NCBI GenBank assembly: GCA_903923175.1
Contig: CAIXWQ010000615.1
Coordinates: 1 to 38,115 of the forward strand
Direction of reading: 5' to 3'
DNA length: 38,115 nt
Source: an uncultured delta proteobacterium
GTDB lineage: Bacteria; Myxococcota_A; Polyangia; Polyangiales; JADJMO01
Every line of letters begins with the position of its first letter. Within the stretch, counting starts at the first letter, position 1. Positions 1 to 38,115 of this stretch are shown here, piece after piece. Below the pieces are notes generated by a model. The model made no database searches, had not been told where the DNA came from, and saw nothing but the letters and a program-made list of their open reading frames with translations. Made by a program: the position numbers and the translations under genes.

Positions 1-309
1 AAAGGACGTCTTGCCCGCGTCGGCGCCGCCCAGATCCTCGTAGGTCCGCTGCGCGTCGAGCCAGCGTCCCTCGGTGTCGGTCGACCGCTGCATCGACGAC
101 AAGATGAGCGAACTCACCACCAGGCCGACGTGGTGGACGCGCTGGCGCTCGACGAGCCGCAGATCCTCCGCGAGCCTCTCGATCAGATCCGGGTCCATGA
201 GATCGAGCGCCGCGTGCTCGATGATCGAGCCGAACCGCTCACGCAGGGCCGGCGCTGCGATCTCCGACCGACGACGCCTGCGACGCTGCGGAACGATGGC
301 GAGCTGCAT
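1..309 (-). CDS. IS4-type transposase, N-terminal fragment (runs off left edge)
   Basis: The frame starts at an ATG whose complement lies at 307-309 and stays open to base 1, giving the first 103 residues. They show a basic stretch (residues 9-14), then a segment with LIERLAEDLRLVERQRVHHV followed by a hydrophobic LVVSSLIL and a Gln-Arg-Ser patch. This matches the N-terminal region of IS4-type DDE transposases, where a helical 'leader' precedes the catalytic core. The DDE residues would lie outside the window, so catalytic integrity cannot be judged. The gene points out of the window, so the element's left body is missing. Its right end should lie between about 310 and 440, where I could not identify a terminal inverted repeat without the partner end. 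The family call rests on residue pattern only. Confidence 0.6.
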   Translation of the reverse strand, partial: MQLAIVPQRRRRRRSEIAAPALRERFGSIIEHAALDLMDPDLIERLAEDLRLVERQRVHHVGLVVSSLILSSMQRSTDTEGRWLDAQRTYEDLGGADAGKTSF

Positions 310-440
310 GGCCAACTTCGTCGCCGATCGCCGAATTGTTGGCCAAGTTTTCGACGCTTAGGCAGCTATGTGCCCCGCCATGCTGCGAGCAGCGCGGCGC
401 GCGCACCTTCGCGCGCGCCCACACCTGCGTCACCCTGCGA

Positions 441-974
441 TCAGGGGATCGAGTTCCAGACCTGGTTGAGGCCCCACTGGAAGCGCCACGGCGTGATGTA
501 CCAAGGGACGTTCTCGGGGACGCCGGCCGCGCGCTGCACGTCGCGGAGCTGATCCTTCCCCTCGGCGAACTGCCAATACAGCATGTAGAACGGAATGAAG
601 AACACCTTCCAGGCGGCCATTCGCTTGGTGCCGAGGAAGGTGTTCACCTCGCCCGAGACCTTGATCCACCAGTAGATGTTGTAGAGCCCGAACGTGACGA
701 CGTGCAGGATGAAGAACATGATGAAGTCGAGCGGCTTGCCCTTCGGCCCCCGCGCCTGCGCCGGCTGCCCCGGCATCGGCTGCCCGGGCTGCATCGGATA
801 GCCGGGCTGCGGCTGCCCCGGATACCCCTGCTGCTGCGGATATCCCTGCTGCGGATATCCCTGCTGCTGCATCGGGTAGCCCTGCTGGGGCTGCTGCGGA
901 TATCCCTGCTGGGGCTGCTGCGGATATCCCTGCTGCGGCGGGTAGGGGGGCTGGCCGGGCTGTTGCGGGTTCAT
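441..974 (-). CDS. DUF4234 membrane protein with Gly-Tyr-Pro-Gln repeat N-terminus
   Basis: The protein has 177 residues. Its first ~75 residues are low-complexity Pro/Gln/Gly/Tyr with about ten GYPQQ-like repeats and no signal peptide. Residues ~80-177 carry hydrophobic segments, including [20 protein letters not shown] and [13 protein letters not shown], typical of the DUF4234 family. The ATG at 974 is preceded by AGGAG at good spacing. A longer reading upstream to 1364 has no family-like residues and is rejected. The repetitive cytoplasmic tail may be a flexible or condensate-prone linker; that is inference. Function of the family is unknown. It stands alone between the transposase fragment and the dehydratase operon. 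Confidence 0.8.
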
Positions 975-1491
975 CGAAGCTCCTCGTGGTTGGCGCGCCG
1001 CGCGCAGCGGACAGGGATCGGCGGCGGTGGCGCGAGAGCCAAGGTATCCCGGCCCGACCGAACCGTCAGCGTCGATGCATCGTCGTGCCCGCCGACCGCG
1101 GCCGTGCGCGTCGACGCTCCTGCGAGCGAGCGCGTCGAGACGACCACCCCGGTCCCCTCGCGCGCCGGTGCGCCTACACGAAGCCGACCGGCCTCGCGCC
1201 CCGTCGCGCTCCCTCGCGCTGCCGAGATCGGGTCGGGGCGCGTGCGCGTGCCGCCTTAGCGCGCAGGAGCGGCACGGCCGCGCCGAAGTGCTCTTTGCCA
1301 GTCTTCGAGAGGCGTAGTCGACCGTCCGATTGCGCGCGCCGAGCCCCCCTGCCGCCGCGGGCACGCTCTATCTCGAGCGCCTCTCGCGCGACGCGAGGCG
1401 GCCGGCACCTCGTAACCCACCCGGGGTTTCGCGCTCCGGTCCGCCGGTGTCCGCGCTTGCGCAACGTGCCCGGGGCCCGACGCTCGTCGCG
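975..1491. other. Intergenic stretch of about 520 bp with no supported gene
   Basis: Frames here are open only because the DNA is GC-rich. Their translations are Arg/Ala/Pro-rich, without family-like segments, on both strands. The stretch separates the minus-strand DUF4234 gene from the plus-strand dehydratase operon, so it should contain both of their promoters. I could not find a convincing -35/-10 pair, a tRNA-like fold or a riboswitch motif by eye. Confidence 0.5.
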
Positions 1492-2598
1492 ATGCGAAGC
1501 GCCTATGTCCAGCGGCAACGCGAGGAGCACGGTCGCAAGTCGATCGTCGTCCTGCCGGTGCACTACCCGAAGGAGATCCTCACCGCGATGGACGTGCTCG
1601 CGGTGGAGCTGTGGGGGCCGCCGGGCGCGCCACGCGGGCCCGAGGCGGGGCGGCTGCAGGCGTACGTCTGCGCGGTCGTGCGCAACGCGCTCGCGTTCCT
1701 CGCGGGCGGCCACGCCGACGTCGTCGACGCCGCGCTGTTCCCCCACACCTGCGACTCGGTGCAAGGGCTCGCGACGCTGGTCACCGACTTCGGGGGCTGG
1801 TCGAAGCCTTCGTTCGTGTTCCAGCACCCGAAGGGGCCGACGCGCGCGAGCGTGCGCAAGTATTTGGTGGCGGAGCTGCGCTCGCTGGCCGACGGGCTCG
1901 CCACGCTCACCGGCAGGCCGCTCGACGTCGCGGAGCTGCGCGCCGCCATCCGGCTGCACCGCACGATCGACGAGGTGAAGACGCGCATCCTCGAAGGGCG
2001 CGGGCGGCTCGCGACGAGCGACCGTGAGCTCTACGCGACGCTGCGCCGCGGCGAGTGGCTGTGGCCGGAGGAGCACCTCGAGGAGCTGCGCGTGCTCGAG
2101 CGGCAGCTCCCCGAGGCGGGCGCGCCGGCTCGCAAGGGCGTGCCCCTCTTCGTGACCGGGTACGTCCCCGAGCCGATGAGCATCCTCGACGCGCTCGACG
2201 AGGTCGGCGCCTACGTCGCGCGCGACGACTGGGCCGCGATCGGGCGCCGCGTGGTGACGCCGGCGAGGGCGCTCGATCTGGAGGGCGACCCCTTCGAGAC
2301 GCTGGCCGCGCTCTACTACGAAGCGCCGCAGTGCCCGACGCGCTCGCTCGATCAGGCGGGGCGCCTCCAGCGCCTCCTCGCGCTCTACGACCAGAGCGGC
2401 GCGCGCGGGGTGATCGTGCACGAGCCGAAGTTCTGCGAGCCCGAGGCGTTCGACGTCCCGGCGATCAGGAAGGCCTTCGGCGAGCGCGGCGTGCCGCTGC
2501 TCTACCTCGAGACCGAGCTCGAGACCGAGCTCGCGGGGCAGACGACGACGCGCCTCGAGGCGTTCGTGGAGATGGTCGGCGCGCGGAGGGTGGCATGA
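1492..2598 (+). CDS. 2-hydroxyacyl-CoA dehydratase / benzoyl-CoA reductase family, smaller iron-sulfur subunit (HgdB/BcrC-like)
   Basis: The protein has 368 residues, in the usual range for this subunit. It opens with VVLPVHYPKEILTAMDVLAV, the classic first strand of the family. Conserved-looking cysteines stand at 60 (YVCAVVRN), 87 (HTCDS), 281 (PQCPTR) and 315 (KFCEPE). The end carries KFCEPEAFD, LYLETELE and the G-Q-T-T-T-R-LEAF signature. Members hold a [4Fe-4S] cluster in a heterodimer with the larger subunit and act on CoA thioesters by single-electron (ketyl radical) chemistry. The frame is open back to 1330, but those 54 residues are Pro/Ala/Arg-rich and do not look like the family, so I start at the ATG at 1492; no strong ribosome binding site decides it. 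The stop overlaps the next start (ATGA at 2595-2598), indicating translational coupling. The substrate is not determinable from sequence. Confidence 0.87.
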   Translation: MRSAYVQRQREEHGRKSIVVLPVHYPKEILTAMDVLAVELWGPPGAPRGPEAGRLQAYVCAVVRNALAFLAGGHADVVDAALFPHTCDSVQGLATLVTDFGGWSKPSFVFQHPKGPTRASVRKYLVAELRSLADGLATLTGRPLDVAELRAAIRLHRTIDEVKTRILEGRGRLATSDRELYATLRRGEWLWPEEHLEELRVLERQLPEAGAPARKGVPLFVTGYVPEPMSILDALDEVGAYVARDDWAAIGRRVVTPARALDLEGDPFETLAALYYEAPQCPTRSLDQAGRLQRLLALYDQSGARGVIVHEPKFCEPEAFDVPAIRKAFGERGVPLLYLETELETELAGQTTTRLEAFVEMVGARRVA

Positions 2599-3926
2599 GC
2601 AGCACGAGGCGTCGCGTCGAGTACGAGATCGTCAAGCGGCTGGTCGGACCGGCGCTGATGCAGGTCGATCACGCCCAGCGGCGCGTGAAGAGCCTGCGCA
2701 AGCGCGCGGCGAAGCCCGCCGGGCCCTTCGGTCCGCCGCTCGAGTCGGTGCGCAAGCTCAAGGAGCTGATGACGCGCCACTACCTCGAAGGGCGCTACGC
2801 CGACGGCGCGGTGCCGGTCGCGTGGGTGACCAGCGGCTTCCCCGTCGAGGTGCTCCGCCCGCTCGGCTACCACGCGGTCTACCCCGAGAACCACGCGGCG
2901 CTCTGCGGCGTGCAGCGCGTCGTGCCGCACCTCTCGGAGGCGACCGAGGAGGTCGGCTACGCGCGCGATCTCTGCAGCTACGCCCGCACCGACATCGGCA
3001 GCGTGATGCTGCAGGAGACGCCGGTCGGCCGGCTCCCCAAGCCCGATCTGCTCTGCTGCTGCACGAACATCTGCCAGACGGTCCTCTACTGGTATCGCTC
3101 GCTCGCCGCGCACTTCCAGGTGCCGCTGGTGCTGATCGATCCGCCGTTCGTGTACGGCGAGGCCAAGCCGCATCATCGCCAGTTCGTGCGCGACCAGCTC
3201 GACGAGCTGCTGGTGGTCGCGGCGCGCGTGGCGAAGCGCCGGGCGCCGTCGATGGACGAGATCGTCGGCGTGACCAAGCTCGCGCGCGAGGGCACGCGCC
3301 TGTGGGGCGAGTGCCTCGCCGAGAGCCGCAACAAGCCCGCGCCGTGGACCGGCATCGACGGCTTCTTCCACATCGCGCCGATCGTCACCCTGCGCGGCAC
3401 CGCCGAGTGCAACGCGTACTACCGGCAGCTGCGCGACGAGCTGCGGCACCGCGTCGCGCAGGGGATCGGCGGGGTGCGCGAGGAGAAGCACCGGCTCTTG
3501 TGGGACAACCTGCCGATCTGGTTCGACGTGCGCGGCATGTCGACGCTGCTCGCCGAGCACGGCTTCAACTTCGTGTGCACGAGCTACACGAACGCGTGGG
3601 CCGAGGCGGGCAGCCGCATCGACCCCGCCGATCCGCTCGGCTCGGCGGTGTTCGCGTACACGGACATCATCCTGAACCAGGACCTCGGCAAGCGCTTCGG
3701 CACGCTCGCGCGCCTCGCCGAGGAGTACTCGTGCGACGGCGCCGTGCTGCACTCCGATCGCTCGTGCAAGCCGTACTCGATCGGGCAGCTCGATCTGAAG
3801 CAGCGTCTCGCGAAGCAGCTCGACATCAAGGTCATGGTGCTCGAGGCGGATCACGGCGACCCTCGGGCCTACGCCGTCGAGCAGGGGCACGGGCGGCTCA
3901 CCGCGTTCATGGAGAGCTTCTCTTGA
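2595..3926 (+). CDS. 2-hydroxyacyl-CoA dehydratase / benzoyl-CoA reductase family, larger iron-sulfur subunit (HgdA/BcrB-like)
   Basis: The protein has 443 residues. It shows the family's WVTSGFPVEVLRPLGYHAVYPENHAALCG segment (split across residues ~77-105), a DLCSYARTDIG motif (Cys127), a cysteine cluster LLCCCTNIC (Cys154-156, 160), and SDRSCKPYSIGQ near the end (Cys391, with Cys380 just before). LEADHGDPRAY and the final RLTAFMES match the family's C-terminal strand and helix. With the preceding gene it should form the catalytic heterodimer. Cys127, one of 154/156/160, and 380 or 391 are plausible cluster ligands; the assignment is inference. It overlaps its upstream neighbour by four bases (ATGA) and its downstream neighbour by four bases (TTGA). 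Alternatives are a class I benzoyl-CoA reductase BcrB-like subunit or an uncharacterised dehydratase. Confidence 0.87.
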   Translation: MSSTRRRVEYEIVKRLVGPALMQVDHAQRRVKSLRKRAAKPAGPFGPPLESVRKLKELMTRHYLEGRYADGAVPVAWVTSGFPVEVLRPLGYHAVYPENHAALCGVQRVVPHLSEATEEVGYARDLCSYARTDIGSVMLQETPVGRLPKPDLLCCCTNICQTVLYWYRSLAAHFQVPLVLIDPPFVYGEAKPHHRQFVRDQLDELLVVAARVAKRRAPSMDEIVGVTKLAREGTRLWGECLAESRNKPAPWTGIDGFFHIAPIVTLRGTAECNAYYRQLRDELRHRVAQGIGGVREEKHRLLWDNLPIWFDVRGMSTLLAEHGFNFVCTSYTNAWAEAGSRIDPADPLGSAVFAYTDIILNQDLGKRFGTLARLAEEYSCDGAVLHSDRSCKPYSIGQLDLKQRLAKQLDIKVMVLEADHGDPRAYAVEQGHGRLTAFMESFS

Positions 3927-4693
3927 CGGGCGCGGGCGCACCGGTCGCGATCGGCGTCGACGTCGGCAGCACGACCTGCAAGGCGGTGGTCGTCGATCGC
4001 GCCGGGGCGATCCTGCGCCACCGCGTGGAGCCGACCCACCCGCGCACCGAGCAGCAGACCACGCGCATCCTCGACGAGCTGCGGCTCGCGGTGGGGTGCG
4101 AGCTGCCGATCGGCGCGACCGGCTACGGCCGCAAGCGGGTGCCCGGCGCGACCAAGGTGCTCACCGAGATCACCTGCCACGCGCGCGGCGCGTTCTCGCG
4201 CGTGAAGCGCGCGGTGGTGCTGGTGGACATGGGCGGGCAGGACACCAAGATCGTGCGCATCGGCCCGGGCGGCGACGTGGCCGACTTCGCCATGAACGAC
4301 AAGTGCGCGGCGGGCACCGGGCGCTTCCTGGAGGTCATCCTGGGCCGGCTGCAGGTTCCGTTCGACGAGGTCTCCGCGCACGTCGCGCGCGCGCGGCGCT
4401 CGGTGCCGGTCTCCAGCACGTGCACCGTGTTCGCCGAGAGCGAGGTCATCTCGCTCGTCGCGCAGGGCGAGGAGCTCGAGGGGATCCTGCGCGGGCTGCA
4501 CGAGTCGCTGGCGAAGCGCGTCGCCGCGCTCGCGGGCGTGCTCCCCGCCGACGCGCGGATCGTGATGAGCGGCGGCGTCGCGCTCAACGCCGCGATGGTC
4601 GACGCGCTCGGCGCCGCGCTCCGACGCGAGGTCTCGGTGCTCCCCGACCCGCAGCTGGTCGGCGCGCTCGGCGCGGCGCTCTCGGCGAGCTGA
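3923..4693 (+). CDS. 2-hydroxyacyl-CoA dehydratase activator ATPase (HgdC / BadF-BcrAD family), TTG start
   Basis: The protein has 256 residues, the usual length for the homodimeric activator. ASKHA-fold motifs are visible: GVDVGSTTCK (phosphate 1), VDMGGQDTK (phosphate 2) and MSGGVALN (adenosine). Cys128 in NDKCAAGTGRFLE and Cys167 in SSTCTVFAESE match in spacing the two cysteines that bind the single [4Fe-4S] cluster at the dimer interface of known activators. The enzyme uses ATP hydrolysis to push an electron from a ferredoxin or flavodoxin into the dehydratase. No ATG is available at the N-terminus. The TTG at 3923 overlaps the upstream stop (TTGA) and has GGAGA seven bases before it. A single ATPase gene, rather than the BcrA plus BcrD pair, favours the dehydratase-type architecture. 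No ferredoxin or CoA-transferase gene is adjacent. Confidence 0.9.
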   Translation: MTGAGAPVAIGVDVGSTTCKAVVVDRAGAILRHRVEPTHPRTEQQTTRILDELRLAVGCELPIGATGYGRKRVPGATKVLTEITCHARGAFSRVKRAVVLVDMGGQDTKIVRIGPGGDVADFAMNDKCAAGTGRFLEVILGRLQVPFDEVSAHVARARRSVPVSSTCTVFAESEVISLVAQGEELEGILRGLHESLAKRVAALAGVLPADARIVMSGGVALNAAMVDALGAALRREVSVLPDPQLVGALGAALSAS

Positions 4694-4724
4694 GGCGGCC
4701 CGCGTGAGCGGTCGCGTGCGCGCG

Positions 4725-4739
4725 TCCGTCGGTGACGGA
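4725..4739 (+). terminator. Small stem-loop after the dehydratase operon
   Basis: TCCGTC and GACGGA form a six-pair stem with a three-base loop about 30 bases after the activator stop. A second, overlapping GGAG/CTCC pairing follows. There is no U-tract, so this is only a candidate terminator or RNA 3' end. Confidence 0.3.
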
Positions 4740-4879
4740 GTCCGGCTCCGCCCAGGCCTCCCACGCGCGGTGAACTCCCGTCCGCTTTGCGGCACCCGAG
4801 TCGCGCGTCCAAGCTGCGCGCCTCGCGGCCCGCCCGCGCGCCGCCTCGCCTGCTTACTTTCTCCTGCCTGGAGCCGAAG

Positions 4880-6457
4880 ATGCCCACCTGCCCGCGTTTC
4901 TCGAGCGTGCTCCCCGTCCTGCTCACGCTCACCGCGCTCGCCGCGCTCACGACCGCGGTCGGATGCGGCAGCTCGATCGACGCCGGCGCCCTCGCCACCG
5001 ACGACGCCTCCACCGATGCGGGCCTCGACACCGGCTCCATCGACGGCGCCACGCCCGACGCCACGCCCGACACCAACCCGTCCGACGCCGGCGGCTGCCA
5101 GAGCGACACCGCCTGCGACGACGGCATCGACTGCACGGTCGACACCTGCGTCGCCGGCGCGTGTCGCCACGTGGTCGGACCGGCCAGCGGCCCCACCGCG
5201 TGCCCTGCGTCGCAGTTCTGCAACCTCCAGAAGGGATGCATCGCCTGCGCGACGGCCAACCAGTGCGGCGCCGCGTGCGTCGACATCGCGACCGACGACG
5301 CGAACTGCGGCAAGTGCGGCAACGCGTGCTCGTCGGCGAGCCACTGCGTCGCCGGCAGCTGCACCTGCCCGCCGGGCGCGCCGGTGTGCGGCGGCGTCTG
5401 CGTCGACGTGAAGAGCGACCCGGACAACTGCAACGGCTGCGGGAACCGCTGCGCGGCGGGCAATTCGTGCGTCAACGGCACCTGCAGCTGCGCCAAGACG
5501 ACCTGCGGCGCGACCTGCACCGATCTGAGCTCGGACGACGCGAACTGCGGCAAGTGCGGCAAGGCGTGCTCGAAGGGGCAGAGCTGTCAGAGCGGCCTCT
5601 GCAAGTGCCCCACCGGCCAGTCGCTGTGCGGCGGCGCCTGCGTCGACACCAACGTCGACAACGCGAACTGCGGCAGCTGCAACAAGGTGTGCTCGGGGAG
5701 CTGCCAGCTGGGCGTCTGCCAGAAGTGCCCGGTGGTCGACGTGTTCTTCCTGATGGACCAGTCGGGCTCGATGGGGAGCGACTTCGCGAACGGCACGACG
5801 GCGCCCCTCAAGTACAACGCGGTCGCCGACGCGATCGACGCGTTCGCGGTCGACGCGGCGTCGGCGAGCCTCGAGCTGGGGCTCAGCTTCTGGCCGATGA
5901 ACGATCCGACCACGACGACGACCTGCATGCTGAGCAGCGACTGCGGCGCGGGCGGCCTGTGCCTCGGGGGGACGTGCCTCGGCAGCGGCACCGCCGACTC
6001 GTGCAACCTCGTCGACTACCAGAAACCGGTGGTGGCGTTCGGCTCGGCCTCGACCACCGCGGCCCCCATCAAGACGGCGCTCGCGGCCGTGTCGCCGCAG
6101 ACGACCAGCACGCCGCCGCCCGGGCTCGACGGCACGCTCGGCTACGCGAAGCAGTGGGCGATGGCGAACCCGACGCACACGGTCGCCGTGATCGTGATCT
6201 CCGACGGCGCGCCCAACATGTGCAGCGCGATGGCGCTCTCCGAGCTGAACCCAATCGCCGCGAAGTACGCGGTCGCCCCGAATCCCGTGCTGACGTACGT
6301 CGTCGGCCTCCCCAACCCGGGCGACACCGCGACCGCGGCCGACTGGAACGCGCTCGCGACCGCGGGCGGCACGACGAAGGCCTACCTGCCGGCCACCGCG
6401 CCGGAGGTGCTCCCCGCGTTCCAGGCGATCCGCGCGACGCTCACGACCTGCAAGTGA
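4880..6457 (+). CDS. Cys-rich repeat lipoprotein with von Willebrand factor A domain
   Basis: The protein has 525 residues. A signal peptide ends in TTAVGC (lipid Cys29). It is followed by an Asp/Thr/Ala linker (~30-70) and a cysteine-rich region (~73-280) with repeats of the form C-x-D-x(4-7)-N-C-x-x-C-x-x-x-C, each ending in a short C-x-C. A VWA domain (~285-525) carries the metal-site motif DQSGSMG (Asp293, Ser295, Ser297) and VIVISDGAP. The protein is predicted to sit on the outer membrane or cell surface, bind a divalent metal through the VWA site, and act in adhesion or protein contact; partner unknown. The paired cysteines suggest disulfide-bonded modules. ATG 4880 has GGAG six bases upstream; the 31 extra codons before it lack signal-peptide character. 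This architecture is common in myxobacteria. Confidence 0.85.
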   Translation: MPTCPRFSSVLPVLLTLTALAALTTAVGCGSSIDAGALATDDASTDAGLDTGSIDGATPDATPDTNPSDAGGCQSDTACDDGIDCTVDTCVAGACRHVVGPASGPTACPASQFCNLQKGCIACATANQCGAACVDIATDDANCGKCGNACSSASHCVAGSCTCPPGAPVCGGVCVDVKSDPDNCNGCGNRCAAGNSCVNGTCSCAKTTCGATCTDLSSDDANCGKCGKACSKGQSCQSGLCKCPTGQSLCGGACVDTNVDNANCGSCNKVCSGSCQLGVCQKCPVVDVFFLMDQSGSMGSDFANGTTAPLKYNAVADAIDAFAVDAASASLELGLSFWPMNDPTTTTTCMLSSDCGAGGLCLGGTCLGSGTADSCNLVDYQKPVVAFGSASTTAAPIKTALAAVSPQTTSTPPPGLDGTLGYAKQWAMANPTHTVAVIVISDGAPNMCSAMALSELNPIAAKYAVAPNPVLTYVVGLPNPGDTATAADWNALATAGGTTKAYLPATAPEVLPAFQAIRATLTTCK

Positions 6458-6470
6458 GCGGCGCGGCGAC

Positions 6471-6502
6471 GGAGCCTCCCGGCGTGCGCGCCGGCGGGCT
6501 CC
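6471..6502. terminator. Hairpin between two converging genes, candidate two-way terminator
   Basis: The arms GGAGCCTCCCGGCG and CGCCGGCGGGCTCC pair at 12 of 14 positions around a TGCG tetraloop. The hairpin lies exactly between the VWA lipoprotein stop (6457) and the kinase stop (6506), the expected place for a shared terminator. There is no poly-U tract on either side. Confidence 0.5.
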
Positions 6503-6505
6503 GCG

Positions 6506-7588
<1,083 letters not shown>

Positions 7589-7732
7589 CCCGTCTCTGGG
7601 TATCACGCCCCTTCGGGCGGCGCGAGCCTCGGTGACGGAGGCCGTTCGTGCGCTCATGATTCATTCGACGCGCGGCGGGCGGATGGGTGGCGCAGAAGCT
7701 CGCGCGGCGTGCCGCCCGTGCGTTCCGGCGTT

Positions 7733-10183
7733 ATGCACGACACTGCCATGTCGACCCTCACCGCCGCCGAGATCGATCGCATCCTCGCCGTCGAGCACGC
7801 GAACCCGCACACGCTCCTCGGAGCGCACGTCGTCGAGCGCGAAGGGCGCAAGGTCGTCGCGGTGCGCGTGTTCCGGCCCGACGCGCACCGCATCCGGATC
7901 ATCCCCGATGCCCCGGACGCGCTGAGCGAGGCGTTCCCGCACGTGCACGACCTGCCGTCGCGCGAGGCGCTGCAGGTCCGCGGCGGGCTGTTCGAGGCGA
8001 TCTTCGAGTTCGAGCACGTCGCGGGCGCGGAGGCGAAGGTCTTCCCGTATCTCGTCGACGTCGAATACGAAGGCGGCGCGCGCTACCAGCAGCGCGATGC
8101 GTTCTCGTTCCCGCCGACGCTGGGCGAGCTCGACGCGCACCTGATCGCCGAGGGGAACCACCTGCGGCTCTACGAGAAGCTCGGCGCGCACCCGCGCACG
8201 GTCGACGGCGTCGAGGGGATCGCGTTCGCGGTGTGGGCTCCCCAGGCGAAGCGCGTCAGCGTGGTCGGCGCGTTCAACCGCTGGGACGGGCGGCTGCATG
8301 CGATGCGGCGGCTCACGGCCAACGGCGTCTGGGAGCTCTTCGTCCCCGACGCGCCCGCCGGGGGGGTCTACAAGTTCGAGCTCCTCAGCGAGAAGGGGCG
8401 CAGGTTCCTCAAGACCGATCCGTTCGCCTTCGAGACCGAGCTGCGGCCGGAGACCGCCGGCATCGTCCGCGGCCTGCGCAGCTACGACTGGACCGACGAG
8501 CGCTGGCTCGCGGCGCGCGCGGGCGGCGATCCGCTCAAGAAGCCGTGGTCGATCTACGAGCTGCACCTCGGCGGGTTCATGCGCGTGCCCGAGGAGCGCG
8601 GGCACGGCGCGATCGACGACGCGAGCGGCGGGCACACCGGCCGCTGGCTCAGCTACCGCGAGCTCGCCGTGAAGCTCGTCGAGCACGTGCGCGCGATGGG
8701 CTTCACGCACGTCGAGCTGATGCCGATCACGGAGTACCCGTTCGACGGCTCGTGGGGCTACCAGTGCACCGGCTACTTCGCGCCGACCAAGCGCCACGGC
8801 TCGCCGGAGGATCTGAAGTTCCTGATCGACGAGCTGCACCGCGCCGGCATCGGCGTGCTGCTCGACTGGGTCCCCGCCCACTTCCCGCGCGACGCGCACG
8901 GCCTGCGTCGCTTCGACGGCAGCGCGGTCTACGAGCACCAGGATCCGCGCCAGGGCGAGCACGCCGACTGGGGGACGATGGTCTTCAACTACGGCCGCCC
9001 GGAGGTGAAGAACTTCCTGCTCGCGAGCGCGCTCTACTGGCTGCGCGAGTTCCACTTCGACGGGCTGCGCGTCGATGCCGTCGCCTCGATGCTCTATCTC
9101 GACTACTCGCGCACCGACGGCGGCTGGGTCGCCAACAAGCACGGCGGCCGCGAGAACCTCGAGGCGATCGAGTTCCTGCGCGCGCTCAACGAGATCGTGC
9201 ACCGCGAGGTGCCGGGCGCGGTGGTGATCGCGGAGGAGTCGACCGCGTGGCCGGCGGTGAGCCGCCCGACGTACGTGGGCGGGCTCGGGTTCACGTTCAA
9301 GTGGAACATGGGGTGGATGCACGACACGCTCGCGTACTTCTCGATGGATCCGATCTTCCGGAGCCACCACCACAGCAAGGTGACCTTCGGGCTCTGGTAC
9401 GCGTGGACCGAGAACTTCGTGCTCCCGCTCTCTCACGACGAGGTCGTGCACTTGAAGGGGTCGCTGCTCGGCAAGATGCCCGGCGATCCGTGGCGCAAGT
9501 TCGCGAACCTGCGCGCGCTCTTCGGCTACATGTGGGCGCACCCCGGCAAGAAGCTGCTCTTCATGGGCGGCGAGTTCGGCCAGGTGCGCGAGTTCTCCGA
9601 GGAGCGCTCGCTCGACTGGCACCTGCTCGACGAGCCCGCGCATGCCGGCGTCGCGCTGCTGATGAAGGACCTCAACGCGTTCTACAAGGCCCACCCCGCG
9701 CTGTGGGAGGCCGACGTGATCCCCGAGGGCTTCCGCTGGATCGACGCGAACGACCACGGCCAGAGCGTGGCGTCGTTCGTCCGGTTCCCCGCGCCGAGGC
9801 CCGAAGGGGCGGAGCCGCGCGACTTCGAGGATCGCGACCGCGCGATCGTCAGCGTGCTGAACGCCACGCCGCTCGTCCGCGCCGGCTACCGCATCGGTGT
9901 GCCGTACCCGGGGCGCTACGAAGAGCTGATCAACACCGACTCGATCGACTACGGCGGCAGCGGCGTCCCCGCCATCCCGCACCCGAGCGCCCTCGGGCCG
10001 ATCTCGACCGACGCGGAGCCGATCCCCTCCCACGGTTTCGAGCAGTCGATCGTGCTGCAGCTGCCGCCGCTGTCGACCGTGTGGCTCCGCTCGCCGGTGC
10101 CGCCCGCGCCCGAGAGGAAGGCGCTCGACCAGCACGCGCGCATGCAGAGCGAGCTGCCGGGCGAGCCGCCGATCGATCCCTGA
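7733..10183 (+). CDS. glgB: 1,4-alpha-glucan (glycogen) branching enzyme
   Basis: The protein has 816 residues and catalyses formation of alpha-1,6 branches in glycogen by moving alpha-1,4 chains. It contains a leading beta-sandwich (~1-110), the CBM48 domain (~125-225, with VWAPQAKRVSVVGAFNRWDG), and a GH13 catalytic barrel with GYQCTGYFAPT, the nucleophile Asp in GLRVDAVASMLYLDYSR, the acid Glu in VVIAEESTAW and the third carboxylate in LSHDEVVHLKGSL. A C-terminal beta domain is followed by a ~25-residue Pro-rich tail. The two ATGs at 7733 and 7748 are both possible; neither has a clear ribosome binding site. Other glycogen genes are absent from the window, so it is a stand-alone locus here. 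The divergent kinase is its only close partner. Confidence 0.96.
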   Translation: MHDTAMSTLTAAEIDRILAVEHANPHTLLGAHVVEREGRKVVAVRVFRPDAHRIRIIPDAPDALSEAFPHVHDLPSREALQVRGGLFEAIFEFEHVAGAEAKVFPYLVDVEYEGGARYQQRDAFSFPPTLGELDAHLIAEGNHLRLYEKLGAHPRTVDGVEGIAFAVWAPQAKRVSVVGAFNRWDGRLHAMRRLTANGVWELFVPDAPAGGVYKFELLSEKGRRFLKTDPFAFETELRPETAGIVRGLRSYDWTDERWLAARAGGDPLKKPWSIYELHLGGFMRVPEERGHGAIDDASGGHTGRWLSYRELAVKLVEHVRAMGFTHVELMPITEYPFDGSWGYQCTGYFAPTKRHGSPEDLKFLIDELHRAGIGVLLDWVPAHFPRDAHGLRRFDGSAVYEHQDPRQGEHADWGTMVFNYGRPEVKNFLLASALYWLREFHFDGLRVDAVASMLYLDYSRTDGGWVANKHGGRENLEAIEFLRALNEIVHREVPGAVVIAEESTAWPAVSRPTYVGGLGFTFKWNMGWMHDTLAYFSMDPIFRSHHHSKVTFGLWYAWTENFVLPLSHDEVVHLKGSLLGKMPGDPWRKFANLRALFGYMWAHPGKKLLFMGGEFGQVREFSEERSLDWHLLDEPAHAGVALLMKDLNAFYKAHPALWEADVIPEGFRWIDANDHGQSVASFVRFPAPRPEGAEPRDFEDRDRAIVSVLNATPLVRAGYRIGVPYPGRYEELINTDSIDYGGSGVPAIPHPSALGPISTDAEPIPSHGFEQSIVLQLPPLSTVWLRSPVPPAPERKALDQHARMQSELPGEPPIDP

Positions 10184-10201
10184 GGCCCGTCGCACGCGCG
10201 C

Positions 10202-10223
10202 GCACGCGTGACGTCACGCGTGC
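10202..10223. repeat. 22-bp perfect palindrome between converging genes
   Basis: Both halves read identically on the two strands, centred on TGACGTCA and flanked by ACGCG. The site lies 18 bp after the glgB stop and 134 bp from the converging histidine kinase stop. As RNA it has no free loop unless the centre opens, so it could be a terminator hairpin, a protein binding site, or an extruded cruciform. Confidence 0.6.
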
Positions 10224-10357
10224 CGCGCCTCGAGCCCCAACAGGTCGGCCAGGCGCGGCGCGCACGGCGCTTCATCTCGGCCCTCCGTCGGTCCGTGCCT
10301 CTGCCCCTCTGCCGGCGCGAAGTCTCCGACGACCTCGCGCGCGAAGCCAGCGGCGCT

Positions 10358-12010
10358 TCAGGCGAGGGGCGGTTCGGTGGCGCTGGCGTCGCGCGCCGCG
10401 AGCTCGATCGGCGTGCTCGAGCGCTCGACCGCCTCCAGGGGGAAGAAGGCGTCGAAGCGCGTACCTTCGCCAGGCCTCGACGCGATCTCGAGCCGGCCGC
10501 CGCTCTGCCTCAGGAGGCGCACGACGATCGACAGCCCGACGCCGTAGCTCTCGCCGGCGGCCATCTCCGGATCGGGCTGCCCGGGCTCGAGGATCCGGCG
10601 GATGGCCTCGGCGTCGAGCCCCTTGCCGGTGTCGGCGACGGCGATCGTGACGAAGCCGGGCACGCCGCCGATCTCGACGGTGATGCTCCCGCGGTCGGTG
10701 TACTTCGTCGCGTTGGAGAGGAGGTTGTCGACGACGCGATCGAAGAGCAGCGGATCGACGTCGAAGCACTCGGGCGCCTGCGCGGTGACGGTCACGTCGA
10801 CGTGCACGTCCTTGCGGATCGCGAACGCGCGCAGGCGCGCGTGCAGCTCGGGCGCGAGCGTGCGCACCTCGAGCTGCACCCGGAGGTCGCTGCCGACCCC
10901 GCGCTCCGGCTTGGCCGCCCGCATCAGCTCGGCGAGCAGCGCGCGCATGCGATCGAGCGCGTCGCGCTGCTCCTGGACGACCGCGCGCGCCTCTTCGGGG
11001 AGCGCGTCGGCGTTCTCGTGGAGCCAGTCGGCCCCCATCTGCAGCACGAACATCGGGTTGCGCAGATCGTGCGACCACCCGAGCAGGGTCTCGTTGCGCG
11101 CCTGCTGGAGCTGCTGAACGCGGGCGACGACGTCCCGCAGCGCGCGCGCACGCTCCTCGGTGCGCCGCTCGACGAGCTCGGTCCACTGGCGCTGGCGGGT
11201 GTCGAGCGCGAGCGCCTCGCGACGCAGCTCGTCGTCCGCCTCCATCGCGCGCGAGAGAGCCCCTTGCAGCTCGACGATCGTCGCCTCGCGGCGTCCGATC
11301 TCCCGCACGGCGTCCCACGCGGCCACGAGCGCGAAGCAGAGGAGCGCCGCGAGCAGCCCGAGGCCGGGGGCTCGCGACCAGAGCCCGGCGGCGAGCGCGA
11401 CGGCGCCGAGCGCGAAGCCGAGCACGTACGGCAGCCAGCGTCGCTCGTGGCGCCACGACACGACGTAGACGCACTCGGCGGCTCCGTCGGCCTGACACGC
11501 CGACTCGTGCACGGAGGCCGGCCGCAGCCCGCACAGCGTCGGGAGCGCCGCGAGGTGCGCGGCCCGCCCGAAGCAAGCGGTCTTGCTCTCCTTCACGCTC
11601 GAGCGATGGCGAACCGCGATGCGCTCGGGGCCCAAGGCTTCGATCGCGATGGTCGACGTCGTGGTGAGCGAGCCGACGGTGCGCGCGGCGATGCGATAGA
11701 GCTGCTCCGGTGAGGTGGTCCAGAGCACCCAGCGGAGCAGCCCGTACGACTCGGTGAAATGGAAGGTCGTCGCCGCGCGGATCTCGCTCTCGTCGCGGGC
11801 GAATTCGCGCAGCACCGCGAGCATCGACTCGAGCTGCGCGTGCTCGATCCAGCGGACCTTCTCGAGCTCCTCGAGCGGCAGCCCGGAGGCCTGCGCCATC
11901 GCCATCGGCGCCGCGGGGCCCTTGAACGCGCGCAGGTAGCGCAGGATCGGGTGCACGAGGCGCGTGCTGACCTGCGCTCTCGAGGGGCTCGGTGCCTGCG
12001 ACGCGGTCAC
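10358..12010 (-). CDS. Sensor histidine kinase with V4R-like N-terminal sensor domain
   Basis: The protein has 550 residues. Residues ~15-187 look like an alpha/beta sensor that ends in a C-x(9)-C-V-Y-V-V-S-W pattern, as in V4R/XylR-N-type small-molecule domains. Two hydrophobic segments (192-211 and 217-233) form a membrane hairpin, followed by a coiled coil (~240-305). The H-box is GWSHDLRNPM with His314. The ATPase domain carries DRVVDNLLSNATKYT, VADTGKG and YGVGLSIV, so it is catalytically complete. It starts at GTG, preceded by GAGAGGAGG, a strong site that decides the start. No response regulator is adjacent, so it is an orphan. The V4R assignment is a pattern match and less certain than the kinase core. 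Confidence 0.9.
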   Translation of the reverse strand: MTASQAPSPSRAQVSTRLVHPILRYLRAFKGPAAPMAMAQASGLPLEELEKVRWIEHAQLESMLAVLREFARDESEIRAATTFHFTESYGLLRWVLWTTSPEQLYRIAARTVGSLTTTSTIAIEALGPERIAVRHRSSVKESKTACFGRAAHLAALPTLCGLRPASVHESACQADGAAECVYVVSWRHERRWLPYVLGFALGAVALAAGLWSRAPGLGLLAALLCFALVAAWDAVREIGRREATIVELQGALSRAMEADDELRREALALDTRQRQWTELVERRTEERARALRDVVARVQQLQQARNETLLGWSHDLRNPMFVLQMGADWLHENADALPEEARAVVQEQRDALDRMRALLAELMRAAKPERGVGSDLRVQLEVRTLAPELHARLRAFAIRKDVHVDVTVTAQAPECFDVDPLLFDRVVDNLLSNATKYTDRGSITVEIGGVPGFVTIAVADTGKGLDAEAIRRILEPGQPDPEMAAGESYGVGLSIVVRLLRQSGGRLEIASRPGEGTRFDAFFPLEAVERSSTPIELAARDASATEPPLA

Positions 12011-12213
12011 GCGAACCTCCTCTCCAAGCCGGCCAGCGTAGGCCGAGCGTCACACCGGCGAAACGGGTAAACATGCGCGCACCCGCGTTCATGGGAGCAC
12101 GGCGATGCGTGTGACGGGAGCCACGCGCCGCGCGAGCCCGGCCGGAGTGACGCGCGTCGAGCGCGGCGGTCGCCTGGCCCGCGCCGAGCCGTCGCGCTCC
12201 TCCGAGACGCGGC

Positions 12214-14319
12214 TCAGCGGTTCGCCATCTGCTTCGCGAACAGAGCGTTCAGCGTCGGATCGCCCGCGAGCTTCGCGCCCCACGCCTGCGCGACGCCGAC
12301 GTAACTCCCCATGTCGAGTCCGTACTTCGCGAGCGCGCCTTGCATGTTGCCAGTCTGCATGAGCTTCATGAGGCCGACGTAGTCGGACAGCCTGGCGATC
12401 TTCTGGCCGGGGAACACGACCGGATCTTGGTCGCCGCCGCCCTGGGCGAGCTGCTGCTGGGCCTGCCGCGCCGCCGCCTTCTCCTGCTCGAGGTCGAAGG
12501 CCGGCGCCTCCTCTGCTTCTTCCTGCTGGTCGCGCCCCTCGCCGTTCTCGATCGCGTCGCGCCAGGCCCGCAGACGCTCCTCGCCCGGCGCGTCGAGCCC
12601 GCCGAGCCACAGCCGCATCGTGACCAGCGGGTACTCGAAGCAGGTGTACGAGCCCTTCGGAATCTGCGTCTCGAGCCACCCGAGCATCGGCTCGACCTCG
12701 CGGCGCACGATGGCGTCGTGCTTGGCGAGCCACGCGAGCGCGACGATCGCGGCCGACGCCGTCCAGTCGACCGGCCCGAGCGCCAGCGAGGTCAGCGCGC
12801 GGTTGCGCGGGCTCGCGGGCCAGGGGGCCTGCTCCTCGACGTGCGCGATCGTGAGCGCGGCTGCGATCTGCACGCGCTGCACCCACTGGAACGGATCGAG
12901 CTGCTCGCGGGGCGGCGGCGGGTTCACCATCGTCGCGACGAGCTGCGGGATCCACCCGGCGGCGAGCTGCCGCCCGAGCGCCTGCCCGGCCTCGGCGTAG
13001 CGCGCGAGGCCGTAGGGGCAGGCCGCGATCGCGGCGACTGCCTCGGCGACGCGCGGCTCCGGGGCGCCGATGTTCGGGCGCGGCGTGGTGCCGTCGTACA
13101 CCCACGCCGCGAAGTCGACCTGCCCCTTCGCCACGCGCGGATCGGGCGACTGGACCTTCTCCACCGTGAGGTTCACGCCCACCGGCGGCTGCACGTGCGC
13201 GGTCGCGAGGCGGAAGGCCATCAGCACGCTCGGCGACTCCGGGTGCGAGACGTTCATGTCGATCTTGCCGCCGGCGGCCTTCGCGGGCTCCTTGCGCAGC
13301 ATCTCGAGGATCTGCACCAGCGGCTTCGACGTCGCGTCGCCCGGCACCGGGAGCGCCGTCACGAACGGCTCGAACGGCTCGAGCCGCTGCGCGAGCTGCT
13401 GCGGCCTGCGCTCGCGCGGGAAGCGATCGCGCAGGTTGAGGAGCGCGTCGCGATCCTGCGCCGCGTCCGAGCGTTTCCAGCGCGCGAAGGCGCGCGACGA
13501 CAGGGCCCACACGTGCTCGGGCTCGAGCTGCAGCGCCTGCTCGTAGGCGCTCGCCGCCTCGCTCCAGCGCTCGCGCCCGAGCTCGATGTCGCCGATGTCG
13601 ACGAACACCGCCGCCTCGTTCGGCTCGTACTGCCGCGCGCCGTGGAACGCCTGGATCGCCGCGTCGGGCTCGTCCGCGTCGCGCAGCGCGCAGGCGAGCC
13701 CGATCGACGTGAGGTAGCAGGGCTCGATCGCGGCCCCCTGTCGGGCCAGCGGGACCGCGTCGGCGAACGCGCGCATGCGCCGCATCACGACGCTGCTCGC
13801 GTACCACGCGAAGCCGAGGCTCGGGTGGAAGTGGCGGACGATGCCGAGGATCGACGACGCCCAGCGCAGGTTGCCGAGGCAGGGATCGTCCGGCGCCTGC
13901 GCCTCGGGGAGGTGCTTCACGATCGGCACGATCAGGTTGGGCATCAGCACGTCGGGCGGCAGCTGCCCCACGCCGGGCTGCCGCAGCCAGCCGTCGGCCC
14001 ACGCGAGGTAGGGGAGATCGGGGCGCGTCTCCATCACGTCGGTGAGCAGCGACAGCGCCTCGGCCCACTGGCCGCGCATCGCGAACGCGTAGGCCCGCGC
14101 CGCGGCCGTGCCGAAGTCGGTGTGCCCTTCGTCGTCGGGCGCGGTGAGCTTCAGCGGATCGTCGGCGCGCCGCAGGATGGCGTCGAGCAGCCCGAGGTAC
14201 TCGTGGCGCGTCGGATCGGTGGCGATGGCGTCGCCGACGTGGTGCAGAGCGTGACCGAGATCGCCCTGCTGGAAGGCCTGCTGCGCGAGCGCGAAGTCGT
14301 GGTCGGCGGGGTTCGACAT
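12214..14319 (-). CDS. Large TPR-containing protein of unknown function
   Basis: The protein has 701 residues and lacks a signal peptide or membrane segment. Helical TPR-like pairs appear at ~8-40 (ALAQQAFQQGDLGHALHHV) and ~225-300 (with EAASAYEQALQLEPEHVWAL). The middle ~350-600 is an unassigned alpha/beta region with several Trp-rich stretches. An acidic Gln/Glu/Ala-rich hinge (~595-625) leads to a compact C-terminal module of about 50 residues containing LSDYVGLMKLMQTG and YGLDMGSYVGVAQAWG. The role is probably a cytosolic scaffold; this is inference from TPRs alone. It follows the glutamine amidotransferase-like gene on the same strand, 112 bp away, with two hairpins in the gap. Confidence 0.8.
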   Translation of the reverse strand: MSNPADHDFALAQQAFQQGDLGHALHHVGDAIATDPTRHEYLGLLDAILRRADDPLKLTAPDDEGHTDFGTAAARAYAFAMRGQWAEALSLLTDVMETRPDLPYLAWADGWLRQPGVGQLPPDVLMPNLIVPIVKHLPEAQAPDDPCLGNLRWASSILGIVRHFHPSLGFAWYASSVVMRRMRAFADAVPLARQGAAIEPCYLTSIGLACALRDADEPDAAIQAFHGARQYEPNEAAVFVDIGDIELGRERWSEAASAYEQALQLEPEHVWALSSRAFARWKRSDAAQDRDALLNLRDRFPRERRPQQLAQRLEPFEPFVTALPVPGDATSKPLVQILEMLRKEPAKAAGGKIDMNVSHPESPSVLMAFRLATAHVQPPVGVNLTVEKVQSPDPRVAKGQVDFAAWVYDGTTPRPNIGAPEPRVAEAVAAIAACPYGLARYAEAGQALGRQLAAGWIPQLVATMVNPPPPREQLDPFQWVQRVQIAAALTIAHVEEQAPWPASPRNRALTSLALGPVDWTASAAIVALAWLAKHDAIVRREVEPMLGWLETQIPKGSYTCFEYPLVTMRLWLGGLDAPGEERLRAWRDAIENGEGRDQQEEAEEAPAFDLEQEKAAARQAQQQLAQGGGDQDPVVFPGQKIARLSDYVGLMKLMQTGNMQGALAKYGLDMGSYVGVAQAWGAKLAGDPTLNALFAKQMANR

Positions 14320-14346
14320 CGGGACCGCGATGGTCGCCGAACTCGC

Positions 14347-14371
14347 GCGCGCTCCGAAAGGGGGAGCGCGC
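14347..14371 (-). terminator. Strong stem-loop downstream of the amidotransferase-like gene
   Basis: GCGCGCTCC and GGAGCGCGC form a nine-pair stem with a seven-base loop. It is the second of two tandem hairpins in the 112-bp gap and would also sit close to the start of the TPR gene (14319). Candidate terminator or leader structure; no U-tract. Confidence 0.4.
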
Positions 14372-14375
14372 TGCC

Positions 14376-14393
14376 AAGCCCCGGAGGGGGCTT
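14376..14393 (-). terminator. Short GC stem-loop flanked by AA/TT
   Basis: AAGCCCC and GGGGCTT form a seven-pair stem with a GGAG loop, about 40 bases after the amidotransferase-like stop in the direction of transcription. It immediately precedes the larger hairpin at 14347-14371. Confidence 0.4.
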
Positions 14394-14431
14394 CGCGTCG
14401 AGGCCCCGGTCTTCGACCTGGGATCAGGAAA

Positions 14432-15406
14432 TCACGGCCTGCGCAGATCCGCCGGCAGCCCCGAGTGCCGCGGGATCTCGATGCGCGAGTCGGACCGCGC
14501 GGGGGGCGGGATGCTGCCGAACGTCGCCATGTCCTGCTGCGGCGGCGGGACGGGGCTCCACCCCTGCAGCTCGGCCATCGCGTTGAACTTGCGGGTCATC
14601 CAGCCCGGGATGGTGAGCGCGAAGGTGCGCGCGAGGCGCAGCGGGTTGTCGAGCGTCTTGAGCATCCGCTCGTAGGTCACCACGCCATACGCCAGCTTGA
14701 AGGCCTCGGCCTGGTCGGGGCGCGCGACCCACGCCATCACGCCGGGGCGATCGGCCTCGGGGTGGAACTGCACCGCCTCCACGCCTCCGCCGAAGTCGAG
14801 CGCCATCAACGCGGCGCCCTTCGAGACGCCGTCGCGGCTCTCGCGCGCGAGGAGCGTGCCGCCGAGCCGATCGAGCTTCGACTGATCGAGCCCGATGGCC
14901 TCCCAGTTGCGGTGCTCGAAGGAGAAGAGGCGATCGGCGAACGGCGAGAGGAGCGGGTGACTGCGCCCCTCCTCCGTCGTGTAGATCGGCATCACGCCGA
15001 ACTTGCGGCTCGAACGCGGCGCGACCTCGGCGACGCCGAAGTGCCGCACCGCCATCTGGAACGAGTGGCAGATGCAGAAGGCCGCGCGGCCGCGGTCGTT
15101 CTTGGCGACGTTGTCGTCGACCACGCCGTCGAGGAACGCGGAGAAGTCGTCGACCCACTGCTCGCCGTCGCCGTCGAACGGCGAGCCGGGGCCGCCGCTG
15201 CAGAGGTAGAGGTGGCAGTCGTCGGGCGGGGCCTCGCCCTTGTCGCGCGGCGACACGTGCACGCGCTCGATCTCGAGGCCGGGGTTCTCGACGCGCACGC
15301 GCGAGGCGAACTGATCGATGAGGACACCGAGGCAGCGGATCGCCTCGTTCTTGTGGCCGGCGTTCATGTCGACGATGCCGACCCGCAGACGCGCGCGCGA
15401 ATTCAT
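14432..15406 (-). CDS. Class I glutamine amidotransferase-like protein
   Basis: The protein has 324 residues. A Rossmann-like start VGIVDMNAGH is followed by LYLCSGGPGSPFD (oxyanion strand). The putative nucleophile is Cys113 in FCICHSFQ, and VQFHPEAD provides His215 and Glu217, so the triad is complete. The usual nucleophile elbow G-x-C-x-G-H is altered to I-C-H-S-F. Residues ~225-324 extend beyond the domain and end in a Pro/Arg-rich tail. No synthase domain is fused and no biosynthetic partner is adjacent, so the acceptor is unknown; it may hydrolyse gamma-glutamyl bonds or amides instead. ATG 15406 has GGAAAG upstream and a promoter just before it. Longer readings to 15616 are not supported. 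Confidence 0.82.
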   Translation of the reverse strand: MNSRARLRVGIVDMNAGHKNEAIRCLGVLIDQFASRVRVENPGLEIERVHVSPRDKGEAPPDDCHLYLCSGGPGSPFDGDGEQWVDDFSAFLDGVVDDNVAKNDRGRAAFCICHSFQMAVRHFGVAEVAPRSSRKFGVMPIYTTEEGRSHPLLSPFADRLFSFEHRNWEAIGLDQSKLDRLGGTLLARESRDGVSKGAALMALDFGGGVEAVQFHPEADRPGVMAWVARPDQAEAFKLAYGVVTYERMLKTLDNPLRLARTFALTIPGWMTRKFNAMAELQGWSPVPPPQQDMATFGSIPPPARSDSRIEIPRHSGLPADLRRP

Positions 15407-15437
15407 TTCCGACTGCTTTCCTCGAATGTGAACAGAA

Positions 15438-15465
15438 AGTGTACCGCGTCGCGCGCGGGGCTCAA
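15438..15465 (-). promoter_or_regulatory. Sigma-70-like promoter of the amidotransferase-like gene
   Basis: On the minus strand TTGAGC (complement of 15460-15465) and TACACT (15438-15443) are 16 bp apart. Transcription would begin near 15431, giving a leader of about 25 bases that carries the ribosome binding site. The A/T-richer patch stands out in the GC-rich divergent region. Confidence 0.5.
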
Positions 15466-15648
15466 CGCCCGACGCGGGTATCGCGCAGCTCATCGGTCGG
15501 AGCGTGTGCGCGTCGTCGGCACATCCGTCTCGGACACGCGCGCCGGCGAGCCCCGAGGTTTCGCGGGCATTTCGGCGCGCGCGCGTGGCCGCGAAACGAG
15601 CGACGTCCCTCGACAACGCGCGCGTATCGCGCGAAACAGCACCTGCTC

Positions 15649-16812
15649 ATGCCCAACACGCGCGCCAACCGGACCCCCGAGAGTCGGATCAAGCCCATCG
15701 CCGAGCGCCTCGGGGCCGACGCGCGCTTCACCGGCCGCGGCGTCACGATCGCGTTCCTCGACGCCGGCTTCTACGCGCACCACGACATCACCAAGCCGCG
15801 CAGCCGCGTGAAGGTGTTCCACGACGTGCTCTCGAACGCGTCGGCGCCGCACCAGCTGCCGCCCGCGGACGTCTCCTCGTGGCACGGCATGATGACCGCC
15901 GTGGTCGCCTGCGGGAACGGCGGCTTGTCGCACGGCAAGTACAAGGGGCTCGCGCACGAGTCGGAGCTCGTGCTGGTGAAGGTCGGCTCGGTCTCGCGCA
16001 TCCGGCACGACGACATCTCGCTCGGCATCGACTGGGTCATCGCCAACCGCGAGCGGCTCGGCATCCGCATCCTCAACATCTCCTGCGGCGGCGACTACGA
16101 GGCCTCGTACCTGTGGGACGGCCTCTCGCGCGCGGCGGAGGCGGCGGTCCGCTCCGGGATCGTGGTCGTGTGCGCGGCCGGCAACGCCGGGCACGATCCC
16201 GTCCACCCGGTGGTGCCGCCTGCGAGCACGCCCGCCGTGATCACGGTCGGCGGCTTCGACGACGAGCAGGGGTCGCTCGATCGCTGCGTGCCCTACCACT
16301 CCTCCTATGGGCCCACGCTCGACGGCGTGCAGAAGCCCGAGATCATCGCGCCGGCCATCCGCATCGCCGCGCCGATCCTCCCGGGCACCTCCACCGCCGC
16401 GCAGGCCGAGCTGATCGCCGAGCTCACCGTCGCCGACGATCACGAGCTGCACGAGATCCTCGGCGCGAGCCCCGGCGTGGACCGCGAGCTCGACGCCGCG
16501 AGGCACCTGCAGCCCTATCAGCTGCGCCAGATCATCGCGAGCAAGCGCGCGGGCGAGAAGGTGATCTCCAAGCACTACAAGGAGGTCGACGGCACCTCGT
16601 TCGCGGCGCCGATCGTCGCGAGCGTCGTCGCGCAGATGCTGGAGGCGCGCCCCGATCTGACCCCGCAGGCCGTGAAGCGCATCCTCATCGACAGCTCGGT
16701 GCGCATGCCGCACGTGCCGATCGATCGGCAGGGGTGGGGCGTCTGCCAGCCGCACGCCGCGATCGCGCGCGCGCTCGAGTACCCGCACCACGAGGGGATC
16801 CGCCCCTGGTAG
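15649..16812 (+). CDS. Subtilisin-like (S8) serine protease without signal peptide
   Basis: The protein has 387 residues. The catalytic triad is visible: Asp38 in IAFLDAGFY, His79 in SSWHGMMTA and Ser317 in DGTSFAAPIVAS, with the oxyanion Asn in CAAGNAGH. There is neither a signal peptide nor a recognisable inhibitory propeptide: the catalytic Asp is only 37 residues from the start. This implies a cytosolic protease or export by another route. Between PEIIAPAIRIAAPI and the catalytic Ser there is an insertion of roughly 75 residues, charged and helical (with HELHEILGASPGVDREL). ATG 15649 is chosen; upstream in-frame residues are Arg/Ala-rich noise. It is divergent from the amidotransferase-like gene. 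Confidence 0.9.
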   Translation: MPNTRANRTPESRIKPIAERLGADARFTGRGVTIAFLDAGFYAHHDITKPRSRVKVFHDVLSNASAPHQLPPADVSSWHGMMTAVVACGNGGLSHGKYKGLAHESELVLVKVGSVSRIRHDDISLGIDWVIANRERLGIRILNISCGGDYEASYLWDGLSRAAEAAVRSGIVVVCAAGNAGHDPVHPVVPPASTPAVITVGGFDDEQGSLDRCVPYHSSYGPTLDGVQKPEIIAPAIRIAAPILPGTSTAAQAELIAELTVADDHELHEILGASPGVDRELDAARHLQPYQLRQIIASKRAGEKVISKHYKEVDGTSFAAPIVASVVAQMLEARPDLTPQAVKRILIDSSVRMPHVPIDRQGWGVCQPHAAIARALEYPHHEGIRPW

Positions 16813-16939
16813 CGCGCGCGGGCGAGCGCGCCGCGAGCTGCGTACGCGCCCTCGTTTCGCGGCCGACGTGACCACGCCCGCGCGTCGGCATCGAAGCGGG
16901 ACCGCGGCGCCGAGGTGGCGCTTCGGCCTGGAGGTCACG

Positions 16940-17365
16940 ATGCCGACTCGGAATGCGACCGCGACGTGGGAGGGTGGGCTCAAGGACGGCAAGGGGAGCT
17001 TCGCCGGGGCGAGCGGCGTGCGGGCCGCCTTCGGCTTCGGCACGCGCTTCGGCGACGAGCCGGGGGCGAACCCCGAGGAGCTGCTCGCGGCGGCCCACGC
17101 CGCCTGCTACTCGATGGCGCTCAGCGGCGGCCTCGAGCGGGCCGGCACGCCCGCGACCAAGATCGAGACCAAGGGCTTCTGCACGATCGAGAAGCTCGAA
17201 GCCGGCTTCACGATCACCAAGATGCGCCTCGAGTGTCGCGCGTCGGTGCCGGGGCTCGACGCGAAGAAGTTCGACGAGATCGCGCAGGCCACCAAGGCCG
17301 GCTGCCCGGTGTCGCGCGCGCTCGCGGCCATCCCGACGATCGAGCTCGACGCGAAGCTCGTCTGA
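16940..17365 (+). CDS. osmC: OsmC-type organic hydroperoxide reductase
   Basis: The protein has 141 residues, almost exactly the length of E. coli OsmC. The two redox cysteines are Cys56 in AACYSMALS and Cys122 in AGCPVSRAL, and the catalytic-site Glu lies in NPEELLAAAHAAC. The N-terminal ATATWEGGLKDGKGS and a GASGVRAAFGF strand match the OsmC subgroup rather than Ohr. It reduces organic hydroperoxides using a dithiol donor in the cytosol. ATG 16940 is preceded by GGAGG at ideal spacing, so the longer frame from 16868 is rejected. It lies 75 bp before the prolyl oligopeptidase gene. Confidence 0.93.
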   Translation: MPTRNATATWEGGLKDGKGSFAGASGVRAAFGFGTRFGDEPGANPEELLAAAHAACYSMALSGGLERAGTPATKIETKGFCTIEKLEAGFTITKMRLECRASVPGLDAKKFDEIAQATKAGCPVSRALAAIPTIELDAKLV

Positions 17366-17439
17366 GAGTCCGCTCCGAGGGGCGCGCGACCGGCTCGGCG
17401 CTCGGCGCGTGCGCCCGCGCGCACTATGCTGAGCGCCCC

Positions 17440-19767
17440 ATGCTCCGTCGCGCTCCGTTCGTCGCGCTCGCGCTCGTGGTCACGCTCGCGCCGGCGTGCT
17501 CGTCGGACCCCAAGCCCAAGGCGGGGGGCACGAGCGCCCCGCGGACCTCGAGCTCCCTCATGAACTCCTCGGCTTCCACCCTCGCGTCGTCCGCGTCGTC
17601 CGCGTCGTCCGCGTCGTCCGCGTCCTCTTCGTCGGCCGCGTCTGCGCCGCTCGCGCGCCCGCAGCGCGAGCTCGTGAAGACGCGCGTCGACGCGACGGTC
17701 GACGACCTCTTCGGCGAGAAGCTCGCCGATCCGTACCGCTGGCTCGAGGACGGCGACGCGCCCGAGGTCCAGGCGTGGACGGCCGCCGAGAACGCGCGCA
17801 CGCGGGCCGTGCTCGACGAAGGGCCGAGGCGCGCGAAGCTCCGCGCCCGGCTCGACGAGCTGCTCTCGATCGGCTTCGTGAGCGGCCCGGCGATCCGCAC
17901 GACGAAGGCGGGGCTCCGCCGCTACTTCCACTATCGACGCGACGGCCAGATGGATCAGGCCGTGCTCTTCGTGCGCGACGGGGCCGACGGCAAGGACCGC
18001 GCGCTCCTCGATCCGGCGACGCCCTCGGCGGGCGACGCGACCGCGGCGATCGACTGGACGTACCTCTCCACCGACGGCGCGCTGCTCGCCTACGGCATCT
18101 CCACCAGCGGCGACGAGCAGAGCACGCTGCGCGTGCGCGACGTCGCGACGGGCAAGGATCTCCCCGACCGCATCACGCGCACGCGCGGCACTTCGCTCGC
18201 GTGGACCCGCGACGGCAAGGGGTTCTGGTACACGCGCGAGCCCGATCCGAAGACGGTGCCGGCGGGCGAGCAGAGCTACCACAAGAAGCTCTTCTTCCAC
18301 CGGCTCGGCGACGATCCGGCGAGCGACGCGCTCGTCTTCCCGCAGGCGGAGCTGGACATGACGTTCATCCCCTCGGTGCAGCTGTCGCCGTCGGGCCGCT
18401 GGCTCGTCGTGCGCGTGCACCAGGGGTGGGCGAAATCGAGCGTGTTCTTCAAGGACCTGCGCGCGAAGGACGCGCCGTGGGTCACGCTCGTCGACGGCCC
18501 CGACGCGCTCTTCGATCCGCAGGCGCACCGCGACGCGAACGGCCGCGACGCGCTCTTCGTGCGCACCAACGACGGCGCGCCGAACTTCCGCATCTACCGC
18601 GTGGATCCCGAGCACCCGGCGCGCGAGCGCTGGGTCGAGGTCGTGCCCGCCGCGCCCTCCTCGACCATCCGCGACTTCGATCTCGTGGGCGGCTCGCTCT
18701 TCGTCGGGCGCCTCGATCGCGCGTCGACCAAGGTCACGCGCTACGACCTCACGGGCAAGAAGCTCGAGGACTTCCCCGTCGGGCCGCTGAGCACGGCGTC
18801 GGCGCCCGCGGGCGAGCCCGAGGGGGACGAGGTCGTGTGGGAGGAGCAGTCGTTCCTCTCGCCGCCGACGATCTACCGCCGCTCGCTCTCCGACAAGGGG
18901 GGCAAGGCCGGCCGCCCCGCCGCGCCGAGCGTCTTCGCCACGGTCACCTCGTCGATCGACGCGACGAAGTACGAGGTCGAGCAGATCGAGGCGGTCTCCA
19001 AGGACGGCACGGTGGTGACCGCGTTCGTGGTGCACCAGAAGGGGCTCGCGCGCGACGGCAAGGCGCCGCTGCTCCTCGGCGGCTACGGCGGCTTCAACAT
19101 CCCGCAGCTGCCGGCCTTCAACCGCACGGTCTACGCGTTCCTCGAGCGCGGCGGCGTCTACGTGCTCTCGAACCTGCGCGGCGGCGCCGAGTACGGCGAG
19201 GCGTGGCACCGCGCGGGCATGCTCGAGAGCAAGCAGCACGTCTTCGACGATCAGATCGCCGTGGCCGAGCGCGTGATCGCCCTCGGGCTCACGAGCAAGG
19301 AGCGCCTCGCGATCAGCGGCGGCTCGAACGGCGGCCTGCTGGTGGGCGCGCTGGTCACGCAGCGCCCGGACCTGTTTCGCGCCGCGCTCTGCAACGTGCC
19401 GCTGCTCGACATGCTCCGCTATCAGCGCTTCCTGATCGCGAAGCTCTGGATCCCCGAATACGGCAGCGCCGAGGACCCCGAGCAGTTCCCGTGGCTACGT
19501 GCCTATTCGCCCTATCACCACGTGCAGGACGGCGTGGCGTATCCGGCGACGCTGTTCCTCACCGCCGAGAGCGACTCGCGCGTCGATCCGCTGCACGCGC
19601 GCAAGATGGCGGCGCGGCTGCAGGCGGCCACCTCCTCCGAGCGCCCGATCCTCCTGCGCGTGGAGTCGAAGGCCGGGCACGGCGCGGGCAAGCCGCGCAG
19701 CAAGCAGATCGAGGACGTGGCCGACCAGTACGCGTTCCTCTTCCGCGAGCTCGGGCTCGAGCCCTGA
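17440..19767 (+). CDS. Prolyl oligopeptidase family lipoprotein (S9A)
   Basis: The protein has 775 residues. A signal peptide ends at LAPAC, a weak lipobox, so lipidation is probable rather than certain. A Ser/Ala linker (~35-68) is encoded by a 9-bp tandem repeat. The propeller domain starts at DLFGEKLADPYRWLED (~88-105), the standard S9A opening. The alpha/beta hydrolase domain carries the nucleophile Ser629 in GGSNGG, Asp716 in SDSRVDP and His747 in AGHGAG. The Ser-Asp distance (87) equals that of the porcine enzyme as I recall it. It cleaves short peptides after proline, probably in the periplasm or on the surface. A TATGCT element at 17425-17430 lies ten bases before the ATG, and there is no evident ribosome binding site. 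Confidence 0.93.
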   Translation: MLRRAPFVALALVVTLAPACSSDPKPKAGGTSAPRTSSSLMNSSASTLASSASSASSASSASSSSAASAPLARPQRELVKTRVDATVDDLFGEKLADPYRWLEDGDAPEVQAWTAAENARTRAVLDEGPRRAKLRARLDELLSIGFVSGPAIRTTKAGLRRYFHYRRDGQMDQAVLFVRDGADGKDRALLDPATPSAGDATAAIDWTYLSTDGALLAYGISTSGDEQSTLRVRDVATGKDLPDRITRTRGTSLAWTRDGKGFWYTREPDPKTVPAGEQSYHKKLFFHRLGDDPASDALVFPQAELDMTFIPSVQLSPSGRWLVVRVHQGWAKSSVFFKDLRAKDAPWVTLVDGPDALFDPQAHRDANGRDALFVRTNDGAPNFRIYRVDPEHPARERWVEVVPAAPSSTIRDFDLVGGSLFVGRLDRASTKVTRYDLTGKKLEDFPVGPLSTASAPAGEPEGDEVVWEEQSFLSPPTIYRRSLSDKGGKAGRPAAPSVFATVTSSIDATKYEVEQIEAVSKDGTVVTAFVVHQKGLARDGKAPLLLGGYGGFNIPQLPAFNRTVYAFLERGGVYVLSNLRGGAEYGEAWHRAGMLESKQHVFDDQIAVAERVIALGLTSKERLAISGGSNGGLLVGALVTQRPDLFRAALCNVPLLDMLRYQRFLIAKLWIPEYGSAEDPEQFPWLRAYSPYHHVQDGVAYPATLFLTAESDSRVDPLHARKMAARLQAATSSERPILLRVESKAGHGAGKPRSKQIEDVADQYAFLFRELGLEP
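17584..17619 (+). repeat. Four exact 9-bp tandem repeats coding Ala-Ser-Ser
   Basis: The unit GCGTCGTCC occurs four times in frame, followed by a decayed copy. It encodes the Ser-rich linker behind the prolyl oligopeptidase signal peptide. Because the unit is a multiple of three, copy-number change would alter linker length without frameshift. Confidence 0.85.
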
Positions 19768-19788
19768 GCGCTTGCGACGCCTTCGGGG

Positions 19789-21018
19789 TCAGAGGGGCGG
19801 CCGTCCCGTCGTCGGCGCCGCGACGCTCGTGGCGCTCCAGCGGAAGTCGTCGAGCACGATCGTCGATCCGACCCAGTGATCGCCGGTGTTCCAGATCATG
19901 AACGAGAGCGTGATCGTCTCGCCGGGGAGCACGCTCGCGGTCGTGCGCAGCCAGCTCGTCGCGCCGTCCTGCACGCCGTCGCCGCTGAAGCCGGTGCCGG
20001 CGAGCTCGCTGGTGCCGAGCGGGCAAGCGAAGCTCTTGCCGTTCTGGGTGCCCGGCGTGCAGACCTGGAGGAAGCTCGAGTTGACGTTGATGGGCTCGCC
20101 GCTCGCGTCGAACGAGACGTTGCCGGAGCGCGCCGGATCCAGCGGCGCGCCCGACTTCAGCAGCGCGACGTAGGTGTCGTTGAAGCCGCTGCAGACGTAG
20201 TCGAGGTACTCCGCGGTGTAGAAGTCGAGGTCGTACGAGAACGACCGCGCGTTGGTGGGGACGCGGATCTGCAGCTGCAGCACGACCGAGTCGTTCGCGG
20301 TGGCGACCATGGGGGCGGGGCACCCGACGGTGTTCTTCGGCCAGCCCGCCGGCGGCGCGTTCGCGTTCGGCGTCGAGTCGACGAACTGGAGCGGCTTCAC
20401 GTAGTCCGCTTGGGTCGGGAGGCGCGCGCTGCTGGTGGACAGCACGGCCATCGCCGCCCCTTCGCGGGGCGTCACCGCCGCGCCCCAGCTCGTCTGGACG
20501 CCGTACTGCCTCGCCATCGGCGCCCCGACGCCGTCGGTCGTCATGAGCTTCGCGGCGACGACCCCCCAGCGCTTGGCCTTGCCCGTCGCGCTCGGGTCCG
20601 CGAGCTGGCAGAGCCCGAGCGCCCTCGCGAAGTCCATCGCGTCGGCGGTGGCGAGCGCGAGCGCGGCGTCGCAGGGCTTGCCGCCGTCGTCGCGGGTGCC
20701 GTTGCAGTCGTTGTCGATGCCGTCGCCGGGGACGTCGAAGGCGCCGGGGTTCACCAGCGGATCGTGGTCGTCGCAGTCGTCGGCGGCGCGGTAGCCGTCG
20801 CCGTCGTCGTCGCGGTTGGGATCGGGCGGCGGCGCGGTGTCCGAGGCGACGTCGGATCCAGCCGCGTCCGCGCCGACGTCGACGCCGACGTCGCCGGCGT
20901 CGCCGAGGCTCACGACGTCTGGCGAGTCGTCGAACTGCGCGCCACCGATCGAGCCGCCGCAGCCGAGGGCGGACGCGCCGACACCGAGCAGCAAGCCTAC
21001 GAGACGCGAGGATTCCAT
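19789..21018 (-). CDS. Lipoprotein with MopE-like metal-binding motif and choice-of-anchor-L domain
   Basis: The protein has 409 residues. A signal peptide ends at ASALGC. An Asp/Val/Ala-rich linker (~25-65) leads to a MopE-type segment (DDDGDGYRAADDCDD, then GDGIDNDCNG; ~70-110), an EF-hand-like Asp-rich metal site. Residues ~150-409 match the choice-of-anchor-L family, with SYDLDFYTAEYLDYVCSGFN and a late LSFMIWNTGDHWVGST strand. It is secreted and probably surface-bound. Function is unknown; metal or ligand binding is likely. The ATG at 21018 fits the signal peptide; the longer frame to 21114 adds Arg-rich residues before the signal peptide and is rejected. Confidence 0.85.
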   Translation of the reverse strand: MESSRLVGLLLGVGASALGCGGSIGGAQFDDSPDVVSLGDAGDVGVDVGADAAGSDVASDTAPPPDPNRDDDGDGYRAADDCDDHDPLVNPGAFDVPGDGIDNDCNGTRDDGGKPCDAALALATADAMDFARALGLCQLADPSATGKAKRWGVVAAKLMTTDGVGAPMARQYGVQTSWGAAVTPREGAAMAVLSTSSARLPTQADYVKPLQFVDSTPNANAPPAGWPKNTVGCPAPMVATANDSVVLQLQIRVPTNARSFSYDLDFYTAEYLDYVCSGFNDTYVALLKSGAPLDPARSGNVSFDASGEPINVNSSFLQVCTPGTQNGKSFACPLGTSELAGTGFSGDGVQDGATSWLRTTASVLPGETITLSFMIWNTGDHWVGSTIVLDDFRWSATSVAAPTTGRPPL

Positions 21019-21142
21019 GCGATCGCCCCCCAAGAGGACGCGGAGCGCGTCCGGCGCGACGTCGCCGAGGGCGCGCGCGTGGCCGCGTCTCGCCCGTCGC
21101 CGGGGGGCGCGCAACCGCCGACCGGCGCCGACGTGCGCCGGA

Positions 21143-21913
21143 TCAGTCGAAGGTGAGCTCGCCCGCGACCGAGAGCGCGGTCCACGTGTGCGAGACGTTC
21201 GCGGTGCCGTCCTTCATCGAGGCGAACGTGAGCCTGCCGACCACGCCGGCGCTCCAGTGCTCGCCGATCCACCAGTCGTAGCCGAAGCCGGCGATCAGCC
21301 CGCCGCCCACCGGCGAGGCGTTCTGATCGGCCGTGTTGCCGCTCTTGTCCTTGGTGGTGATGCGCGCGCCGCCGACCGAGCCGAGCAGGTGCATCCCCTT
21401 GTGCGGATCGAAGTACCAGTCGACGTAGGGGCCGACGAACAGGAGCGTGCCGACGCCCACGTCGCTCGCCACGTCGACGCCGCCGAGCGTCACCTTCGGG
21501 CTCGCCACCTGCTCGAAGAAGAACGCGCCGCCGAGGAACAACCCCGGCTTGAGCGAGCCCGCGAGCGCGACGTCGCCGACCACCGAGCCGCCCGAGGCCT
21601 CGCCGCTCGGGTACTTCACGCCGAGCGGTCCGGTGTAGGAGAGCCCGTCGCGCGCGAAGCCGCCGCCGAGCGCGGCGCGGAGGTAGAAGCCGCGGTGCAC
21701 GCGCGGGCCTTCGTCGCCGTCTCCGGCGTTCGAGGGCGCCGAGCGGAGCGACTCGCCGGGGGCGCCGTTCATGCTCGCCGCGGCCGGCGCGGTCTCCGAC
21801 GTGGGCGCCGGCTCGGCCGTGCGTTCGTGCTGCGCGTGCGCGAGCGTCGGCGCCGCGAGACAGGCCAGCGTCGTCGCGAGCAAGCGCGCAGTGGTGGTGG
21901 TCGTCCCCGCCAT
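21143..21913 (-). CDS. Outer membrane beta-barrel-like protein
   Basis: The protein has 256 residues. A signal peptide ends in LAHAQ. A Pro/Ala/Ser linker (~30-65) precedes alternating strands such as GFYLRAALGGGFARDGL, GDVALAGSLKPGLFLGGAFFF and LLFVGPYVDWYFDP, and the chain ends ALSVAGELTFD. This is the pattern of an 8-10 strand barrel of the OmpA/porin-like type; the exact family was not recognised. ATG 21913 is preceded by GGAGGATTCGA, a strong site that rules out the longer frame to 21988. It is divergent from the DUF1800 gene with 270 bp between them. Confidence 0.8.
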   Translation of the reverse strand: MAGTTTTTARLLATTLACLAAPTLAHAQHERTAEPAPTSETAPAAASMNGAPGESLRSAPSNAGDGDEGPRVHRGFYLRAALGGGFARDGLSYTGPLGVKYPSGEASGGSVVGDVALAGSLKPGLFLGGAFFFEQVASPKVTLGGVDVASDVGVGTLLFVGPYVDWYFDPHKGMHLLGSVGGARITTKDKSGNTADQNASPVGGGLIAGFGYDWWIGEHWSAGVVGRLTFASMKDGTANVSHTWTALSVAGELTFD

Positions 21914-22183
21914 TCGAATCCTCCCCGCCGTGTGGTGCACGCGCTCGCCCCGGCGACACCGACGCGACTCGTGTCGAGCGTATTCCAAGCAGAATCGCCG
22001 CAGCGCTCAGGTTGCGTGCGCACCCGAGAGCACAGCGGCGACGCTTCTGCGCCTGCGTGCGCCGCCGCACTCTTTTCGCAAATCGCCTTGACGATGACCC
22101 CTCCGCGCCGTTCTCTCAGAGAGCCGGCATGCGCGCGTCTCGCAGGCTCGCGAACGCGTGACCTCGCCGGTTTCGAGGAGCGC

Positions 22184-24091
22184 ATGCGACGGAGCGGCGT
22201 GAGAGGGTTCGGCGGATGGGTGCTCGGCGCGTTCGCGCTCGCGAATTGCGGCAAGGGGAGCGCCGGAGGCCCCACGGGCACGGTCCAGGATTTCGTCTGC
22301 GACGCCCCGATGCAGGACGCGGTCTCGAACGACACCGAGACCAAGACCGAATTCACGATCACCGACGCCGCGTGGGACGAGACGGCCGTGCGGCAGGTGC
22401 TCCAGGTGTTCGCGTTCGGCGGGCTCGCCAGCGACGCGCAGATCCAGGCCTGGGCCGACATGGCGCCGGCCGACGCGATCAAGGAGATGCTGACGTTCGA
22501 CACCGTCAACGACAAGCTCTCGCCGCCCGATCCGACGATCGCGATGCCGCTGACGCGCGCGAACGGCTCGATGCGGTGCCTCTCGCAGCTCTTCGCGCGC
22601 AACAACCCCGACAACCCGATCCGCGACAAGGAGCGCGCGGGCTACGCGATCGACCAGTGGTCTTCGCCCTCGAAGACCTGGTGGATGGCCTCGCACGTCC
22701 GCGGGCTCAACCCCGTGCGGCAGCGAATCGGCCTCTTCGAGACCAACTACCACATGGCGGTGAGCCAGAACGCCGGCGTCACCAACCAGCAGCTGGTGAC
22801 CTACTACGACGGCATCATGACCGCCCTCGCGCGCGGCGACGCCTACGAGGACGTGCTGCGCGCGTCCGCGCTCACCGCGGCGATCGCGCAGCAGTACCAC
22901 CACGCCACGAACGTCTACCAGAACGGGAAATTCCAGGGCAACGAGGACTTCGGCCGCGAGTACCACCAGCTCTTCTTCGGCATCGTCGGGCGCTACGACG
23001 ACGCGTACACCGACGCGAAGGCGAACTACCACGAGCTGGTGGCGATCCCGAACACGGCCAAGGCGCTCACCGGGATGAGCCTCGGCACCACCACCGAGAC
23101 CAGCGATCAGATCACCTACGGCGATCACGACCACTGGCAGGGGACGCTCGACATCCTCGAGCACCCGATCGACGGCAACAACACCAAGGACCGCATCGTC
23201 GCCCTCTCGCCGCTCGCCATCGCGATGCCCGAGAGCCTCGACAACCTGCCAGTGCGCATCATCCGCATGCTCGCCGACGATCTGCTCGACCCCGAGAGCA
23301 CCGACGTAGGCGTGCAGGACCGCGTCGCCAAGGTGCGCAAGCTCTGGGCCGGAATGGCGAAGAAGAACCTGCTGGAGTTCCTCCGCAAGTACGCCATCTC
23401 GAACGCGTTCCACGACGCCGCGCGCGTGAAGTACTGGACGAGCATCGAGCGCAACCTGCTCTTGGTGAACCAGCTCGACGTCGGCAACGCCGAGGCGTAC
23501 CTCGACGAGTACTCGCCCGCCTCGTTCACGGGGAGCGAGGACGTGACGGTGTTCCGCCCCGCGCACGACGTGTTCGGCGGGCAGACGGGGCTCGAGGCGG
23601 CGGTGACGGCCGACGTCTTCCGCAACGCCTACAACCGCGCGGTCGACGCGTCGTGGTCGCTCACGCGGGTGGACGAGACGACCAACGGCACCACGATCTG
23701 GAAGAAGGACTGGACGCCGCTCGTGCCCAAGGACGCGGGCGGCAAGGTGCGCGTGAAGGCCACCACCGAGTGGCTCTGGCAGCGCGTCTTCGCCGACGGG
23801 CTCGCCAATCTCGGCACGCTCGAGCGGGCGCACCTGTATGCCATTCTCGCCAGCGGCACCGATCTCGCCTACTGGATCGATCCGTCGAATCCCACGCAGG
23901 TCTACGCGAAGGCCGATCTCGAGACGAGCAACGCGCTCAAGACGCAGGTGGCGGGCGCGGAGCAGGCCCTGATACGGCTCGACGATCCCGATCCGAAGGT
24001 GGCCTCCGACGCGGGCTACCGGCTCTCGCTCGCGGTGAATTTCATGTCGTCGCTGCCGTACATGTTCGCGCAGCAAGGGGTGAGCAAATGA
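22184..24091 (+). CDS. DUF1800-like secreted protein, paired with DUF1501
   Basis: The protein has 635 residues. A short N-terminal hydrophobic stretch ends with FALANC, a noncanonical lipobox. The body is mostly helical and carries family-like segments: VRQVLQVFAFGG, the WWMASHVRGLNPVRQRIGLF block and GREYHQLFFGIVGRYDDAYT, as in DUF1800 proteins. DUF1800 and DUF1501 genes almost always occur as pairs; here the stop overlaps the next start (ATGA). Role unknown; envelope-associated. The start at 22184 has GAGGAG only three bases upstream, which is tight. An ATG at 22094 is possible but would put 30 non-signal residues first. Confidence 0.82.
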   Translation: MRRSGVRGFGGWVLGAFALANCGKGSAGGPTGTVQDFVCDAPMQDAVSNDTETKTEFTITDAAWDETAVRQVLQVFAFGGLASDAQIQAWADMAPADAIKEMLTFDTVNDKLSPPDPTIAMPLTRANGSMRCLSQLFARNNPDNPIRDKERAGYAIDQWSSPSKTWWMASHVRGLNPVRQRIGLFETNYHMAVSQNAGVTNQQLVTYYDGIMTALARGDAYEDVLRASALTAAIAQQYHHATNVYQNGKFQGNEDFGREYHQLFFGIVGRYDDAYTDAKANYHELVAIPNTAKALTGMSLGTTTETSDQITYGDHDHWQGTLDILEHPIDGNNTKDRIVALSPLAIAMPESLDNLPVRIIRMLADDLLDPESTDVGVQDRVAKVRKLWAGMAKKNLLEFLRKYAISNAFHDAARVKYWTSIERNLLLVNQLDVGNAEAYLDEYSPASFTGSEDVTVFRPAHDVFGGQTGLEAAVTADVFRNAYNRAVDASWSLTRVDETTNGTTIWKKDWTPLVPKDAGGKVRVKATTEWLWQRVFADGLANLGTLERAHLYAILASGTDLAYWIDPSNPTQVYAKADLETSNALKTQVAGAEQALIRLDDPDPKVASDAGYRLSLAVNFMSSLPYMFAQQGVSK

Positions 24092-25590
24092 GCGCGATGG
24101 ATCGGCGCGGGTTCCTCACCAGGCTCGGCGCGCTCGGCGCGGTCGGCGCGGCCGCGACGGCGGGCGCCTCGGCGTTCCTCCTCGGCCCGCGCGCCGCGAT
24201 GGCCGACGGCCTCCCGAAGGCGTTCGGGCGCAAGCTCGTGAACCTGGTGTTCAACGGCGCGCCCGATTTCCGCCACCTGATCGTGCCGAAGCCCGCGACC
24301 TCGGACACGACCGCCTACGGCTACTACTACTGGAAATACCGCTCGAGCTCGCACTACATCGACGGCAACAAGCCGGACACGTGGCAGAGCCGCTACGACT
24401 CCGACTACGACCACGTGACCTCGATCGGCGGCGTGGCCGTCCCCGAGTTCGGCGTGCTGAAGCTCGCGGGGTGGCTGAAGGATCAGATCGTCGCGGGCAA
24501 CGTGGCGATCGTCTCCAACGTGAAGCACTCGGAGAACCGCGATCACGCCCACTCGCTGCTGATGCTGGAGAGCGGCGATCTCACGACCAGCGCGTTCGCG
24601 ACCGATCGCGACGGCTGGGGCGGCCGCCTCGCCGACGCCCTCGGCGGCAACATGTTCTCGATGACCCGGCAGCGGCTCCTGTTCGCCAATCTGCCGAAGG
24701 GCTCGAAGAGCCAGATCATCTCGGCGCGCGACACCCGCAAGTTCGGGCTCGTGAAGTCGACCGCGACCGACTGGAAGGAGGGGAGCAAGGCCGTCTCCGA
24801 TCGCGCGCTCTCCTCGTACTACGCGGCCAAGCGCGACTCGATCGATCCTTCGTCGCCGCACGCGCAGTTCGTGCAGACCGAGCGGCTGCTGCGCGATTTC
24901 AGCAACGCCGTGCAGTCGCGCCTCGGCTCCAACGCGGTGCCGGCGGCGATCGCCGCGCTGTTCTCCGGCGACTCCCCCACGCTGAAGCGCAACCCGAACT
25001 TCGGCGAGGAGATGCGCAACATCTACGACTGCCTCGCCTGCGAGGACCTCAAGAGCGCGGCCGGCGCGCCCTTCGGCTTCCGCGTCGGCTCGGTCGACTA
25101 CGGCGGCTGGGACAGCCACAAGAACCAGCGCGACCAGATCGAGCCGCAGTTCGCGGAGATCTTCGGCGCCGGCGGCGGGCTCGACGTGCTCCACCAGGCG
25201 GTCGCGACCGACATGCCGGGGGCGCTCTCGAAGCTCGTCTTCACGGTCGCGGGCGAATTCGGCCGCCAGCTGCACTCGAATGGCGATCGCGGCACCGACC
25301 ACGGGCGCGGCAACTACGTCTTCGTGATCGGCGACGGCGTGAAGGGCGGCATCTACGGCGACATCTTCCCGATGGAAGAGATCACCACGAAGATCGACGG
25401 CCTGAACGCGTACGAGGCCTTCAACCGGGACATCACCGGCAAGACGGCCTTCGACCGTGTGTTCGGTGCGGTCGGCGACTGGGTCGGCGAGAGCGACACC
25501 ATCGGCGACCTCGTCTTCCCCAACCGCGCGAGCTCGCCGCTCGAGGCGGGCGTCGCGCTCACGCGCAGCTCGCTCTTCAAGTCGCCCTGA
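24088..25590 (+). CDS. DUF1501 protein exported by the Tat pathway
   Basis: The protein has 500 residues. MDRRGFLTRLG followed by a hydrophobic stretch and PRAAMA is a clear twin-arginine signal. Family landmarks are HSENRDHAHSLLMLESGD, VDYGGWDSHKNQRDQ, GEFGRQLHSNGDRGTDHGRG and VFVIGDGVKGGIYG. DUF1501 is related to alkaline phosphatase/sulfatase-like folds, and the Asp/His residues in DHGRG and GWDSH resemble metal ligands; activity has not been shown for the family as far as I know. Tat export suggests it folds, perhaps with metal, in the cytoplasm first. It is translationally coupled to the DUF1800 gene by the ATGA overlap, which supports a common complex. Confidence 0.9.
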   Translation: MSAMDRRGFLTRLGALGAVGAAATAGASAFLLGPRAAMADGLPKAFGRKLVNLVFNGAPDFRHLIVPKPATSDTTAYGYYYWKYRSSSHYIDGNKPDTWQSRYDSDYDHVTSIGGVAVPEFGVLKLAGWLKDQIVAGNVAIVSNVKHSENRDHAHSLLMLESGDLTTSAFATDRDGWGGRLADALGGNMFSMTRQRLLFANLPKGSKSQIISARDTRKFGLVKSTATDWKEGSKAVSDRALSSYYAAKRDSIDPSSPHAQFVQTERLLRDFSNAVQSRLGSNAVPAAIAALFSGDSPTLKRNPNFGEEMRNIYDCLACEDLKSAAGAPFGFRVGSVDYGGWDSHKNQRDQIEPQFAEIFGAGGGLDVLHQAVATDMPGALSKLVFTVAGEFGRQLHSNGDRGTDHGRGNYVFVIGDGVKGGIYGDIFPMEEITTKIDGLNAYEAFNRDITGKTAFDRVFGAVGDWVGESDTIGDLVFPNRASSPLEAGVALTRSSLFKSP

Positions 25591-25666
25591 GCCTGCTACG
25601 GCCGCGGTTTCTCCGCGCGCTCGGCGAGCGCCGCGCGGCCCTGCCCGCGCGGTGTAAGGCGGCGTA

Positions 25667-25706
25667 GCCTCCGGGCGTTCACCCCGCGTCCCGCTCGCCC
25701 GGAGGC
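25667..25706 (+). promoter_or_regulatory. Inverted repeat that would sequester the ribosome binding site of the DUF4349 gene
   Basis: GCCTCCGGGCG (25667-25677) pairs perfectly over 11 bp with CGCCCGGAGGC (25696-25706) around an 18-base loop. The right arm contains GGAGG (25701-25705), the Shine-Dalgarno site five bases before the ATG at 25711. In mRNA this hairpin would block initiation unless opened. Confidence 0.6.
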
Positions 25707-25710
25707 CGCC

Positions 25711-27129
25711 ATGTCGCTTCGTTATGCTCGCTTCTTCGGACTCGTCGTAGCCCTCCCGCTCGCCGCTTGCGGGGGAGGGGGCGCCTACAAGGCCGCCGCC
25801 TCCGCGCCCCCCTCGTACGGCGGAGAGGCCTCCGGCGGGAGCTTCCACGGAGGCGTGACGACCAACGGCGTGCCCGGCGCCTACGCGGCCCGCAGCGCGC
25901 CGCCGAGCGCCCCCATGCCGGCGGCCGCCTCGGACGAGCGCGTCGTCGTGAAGGCCCAGGCGTACAGCGAGGACGTCGCGGTCGCCGAGAGCACGAGCGG
26001 CGGCGACGGCGGTGGCACCGTGGCGAAGGAGCCCAGCGGTCCGCAGCCGCTTCCGCCGCCGAAGCCGAGGGACGACGTGGGAACGAGCGACGGCGACGGC
26101 GTCACCAACGTCACGACCGCCGGGACCGGCAACGCGAACGTGCAGCCGGGCACGACCCAGGCCCCCGCGCAGGCGAAGGAGATGCTCGACATCGAGGCGA
26201 ACATGACGCTCGCCGTCGAGTCGGTGCGCGACGCGGCCAAGCGCGTGCGCGAGGTGTCGAAGGAGTACGGCGCCAGCGTCACGGGCGATCAGGTGCAGGA
26301 CGAGGGCTCCTACCAGCGCGGCGCGTTCGAGATCCGCGTGCCGAGCGAGAAGATCGACGCGTTCCTCGAGGCGATCACCGGGCTCGGCACCGTGCGCTCG
26401 CGCGACGTGCGCGCGACCGACGTCTCCAAGCAGTACTTCGACTCGCAGATCCTCCTGCGCAACCTCGAAGTAACCATGAAGCGCTACGAGGAGATCCTCG
26501 CACAGGCGAAGAACGTGCAGGAGGTGCTCGTCGTGGAGCAGGAGCTCACGCGCCTGCGCGGCGAGATCAACCGCGTGAAGGGCGAGCTGCGCTTCATGCG
26601 CGATCGCGTGTCGCGCTCCACGCTGCACCTGCAGATCGTGCCGAAGTCCGTCGACACGAGCCCGCCGCCCGAGGTCCCCGAGGCGAAGCTCTTCCCCGGC
26701 GTGCGCGGCACGATCCTCACGGACCTGACCGGCGACGGGCACAACACGTACTACGGCCTCGGGATGTCGATCCTCTTCCTGCGCTCGTTCCAGGTCGATT
26801 TCGACGTGCTGCGCCACGGCGACTCGGTCTTCGCGTCGAACGGCAGCGAGGGGCGCGCGTTCCTGGTCACGATGGGCGGCGACATCTACTCGGACTTCTT
26901 CGGCAGCGGTCGGCGCGCGTTCCTCAACCCGTACATCGGCCTGCGCGGCGGCTACGCCCGCATCGAGGGGAAGAACAACGCGCTGGTCGCCGGCACGCTC
27001 GGCCTCGAGCTGTTCCGCTCCAAGGGCGTGCTGCTCGATCTGCAGGCGCGGCTGCACCTGTTCTTCGGCAACGGCGACGGGGCGCACGCCGGCATCCAGC
27101 CGGCGCTGGGGCTGAACGTGGCGTTCTGA
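25711..27129 (+). CDS. DUF4349 lipoprotein with a C-terminal beta-barrel-like domain
   Basis: The protein has 472 residues. A signal peptide ends at PLAAC (lipid Cys20). A long Gly/Ser/Pro linker (~22-160) leads to the DUF4349 domain (~165-315), with NMTLAVESV, FEIRVPSEKIDAFLEAI, SKQYFDSQILLRNLEV and a coiled-coil LVVEQELTRLRGEINRVKGEL. The rest (~330-472) is strand-rich: NPYIGLRGGYARI, LVAGTLGLELF and VLLDLQARLHLFFG, ending GLNVAF with a terminal Phe, typical of outer membrane barrels. Most DUF4349 proteins instead end with one membrane helix. ATG 25711 with GGAGG is clear. Predicted localisation: outer membrane, with the DUF4349 coiled coil in the periplasm or outside; function unknown. Confidence 0.82.
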   Translation: MSLRYARFFGLVVALPLAACGGGGAYKAAASAPPSYGGEASGGSFHGGVTTNGVPGAYAARSAPPSAPMPAAASDERVVVKAQAYSEDVAVAESTSGGDGGGTVAKEPSGPQPLPPPKPRDDVGTSDGDGVTNVTTAGTGNANVQPGTTQAPAQAKEMLDIEANMTLAVESVRDAAKRVREVSKEYGASVTGDQVQDEGSYQRGAFEIRVPSEKIDAFLEAITGLGTVRSRDVRATDVSKQYFDSQILLRNLEVTMKRYEEILAQAKNVQEVLVVEQELTRLRGEINRVKGELRFMRDRVSRSTLHLQIVPKSVDTSPPPEVPEAKLFPGVRGTILTDLTGDGHNTYYGLGMSILFLRSFQVDFDVLRHGDSVFASNGSEGRAFLVTMGGDIYSDFFGSGRRAFLNPYIGLRGGYARIEGKNNALVAGTLGLELFRSKGVLLDLQARLHLFFGNGDGAHAGIQPALGLNVAF

Positions 27130-27135
27130 GGCTCG

Positions 27136-27148
27136 GGCCGGCTCGGCC
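27136..27148. terminator. Short hairpin between converging genes
   Basis: GGCCG and CGGCC form a five-pair stem with a GCT loop in the 31-bp gap between the DUF4349 stop and the converging lipoprotein stop. A weak candidate two-way terminator. Confidence 0.28.
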
Positions 27149-27160
27149 GCGCGCGCGTCG

Positions 27161-28174
27161 TCACCGGAAGCAGGCGTCGCTGCCGGTCGTCGCGCGCGTC
27201 AGCACGCAGCCGGCGTGGGTCGCAGGGTTCACGAAATAGAGGTCGAGCGGCTCGTCGCTCGGCGTCGCGCGGCGCACCGTGCAGCCCGGCGTGGTCGTGC
27301 AGGCCGGCGCGCCGGGCGTCGTCGGCTCGATCGTGAGCACCCACGTCGTTTCGCGCGTCGGGGCCTCGCTCGCCAGCAACGCGGCCTCGTCGACGAACAG
27401 CACCCCGCGCGGGTCGCGCTCGGCGAGCAGCGCCGCCGCGGTGCCCGAAGCGGGCGTGCGCGCGCCCCACGCGGCGAGCTCGCCGCCGGACTGCGTGGTC
27501 GCGTACGCTGCGCCGCCCGCGGGGCCCAGGAAATCCGAGGGGAACACGAGCCCGCGGACCCACGGGGCGCCCGCCGCGTCGACGAACGAGAGCGGCGTGC
27601 AGCGCGCGATCGCCTCCGCGCCCGCGACGACCTCCGCCGTGCAGGTGGCCTTCGCGAGGAAGATTCGCGTGGCGGGCGGGCCGCCGAGCGGGCCGACGAG
27701 GCCGCGCAGGTAGCCCCGCGTCTCGAGCGTGTATGCGCCGGGGGCGAGGCTCGTGACGACCCCGTCGACGCCGCCCCCCGCGTCGACGCCGATCGCGGCG
27801 GGGCTCTCGGGGAATTCGACGCCCACGCGCGAGGGGCCACTCGTGAGCACCGCCGTCGCGTAGGCGATCCGATTGTGGAGCAGATCGTCGAAGGTCGAGC
27901 CTGCGCCGAAGGCCGTGACGAAGGCGGGATCGCTCGTCCCGAGCAGGTCGGGCGCGCGCACGCGGAGCGCGCCGAGCGCGGACTCGGCGTCGGGCGTGCT
28001 CGCGTCGACGGACGCGTCTCGCTCCGCCGGCGGCGCGGCGTCACCGGCTGCCTCGGCGTCGTCGAGCGCGCCTCCCGCCTCGCGCGGCGTCGAGGCGATG
28101 CGGCCGCCGCAGGAGGCGAGCGCGAACGCCAGCGTGAACGGGCCACAGGCGCGGCGGAGGCGACCCACGCGCAC
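27161..28174 (-). CDS. Lipoprotein of unknown function
   Basis: The protein has 337 residues. The signal peptide ends at FALASC (lipid Cys near 22), followed by an acidic Ala/Asp/Glu linker (~30-65). The remainder is a predicted beta-rich domain, with paired cysteines late in the chain (CTTTPGC, AGC, DACF) that could form disulfides. No family recognised. It starts at GTG (28174); a second GTG at 28168 is equally possible and neither has a clear ribosome binding site. The coding evidence is the signal peptide plus sustained high GC third positions. Confidence 0.75.
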   Translation of the reverse strand: MRVGRLRRACGPFTLAFALASCGGRIASTPREAGGALDDAEAAGDAAPPAERDASVDASTPDAESALGALRVRAPDLLGTSDPAFVTAFGAGSTFDDLLHNRIAYATAVLTSGPSRVGVEFPESPAAIGVDAGGGVDGVVTSLAPGAYTLETRGYLRGLVGPLGGPPATRIFLAKATCTAEVVAGAEAIARCTPLSFVDAAGAPWVRGLVFPSDFLGPAGGAAYATTQSGGELAAWGARTPASGTAAALLAERDPRGVLFVDEAALLASEAPTRETTWVLTIEPTTPGAPACTTTPGCTVRRATPSDEPLDLYFVNPATHAGCVLTRATTGSDACFR

Positions 28175-28276
28175 GACGCTAGCAGGCTGCCGAGGAGCCG
28201 CCTGCGAGAACCGTGACCATCGGCAGCTCGGGCAGATCGCGCGAGGAGCCCGCCCGCCGCGTCGCGCGCCCCTCCT

Positions 28277-29077
28277 TCAGAACGCGGCCATCACGAAGAG
28301 CCCGAGCTCGGACTGGTTCAACTTCGCGTCGTCGGGGGTCCGGAGGTCGCCGGAGCCGATTCGCGTGAGCGTGTAGCGCAGGCCGCCGTGGATCGGCCCC
28401 GTGCCGACGCCGAGCTCGAGGCGGTGCTCGCGATCGTTGTAGCCGCCGGAGGTGGCCGGCAGGTGATGCCACGAGGCGTGCACGCCGAGATCCCCGAACC
28501 AGAGCTGCACGCGCCCCACCAGCTGCGGGTAGTAGCGGTCGCCGCCGTACCAGCGCGGGGCGAAGTCCATGCCCGCGCCCGCGCCGAACGACACGCGGCC
28601 GCGCACGGGGCCGTCCCAGTGCACGACGCCGTAGTCGAAGGCGAAGTCGCTGCGGAAGTAGAGCTTCGAGCTGCCAGGGTCGACGCCCTCGTATTTCTCG
28701 ACGCCGCCCACGCCGAACTTCATCAGGAATTCGGCGCCGATCAGGGTGTCGAAGCGCGTCGCGTCCCAGTAGCCGTAGACGTCGAAGTCGAGCGTGTACT
28801 GGGTTCGCTTGTAGTCGACAGCGGTCGGCTGGTTGGTGACCGCGTCGGTGCCGAGCCCGCGGCCGCTCACCATCGTGTAGCTGCCGCCGACCCGCATCGC
28901 GGTGTCGCCGTAGCCGTTGCCGTCCGTGTGATCGAGGTTCTTGGCGCCGTCGGCGAGGGCCGCGGGGGCGAGGCAGAGCGCGCCGAGCGCGAGCCCGAGG
29001 GACGCGAGGCGCCGGCCGTGCGTGCGCCGTTCGCGGGGCGAGCGGGGCGAGCGGGGGGAGCGGGGATTGCTGCTCAT
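28277..29077 (-). CDS. Outer membrane beta-barrel-like protein, second gene of a pair
   Basis: The protein has 266 residues. The N-terminus is an unusual RSP-repeat stretch with basic residues, then a signal peptide LASLGLALGALCLAPAALAD. Strands such as YTLDFDVYGYW, SKLYFRSDFAFDYGVVHW and VRGRVSFGAGAGMDFAP, and a chain ending LGLFVMAAF with terminal Phe, fit an outer membrane barrel. The start lies two bases after the stop of the upstream gene at 29080, with GAGGT eight bases before ATG, so the two are one operon. Family not recognised; it probably acts with its neighbour at the outer membrane. Confidence 0.78.
   Translation of the reverse strand: MSSNPRSPRSPRSPRERRTHGRRLASLGLALGALCLAPAALADGAKNLDHTDGNGYGDTAMRVGGSYTMVSGRGLGTDAVTNQPTAVDYKRTQYTLDFDVYGYWDATRFDTLIGAEFLMKFGVGGVEKYEGVDPGSSKLYFRSDFAFDYGVVHWDGPVRGRVSFGAGAGMDFAPRWYGGDRYYPQLVGRVQLWFGDLGVHASWHHLPATSGGYNDREHRLELGVGTGPIHGGLRYTLTRIGSGDLRTPDDAKLNQSELGLFVMAAF
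29034..29060 (-). repeat. Three 9-bp repeats coding Arg-Ser-Pro
   Basis: The plus-strand unit CGGGGCGAG occurs twice exactly and once with one change. It encodes the RSP repeats that lengthen the signal-peptide n-region of the barrel protein. Confidence 0.75.
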
Positions 29078-29079
29078 GG

Positions 29080-30231
29080 CTAGAACCTCACCCCCAGCTC
29101 CGCGCCGTACCCGAGTCCGAAGCCGCCGAGGACGTTCACCGAGCCATTGGCCTTCACGTATGCGCGATCGGTGAGATTGACCAACAGCCCCGCGCGCAGC
29201 GGGCTCGTCAGCAGGTTGGTCGTCTCACCCTTCTTGAAGCGCGAGCCGCTCAGGTCCCAGAACGACAGGATGTTGAGGTCCCACTGCACCGTCGCCTCGA
29301 TCCACTCGTTGATGGGGATCATCGCGCGCACCATCACGCCGAGGTTCCAGTACTCGTAGCTCTCGGTGTGCGCCGCGTCGGGGTTGGCCGCGGCGTTCGG
29401 CCCGGAGCCGGCCTTGAACGGCGCGTCGTGCACGCCGAGCCAGGCGAACGTCCCCGCGATCTGCAGGATGGTCGGGATGCGCCCCTGGGCGACGACCGTC
29501 TCGCCGCCGAGGTAGTACTCGAAGCCGCCCGCCTGCTTCACGCCGGGCGCGAAGCCCCAGAGCCCGCGGGTGTAGACGTTCAGCTCCATCAGGTACTCGG
29601 CGTTGACCGCGCTCGAGAGCGCCTCTTGCTGCTCCGCGCGCTCCTCCGGAGTCAGGCTCCGGTAGTAGTCGGTGCGCCACGTGTTGCCGTAGGCGTCCTT
29701 CGAGTAGCTCGAGCCGACGTAGGCGTTGTTGCGCATGCCCATCGCCATCATCGTGAACACGAGGAACTTCGAGAGGTACCCGTGGTTCTCCATCACGCGG
29801 ATGCCGGTGAGCCCGATCGCGCCGTCCGCGCCGGGCGCCGCGACGGGGCCGCCCATGCCCGTGAAGACGCCGAGATCGTAGAAGCGCTCGCCGAAGCGGT
29901 TGGTGCCCGTCGACGTGAGCCAGCTCTCGTCGTCGACGACCTCCTCGTGGCGCGGTCGCTTGCGCGCCTTGCGTGCGCCGAAGGCGCCGCCGTCGTCGCG
30001 CGGGGACCATCGCTCGCCGCGCGTCGCCTCGGGGAGCACCGCGCCCTCGGCGCTCGACTCGACGTCCGCCGCCCTCGCGAGCGACTCGCTCGCACCCGGC
30101 AGCATCAGCATGCCGAGGGCCGCCAGCGCCGCCGTCGCGCCGCGCGCCGCGCGTGACCAATCCTGCCTGGAGCCCCGCGAGATCCCGAAGGGTCGTCCCG
30201 CGGCCTCGGTGGGCGCTCGTTCGTGTCGCAT
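29080..30231 (-). CDS. Outer membrane beta-barrel-like protein, first gene of a pair
   Basis: The protein has 383 residues. A long n-region (~30 residues, Arg-rich) precedes a hydrophobic segment (ATAALAALGMLMLPGA), then a charged linker (~55-100). The body shows barrel-like strands: YDLGVFTGMGGPVAAPG, AEYLMELNVYTRGLWGFAP, MVRAMIPINEWIEATVQWDL and the end LGYGAELGVRF with terminal Phe. The ATG has GGAGG close upstream. The stop is two bases from the next barrel gene, so they are cotranscribed. The two proteins differ in sequence, so they are not a recent duplication. Function unknown; porin-like or motility-related roles are possible but unsupported. Confidence 0.78.
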   Translation of the reverse strand: MRHERAPTEAAGRPFGISRGSRQDWSRAARGATAALAALGMLMLPGASESLARAADVESSAEGAVLPEATRGERWSPRDDGGAFGARKARKRPRHEEVVDDESWLTSTGTNRFGERFYDLGVFTGMGGPVAAPGADGAIGLTGIRVMENHGYLSKFLVFTMMAMGMRNNAYVGSSYSKDAYGNTWRTDYYRSLTPEERAEQQEALSSAVNAEYLMELNVYTRGLWGFAPGVKQAGGFEYYLGGETVVAQGRIPTILQIAGTFAWLGVHDAPFKAGSGPNAAANPDAAHTESYEYWNLGVMVRAMIPINEWIEATVQWDLNILSFWDLSGSRFKKGETTNLLTSPLRAGLLVNLTDRAYVKANGSVNVLGGFGLGYGAELGVRF

Positions 30232-30370
30232 CTGCCTCCGACGTGGCGCGCGAGGGTCCTCGCTGCGCGCCCGTGGGCCGATGGTCGCGTGAAACGCGCG
30301 CGTTAGGAAAGGATAGAGATCGCCGCTCCCACGGCCATGGGAGCGCGCGGGCCGGGATTCGCGCCCAGGC

Positions 30371-31375
30371 TCAGCGCGGCACGAGATCGGCCATCGTGCG
30401 CGGGTAGATCTCGAGGTACGTCGGCGGCGTGCCGGCGTCGCTGCCGCTCGCCGGCCGGAAGACGCCGAAGACGCCGGTGAGCGTCTGCCAGTCGTAGCGC
30501 GTCGCCACCCCGTAGCCGGTGAAGGTGTCGCCGCTCAGGAAGAAGGGGCTCACGCTGATCGGCGTCGGGCCGCCGGCGTCGAACATCGCGGGGTAGTAGA
30601 GCCCGCCGGTGGTCTTCGAGATCGAGGTCGCGTCGGTGCTGGCCGTCACGCCGGCGAGCTGCACGAGCACCGGGCCGTACGTGTCCTGGTACGCCGCGAC
30701 CGTGCCGAGCTGGCCGAGCGTCGCCGCCAGCGGCGCGACGGTGCCCGTGCCGACCTTGAAGATGCACCCGCGCCGCGTCTCGCTGACGTCGAGCAGCAGC
30801 TCGTTCTGGCCGCCGGAGGTCACGCGGTAGCCCCAGGCCGCCACGTTCACCTGGTCGCCGACCTGCGGCCCGACGAAGTGCGGCGAGGCGGGCGGGTACA
30901 CCAGCAGGCGGATGGCGTGCTTCGCCGCGCCGGCGAGGTCCGCGTAGCTGGTCGCGTCGGCGAGGAAGATCTGACAGCTCGCGGTGGTGCTCGTGGTGCA
31001 GCCGGCGCCGGAGATCGCCGTCACGTAGAGCCCCTCGAGCCACGAGTAGGTCGGCGTGGTCGGCGGCGTCGCCCACAGCGCGGAGACCGTCGTCGCCGTC
31101 GTCGAGGCGGGGCGCGCGTCGCACGTCGGCCAGTCGTTGGCGGCGTCGCGCGTGTCGGTGGCGTCGAAGGTGTCGGCGGTGTCGAGGGTGTCGGCCGCGT
31201 CGAAGGTGTCGGGGAGCGCGGTGTCGATCCCCTCGTCGGGGAGCGTCGTGTCGGGCGCGCCCGTGTCCTCCGGCGTCGTCGCGCCCGTCGCGTCCGAGCC
31301 GCTGCAGCCGGTGGCGAGCGCGGCGCCCGCGACCCACGCCGAAATTACCCAGAACCGCGCGCGAAGCTCCGTCAA
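30371..31375 (-). CDS. Asp/Thr-rich lipoprotein of unknown function (TTG start)
   Basis: The protein has 334 residues. Beginning at TTG (31375) gives a signal peptide ending at LATGC, and the TTG has GAGGATGCC just upstream. The longer reading from 31501 would add 42 Arg/Ser-rich residues before the signal peptide and cannot be right. Residues ~30-80 are an Asp/Thr/Ala linker with repeats of D-T-x-D-A. The rest is beta-rich with GLYVTAISGAGC, VNVAAWGYRVTSGG and a final YLEIYPRTMADLVPR. The pattern of short strands resembles OB-like or jelly-roll secreted domains, but no family was recognised. It is divergent from the small secreted protein at 31513. Confidence 0.75.
   Translation of the reverse strand: MTELRARFWVISAWVAGAALATGCSGSDATGATTPEDTGAPDTTLPDEGIDTALPDTFDAADTLDTADTFDATDTRDAANDWPTCDARPASTTATTVSALWATPPTTPTYSWLEGLYVTAISGAGCTTSTTASCQIFLADATSYADLAGAAKHAIRLLVYPPASPHFVGPQVGDQVNVAAWGYRVTSGGQNELLLDVSETRRGCIFKVGTGTVAPLAATLGQLGTVAAYQDTYGPVLVQLAGVTASTDATSISKTTGGLYYPAMFDAGGPTPISVSPFFLSGDTFTGYGVATRYDWQTLTGVFGVFRPASGSDAGTPPTYLEIYPRTMADLVPR
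31141..31220 (-). repeat. Degenerate Asp-Thr/Asp-Ala linker repeat
   Basis: Imperfect 15-18 bp units containing GTGTCG and GCGTCGAAG encode the acidic linker behind the lipoprotein signal peptide. The unit length stays in frame. Confidence 0.6.
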
Positions 31376-31493
31376 GGCATCCTCAGCGCGGCCCGGGAAA
31401 TAGCCGGCGAGGCTACGCGAGCGGCGCGCCCTCGAACGTAGCGCGCCGCGGCCGAAACTCGAACCTGGCGGCGTGACTTTCGCTCCGTCCGCG

Positions 31494-31503
31494 GTATGCA
31501 TAC
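31494..31503. promoter_or_regulatory. 10-bp palindrome upstream of a secreted protein gene
   Basis: GTATGCATAC is an exact palindrome ten bases before the ATG at 31513, in the divergent region shared with the TTG-start lipoprotein. It could be an operator or overlap a poor -10 element (TATGCA); evidence is limited to symmetry and place. Confidence 0.3.
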
Positions 31504-31512
31504 GGGACCGCC

Positions 31513-32283
31513 ATGCTCCGACGTCCCACCTGGCTCTCGTCTGGCGCGCCCGCCGCCGCTCTCGCTGTCGGCGTCGCCGCGCTCGTCGTCCTCCCTGCGT
31601 TCGCCGAGGCGAAGGGGAAGAAGGCGCCCGTGGTCGCCGTGGTGTCCGAGGGGATCGCCGAGAAGCTCCACGGGGCGCCGAAGGCGAAGAAGGGGAAGAA
31701 GCCGGCGTTCGTCGGCCGCACGTTCCCCGCCGTGTGCGACGGCGCGGTCACGAGCTGGAAGCTCAGCGACACGGCCGACGACGGCGCGTGGGTCGGCAGC
31801 TTCGTCGGCGGCGCCAAGCCGCACCGCTGCCTGCTCGTCGACGGCGCCCCCGAGTCGGTCGCCGCCGCCAAGGGGCGCCCGAACGTCGACGCGAAGCAGC
31901 TCGCCGCGGCCAAGCTCGCGGCCACCGTCGCGCTCACGCCGAAGAAGGGCTCGGCGGCCGACGTCGGCAAGCTCGACGTGCAGGTGTTCCACGACGGCGT
32001 CGACTTCGTCGCGGTCGCGCAGGCCACCAAGGCGGCGGGCGGCAAGAGCAGCTGCATCGACAAGTCGACGATCGTCGTGATGGTCGAGGACGCCGGCGCT
32101 TGGAAGACGATCTTCCGCCCCAACGCCAAGGGGAAGGACATCTGCGGCTACTCGTTCTTCTCGCGCGGCGACGTCGACGCCGACGGCCGCGACGAGATCG
32201 CCCTGCGCATCGACAAGACCGAGGGGTACGGCTACCGCGTGCTCAAGCGCGTGAAGGGGAGCTACTCGGTCGTCGCGAAGTAG
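31513..32283 (+). CDS. Small secreted protein of unknown function
   Basis: The protein has 256 residues with a signal peptide ending PAFAEA. A Lys-rich patch (KAKKGKKP) follows at ~55-70. The rest has four cysteines (AVCDG, HRCLL, SSCID, DICGY) that could make two disulfides. A D-x-D-x-D-G-x-D-E motif (GDVDADGRDEIALRID) near the C-terminus resembles FG-GAP or dockerin-type calcium loops. No family recognised. The ATG has only weak upstream complementarity to the ribosome. Its stop lies ten bases from the converging VIT/VWA gene. Confidence 0.78.
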   Translation: MLRRPTWLSSGAPAAALAVGVAALVVLPAFAEAKGKKAPVVAVVSEGIAEKLHGAPKAKKGKKPAFVGRTFPAVCDGAVTSWKLSDTADDGAWVGSFVGGAKPHRCLLVDGAPESVAAAKGRPNVDAKQLAAAKLAATVALTPKKGSAADVGKLDVQVFHDGVDFVAVAQATKAAGGKSSCIDKSTIVVMVEDAGAWKTIFRPNAKGKDICGYSFFSRGDVDADGRDEIALRIDKTEGYGYRVLKRVKGSYSVVAK

Positions 32284-32293
32284 CGAGTAGCGT

Positions 32294-34324
32294 TCACTTC
32301 TTCGCCACGTCCAGCTCCCACTTCGCGAACGCGGGGTCGAACCAGCTCGGCAGCTCGAGCCCGAACGCCCCTTCGCGCACGCACGTCTTGAACGTGTCGT
32401 TCGCGACCTTCGGCACCACGTCGACGGCGACGATCTCCGACCAGGTCGTCTCGATCCGGACGTGCGCTTCGCCGCCGCCGCACGTCGCGACGACCTCGGC
32501 GAGCTTGCCGCGCAGGTGACCGAGGTAGTCGGGCGGGCTCCTGCCGTGGCCGAAGCCGCCGACGGTGCCGAGCCCGATGCCGTCGCCCCAGCCGCCGCCG
32601 CCGGAGCCCAGGCGCGCCCAGTCGAGCCCTTCGGTCGACGGGCGCACCCCCGGCTCGATCGCGAGGTAGCTCGTCATCGGCGACACCGCGCCGCCTTTGA
32701 ACGCGAGCGTGGTGATCTCCGCCTCCTCGAGCCGCGTGAGCAGCGGGCTGCCGATCGCGAGCGCGGCCCAGCGCTTCTCGCCCTCGGTCGTCGACGAGAG
32801 CAGCGTCGCGACCGGCGTCGACCACATCTCGCCTTTGACTTCGATCGCGGGGGTGCCGAACCCGCCGATACGCAGCTCCTCGAACCCTGCGCCCTCGGCG
32901 AGCGACGCGGGCAGCTCGGTCGACGGGTCGAGCGCGATGCCCGAGATCGAGAGCCGGTCGATCCGCAGCGGGCGCACCCACTCCTCGAACACCGGATCGG
33001 CAGCGCCGGTGTCGATCGCGCGCGCGTGCGCCCGCCAGAGCAGACCGCCGGTCGTGCGCGGAACGACCGACCACGGGTTCCCATCCACGCGCGCGAGCGC
33101 CGCGGCGCCGTCGTCGACCGTCGCGAGGTGCACGATCGCCTGCGTCGCGGCGAGGCCGGTGATGCGCTCGGGGAGGAGCGTGGAGCGCGTCGCGAGATCG
33201 GTGAGCACGAGGATGCGCCGCGGCGCGCCGGCCGGGGCGTCGCCGATGCGCTTGGCCGCCTCCGCGAGCGCGACGTCGAGATCGCTGCCGTTCTTCGGCG
33301 TCCATTTCGGCGCCTTCAGATCCGCGATCGCCGTCGCCGCGGGGACGAAGCCGGTCTCCAGCGCGTGCGTGGCGCGATCGAAGACGAGCACCTGCGCCTT
33401 CGCGTCGGGGAGGTGACCGAGGTACGCGCGCGCGGCCGCCAGCTGCGCGTCGTGCTGGTCGTCGTCGATCGAGCGTGACCCGTCGAGCACGACGATCACG
33501 TACGCCCCCTTGGGACGCTCCGAGAGCGGCTTCTTCACCTCGATCGACTCGTGCAGCAGCGCGCGCCCCTTCGCGAAGGTGACCGACGCGAAGCTCCCAC
33601 CGAGCTTCGGCGCGTCGGGCTGCGCGAGCGAGATCGAAAGCTCGGTGAGGAGCTTGCGCGCGTCGCCGACGGCGATGGGGACGCCGTCGACGAAGAGCGC
33701 GTCGCCGTCGTGCGCCGGGCGGAGCGCCAGTGAAGGAGGCTGCCCCGCGGTGCCCATCGTCGGCAGCTCGAGGACGTGCCGCCCGTCGACCCACTTGGTC
33801 GGCACCGTGAGCGTGAATTCGACCGTCTTCTCCGAGCGTGGCGCGACCGGGAAGACCTGGAGCAACAGGTGCCCCTGCTCGCGCCACGAGAGGAGCGCCG
33901 GATCCTTGGGGTACCAGCCGCCCATGCCGGTGAGCTCGCGATAGCGCTTGGCCGCGAGCTCCGCGTCGAGCAGCTCGGCGCCGTACCAGATCGGCTCCTT
34001 CGCCGTCCCGCCGAGCGTGCGCAGGCCGGTCGCGACCGCGCCTGCGGGGAGCTCGGTGACGTGCAGGAACGCCTGATCGAATTGCGTGCTGCGGTTCTCG
34101 AAGGTCCGGCGCACGACGAGCGTGGCGTGCCCGCGGTCGACGCGCAGCTCGATCGAGTGCGCGTGATCGAACATGAGCGCGGCCTTCGTCCCCGAGAGCG
34201 TGTCGGCGCGGGCCGCGCGCGTCGACGTGAGGGAGGCGATCGACCCGAGGAGCGCGATGAGGGTGAGGAGCGTGAGGAGCGTGGGGGGCGCGACCGCGGC
34301 GAGCAGCAGGGTTCGGAGGCGCAT
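32294..34324 (-). CDS. Exported VIT + VWA domain protein
   Basis: The protein has 676 residues. It has a signal peptide or N-terminal anchor (LLTLLTLIALLGSIASLT, then AARAD). The VIT domain (~45-175) includes LRVDRGHATLVVRRTFENRS, FLHVTELPAGAVATG and YRELTGMGGWYPKDPALL. The VWA domain (~272-420) carries DGSRS (Asp281, Ser283, Ser285), which keeps the D-x-S-x-S metal site. A C-terminal section contains a Gly-rich run (GSGGGGWGDGIGLGTVGG) followed by a ~90-residue module with two cysteines (ATCGGG, KTCVREG), similar in style to the C-termini of some myxobacterial gliding-motility proteins. Function unknown; adhesive or scaffold role is inference. There is no ribosome binding site of note. Confidence 0.85.
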   Translation of the reverse strand: MRLRTLLLAAVAPPTLLTLLTLIALLGSIASLTSTRAARADTLSGTKAALMFDHAHSIELRVDRGHATLVVRRTFENRSTQFDQAFLHVTELPAGAVATGLRTLGGTAKEPIWYGAELLDAELAAKRYRELTGMGGWYPKDPALLSWREQGHLLLQVFPVAPRSEKTVEFTLTVPTKWVDGRHVLELPTMGTAGQPPSLALRPAHDGDALFVDGVPIAVGDARKLLTELSISLAQPDAPKLGGSFASVTFAKGRALLHESIEVKKPLSERPKGAYVIVVLDGSRSIDDDQHDAQLAAARAYLGHLPDAKAQVLVFDRATHALETGFVPAATAIADLKAPKWTPKNGSDLDVALAEAAKRIGDAPAGAPRRILVLTDLATRSTLLPERITGLAATQAIVHLATVDDGAAALARVDGNPWSVVPRTTGGLLWRAHARAIDTGAADPVFEEWVRPLRIDRLSISGIALDPSTELPASLAEGAGFEELRIGGFGTPAIEVKGEMWSTPVATLLSSTTEGEKRWAALAIGSPLLTRLEEAEITTLAFKGGAVSPMTSYLAIEPGVRPSTEGLDWARLGSGGGGWGDGIGLGTVGGFGHGRSPPDYLGHLRGKLAEVVATCGGGEAHVRIETTWSEIVAVDVVPKVANDTFKTCVREGAFGLELPSWFDPAFAKWELDVAKK

Positions 34325-34483
34325 GACGCGAGCGACCGCGCCGGGCCGCGAGGGTTCCTGCGCGAGGACGGCGGCCGTCGTCGTTGGAGGATTCCACCCT
34401 GCTTCCGCCGGCGTCCGCGGGCTCGGCGCGTCCGGACGAGAGGCTCGCCGCGCGCGCCGCAGCCCGCCCGGACGGACCGCCGT

Positions 34484-34512
34484 TTGCGGAAACAGTGAAC
34501 ACCATTTACTAT
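34484..34512 (+). promoter_or_regulatory. Promoter with overlapping TetR-type operator
   Basis: TTGCGG (34484-34489) and TACTAT (34507-34512) are 17 bp apart. The spacer and the -10 overlap the imperfect palindrome AGTGAAC-ACC-ATTTACT (34494-34510), whose half-sites agree as AGTRAAY. This places a repressor site on the promoter. Transcription would start near 34518-34519, at the GTG of the regulator. Confidence 0.55.
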
Positions 34513-34518
34513 CTGTGG

Positions 34519-35217
34519 GTGACTCACGCTTCTCCCGACCCCTCGCCGCGCGAGCGCCGCCACGGCGAGAACCTCCGTCGGATCACCGACGAGGCGATGC
34601 GCATCGTCGAGCGCGGCGGCCTCGAGGCGCTCTCGATCAACAAGCTGGCCGCGATCGTCGACTACACGCCGGGCGCGCTCTACCGCTACTTCCCCTCGAA
34701 GGACGCGCTGCTCGCGGCGCTGGTGCTCCGCGTGCTCGACGACGTGCGCGCGCACGCCGACGGCGCCGTCGCGCGCCTCGGCCCGCGGGCGACGCCGTTC
34801 GCGCGCGTGTTCGCCATCGTCCACGGCTATCGCGGCTTCGCGCGGGCCGAGCCGCACCGCTTCGGCCTGCTCGCGATGACGATGGCCGAGCCGCGCGTGC
34901 TCCTGCGCGAGCCCGCGGCCGCCGCGCCGGTGGCGGTCGCCGCGATCGGCGCCATGCGCACGCTCGCCGACGCGCTGAGCGACGCGCAGGGCGCGGGGTT
35001 GTTGTCACCGGGAGAGCCCGCCGAGCGCACGCTCTGCCTGTTCTCGTTGGTGCACGGGGTGCTGCAGCTGCACAAACAGGCGCGCTTCGCGCCGGAGGTG
35101 CACGACGTCGAGCGGCTCGCGCTGCGCGGGGCGCGCACGCTGCTGGTCGGCTGGGGCGCGAAGCCGAAGACCGTCGACGCGGCGCTGGAGCGCGCCGCCG
35201 CGCTGGGAGGATCGTGA
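34519..35217 (+). CDS. TetR-family transcriptional regulator
   Basis: The protein has 232 residues from the GTG at 34519. The DNA-binding domain (~13-62) shows RRITDEAMRIVERGGLEALSIN, then KLAAIVDYTPGALYRYFPSKDALL, the classic TetR helix-turn-helix. The ligand domain is helical and of usual length. The frame is open back to an ATG at 34384, but that would place the promoter and operator inside the gene and add low-complexity residues. The GTG at 34519 gives a standard length and coincides with the predicted transcript start, so the mRNA may be leaderless. The stop overlaps a GTG of the next gene; it likely represses itself and the hydroxylase. The ligand is probably a fatty acyl compound (inference from the neighbour). 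Confidence 0.88.
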   Translation: MTHASPDPSPRERRHGENLRRITDEAMRIVERGGLEALSINKLAAIVDYTPGALYRYFPSKDALLAALVLRVLDDVRAHADGAVARLGPRATPFARVFAIVHGYRGFARAEPHRFGLLAMTMAEPRVLLREPAAAAPVAVAAIGAMRTLADALSDAQGAGLLSPGEPAERTLCLFSLVHGVLQLHKQARFAPEVHDVERLALRGARTLLVGWGAKPKTVDAALERAAALGGS

Positions 35218-35219
35218 GC

Positions 35220-35798
35220 ATGCACGCCGTCACCGCCGCCGCCGCCGTCGCCGCCGTCCTCGCCGCCGGGCTCGCGGGCGCGCTCAGCTGGACGTTCCTC
35301 GAGTACGTCATCCACCGCTGGCTCGGCCACGATCGGCGCTATCGGCGCACCCCGTTCGGCGTCGAGCACGTGCGCCACCACGCCGAGGGGAACTACTTCG
35401 CCCCGAGCCACAAGAAGCTCCTCGCCGCGGCGGTCGCGGCCGCCGTGCTGATCCCGCCCGCGGCGCTGGCGCTGGGCGCGACGCTCGGCGCCGCCTACGT
35501 CGGCGGACTCCTCGGCTTCTACGGCGTGTACGAGGTGCTGCACCGCCTCGAGCACGTGCACCCGGGCCTCGGCGCGTACGGGCGGTGGGCGCGGCGCCAT
35601 CACTTCACGCACCACTTCGTGGACGCGCGCTGCAACCACGGCGTCACGACGCCGCTGTGGGATCTCGTGTTCGGCACCTACCGGCGCCCGACGCGCATGA
35701 CCGTCCCGCGCAAGCTCGCCATGCCGTGGCTCACCGATCCGGTGACCGGCACGGTGCGCGCGGACTGGTCGGACACGTTCGTGATCGGCTCGAAGTGA
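35220..35798 (+). CDS. Fatty acid hydroxylase / sterol desaturase superfamily membrane enzyme
   Basis: The protein has 192 residues. Histidine boxes of the di-iron site are complete: His32-x4-His37 (IHRWLGH), His50-x2-His53-His54 (HVRHH), His108/112/114 (HRLEHVH) and HHFTHH (127-132). Hydrophobic segments lie at ~4-28, ~66-92 and ~93-106. It is of minimal length for the family, like bacterial carotenoid or fatty-acid hydroxylases. The substrate is not determinable. ATG 35220 has GGGAGG nine to fifteen bases before it; a GTG at 35214 overlapping the regulator's stop (GTGA) is an alternative start. It is cotranscribed with the TetR gene. Confidence 0.87.
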   Translation: MHAVTAAAAVAAVLAAGLAGALSWTFLEYVIHRWLGHDRRYRRTPFGVEHVRHHAEGNYFAPSHKKLLAAAVAAAVLIPPAALALGATLGAAYVGGLLGFYGVYEVLHRLEHVHPGLGAYGRWARRHHFTHHFVDARCNHGVTTPLWDLVFGTYRRPTRMTVPRKLAMPWLTDPVTGTVRADWSDTFVIGSK

Positions 35799-35799
35799 A

Positions 35800-35821
35800 G
35801 CGCGGATCAGGCCGATCGCGC
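35800..35821. terminator. Hairpin between converging hydroxylase and cyclophilin genes
   Basis: GCGCGGATC and GATCGCGC pair over eight positions with one bulged base and a five-base loop, in the 30-bp gap between the two stops. Candidate two-way terminator without a U-tract. Confidence 0.4.
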
Positions 35822-35828
35822 CGCGCGG

Positions 35829-36554
35829 CTAGCCGCGTCGGATGGTGACCTTGAGGATCTTCGGCTTGTTCAGCGGCCGATCGCCGGTGACGGGCGTGAC
35901 CGCGAGCTTGTGCACCACGTCGACGGGGCTGCAGTCGCCGAAGATCGTGTAGCTCTTGTCGAGCCACGAGGCGGCCGCGTCGGTGATGAAGAACTGCATC
36001 CCGTTGGTGTTCGGCCCCTTGTTCGCCATGCAGAGGTAGCCGGCGCGATCGTGCGGCTGGCCCCACATCTCGTCGGGGAAGACGTAGCCGGGATCGCCGG
36101 TGCCGGCGCCGGCCGGGTCGCCGCCCTGGATCATGAACCCCTTGATGATCCGGTGGAACGAGGTGCCGTCGTAGGCCTTGCGCTTGACCCACTGGCCGTT
36201 GACCGGGTCCTTGAACGACTGCAGCCCGCGCGCGAGGCCGACGAAGTTCGCGACCGCGATGGGGGCTTTGTCCTCGAAGAGCTTGCAGGTGAGGGTGCCG
36301 CCGTCGGTCTCGAGGTCGGCCATGAGCTGGCCGCTGCCGAGGCACTGCGTGGCGGCCGCGAGCTCGATCGGCTTGTCGACCTTGCCGCTCGGCGTCTCGA
36401 CGGCGCAGTTCGCGCCTCCGGAGCCGCCGCCGCCGGGCTTCGCCTGGGGATCCTTGCCGACGATCTCGTCGGGCTTGCTGCAGGCGTTCGCGGCGGCGCC
36501 GAGGCAGAGCACGGCGAGGGAGGCGAGCGCGGCGCGGGCAGGGCGCAGGAGCAT
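35829..36554 (-). CDS. Cyclophilin-type peptidyl-prolyl isomerase lipoprotein
   Basis: The protein has 241 residues. The signal peptide ends at AANACSK (lipid Cys25, noncanonical -1 Ala, -2 Asn). A Gly/Ser linker (~37-48) precedes the cyclophilin domain (~70-238). The active site is recognisable: FHRIIKGFMIQGGD (Arg, Phe, Gln), MANKGPNTNGMQFFI, and SWLDKSYTIFG with the conserved Trp. It assists folding of exported proteins and is probably tethered in the periplasm. AGGAAG stands six bases before the ATG. The 36-bp array of 9-bp repeats just upstream lies in its leader region. Confidence 0.93.
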   Translation of the reverse strand: MLLRPARAALASLAVLCLGAAANACSKPDEIVGKDPQAKPGGGGSGGANCAVETPSGKVDKPIELAAATQCLGSGQLMADLETDGGTLTCKLFEDKAPIAVANFVGLARGLQSFKDPVNGQWVKRKAYDGTSFHRIIKGFMIQGGDPAGAGTGDPGYVFPDEMWGQPHDRAGYLCMANKGPNTNGMQFFITDAAASWLDKSYTIFGDCSPVDVVHKLAVTPVTGDRPLNKPKILKVTIRRG

Positions 36555-36613
36555 GGCGCGCTTCCTAGCACGACCGGCGCCCGTGCGCGCACGGCGTCGC
36601 GCGAGACCGCCGC

Positions 36614-36649
36614 GACCTGCGTGACCTGCGTGACCTGCGTGACCTGCGA
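36614..36649. repeat. Four 9-bp tandem repeats between two genes
   Basis: The unit GACCTGCGT occurs three times exactly and once with a changed last base. The array lies in the 99-bp gap between the Sel1-like protein stop (36654) and the cyclophilin start (36554), both on the minus strand. It is too short and uniform for CRISPR and noncoding, so drift in copy number would change only the spacing. Confidence 0.85.
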
Positions 36650-36653
36650 CGCG

Positions 36654-38115
36654 TCACTTCTTCGGCTTCGGCTTCGGCTTCGGCTTCGGCGGTGGCGCCG
36701 CCGGCGCGCAGGCTCCGGGCTCGCCGAGCTCGCATGCGAGCGGGAGGAGCTCGGTCCGTTTGGGGTCCAGCTTCGCCAGGCGCAGGCACGCGGCGGAGAC
36801 GCCGTCGCTGCAGGCGCGCGTGTACAGGACGGCGGCGGTCGCCGGATCGGCCGGCACCTCGGGGTTGCCGAGCTCGGCGGCGACCCCTTGCGCGTAGCAG
36901 GCCTCGGCGACCTCGACCTCGCAGTCGTCGGCCGTGCGCGCGAACGCGGCGGCCCACTCGTCGCCGTAGCCGCTGCGCCCCTGGAACACGCCGGCGGCGT
37001 GGGCGGCGCATGCCCGCGCGTCGTCGCGGCGGCAGGCGTCGTCGAGGAGCGCCGCCGAGAGCGGCTCGTCGGGCTCGAGGCCCCGCGCGACCAGCAGCGA
37101 GAGCTCGAAGCAGGCCTCGTCGTCGTGCGCGACGCAGGCGGTCTCGAGCAGCTTGGTGCCCTTGGCGAGGTCGCGCTTGGTGCCGTCGCCGTCGGCGTGG
37201 GCGCGCGCGACGCGCACGCAGGCGGCCGCGACGTGGCCGACGTCGCAGCCGCGCTGGAATGCGGCGAACGCGCGCGCTTCACGCCCCGCGAGCGCGTCGC
37301 CCGCGAGCCCGTGCGCGACGCGCATGCCGAACGAGAGGCAGCTCGCGTCGCCGCGCGCGTCGCACCCTTTGCGCAGCGCCTCCACCTCGGCGTCGCGCGC
37401 CCTGCGGGCCTCGCGGTCTTCGCTGCTCCGGAGCTGGATCAGGAGCGCCGAGGCGTGCCGCAGATCGCGCGGCACGCCGGCGCCGCGCTCGTACGCCGTC
37501 GCGAGGGAGTGGCAGGCGCGCGCGTCCTCGGCGCGGCACGCCTCGGCCCAGAAGCTCGCCGCGCGGGCGTCGTCGGTTCCTGCCCAGGCGTCGCCGAGCG
37601 AGCGACAGGCGTCGTGCAGTCCAGACGCGCACGCCTTGGCGAGGCGACCGCGCGCCGCCCGGACGTCGACCGCGGTGCCGAGGCCGACGAGCAGCAGCTC
37701 GCCCGCGAGCCCGCAAGCGCGTGGATCACGGGTGGCGTCGCACGAGGCGTCGAGGACGTCGAACGCGAGCGGCGCGAGGCGCGCCCTTTCGGGCTCGGCG
37801 GCCAGCACCCAGCGGTTCGCGCGGTCGAAGCAGAGCGCGGCGGCGGGGGTGCAGATGGCCTCGAGCAGGGCGCGCCCACGCTCGCGGTCCTGCGCGACCC
37901 CGTCGCCGAGGTCGAGCCGCGCGCCCACGTCGACGCACGCGCCGTCGAGGCCGTCCTCGCACGCGGCGTCGAACATCGCGAAGGCGCGCGCGCGGTCGGG
38001 CGCCACGCCGAAGAGCCCCTCGTCGAGGATCGCGGCGGCGCGGGCGCAGCCGTCCCAGGCGCCGAGCTCGCAGGCGCGCGCGTGGCGCGAGAGCACGCGC
38101 GCGCCGTCGCGCTGG
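36654..38115 (-). CDS. Cys-rich Sel1-like repeat protein, partial (start lies beyond right edge)
   Basis: At least 487 residues are visible and the frame remains open to the window end; a GTG at 38096 is unlikely to be the real start. About ten helical repeats of ~36-42 residues carry paired cysteines, e.g. ACELGAWDGCARAA, ACEDGLDGACVDVG, ACASGLHDACRSLG and GCDVGHVAAACVRV. This matches Sel1-like/Hcp (cysteine-rich protein) arrays, in which disulfides staple each helix pair; such proteins are usually secreted, but the N-terminus is missing. The C-terminus is Pro/Lys-rich (five cttcgg hexamers in DNA encode KPKPKP). Partner unknown; a surface or periplasmic interaction scaffold is plausible. 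Confidence 0.85.
   Translation of the reverse strand, partial: QRDGARVLSRHARACELGAWDGCARAAAILDEGLFGVAPDRARAFAMFDAACEDGLDGACVDVGARLDLGDGVAQDRERGRALLEAICTPAAALCFDRANRWVLAAEPERARLAPLAFDVLDASCDATRDPRACGLAGELLLVGLGTAVDVRAARGRLAKACASGLHDACRSLGDAWAGTDDARAASFWAEACRAEDARACHSLATAYERGAGVPRDLRHASALLIQLRSSEDREARRARDAEVEALRKGCDARGDASCLSFGMRVAHGLAGDALAGREARAFAAFQRGCDVGHVAAACVRVARAHADGDGTKRDLAKGTKLLETACVAHDDEACFELSLLVARGLEPDEPLSAALLDDACRRDDARACAAHAAGVFQGRSGYGDEWAAAFARTADDCEVEVAEACYAQGVAAELGNPEVPADPATAAVLYTRACSDGVSAACLRLAKLDPKRTELLPLACELGEPGACAPAAPPPKPKPKPKPKK
36660..36689 (-). repeat. Five hexamer repeats coding the Lys-Pro tail
   Basis: The plus-strand unit CTTCGG occurs five times and encodes the alternating Lys-Pro C-terminal tail of the Sel1-like protein, just before its stop. 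Confidence 0.85.

Follow-up and report, generated by a model that had tools for sequence, protein, structure and literature searches.

The DNA analysed here, a window of 38,115 nt, contains a gene for a DUF4349 protein whose ribosome-binding site lies inside one arm of an exact inverted repeat. The question that this locus raises is whether the gene is controlled by a hairpin hiding that site, as the sequence-only reading had proposed, or by some other element under the same letters. The repeat itself was confirmed: GCCTCCGGGCG (25667-25677) and CGCCCGGAGGC (25696-25706) are perfectly complementary over 11 nt, with 18 nt between them. The right arm holds GGAGG, as had been claimed; the arm, said to end five bases before the ATG, ends four bases before it, the five-base distance being that of GGAGG. 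The genes and repeat arms concerned are as follows.

22184-24091, plus strand: DUF1800 gene (PF08811, E = 2.4e-13), overlapping the DUF1501 gene by four bases
24088-25590, plus strand: DUF1501 gene (PF07394, E = 9.5e-17), a possible source of read-through
25667-25677, plus strand: left arm of the repeat
25696-25706, plus strand: right arm of the repeat, including the ribosome-binding site GGAGG (25701-25705)
25711-27129, plus strand: DUF4349 protein gene (PF14257, E = 4.5e-39), with a lipoprotein-like signal (LAAC, Cys20, by eye)

The repeat is unusual for a single gene. It occurs once within the window, and a search of the whole genome with the pattern GTAGCCTCCG-N18..34-GGAGG-N4..9-ATG returned one match. 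Among 245 genes sampled from 333 kb of the same genome, a perfect arm of at least 11 nt over the Shine-Dalgarno (SD) zone was found for the DUF4349 gene alone, and arms of 9 for three; in G003, a genome of the same family, none of 238 genes had an arm of at least 11. Dinucleotide-shuffled leaders reached an arm of 11 in 0.14% (own genome) and 0.04% (G003) of cases, and shuffles of the 5' part of the DUF4349 leader alone in 0.2%. Since the 10.7-Mb genome should hold about 8,000 genes (extrapolated from the 256 that were predicted in 333 kb), roughly ten such stems are nevertheless expected per genome by chance. That the two arms pair perfectly is most probably due to chance.

A different kind of signal was found under the left arm. 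Two short boxes, which recur elsewhere at a fixed distance, stand upstream of the gene, and the left arm fills most of the spacer between them, its last two bases being the first two of the second box.

25653-25659, plus strand: -35 element TGTAAGG, identical in the same-genus relative and recurrent upstream of DUF4349 and sigma loci
25676-25679, plus strand: -10 element CGTT, 16 nt after the -35 (spacing peak 15-16)
25684-25688, plus strand: predicted transcription start, about 25686, placed from the position of the -10
25665-25670, plus strand: TAGCCT, perhaps a housekeeping -10 (TAnnnT) that overlaps the promoter; the same-genus relative has it too

The fixed distance of 15 to 16 nt between the boxes, the second of which begins with CGT, is the form of a promoter for an extracytoplasmic function (ECF) sigma factor. 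Very probably, then, positions 25653 to 25679 are such a promoter (TGTAAGG, 16-nt spacer, CGTT), with the DUF4349 lipoprotein gene as a member of that sigma factor's regulon.

To evaluate the element, we searched upstream of DUF4349 genes in other genomes. The pattern [TC]GTAAG-N16/17-CGT was present at 21 of 30 DUF4349 loci, a fetched subset of 38 matches in 56 genomes, searched up to 700 nt 5' of the aligned part of the protein, a range that may let in sites remote from the true start. Dinucleotide shuffles gave 1/1500 and the opposite strand 1/30. By family, the element was found at 5/5 loci in f1 (the family of the window), 8/8 in f6, 5/7 in f12, 1/5 in f3, 1/2 in f9, 1/2 in f8 and 0/1 in f7, where the contig is truncated. 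Three of the sites (L009, L012 and L028) are less sure, since the first in-frame start follows the CGT by 10 nt or less. A second DUF4349 match in G002 (C104:26709), outside the 30, has a site at 26581-26606. The nine loci without the element, one of them truncated, count against the promoter reading. With the DUF4349 protein as query, a first scan of named genomes gave no matches.

The element is also enriched genome-wide. In ten genomes hand-picked among the 56, mostly element-bearing ones, TGTAAGS-N15/16-CGTT exceeded its reversed control by 65 to 11 in the eight genomes of f1, f6 and f12 (12 to 7 in G033 alone) and showed no excess in two f3 genomes (2 to 1). The genome of the window has 12 sites against 1 reversed when any seventh base is allowed, and TGTAAGG at spacings of 15 to 17 gave 5 against 0. 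When 21 spacings (6 to 26) were counted in eight genomes, hand-picked in the same way, 63 of 108 TGTAAGS...CGTT pairs fell at 15 to 16; this count used the shortest match, and the DUF4349 site of the same-genus relative G001 thus entered at spacing 12. Pooled over all 21 spacings, the pairs show no excess (108 against 146 reversed), which counts against the reading; only 15 to 16 stands out. Nine of the 12 own-genome sites precede frames of at least 116 aa. Of the other three, two are followed by nothing longer than frames of 42 and 84 aa and one, where the contig ends, by no frame, again a point against a promoter. When k-mers were counted in the upstream regions of 333 kb of the own genome and 364 kb of G003, no promoter word of general use clearly emerged.

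The leader was also compared with those of relatives. G001 matches the window over 18 nt beginning at TGTAAGG and again at the CGTT, and its left and right arms carry three changes and one change, respectively. Of the 11 stem pairs, 8 are the same as in the window and the other 3 are broken, with no compensating change in any of them, G001 being the sole relative close enough to align. G002, G003 and G004, of the same family as the window, keep TGTAAGG-N15/16-CGTT, and their spacers and leaders differ.

At the usual distance of ECF promoters from the -10 to the start, RNA polymerase would begin near 25686, about 7 nt after CGTT. The mRNA would then open with some 25 nt of leader that include the ribosome-binding site but not the left arm, and the hairpin could not form in it. 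Since the left arm lies inside the promoter and is probably never transcribed, control by the promoter is more likely than control by a hidden ribosome site. The sequence-only reading, in which a stable stem makes translation conditional, had named a transcript start downstream of 25677 and a lack of covariation in relatives as the findings that would speak against it. Both the predicted start and the uncompensated pairs point that way, and the conserved ECF-type promoter overlapping the left arm leaves conditional translation unsupported. The fallback offered alongside it, that a promoter at the left arm would keep the arm out of the mRNA, is supported by the conserved TGTAAGG-N16-CGTT.

Folding gave a divided picture. 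Folded from the -35 onward, with the left arm included, the SD zone has an unpaired probability of 0.01, in line with the burial that had been predicted. The fold of the whole leader region is no stabler than shuffles (z = -0.55, 55/200 shuffles at least as stable). Loss of the left arm, as in the short transcript, raises the unpaired value of the SD zone to 0.27, which favours the promoter reading, although most of the zone stays paired. The fold starting at 25677 likewise favours it, being weaker than most shuffles (188/200 of them at least as stable). The start codon, however, is unpaired at 0.78 in the long transcript and at 0.12 in the short one, which counts against the promoter reading. 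The short transcript would therefore be not fully open, only free of the stem.

These folds bear on a further role for the stem that is compatible with the promoter. The DUF1800-DUF1501 pair is co-directional with the DUF4349 gene and ends 120 bp upstream of its start, and a putative read-through RNA from these genes, being a longer transcript, would bury the ribosome site and stay untranslated, so that only RNA from the gene's own promoter would make protein. Such insulation has a parallel in the IS10 transposase gene; we consider it unlikely here, given that the stem is not conserved in the closest relative and that chance alone would supply about ten like it in the genome.

The TAGCCT inside the ECF-type spacer might be a second, overlapping promoter, and in the own genome a search for TGTAAGG combined with GTAGCCT matched the DUF4349 site alone. 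That the main promoter is instead a housekeeping one, with TAGCCT as its -10 and a start near 25677, appears distinctly improbable. TAGCCT fits TAnnnT, similar boxes stand by eye before other genes of the window, and its conservation in G001 does count against the ECF reading; yet a promoter scan of 25000-27500 reported no sigma-70-type promoter, and TAGCCT is absent from the leaders of G002 to G004, which retain TGTAAGG and CGTT. A start near 25677 would, in addition, keep no more than one or two bases of the left arm in the mRNA.

We regard a true translational switch, with both arms in the leader and the stem opened as a thermosensor or by a protein or small RNA, as very unlikely. An exact 11-bp stem over GGAGG is rare among genes, and the fold from the -35 buries the SD zone with the start codon left open, as a switch would have it. 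Nevertheless, the left arm sits inside a conserved promoter, and in G001 the stem is broken without compensation, with the SD zone half open (unpaired at 0.51 with the long or the short transcript). The differing leaders of G002 to G004 give SD-zone values of 0.18 to 0.50 from the same starting point, with the start codon in G003 and G004 set at the first ATG that follows CGTT by 20 nt or more. No Rfam family matched the window at the gathering threshold. A thermosensor or riboswitch was rejected on the position of the left arm in the promoter and the loss of the stem in the relative; an intrinsic terminator was also rejected, none being reported at the repeat.

Of the possible starts, only one puts the left arm into RNA from the gene's own promoter, namely that in which TGTAAGG is itself -10-like (TAAGGC here, TAAGGT in G002 to G004) and transcription begins near 25667. 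In these three relatives the -35 box does run on as TAAGGT, which fits TAnnnT and counts against the ECF reading. The base after TGTAAGG varies, however, many sites read TGTAAGC, and neither the fixed distance to CGTT nor the link to one sigma gene would be explained, which makes this start extremely unlikely. Finally, the repeat flanks the predicted start and could be read as an operator, overlapping the promoter, to which a dimeric repressor binds; this is scarcely credible and was rejected, the repeat being single in the window and not conserved in the relative.

The ECF promoter reading is strengthened by the gene with which the element is shared. In G004, an ECF sigma gene is divergent from a gene for a VWA lipoprotein, and the element stands at both, that of the sigma gene reading CGTAAGG. 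The sigma protein matches PF08281 above the cut-off (E = 2e-8) and PF04542 just below it (23.5 bits, cut-off 24). Two of the sigma proteins were scanned and passed the cut-off of TIGR02937, the general ECF model, with no equivalog model among the 25 listed. The regulator is thus an ECF sigma factor, with regions 2 and 4 only. Homologues were found in 31 of 56 genomes (E = 1e-15 or better). In 30 fetched loci of 34 matches, the element lies upstream on the gene's strand in 22; it is within 200 nt in 20 of these and at 357 or 569 nt in the remaining two. L208 and L218 have sites beyond 1.4 kb that were left uncounted, and at L215 the upstream sequence spans just 47 nt. The same promoter upstream of the sigma gene suggests that the gene would be autoregulated.

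We also evaluated named records, which include Sorangium cellulosum, Minicystis rosea and metagenome-assembled genomes (MAGs) titled Myxococcales, Polyangiaceae, Deltaproteobacteria and others; several of their contigs are identical to those of the 30-locus sigma set. The element was within 400 nt of the sigma gene in 74 of 80 loci (the best 80 of 98 confirmed), and for these 80 the controls gave 1/80 inside genes, 3/80 on the opposite strand and 7/1600 in shuffles. Other ECF genes rarely have it: the element was near 1 of 30 (the best Pfam region 4 matches in four genomes of the window's family) and was absent near the eight ECF genes of the own genome that come closest to the sigma, four of which are also among the 30. 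Three contigs (L283, L285 and L299) titled as Klebsiella pneumoniae or Bifidobacterium breve MAGs carry the Myxococcota-type sigma gene with the element; these labels are probably wrong.

The sigma gene and the DUF4349 site tend to occur together. The sigma gene with its element was found in 18 of 21 genomes with the element before DUF4349 and in 1 of 6 without it (Fisher p = 0.004; the table was filled by hand, with G010 omitted as truncated). On one contig (G038:C248, L216 and L014), the DUF4349 gene stands next to the sigma gene in divergent orientation, and both have a TGTAAGC...CGTG element. In the assembly of the window itself (1422 contigs, rated 95.6% complete), a sigma orthologue was not found, the best profile match reaching 78 bits, whereas the same-genus G001 has the gene; a gap among the 1422 contigs is the simplest reason for this absence.

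Downstream of the G004 sigma gene come a gene whose product has one hydrophobic segment and matches no Pfam family, and then one for a TPR-repeat protein. We infer that the one-hydrophobic-segment protein may act as the anti-sigma. The sigma factor, probably freed from it upon a signal, would bind this promoter form and transcribe its own operon together with a set of envelope proteins, and the control of DUF4349 would be transcriptional.

To characterize the putative regulon, the genes after the element were collected from 42 fetched loci of 79 sites (12 in the own genome and 67 in the ten-genome set); the set leaves out the two f3 loci and one locus that gave no frame. Of the 39 genes, some with wrong frames, 26 have a signal-like N-terminus, compared with 160 of 502 sampled genes, and 13 a lipobox-like sequence, compared with 61 of 502; without the seven DUF4349 rows, the values are 20/32 and 9/32. 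The families after the element include DUF4349, YfbK-type VWA, other VWA, VIT-VWA, DUF4139 and DUF2330 proteins. A B12-binding/radical SAM gene follows one site, and of ten element-downstream proteins scanned, three match no family. Two short proteins after the element, at L095 and L128 in two genera, share an ARPPG...PLGG segment behind a lipoprotein-like signal and are possibly a small lipoprotein family of the regulon. Overall, DUF4349 seems to be one member of a regulon that is directed by an autoregulated ECF sigma factor and whose products are mostly secreted or lipid-anchored.

A wider reading, which we hold to be evenly poised between right and wrong, is that an uncharacterised autoregulated ECF group with an unusual GTAAG -35, which may already be numbered in the published ECF classification, runs a conserved envelope regulon across the order (probably Polyangiales) and in further Myxococcota-type genomes. 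This regulon would join DUF4349, YfbK/VWA lipoproteins, VIT-VWA, DUF4139 and DUF2330 proteins in one surface stress or remodelling response, and the chance stem here would also silence the translation of read-through RNA. With DUF4349 and other uncharacterised secreted families tied to one sigma factor, a joint function in envelope stress or surface remodelling becomes testable. A riboswitch-like reading gives way to a testable transcriptional circuit, for which Sorangium cellulosum and Minicystis rosea are suitable named relatives with the sigma gene. The locus also illustrates that a promoter spacer can mimic a stem that blocks a ribosome-binding site.

Two literature passages on DUF4349 deal with Tat-dependent proteins and with resistance mutations, respectively, and neither of these passages concerns its regulation. 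Among the titles and abstract openings searched, no description of a GTAAG/CGTT ECF system was found.

Among known systems, the locus resembles RNA thermometers and riboswitches that sequester the ribosome-binding site in having a stem complementary to GGAGG; it differs from them in that the left arm is predicted to be untranscribed, that no compensatory change was seen in the one close relative, and that Rfam gave no match. The locus also recalls the read-through protection of the IS10 transposase, in which an arm 5' of the start site would pair with the ribosome-binding site only in read-through RNA, although here the stem is not conserved and the read-through is putative. The closest likeness in the promoter itself is to ECF regulons with an autoregulated sigma. 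A passage of PMC8103513 gives AAC in the -35 as an original defining feature of ECF promoters, and the -35 here is GTAAG instead. As in those regulons, however, the promoter has two parts, with a CGT -10 and a spacing of 15 to 16 nt, the same promoter stands at the sigma gene, and the gene after it encodes a protein with one hydrophobic segment.
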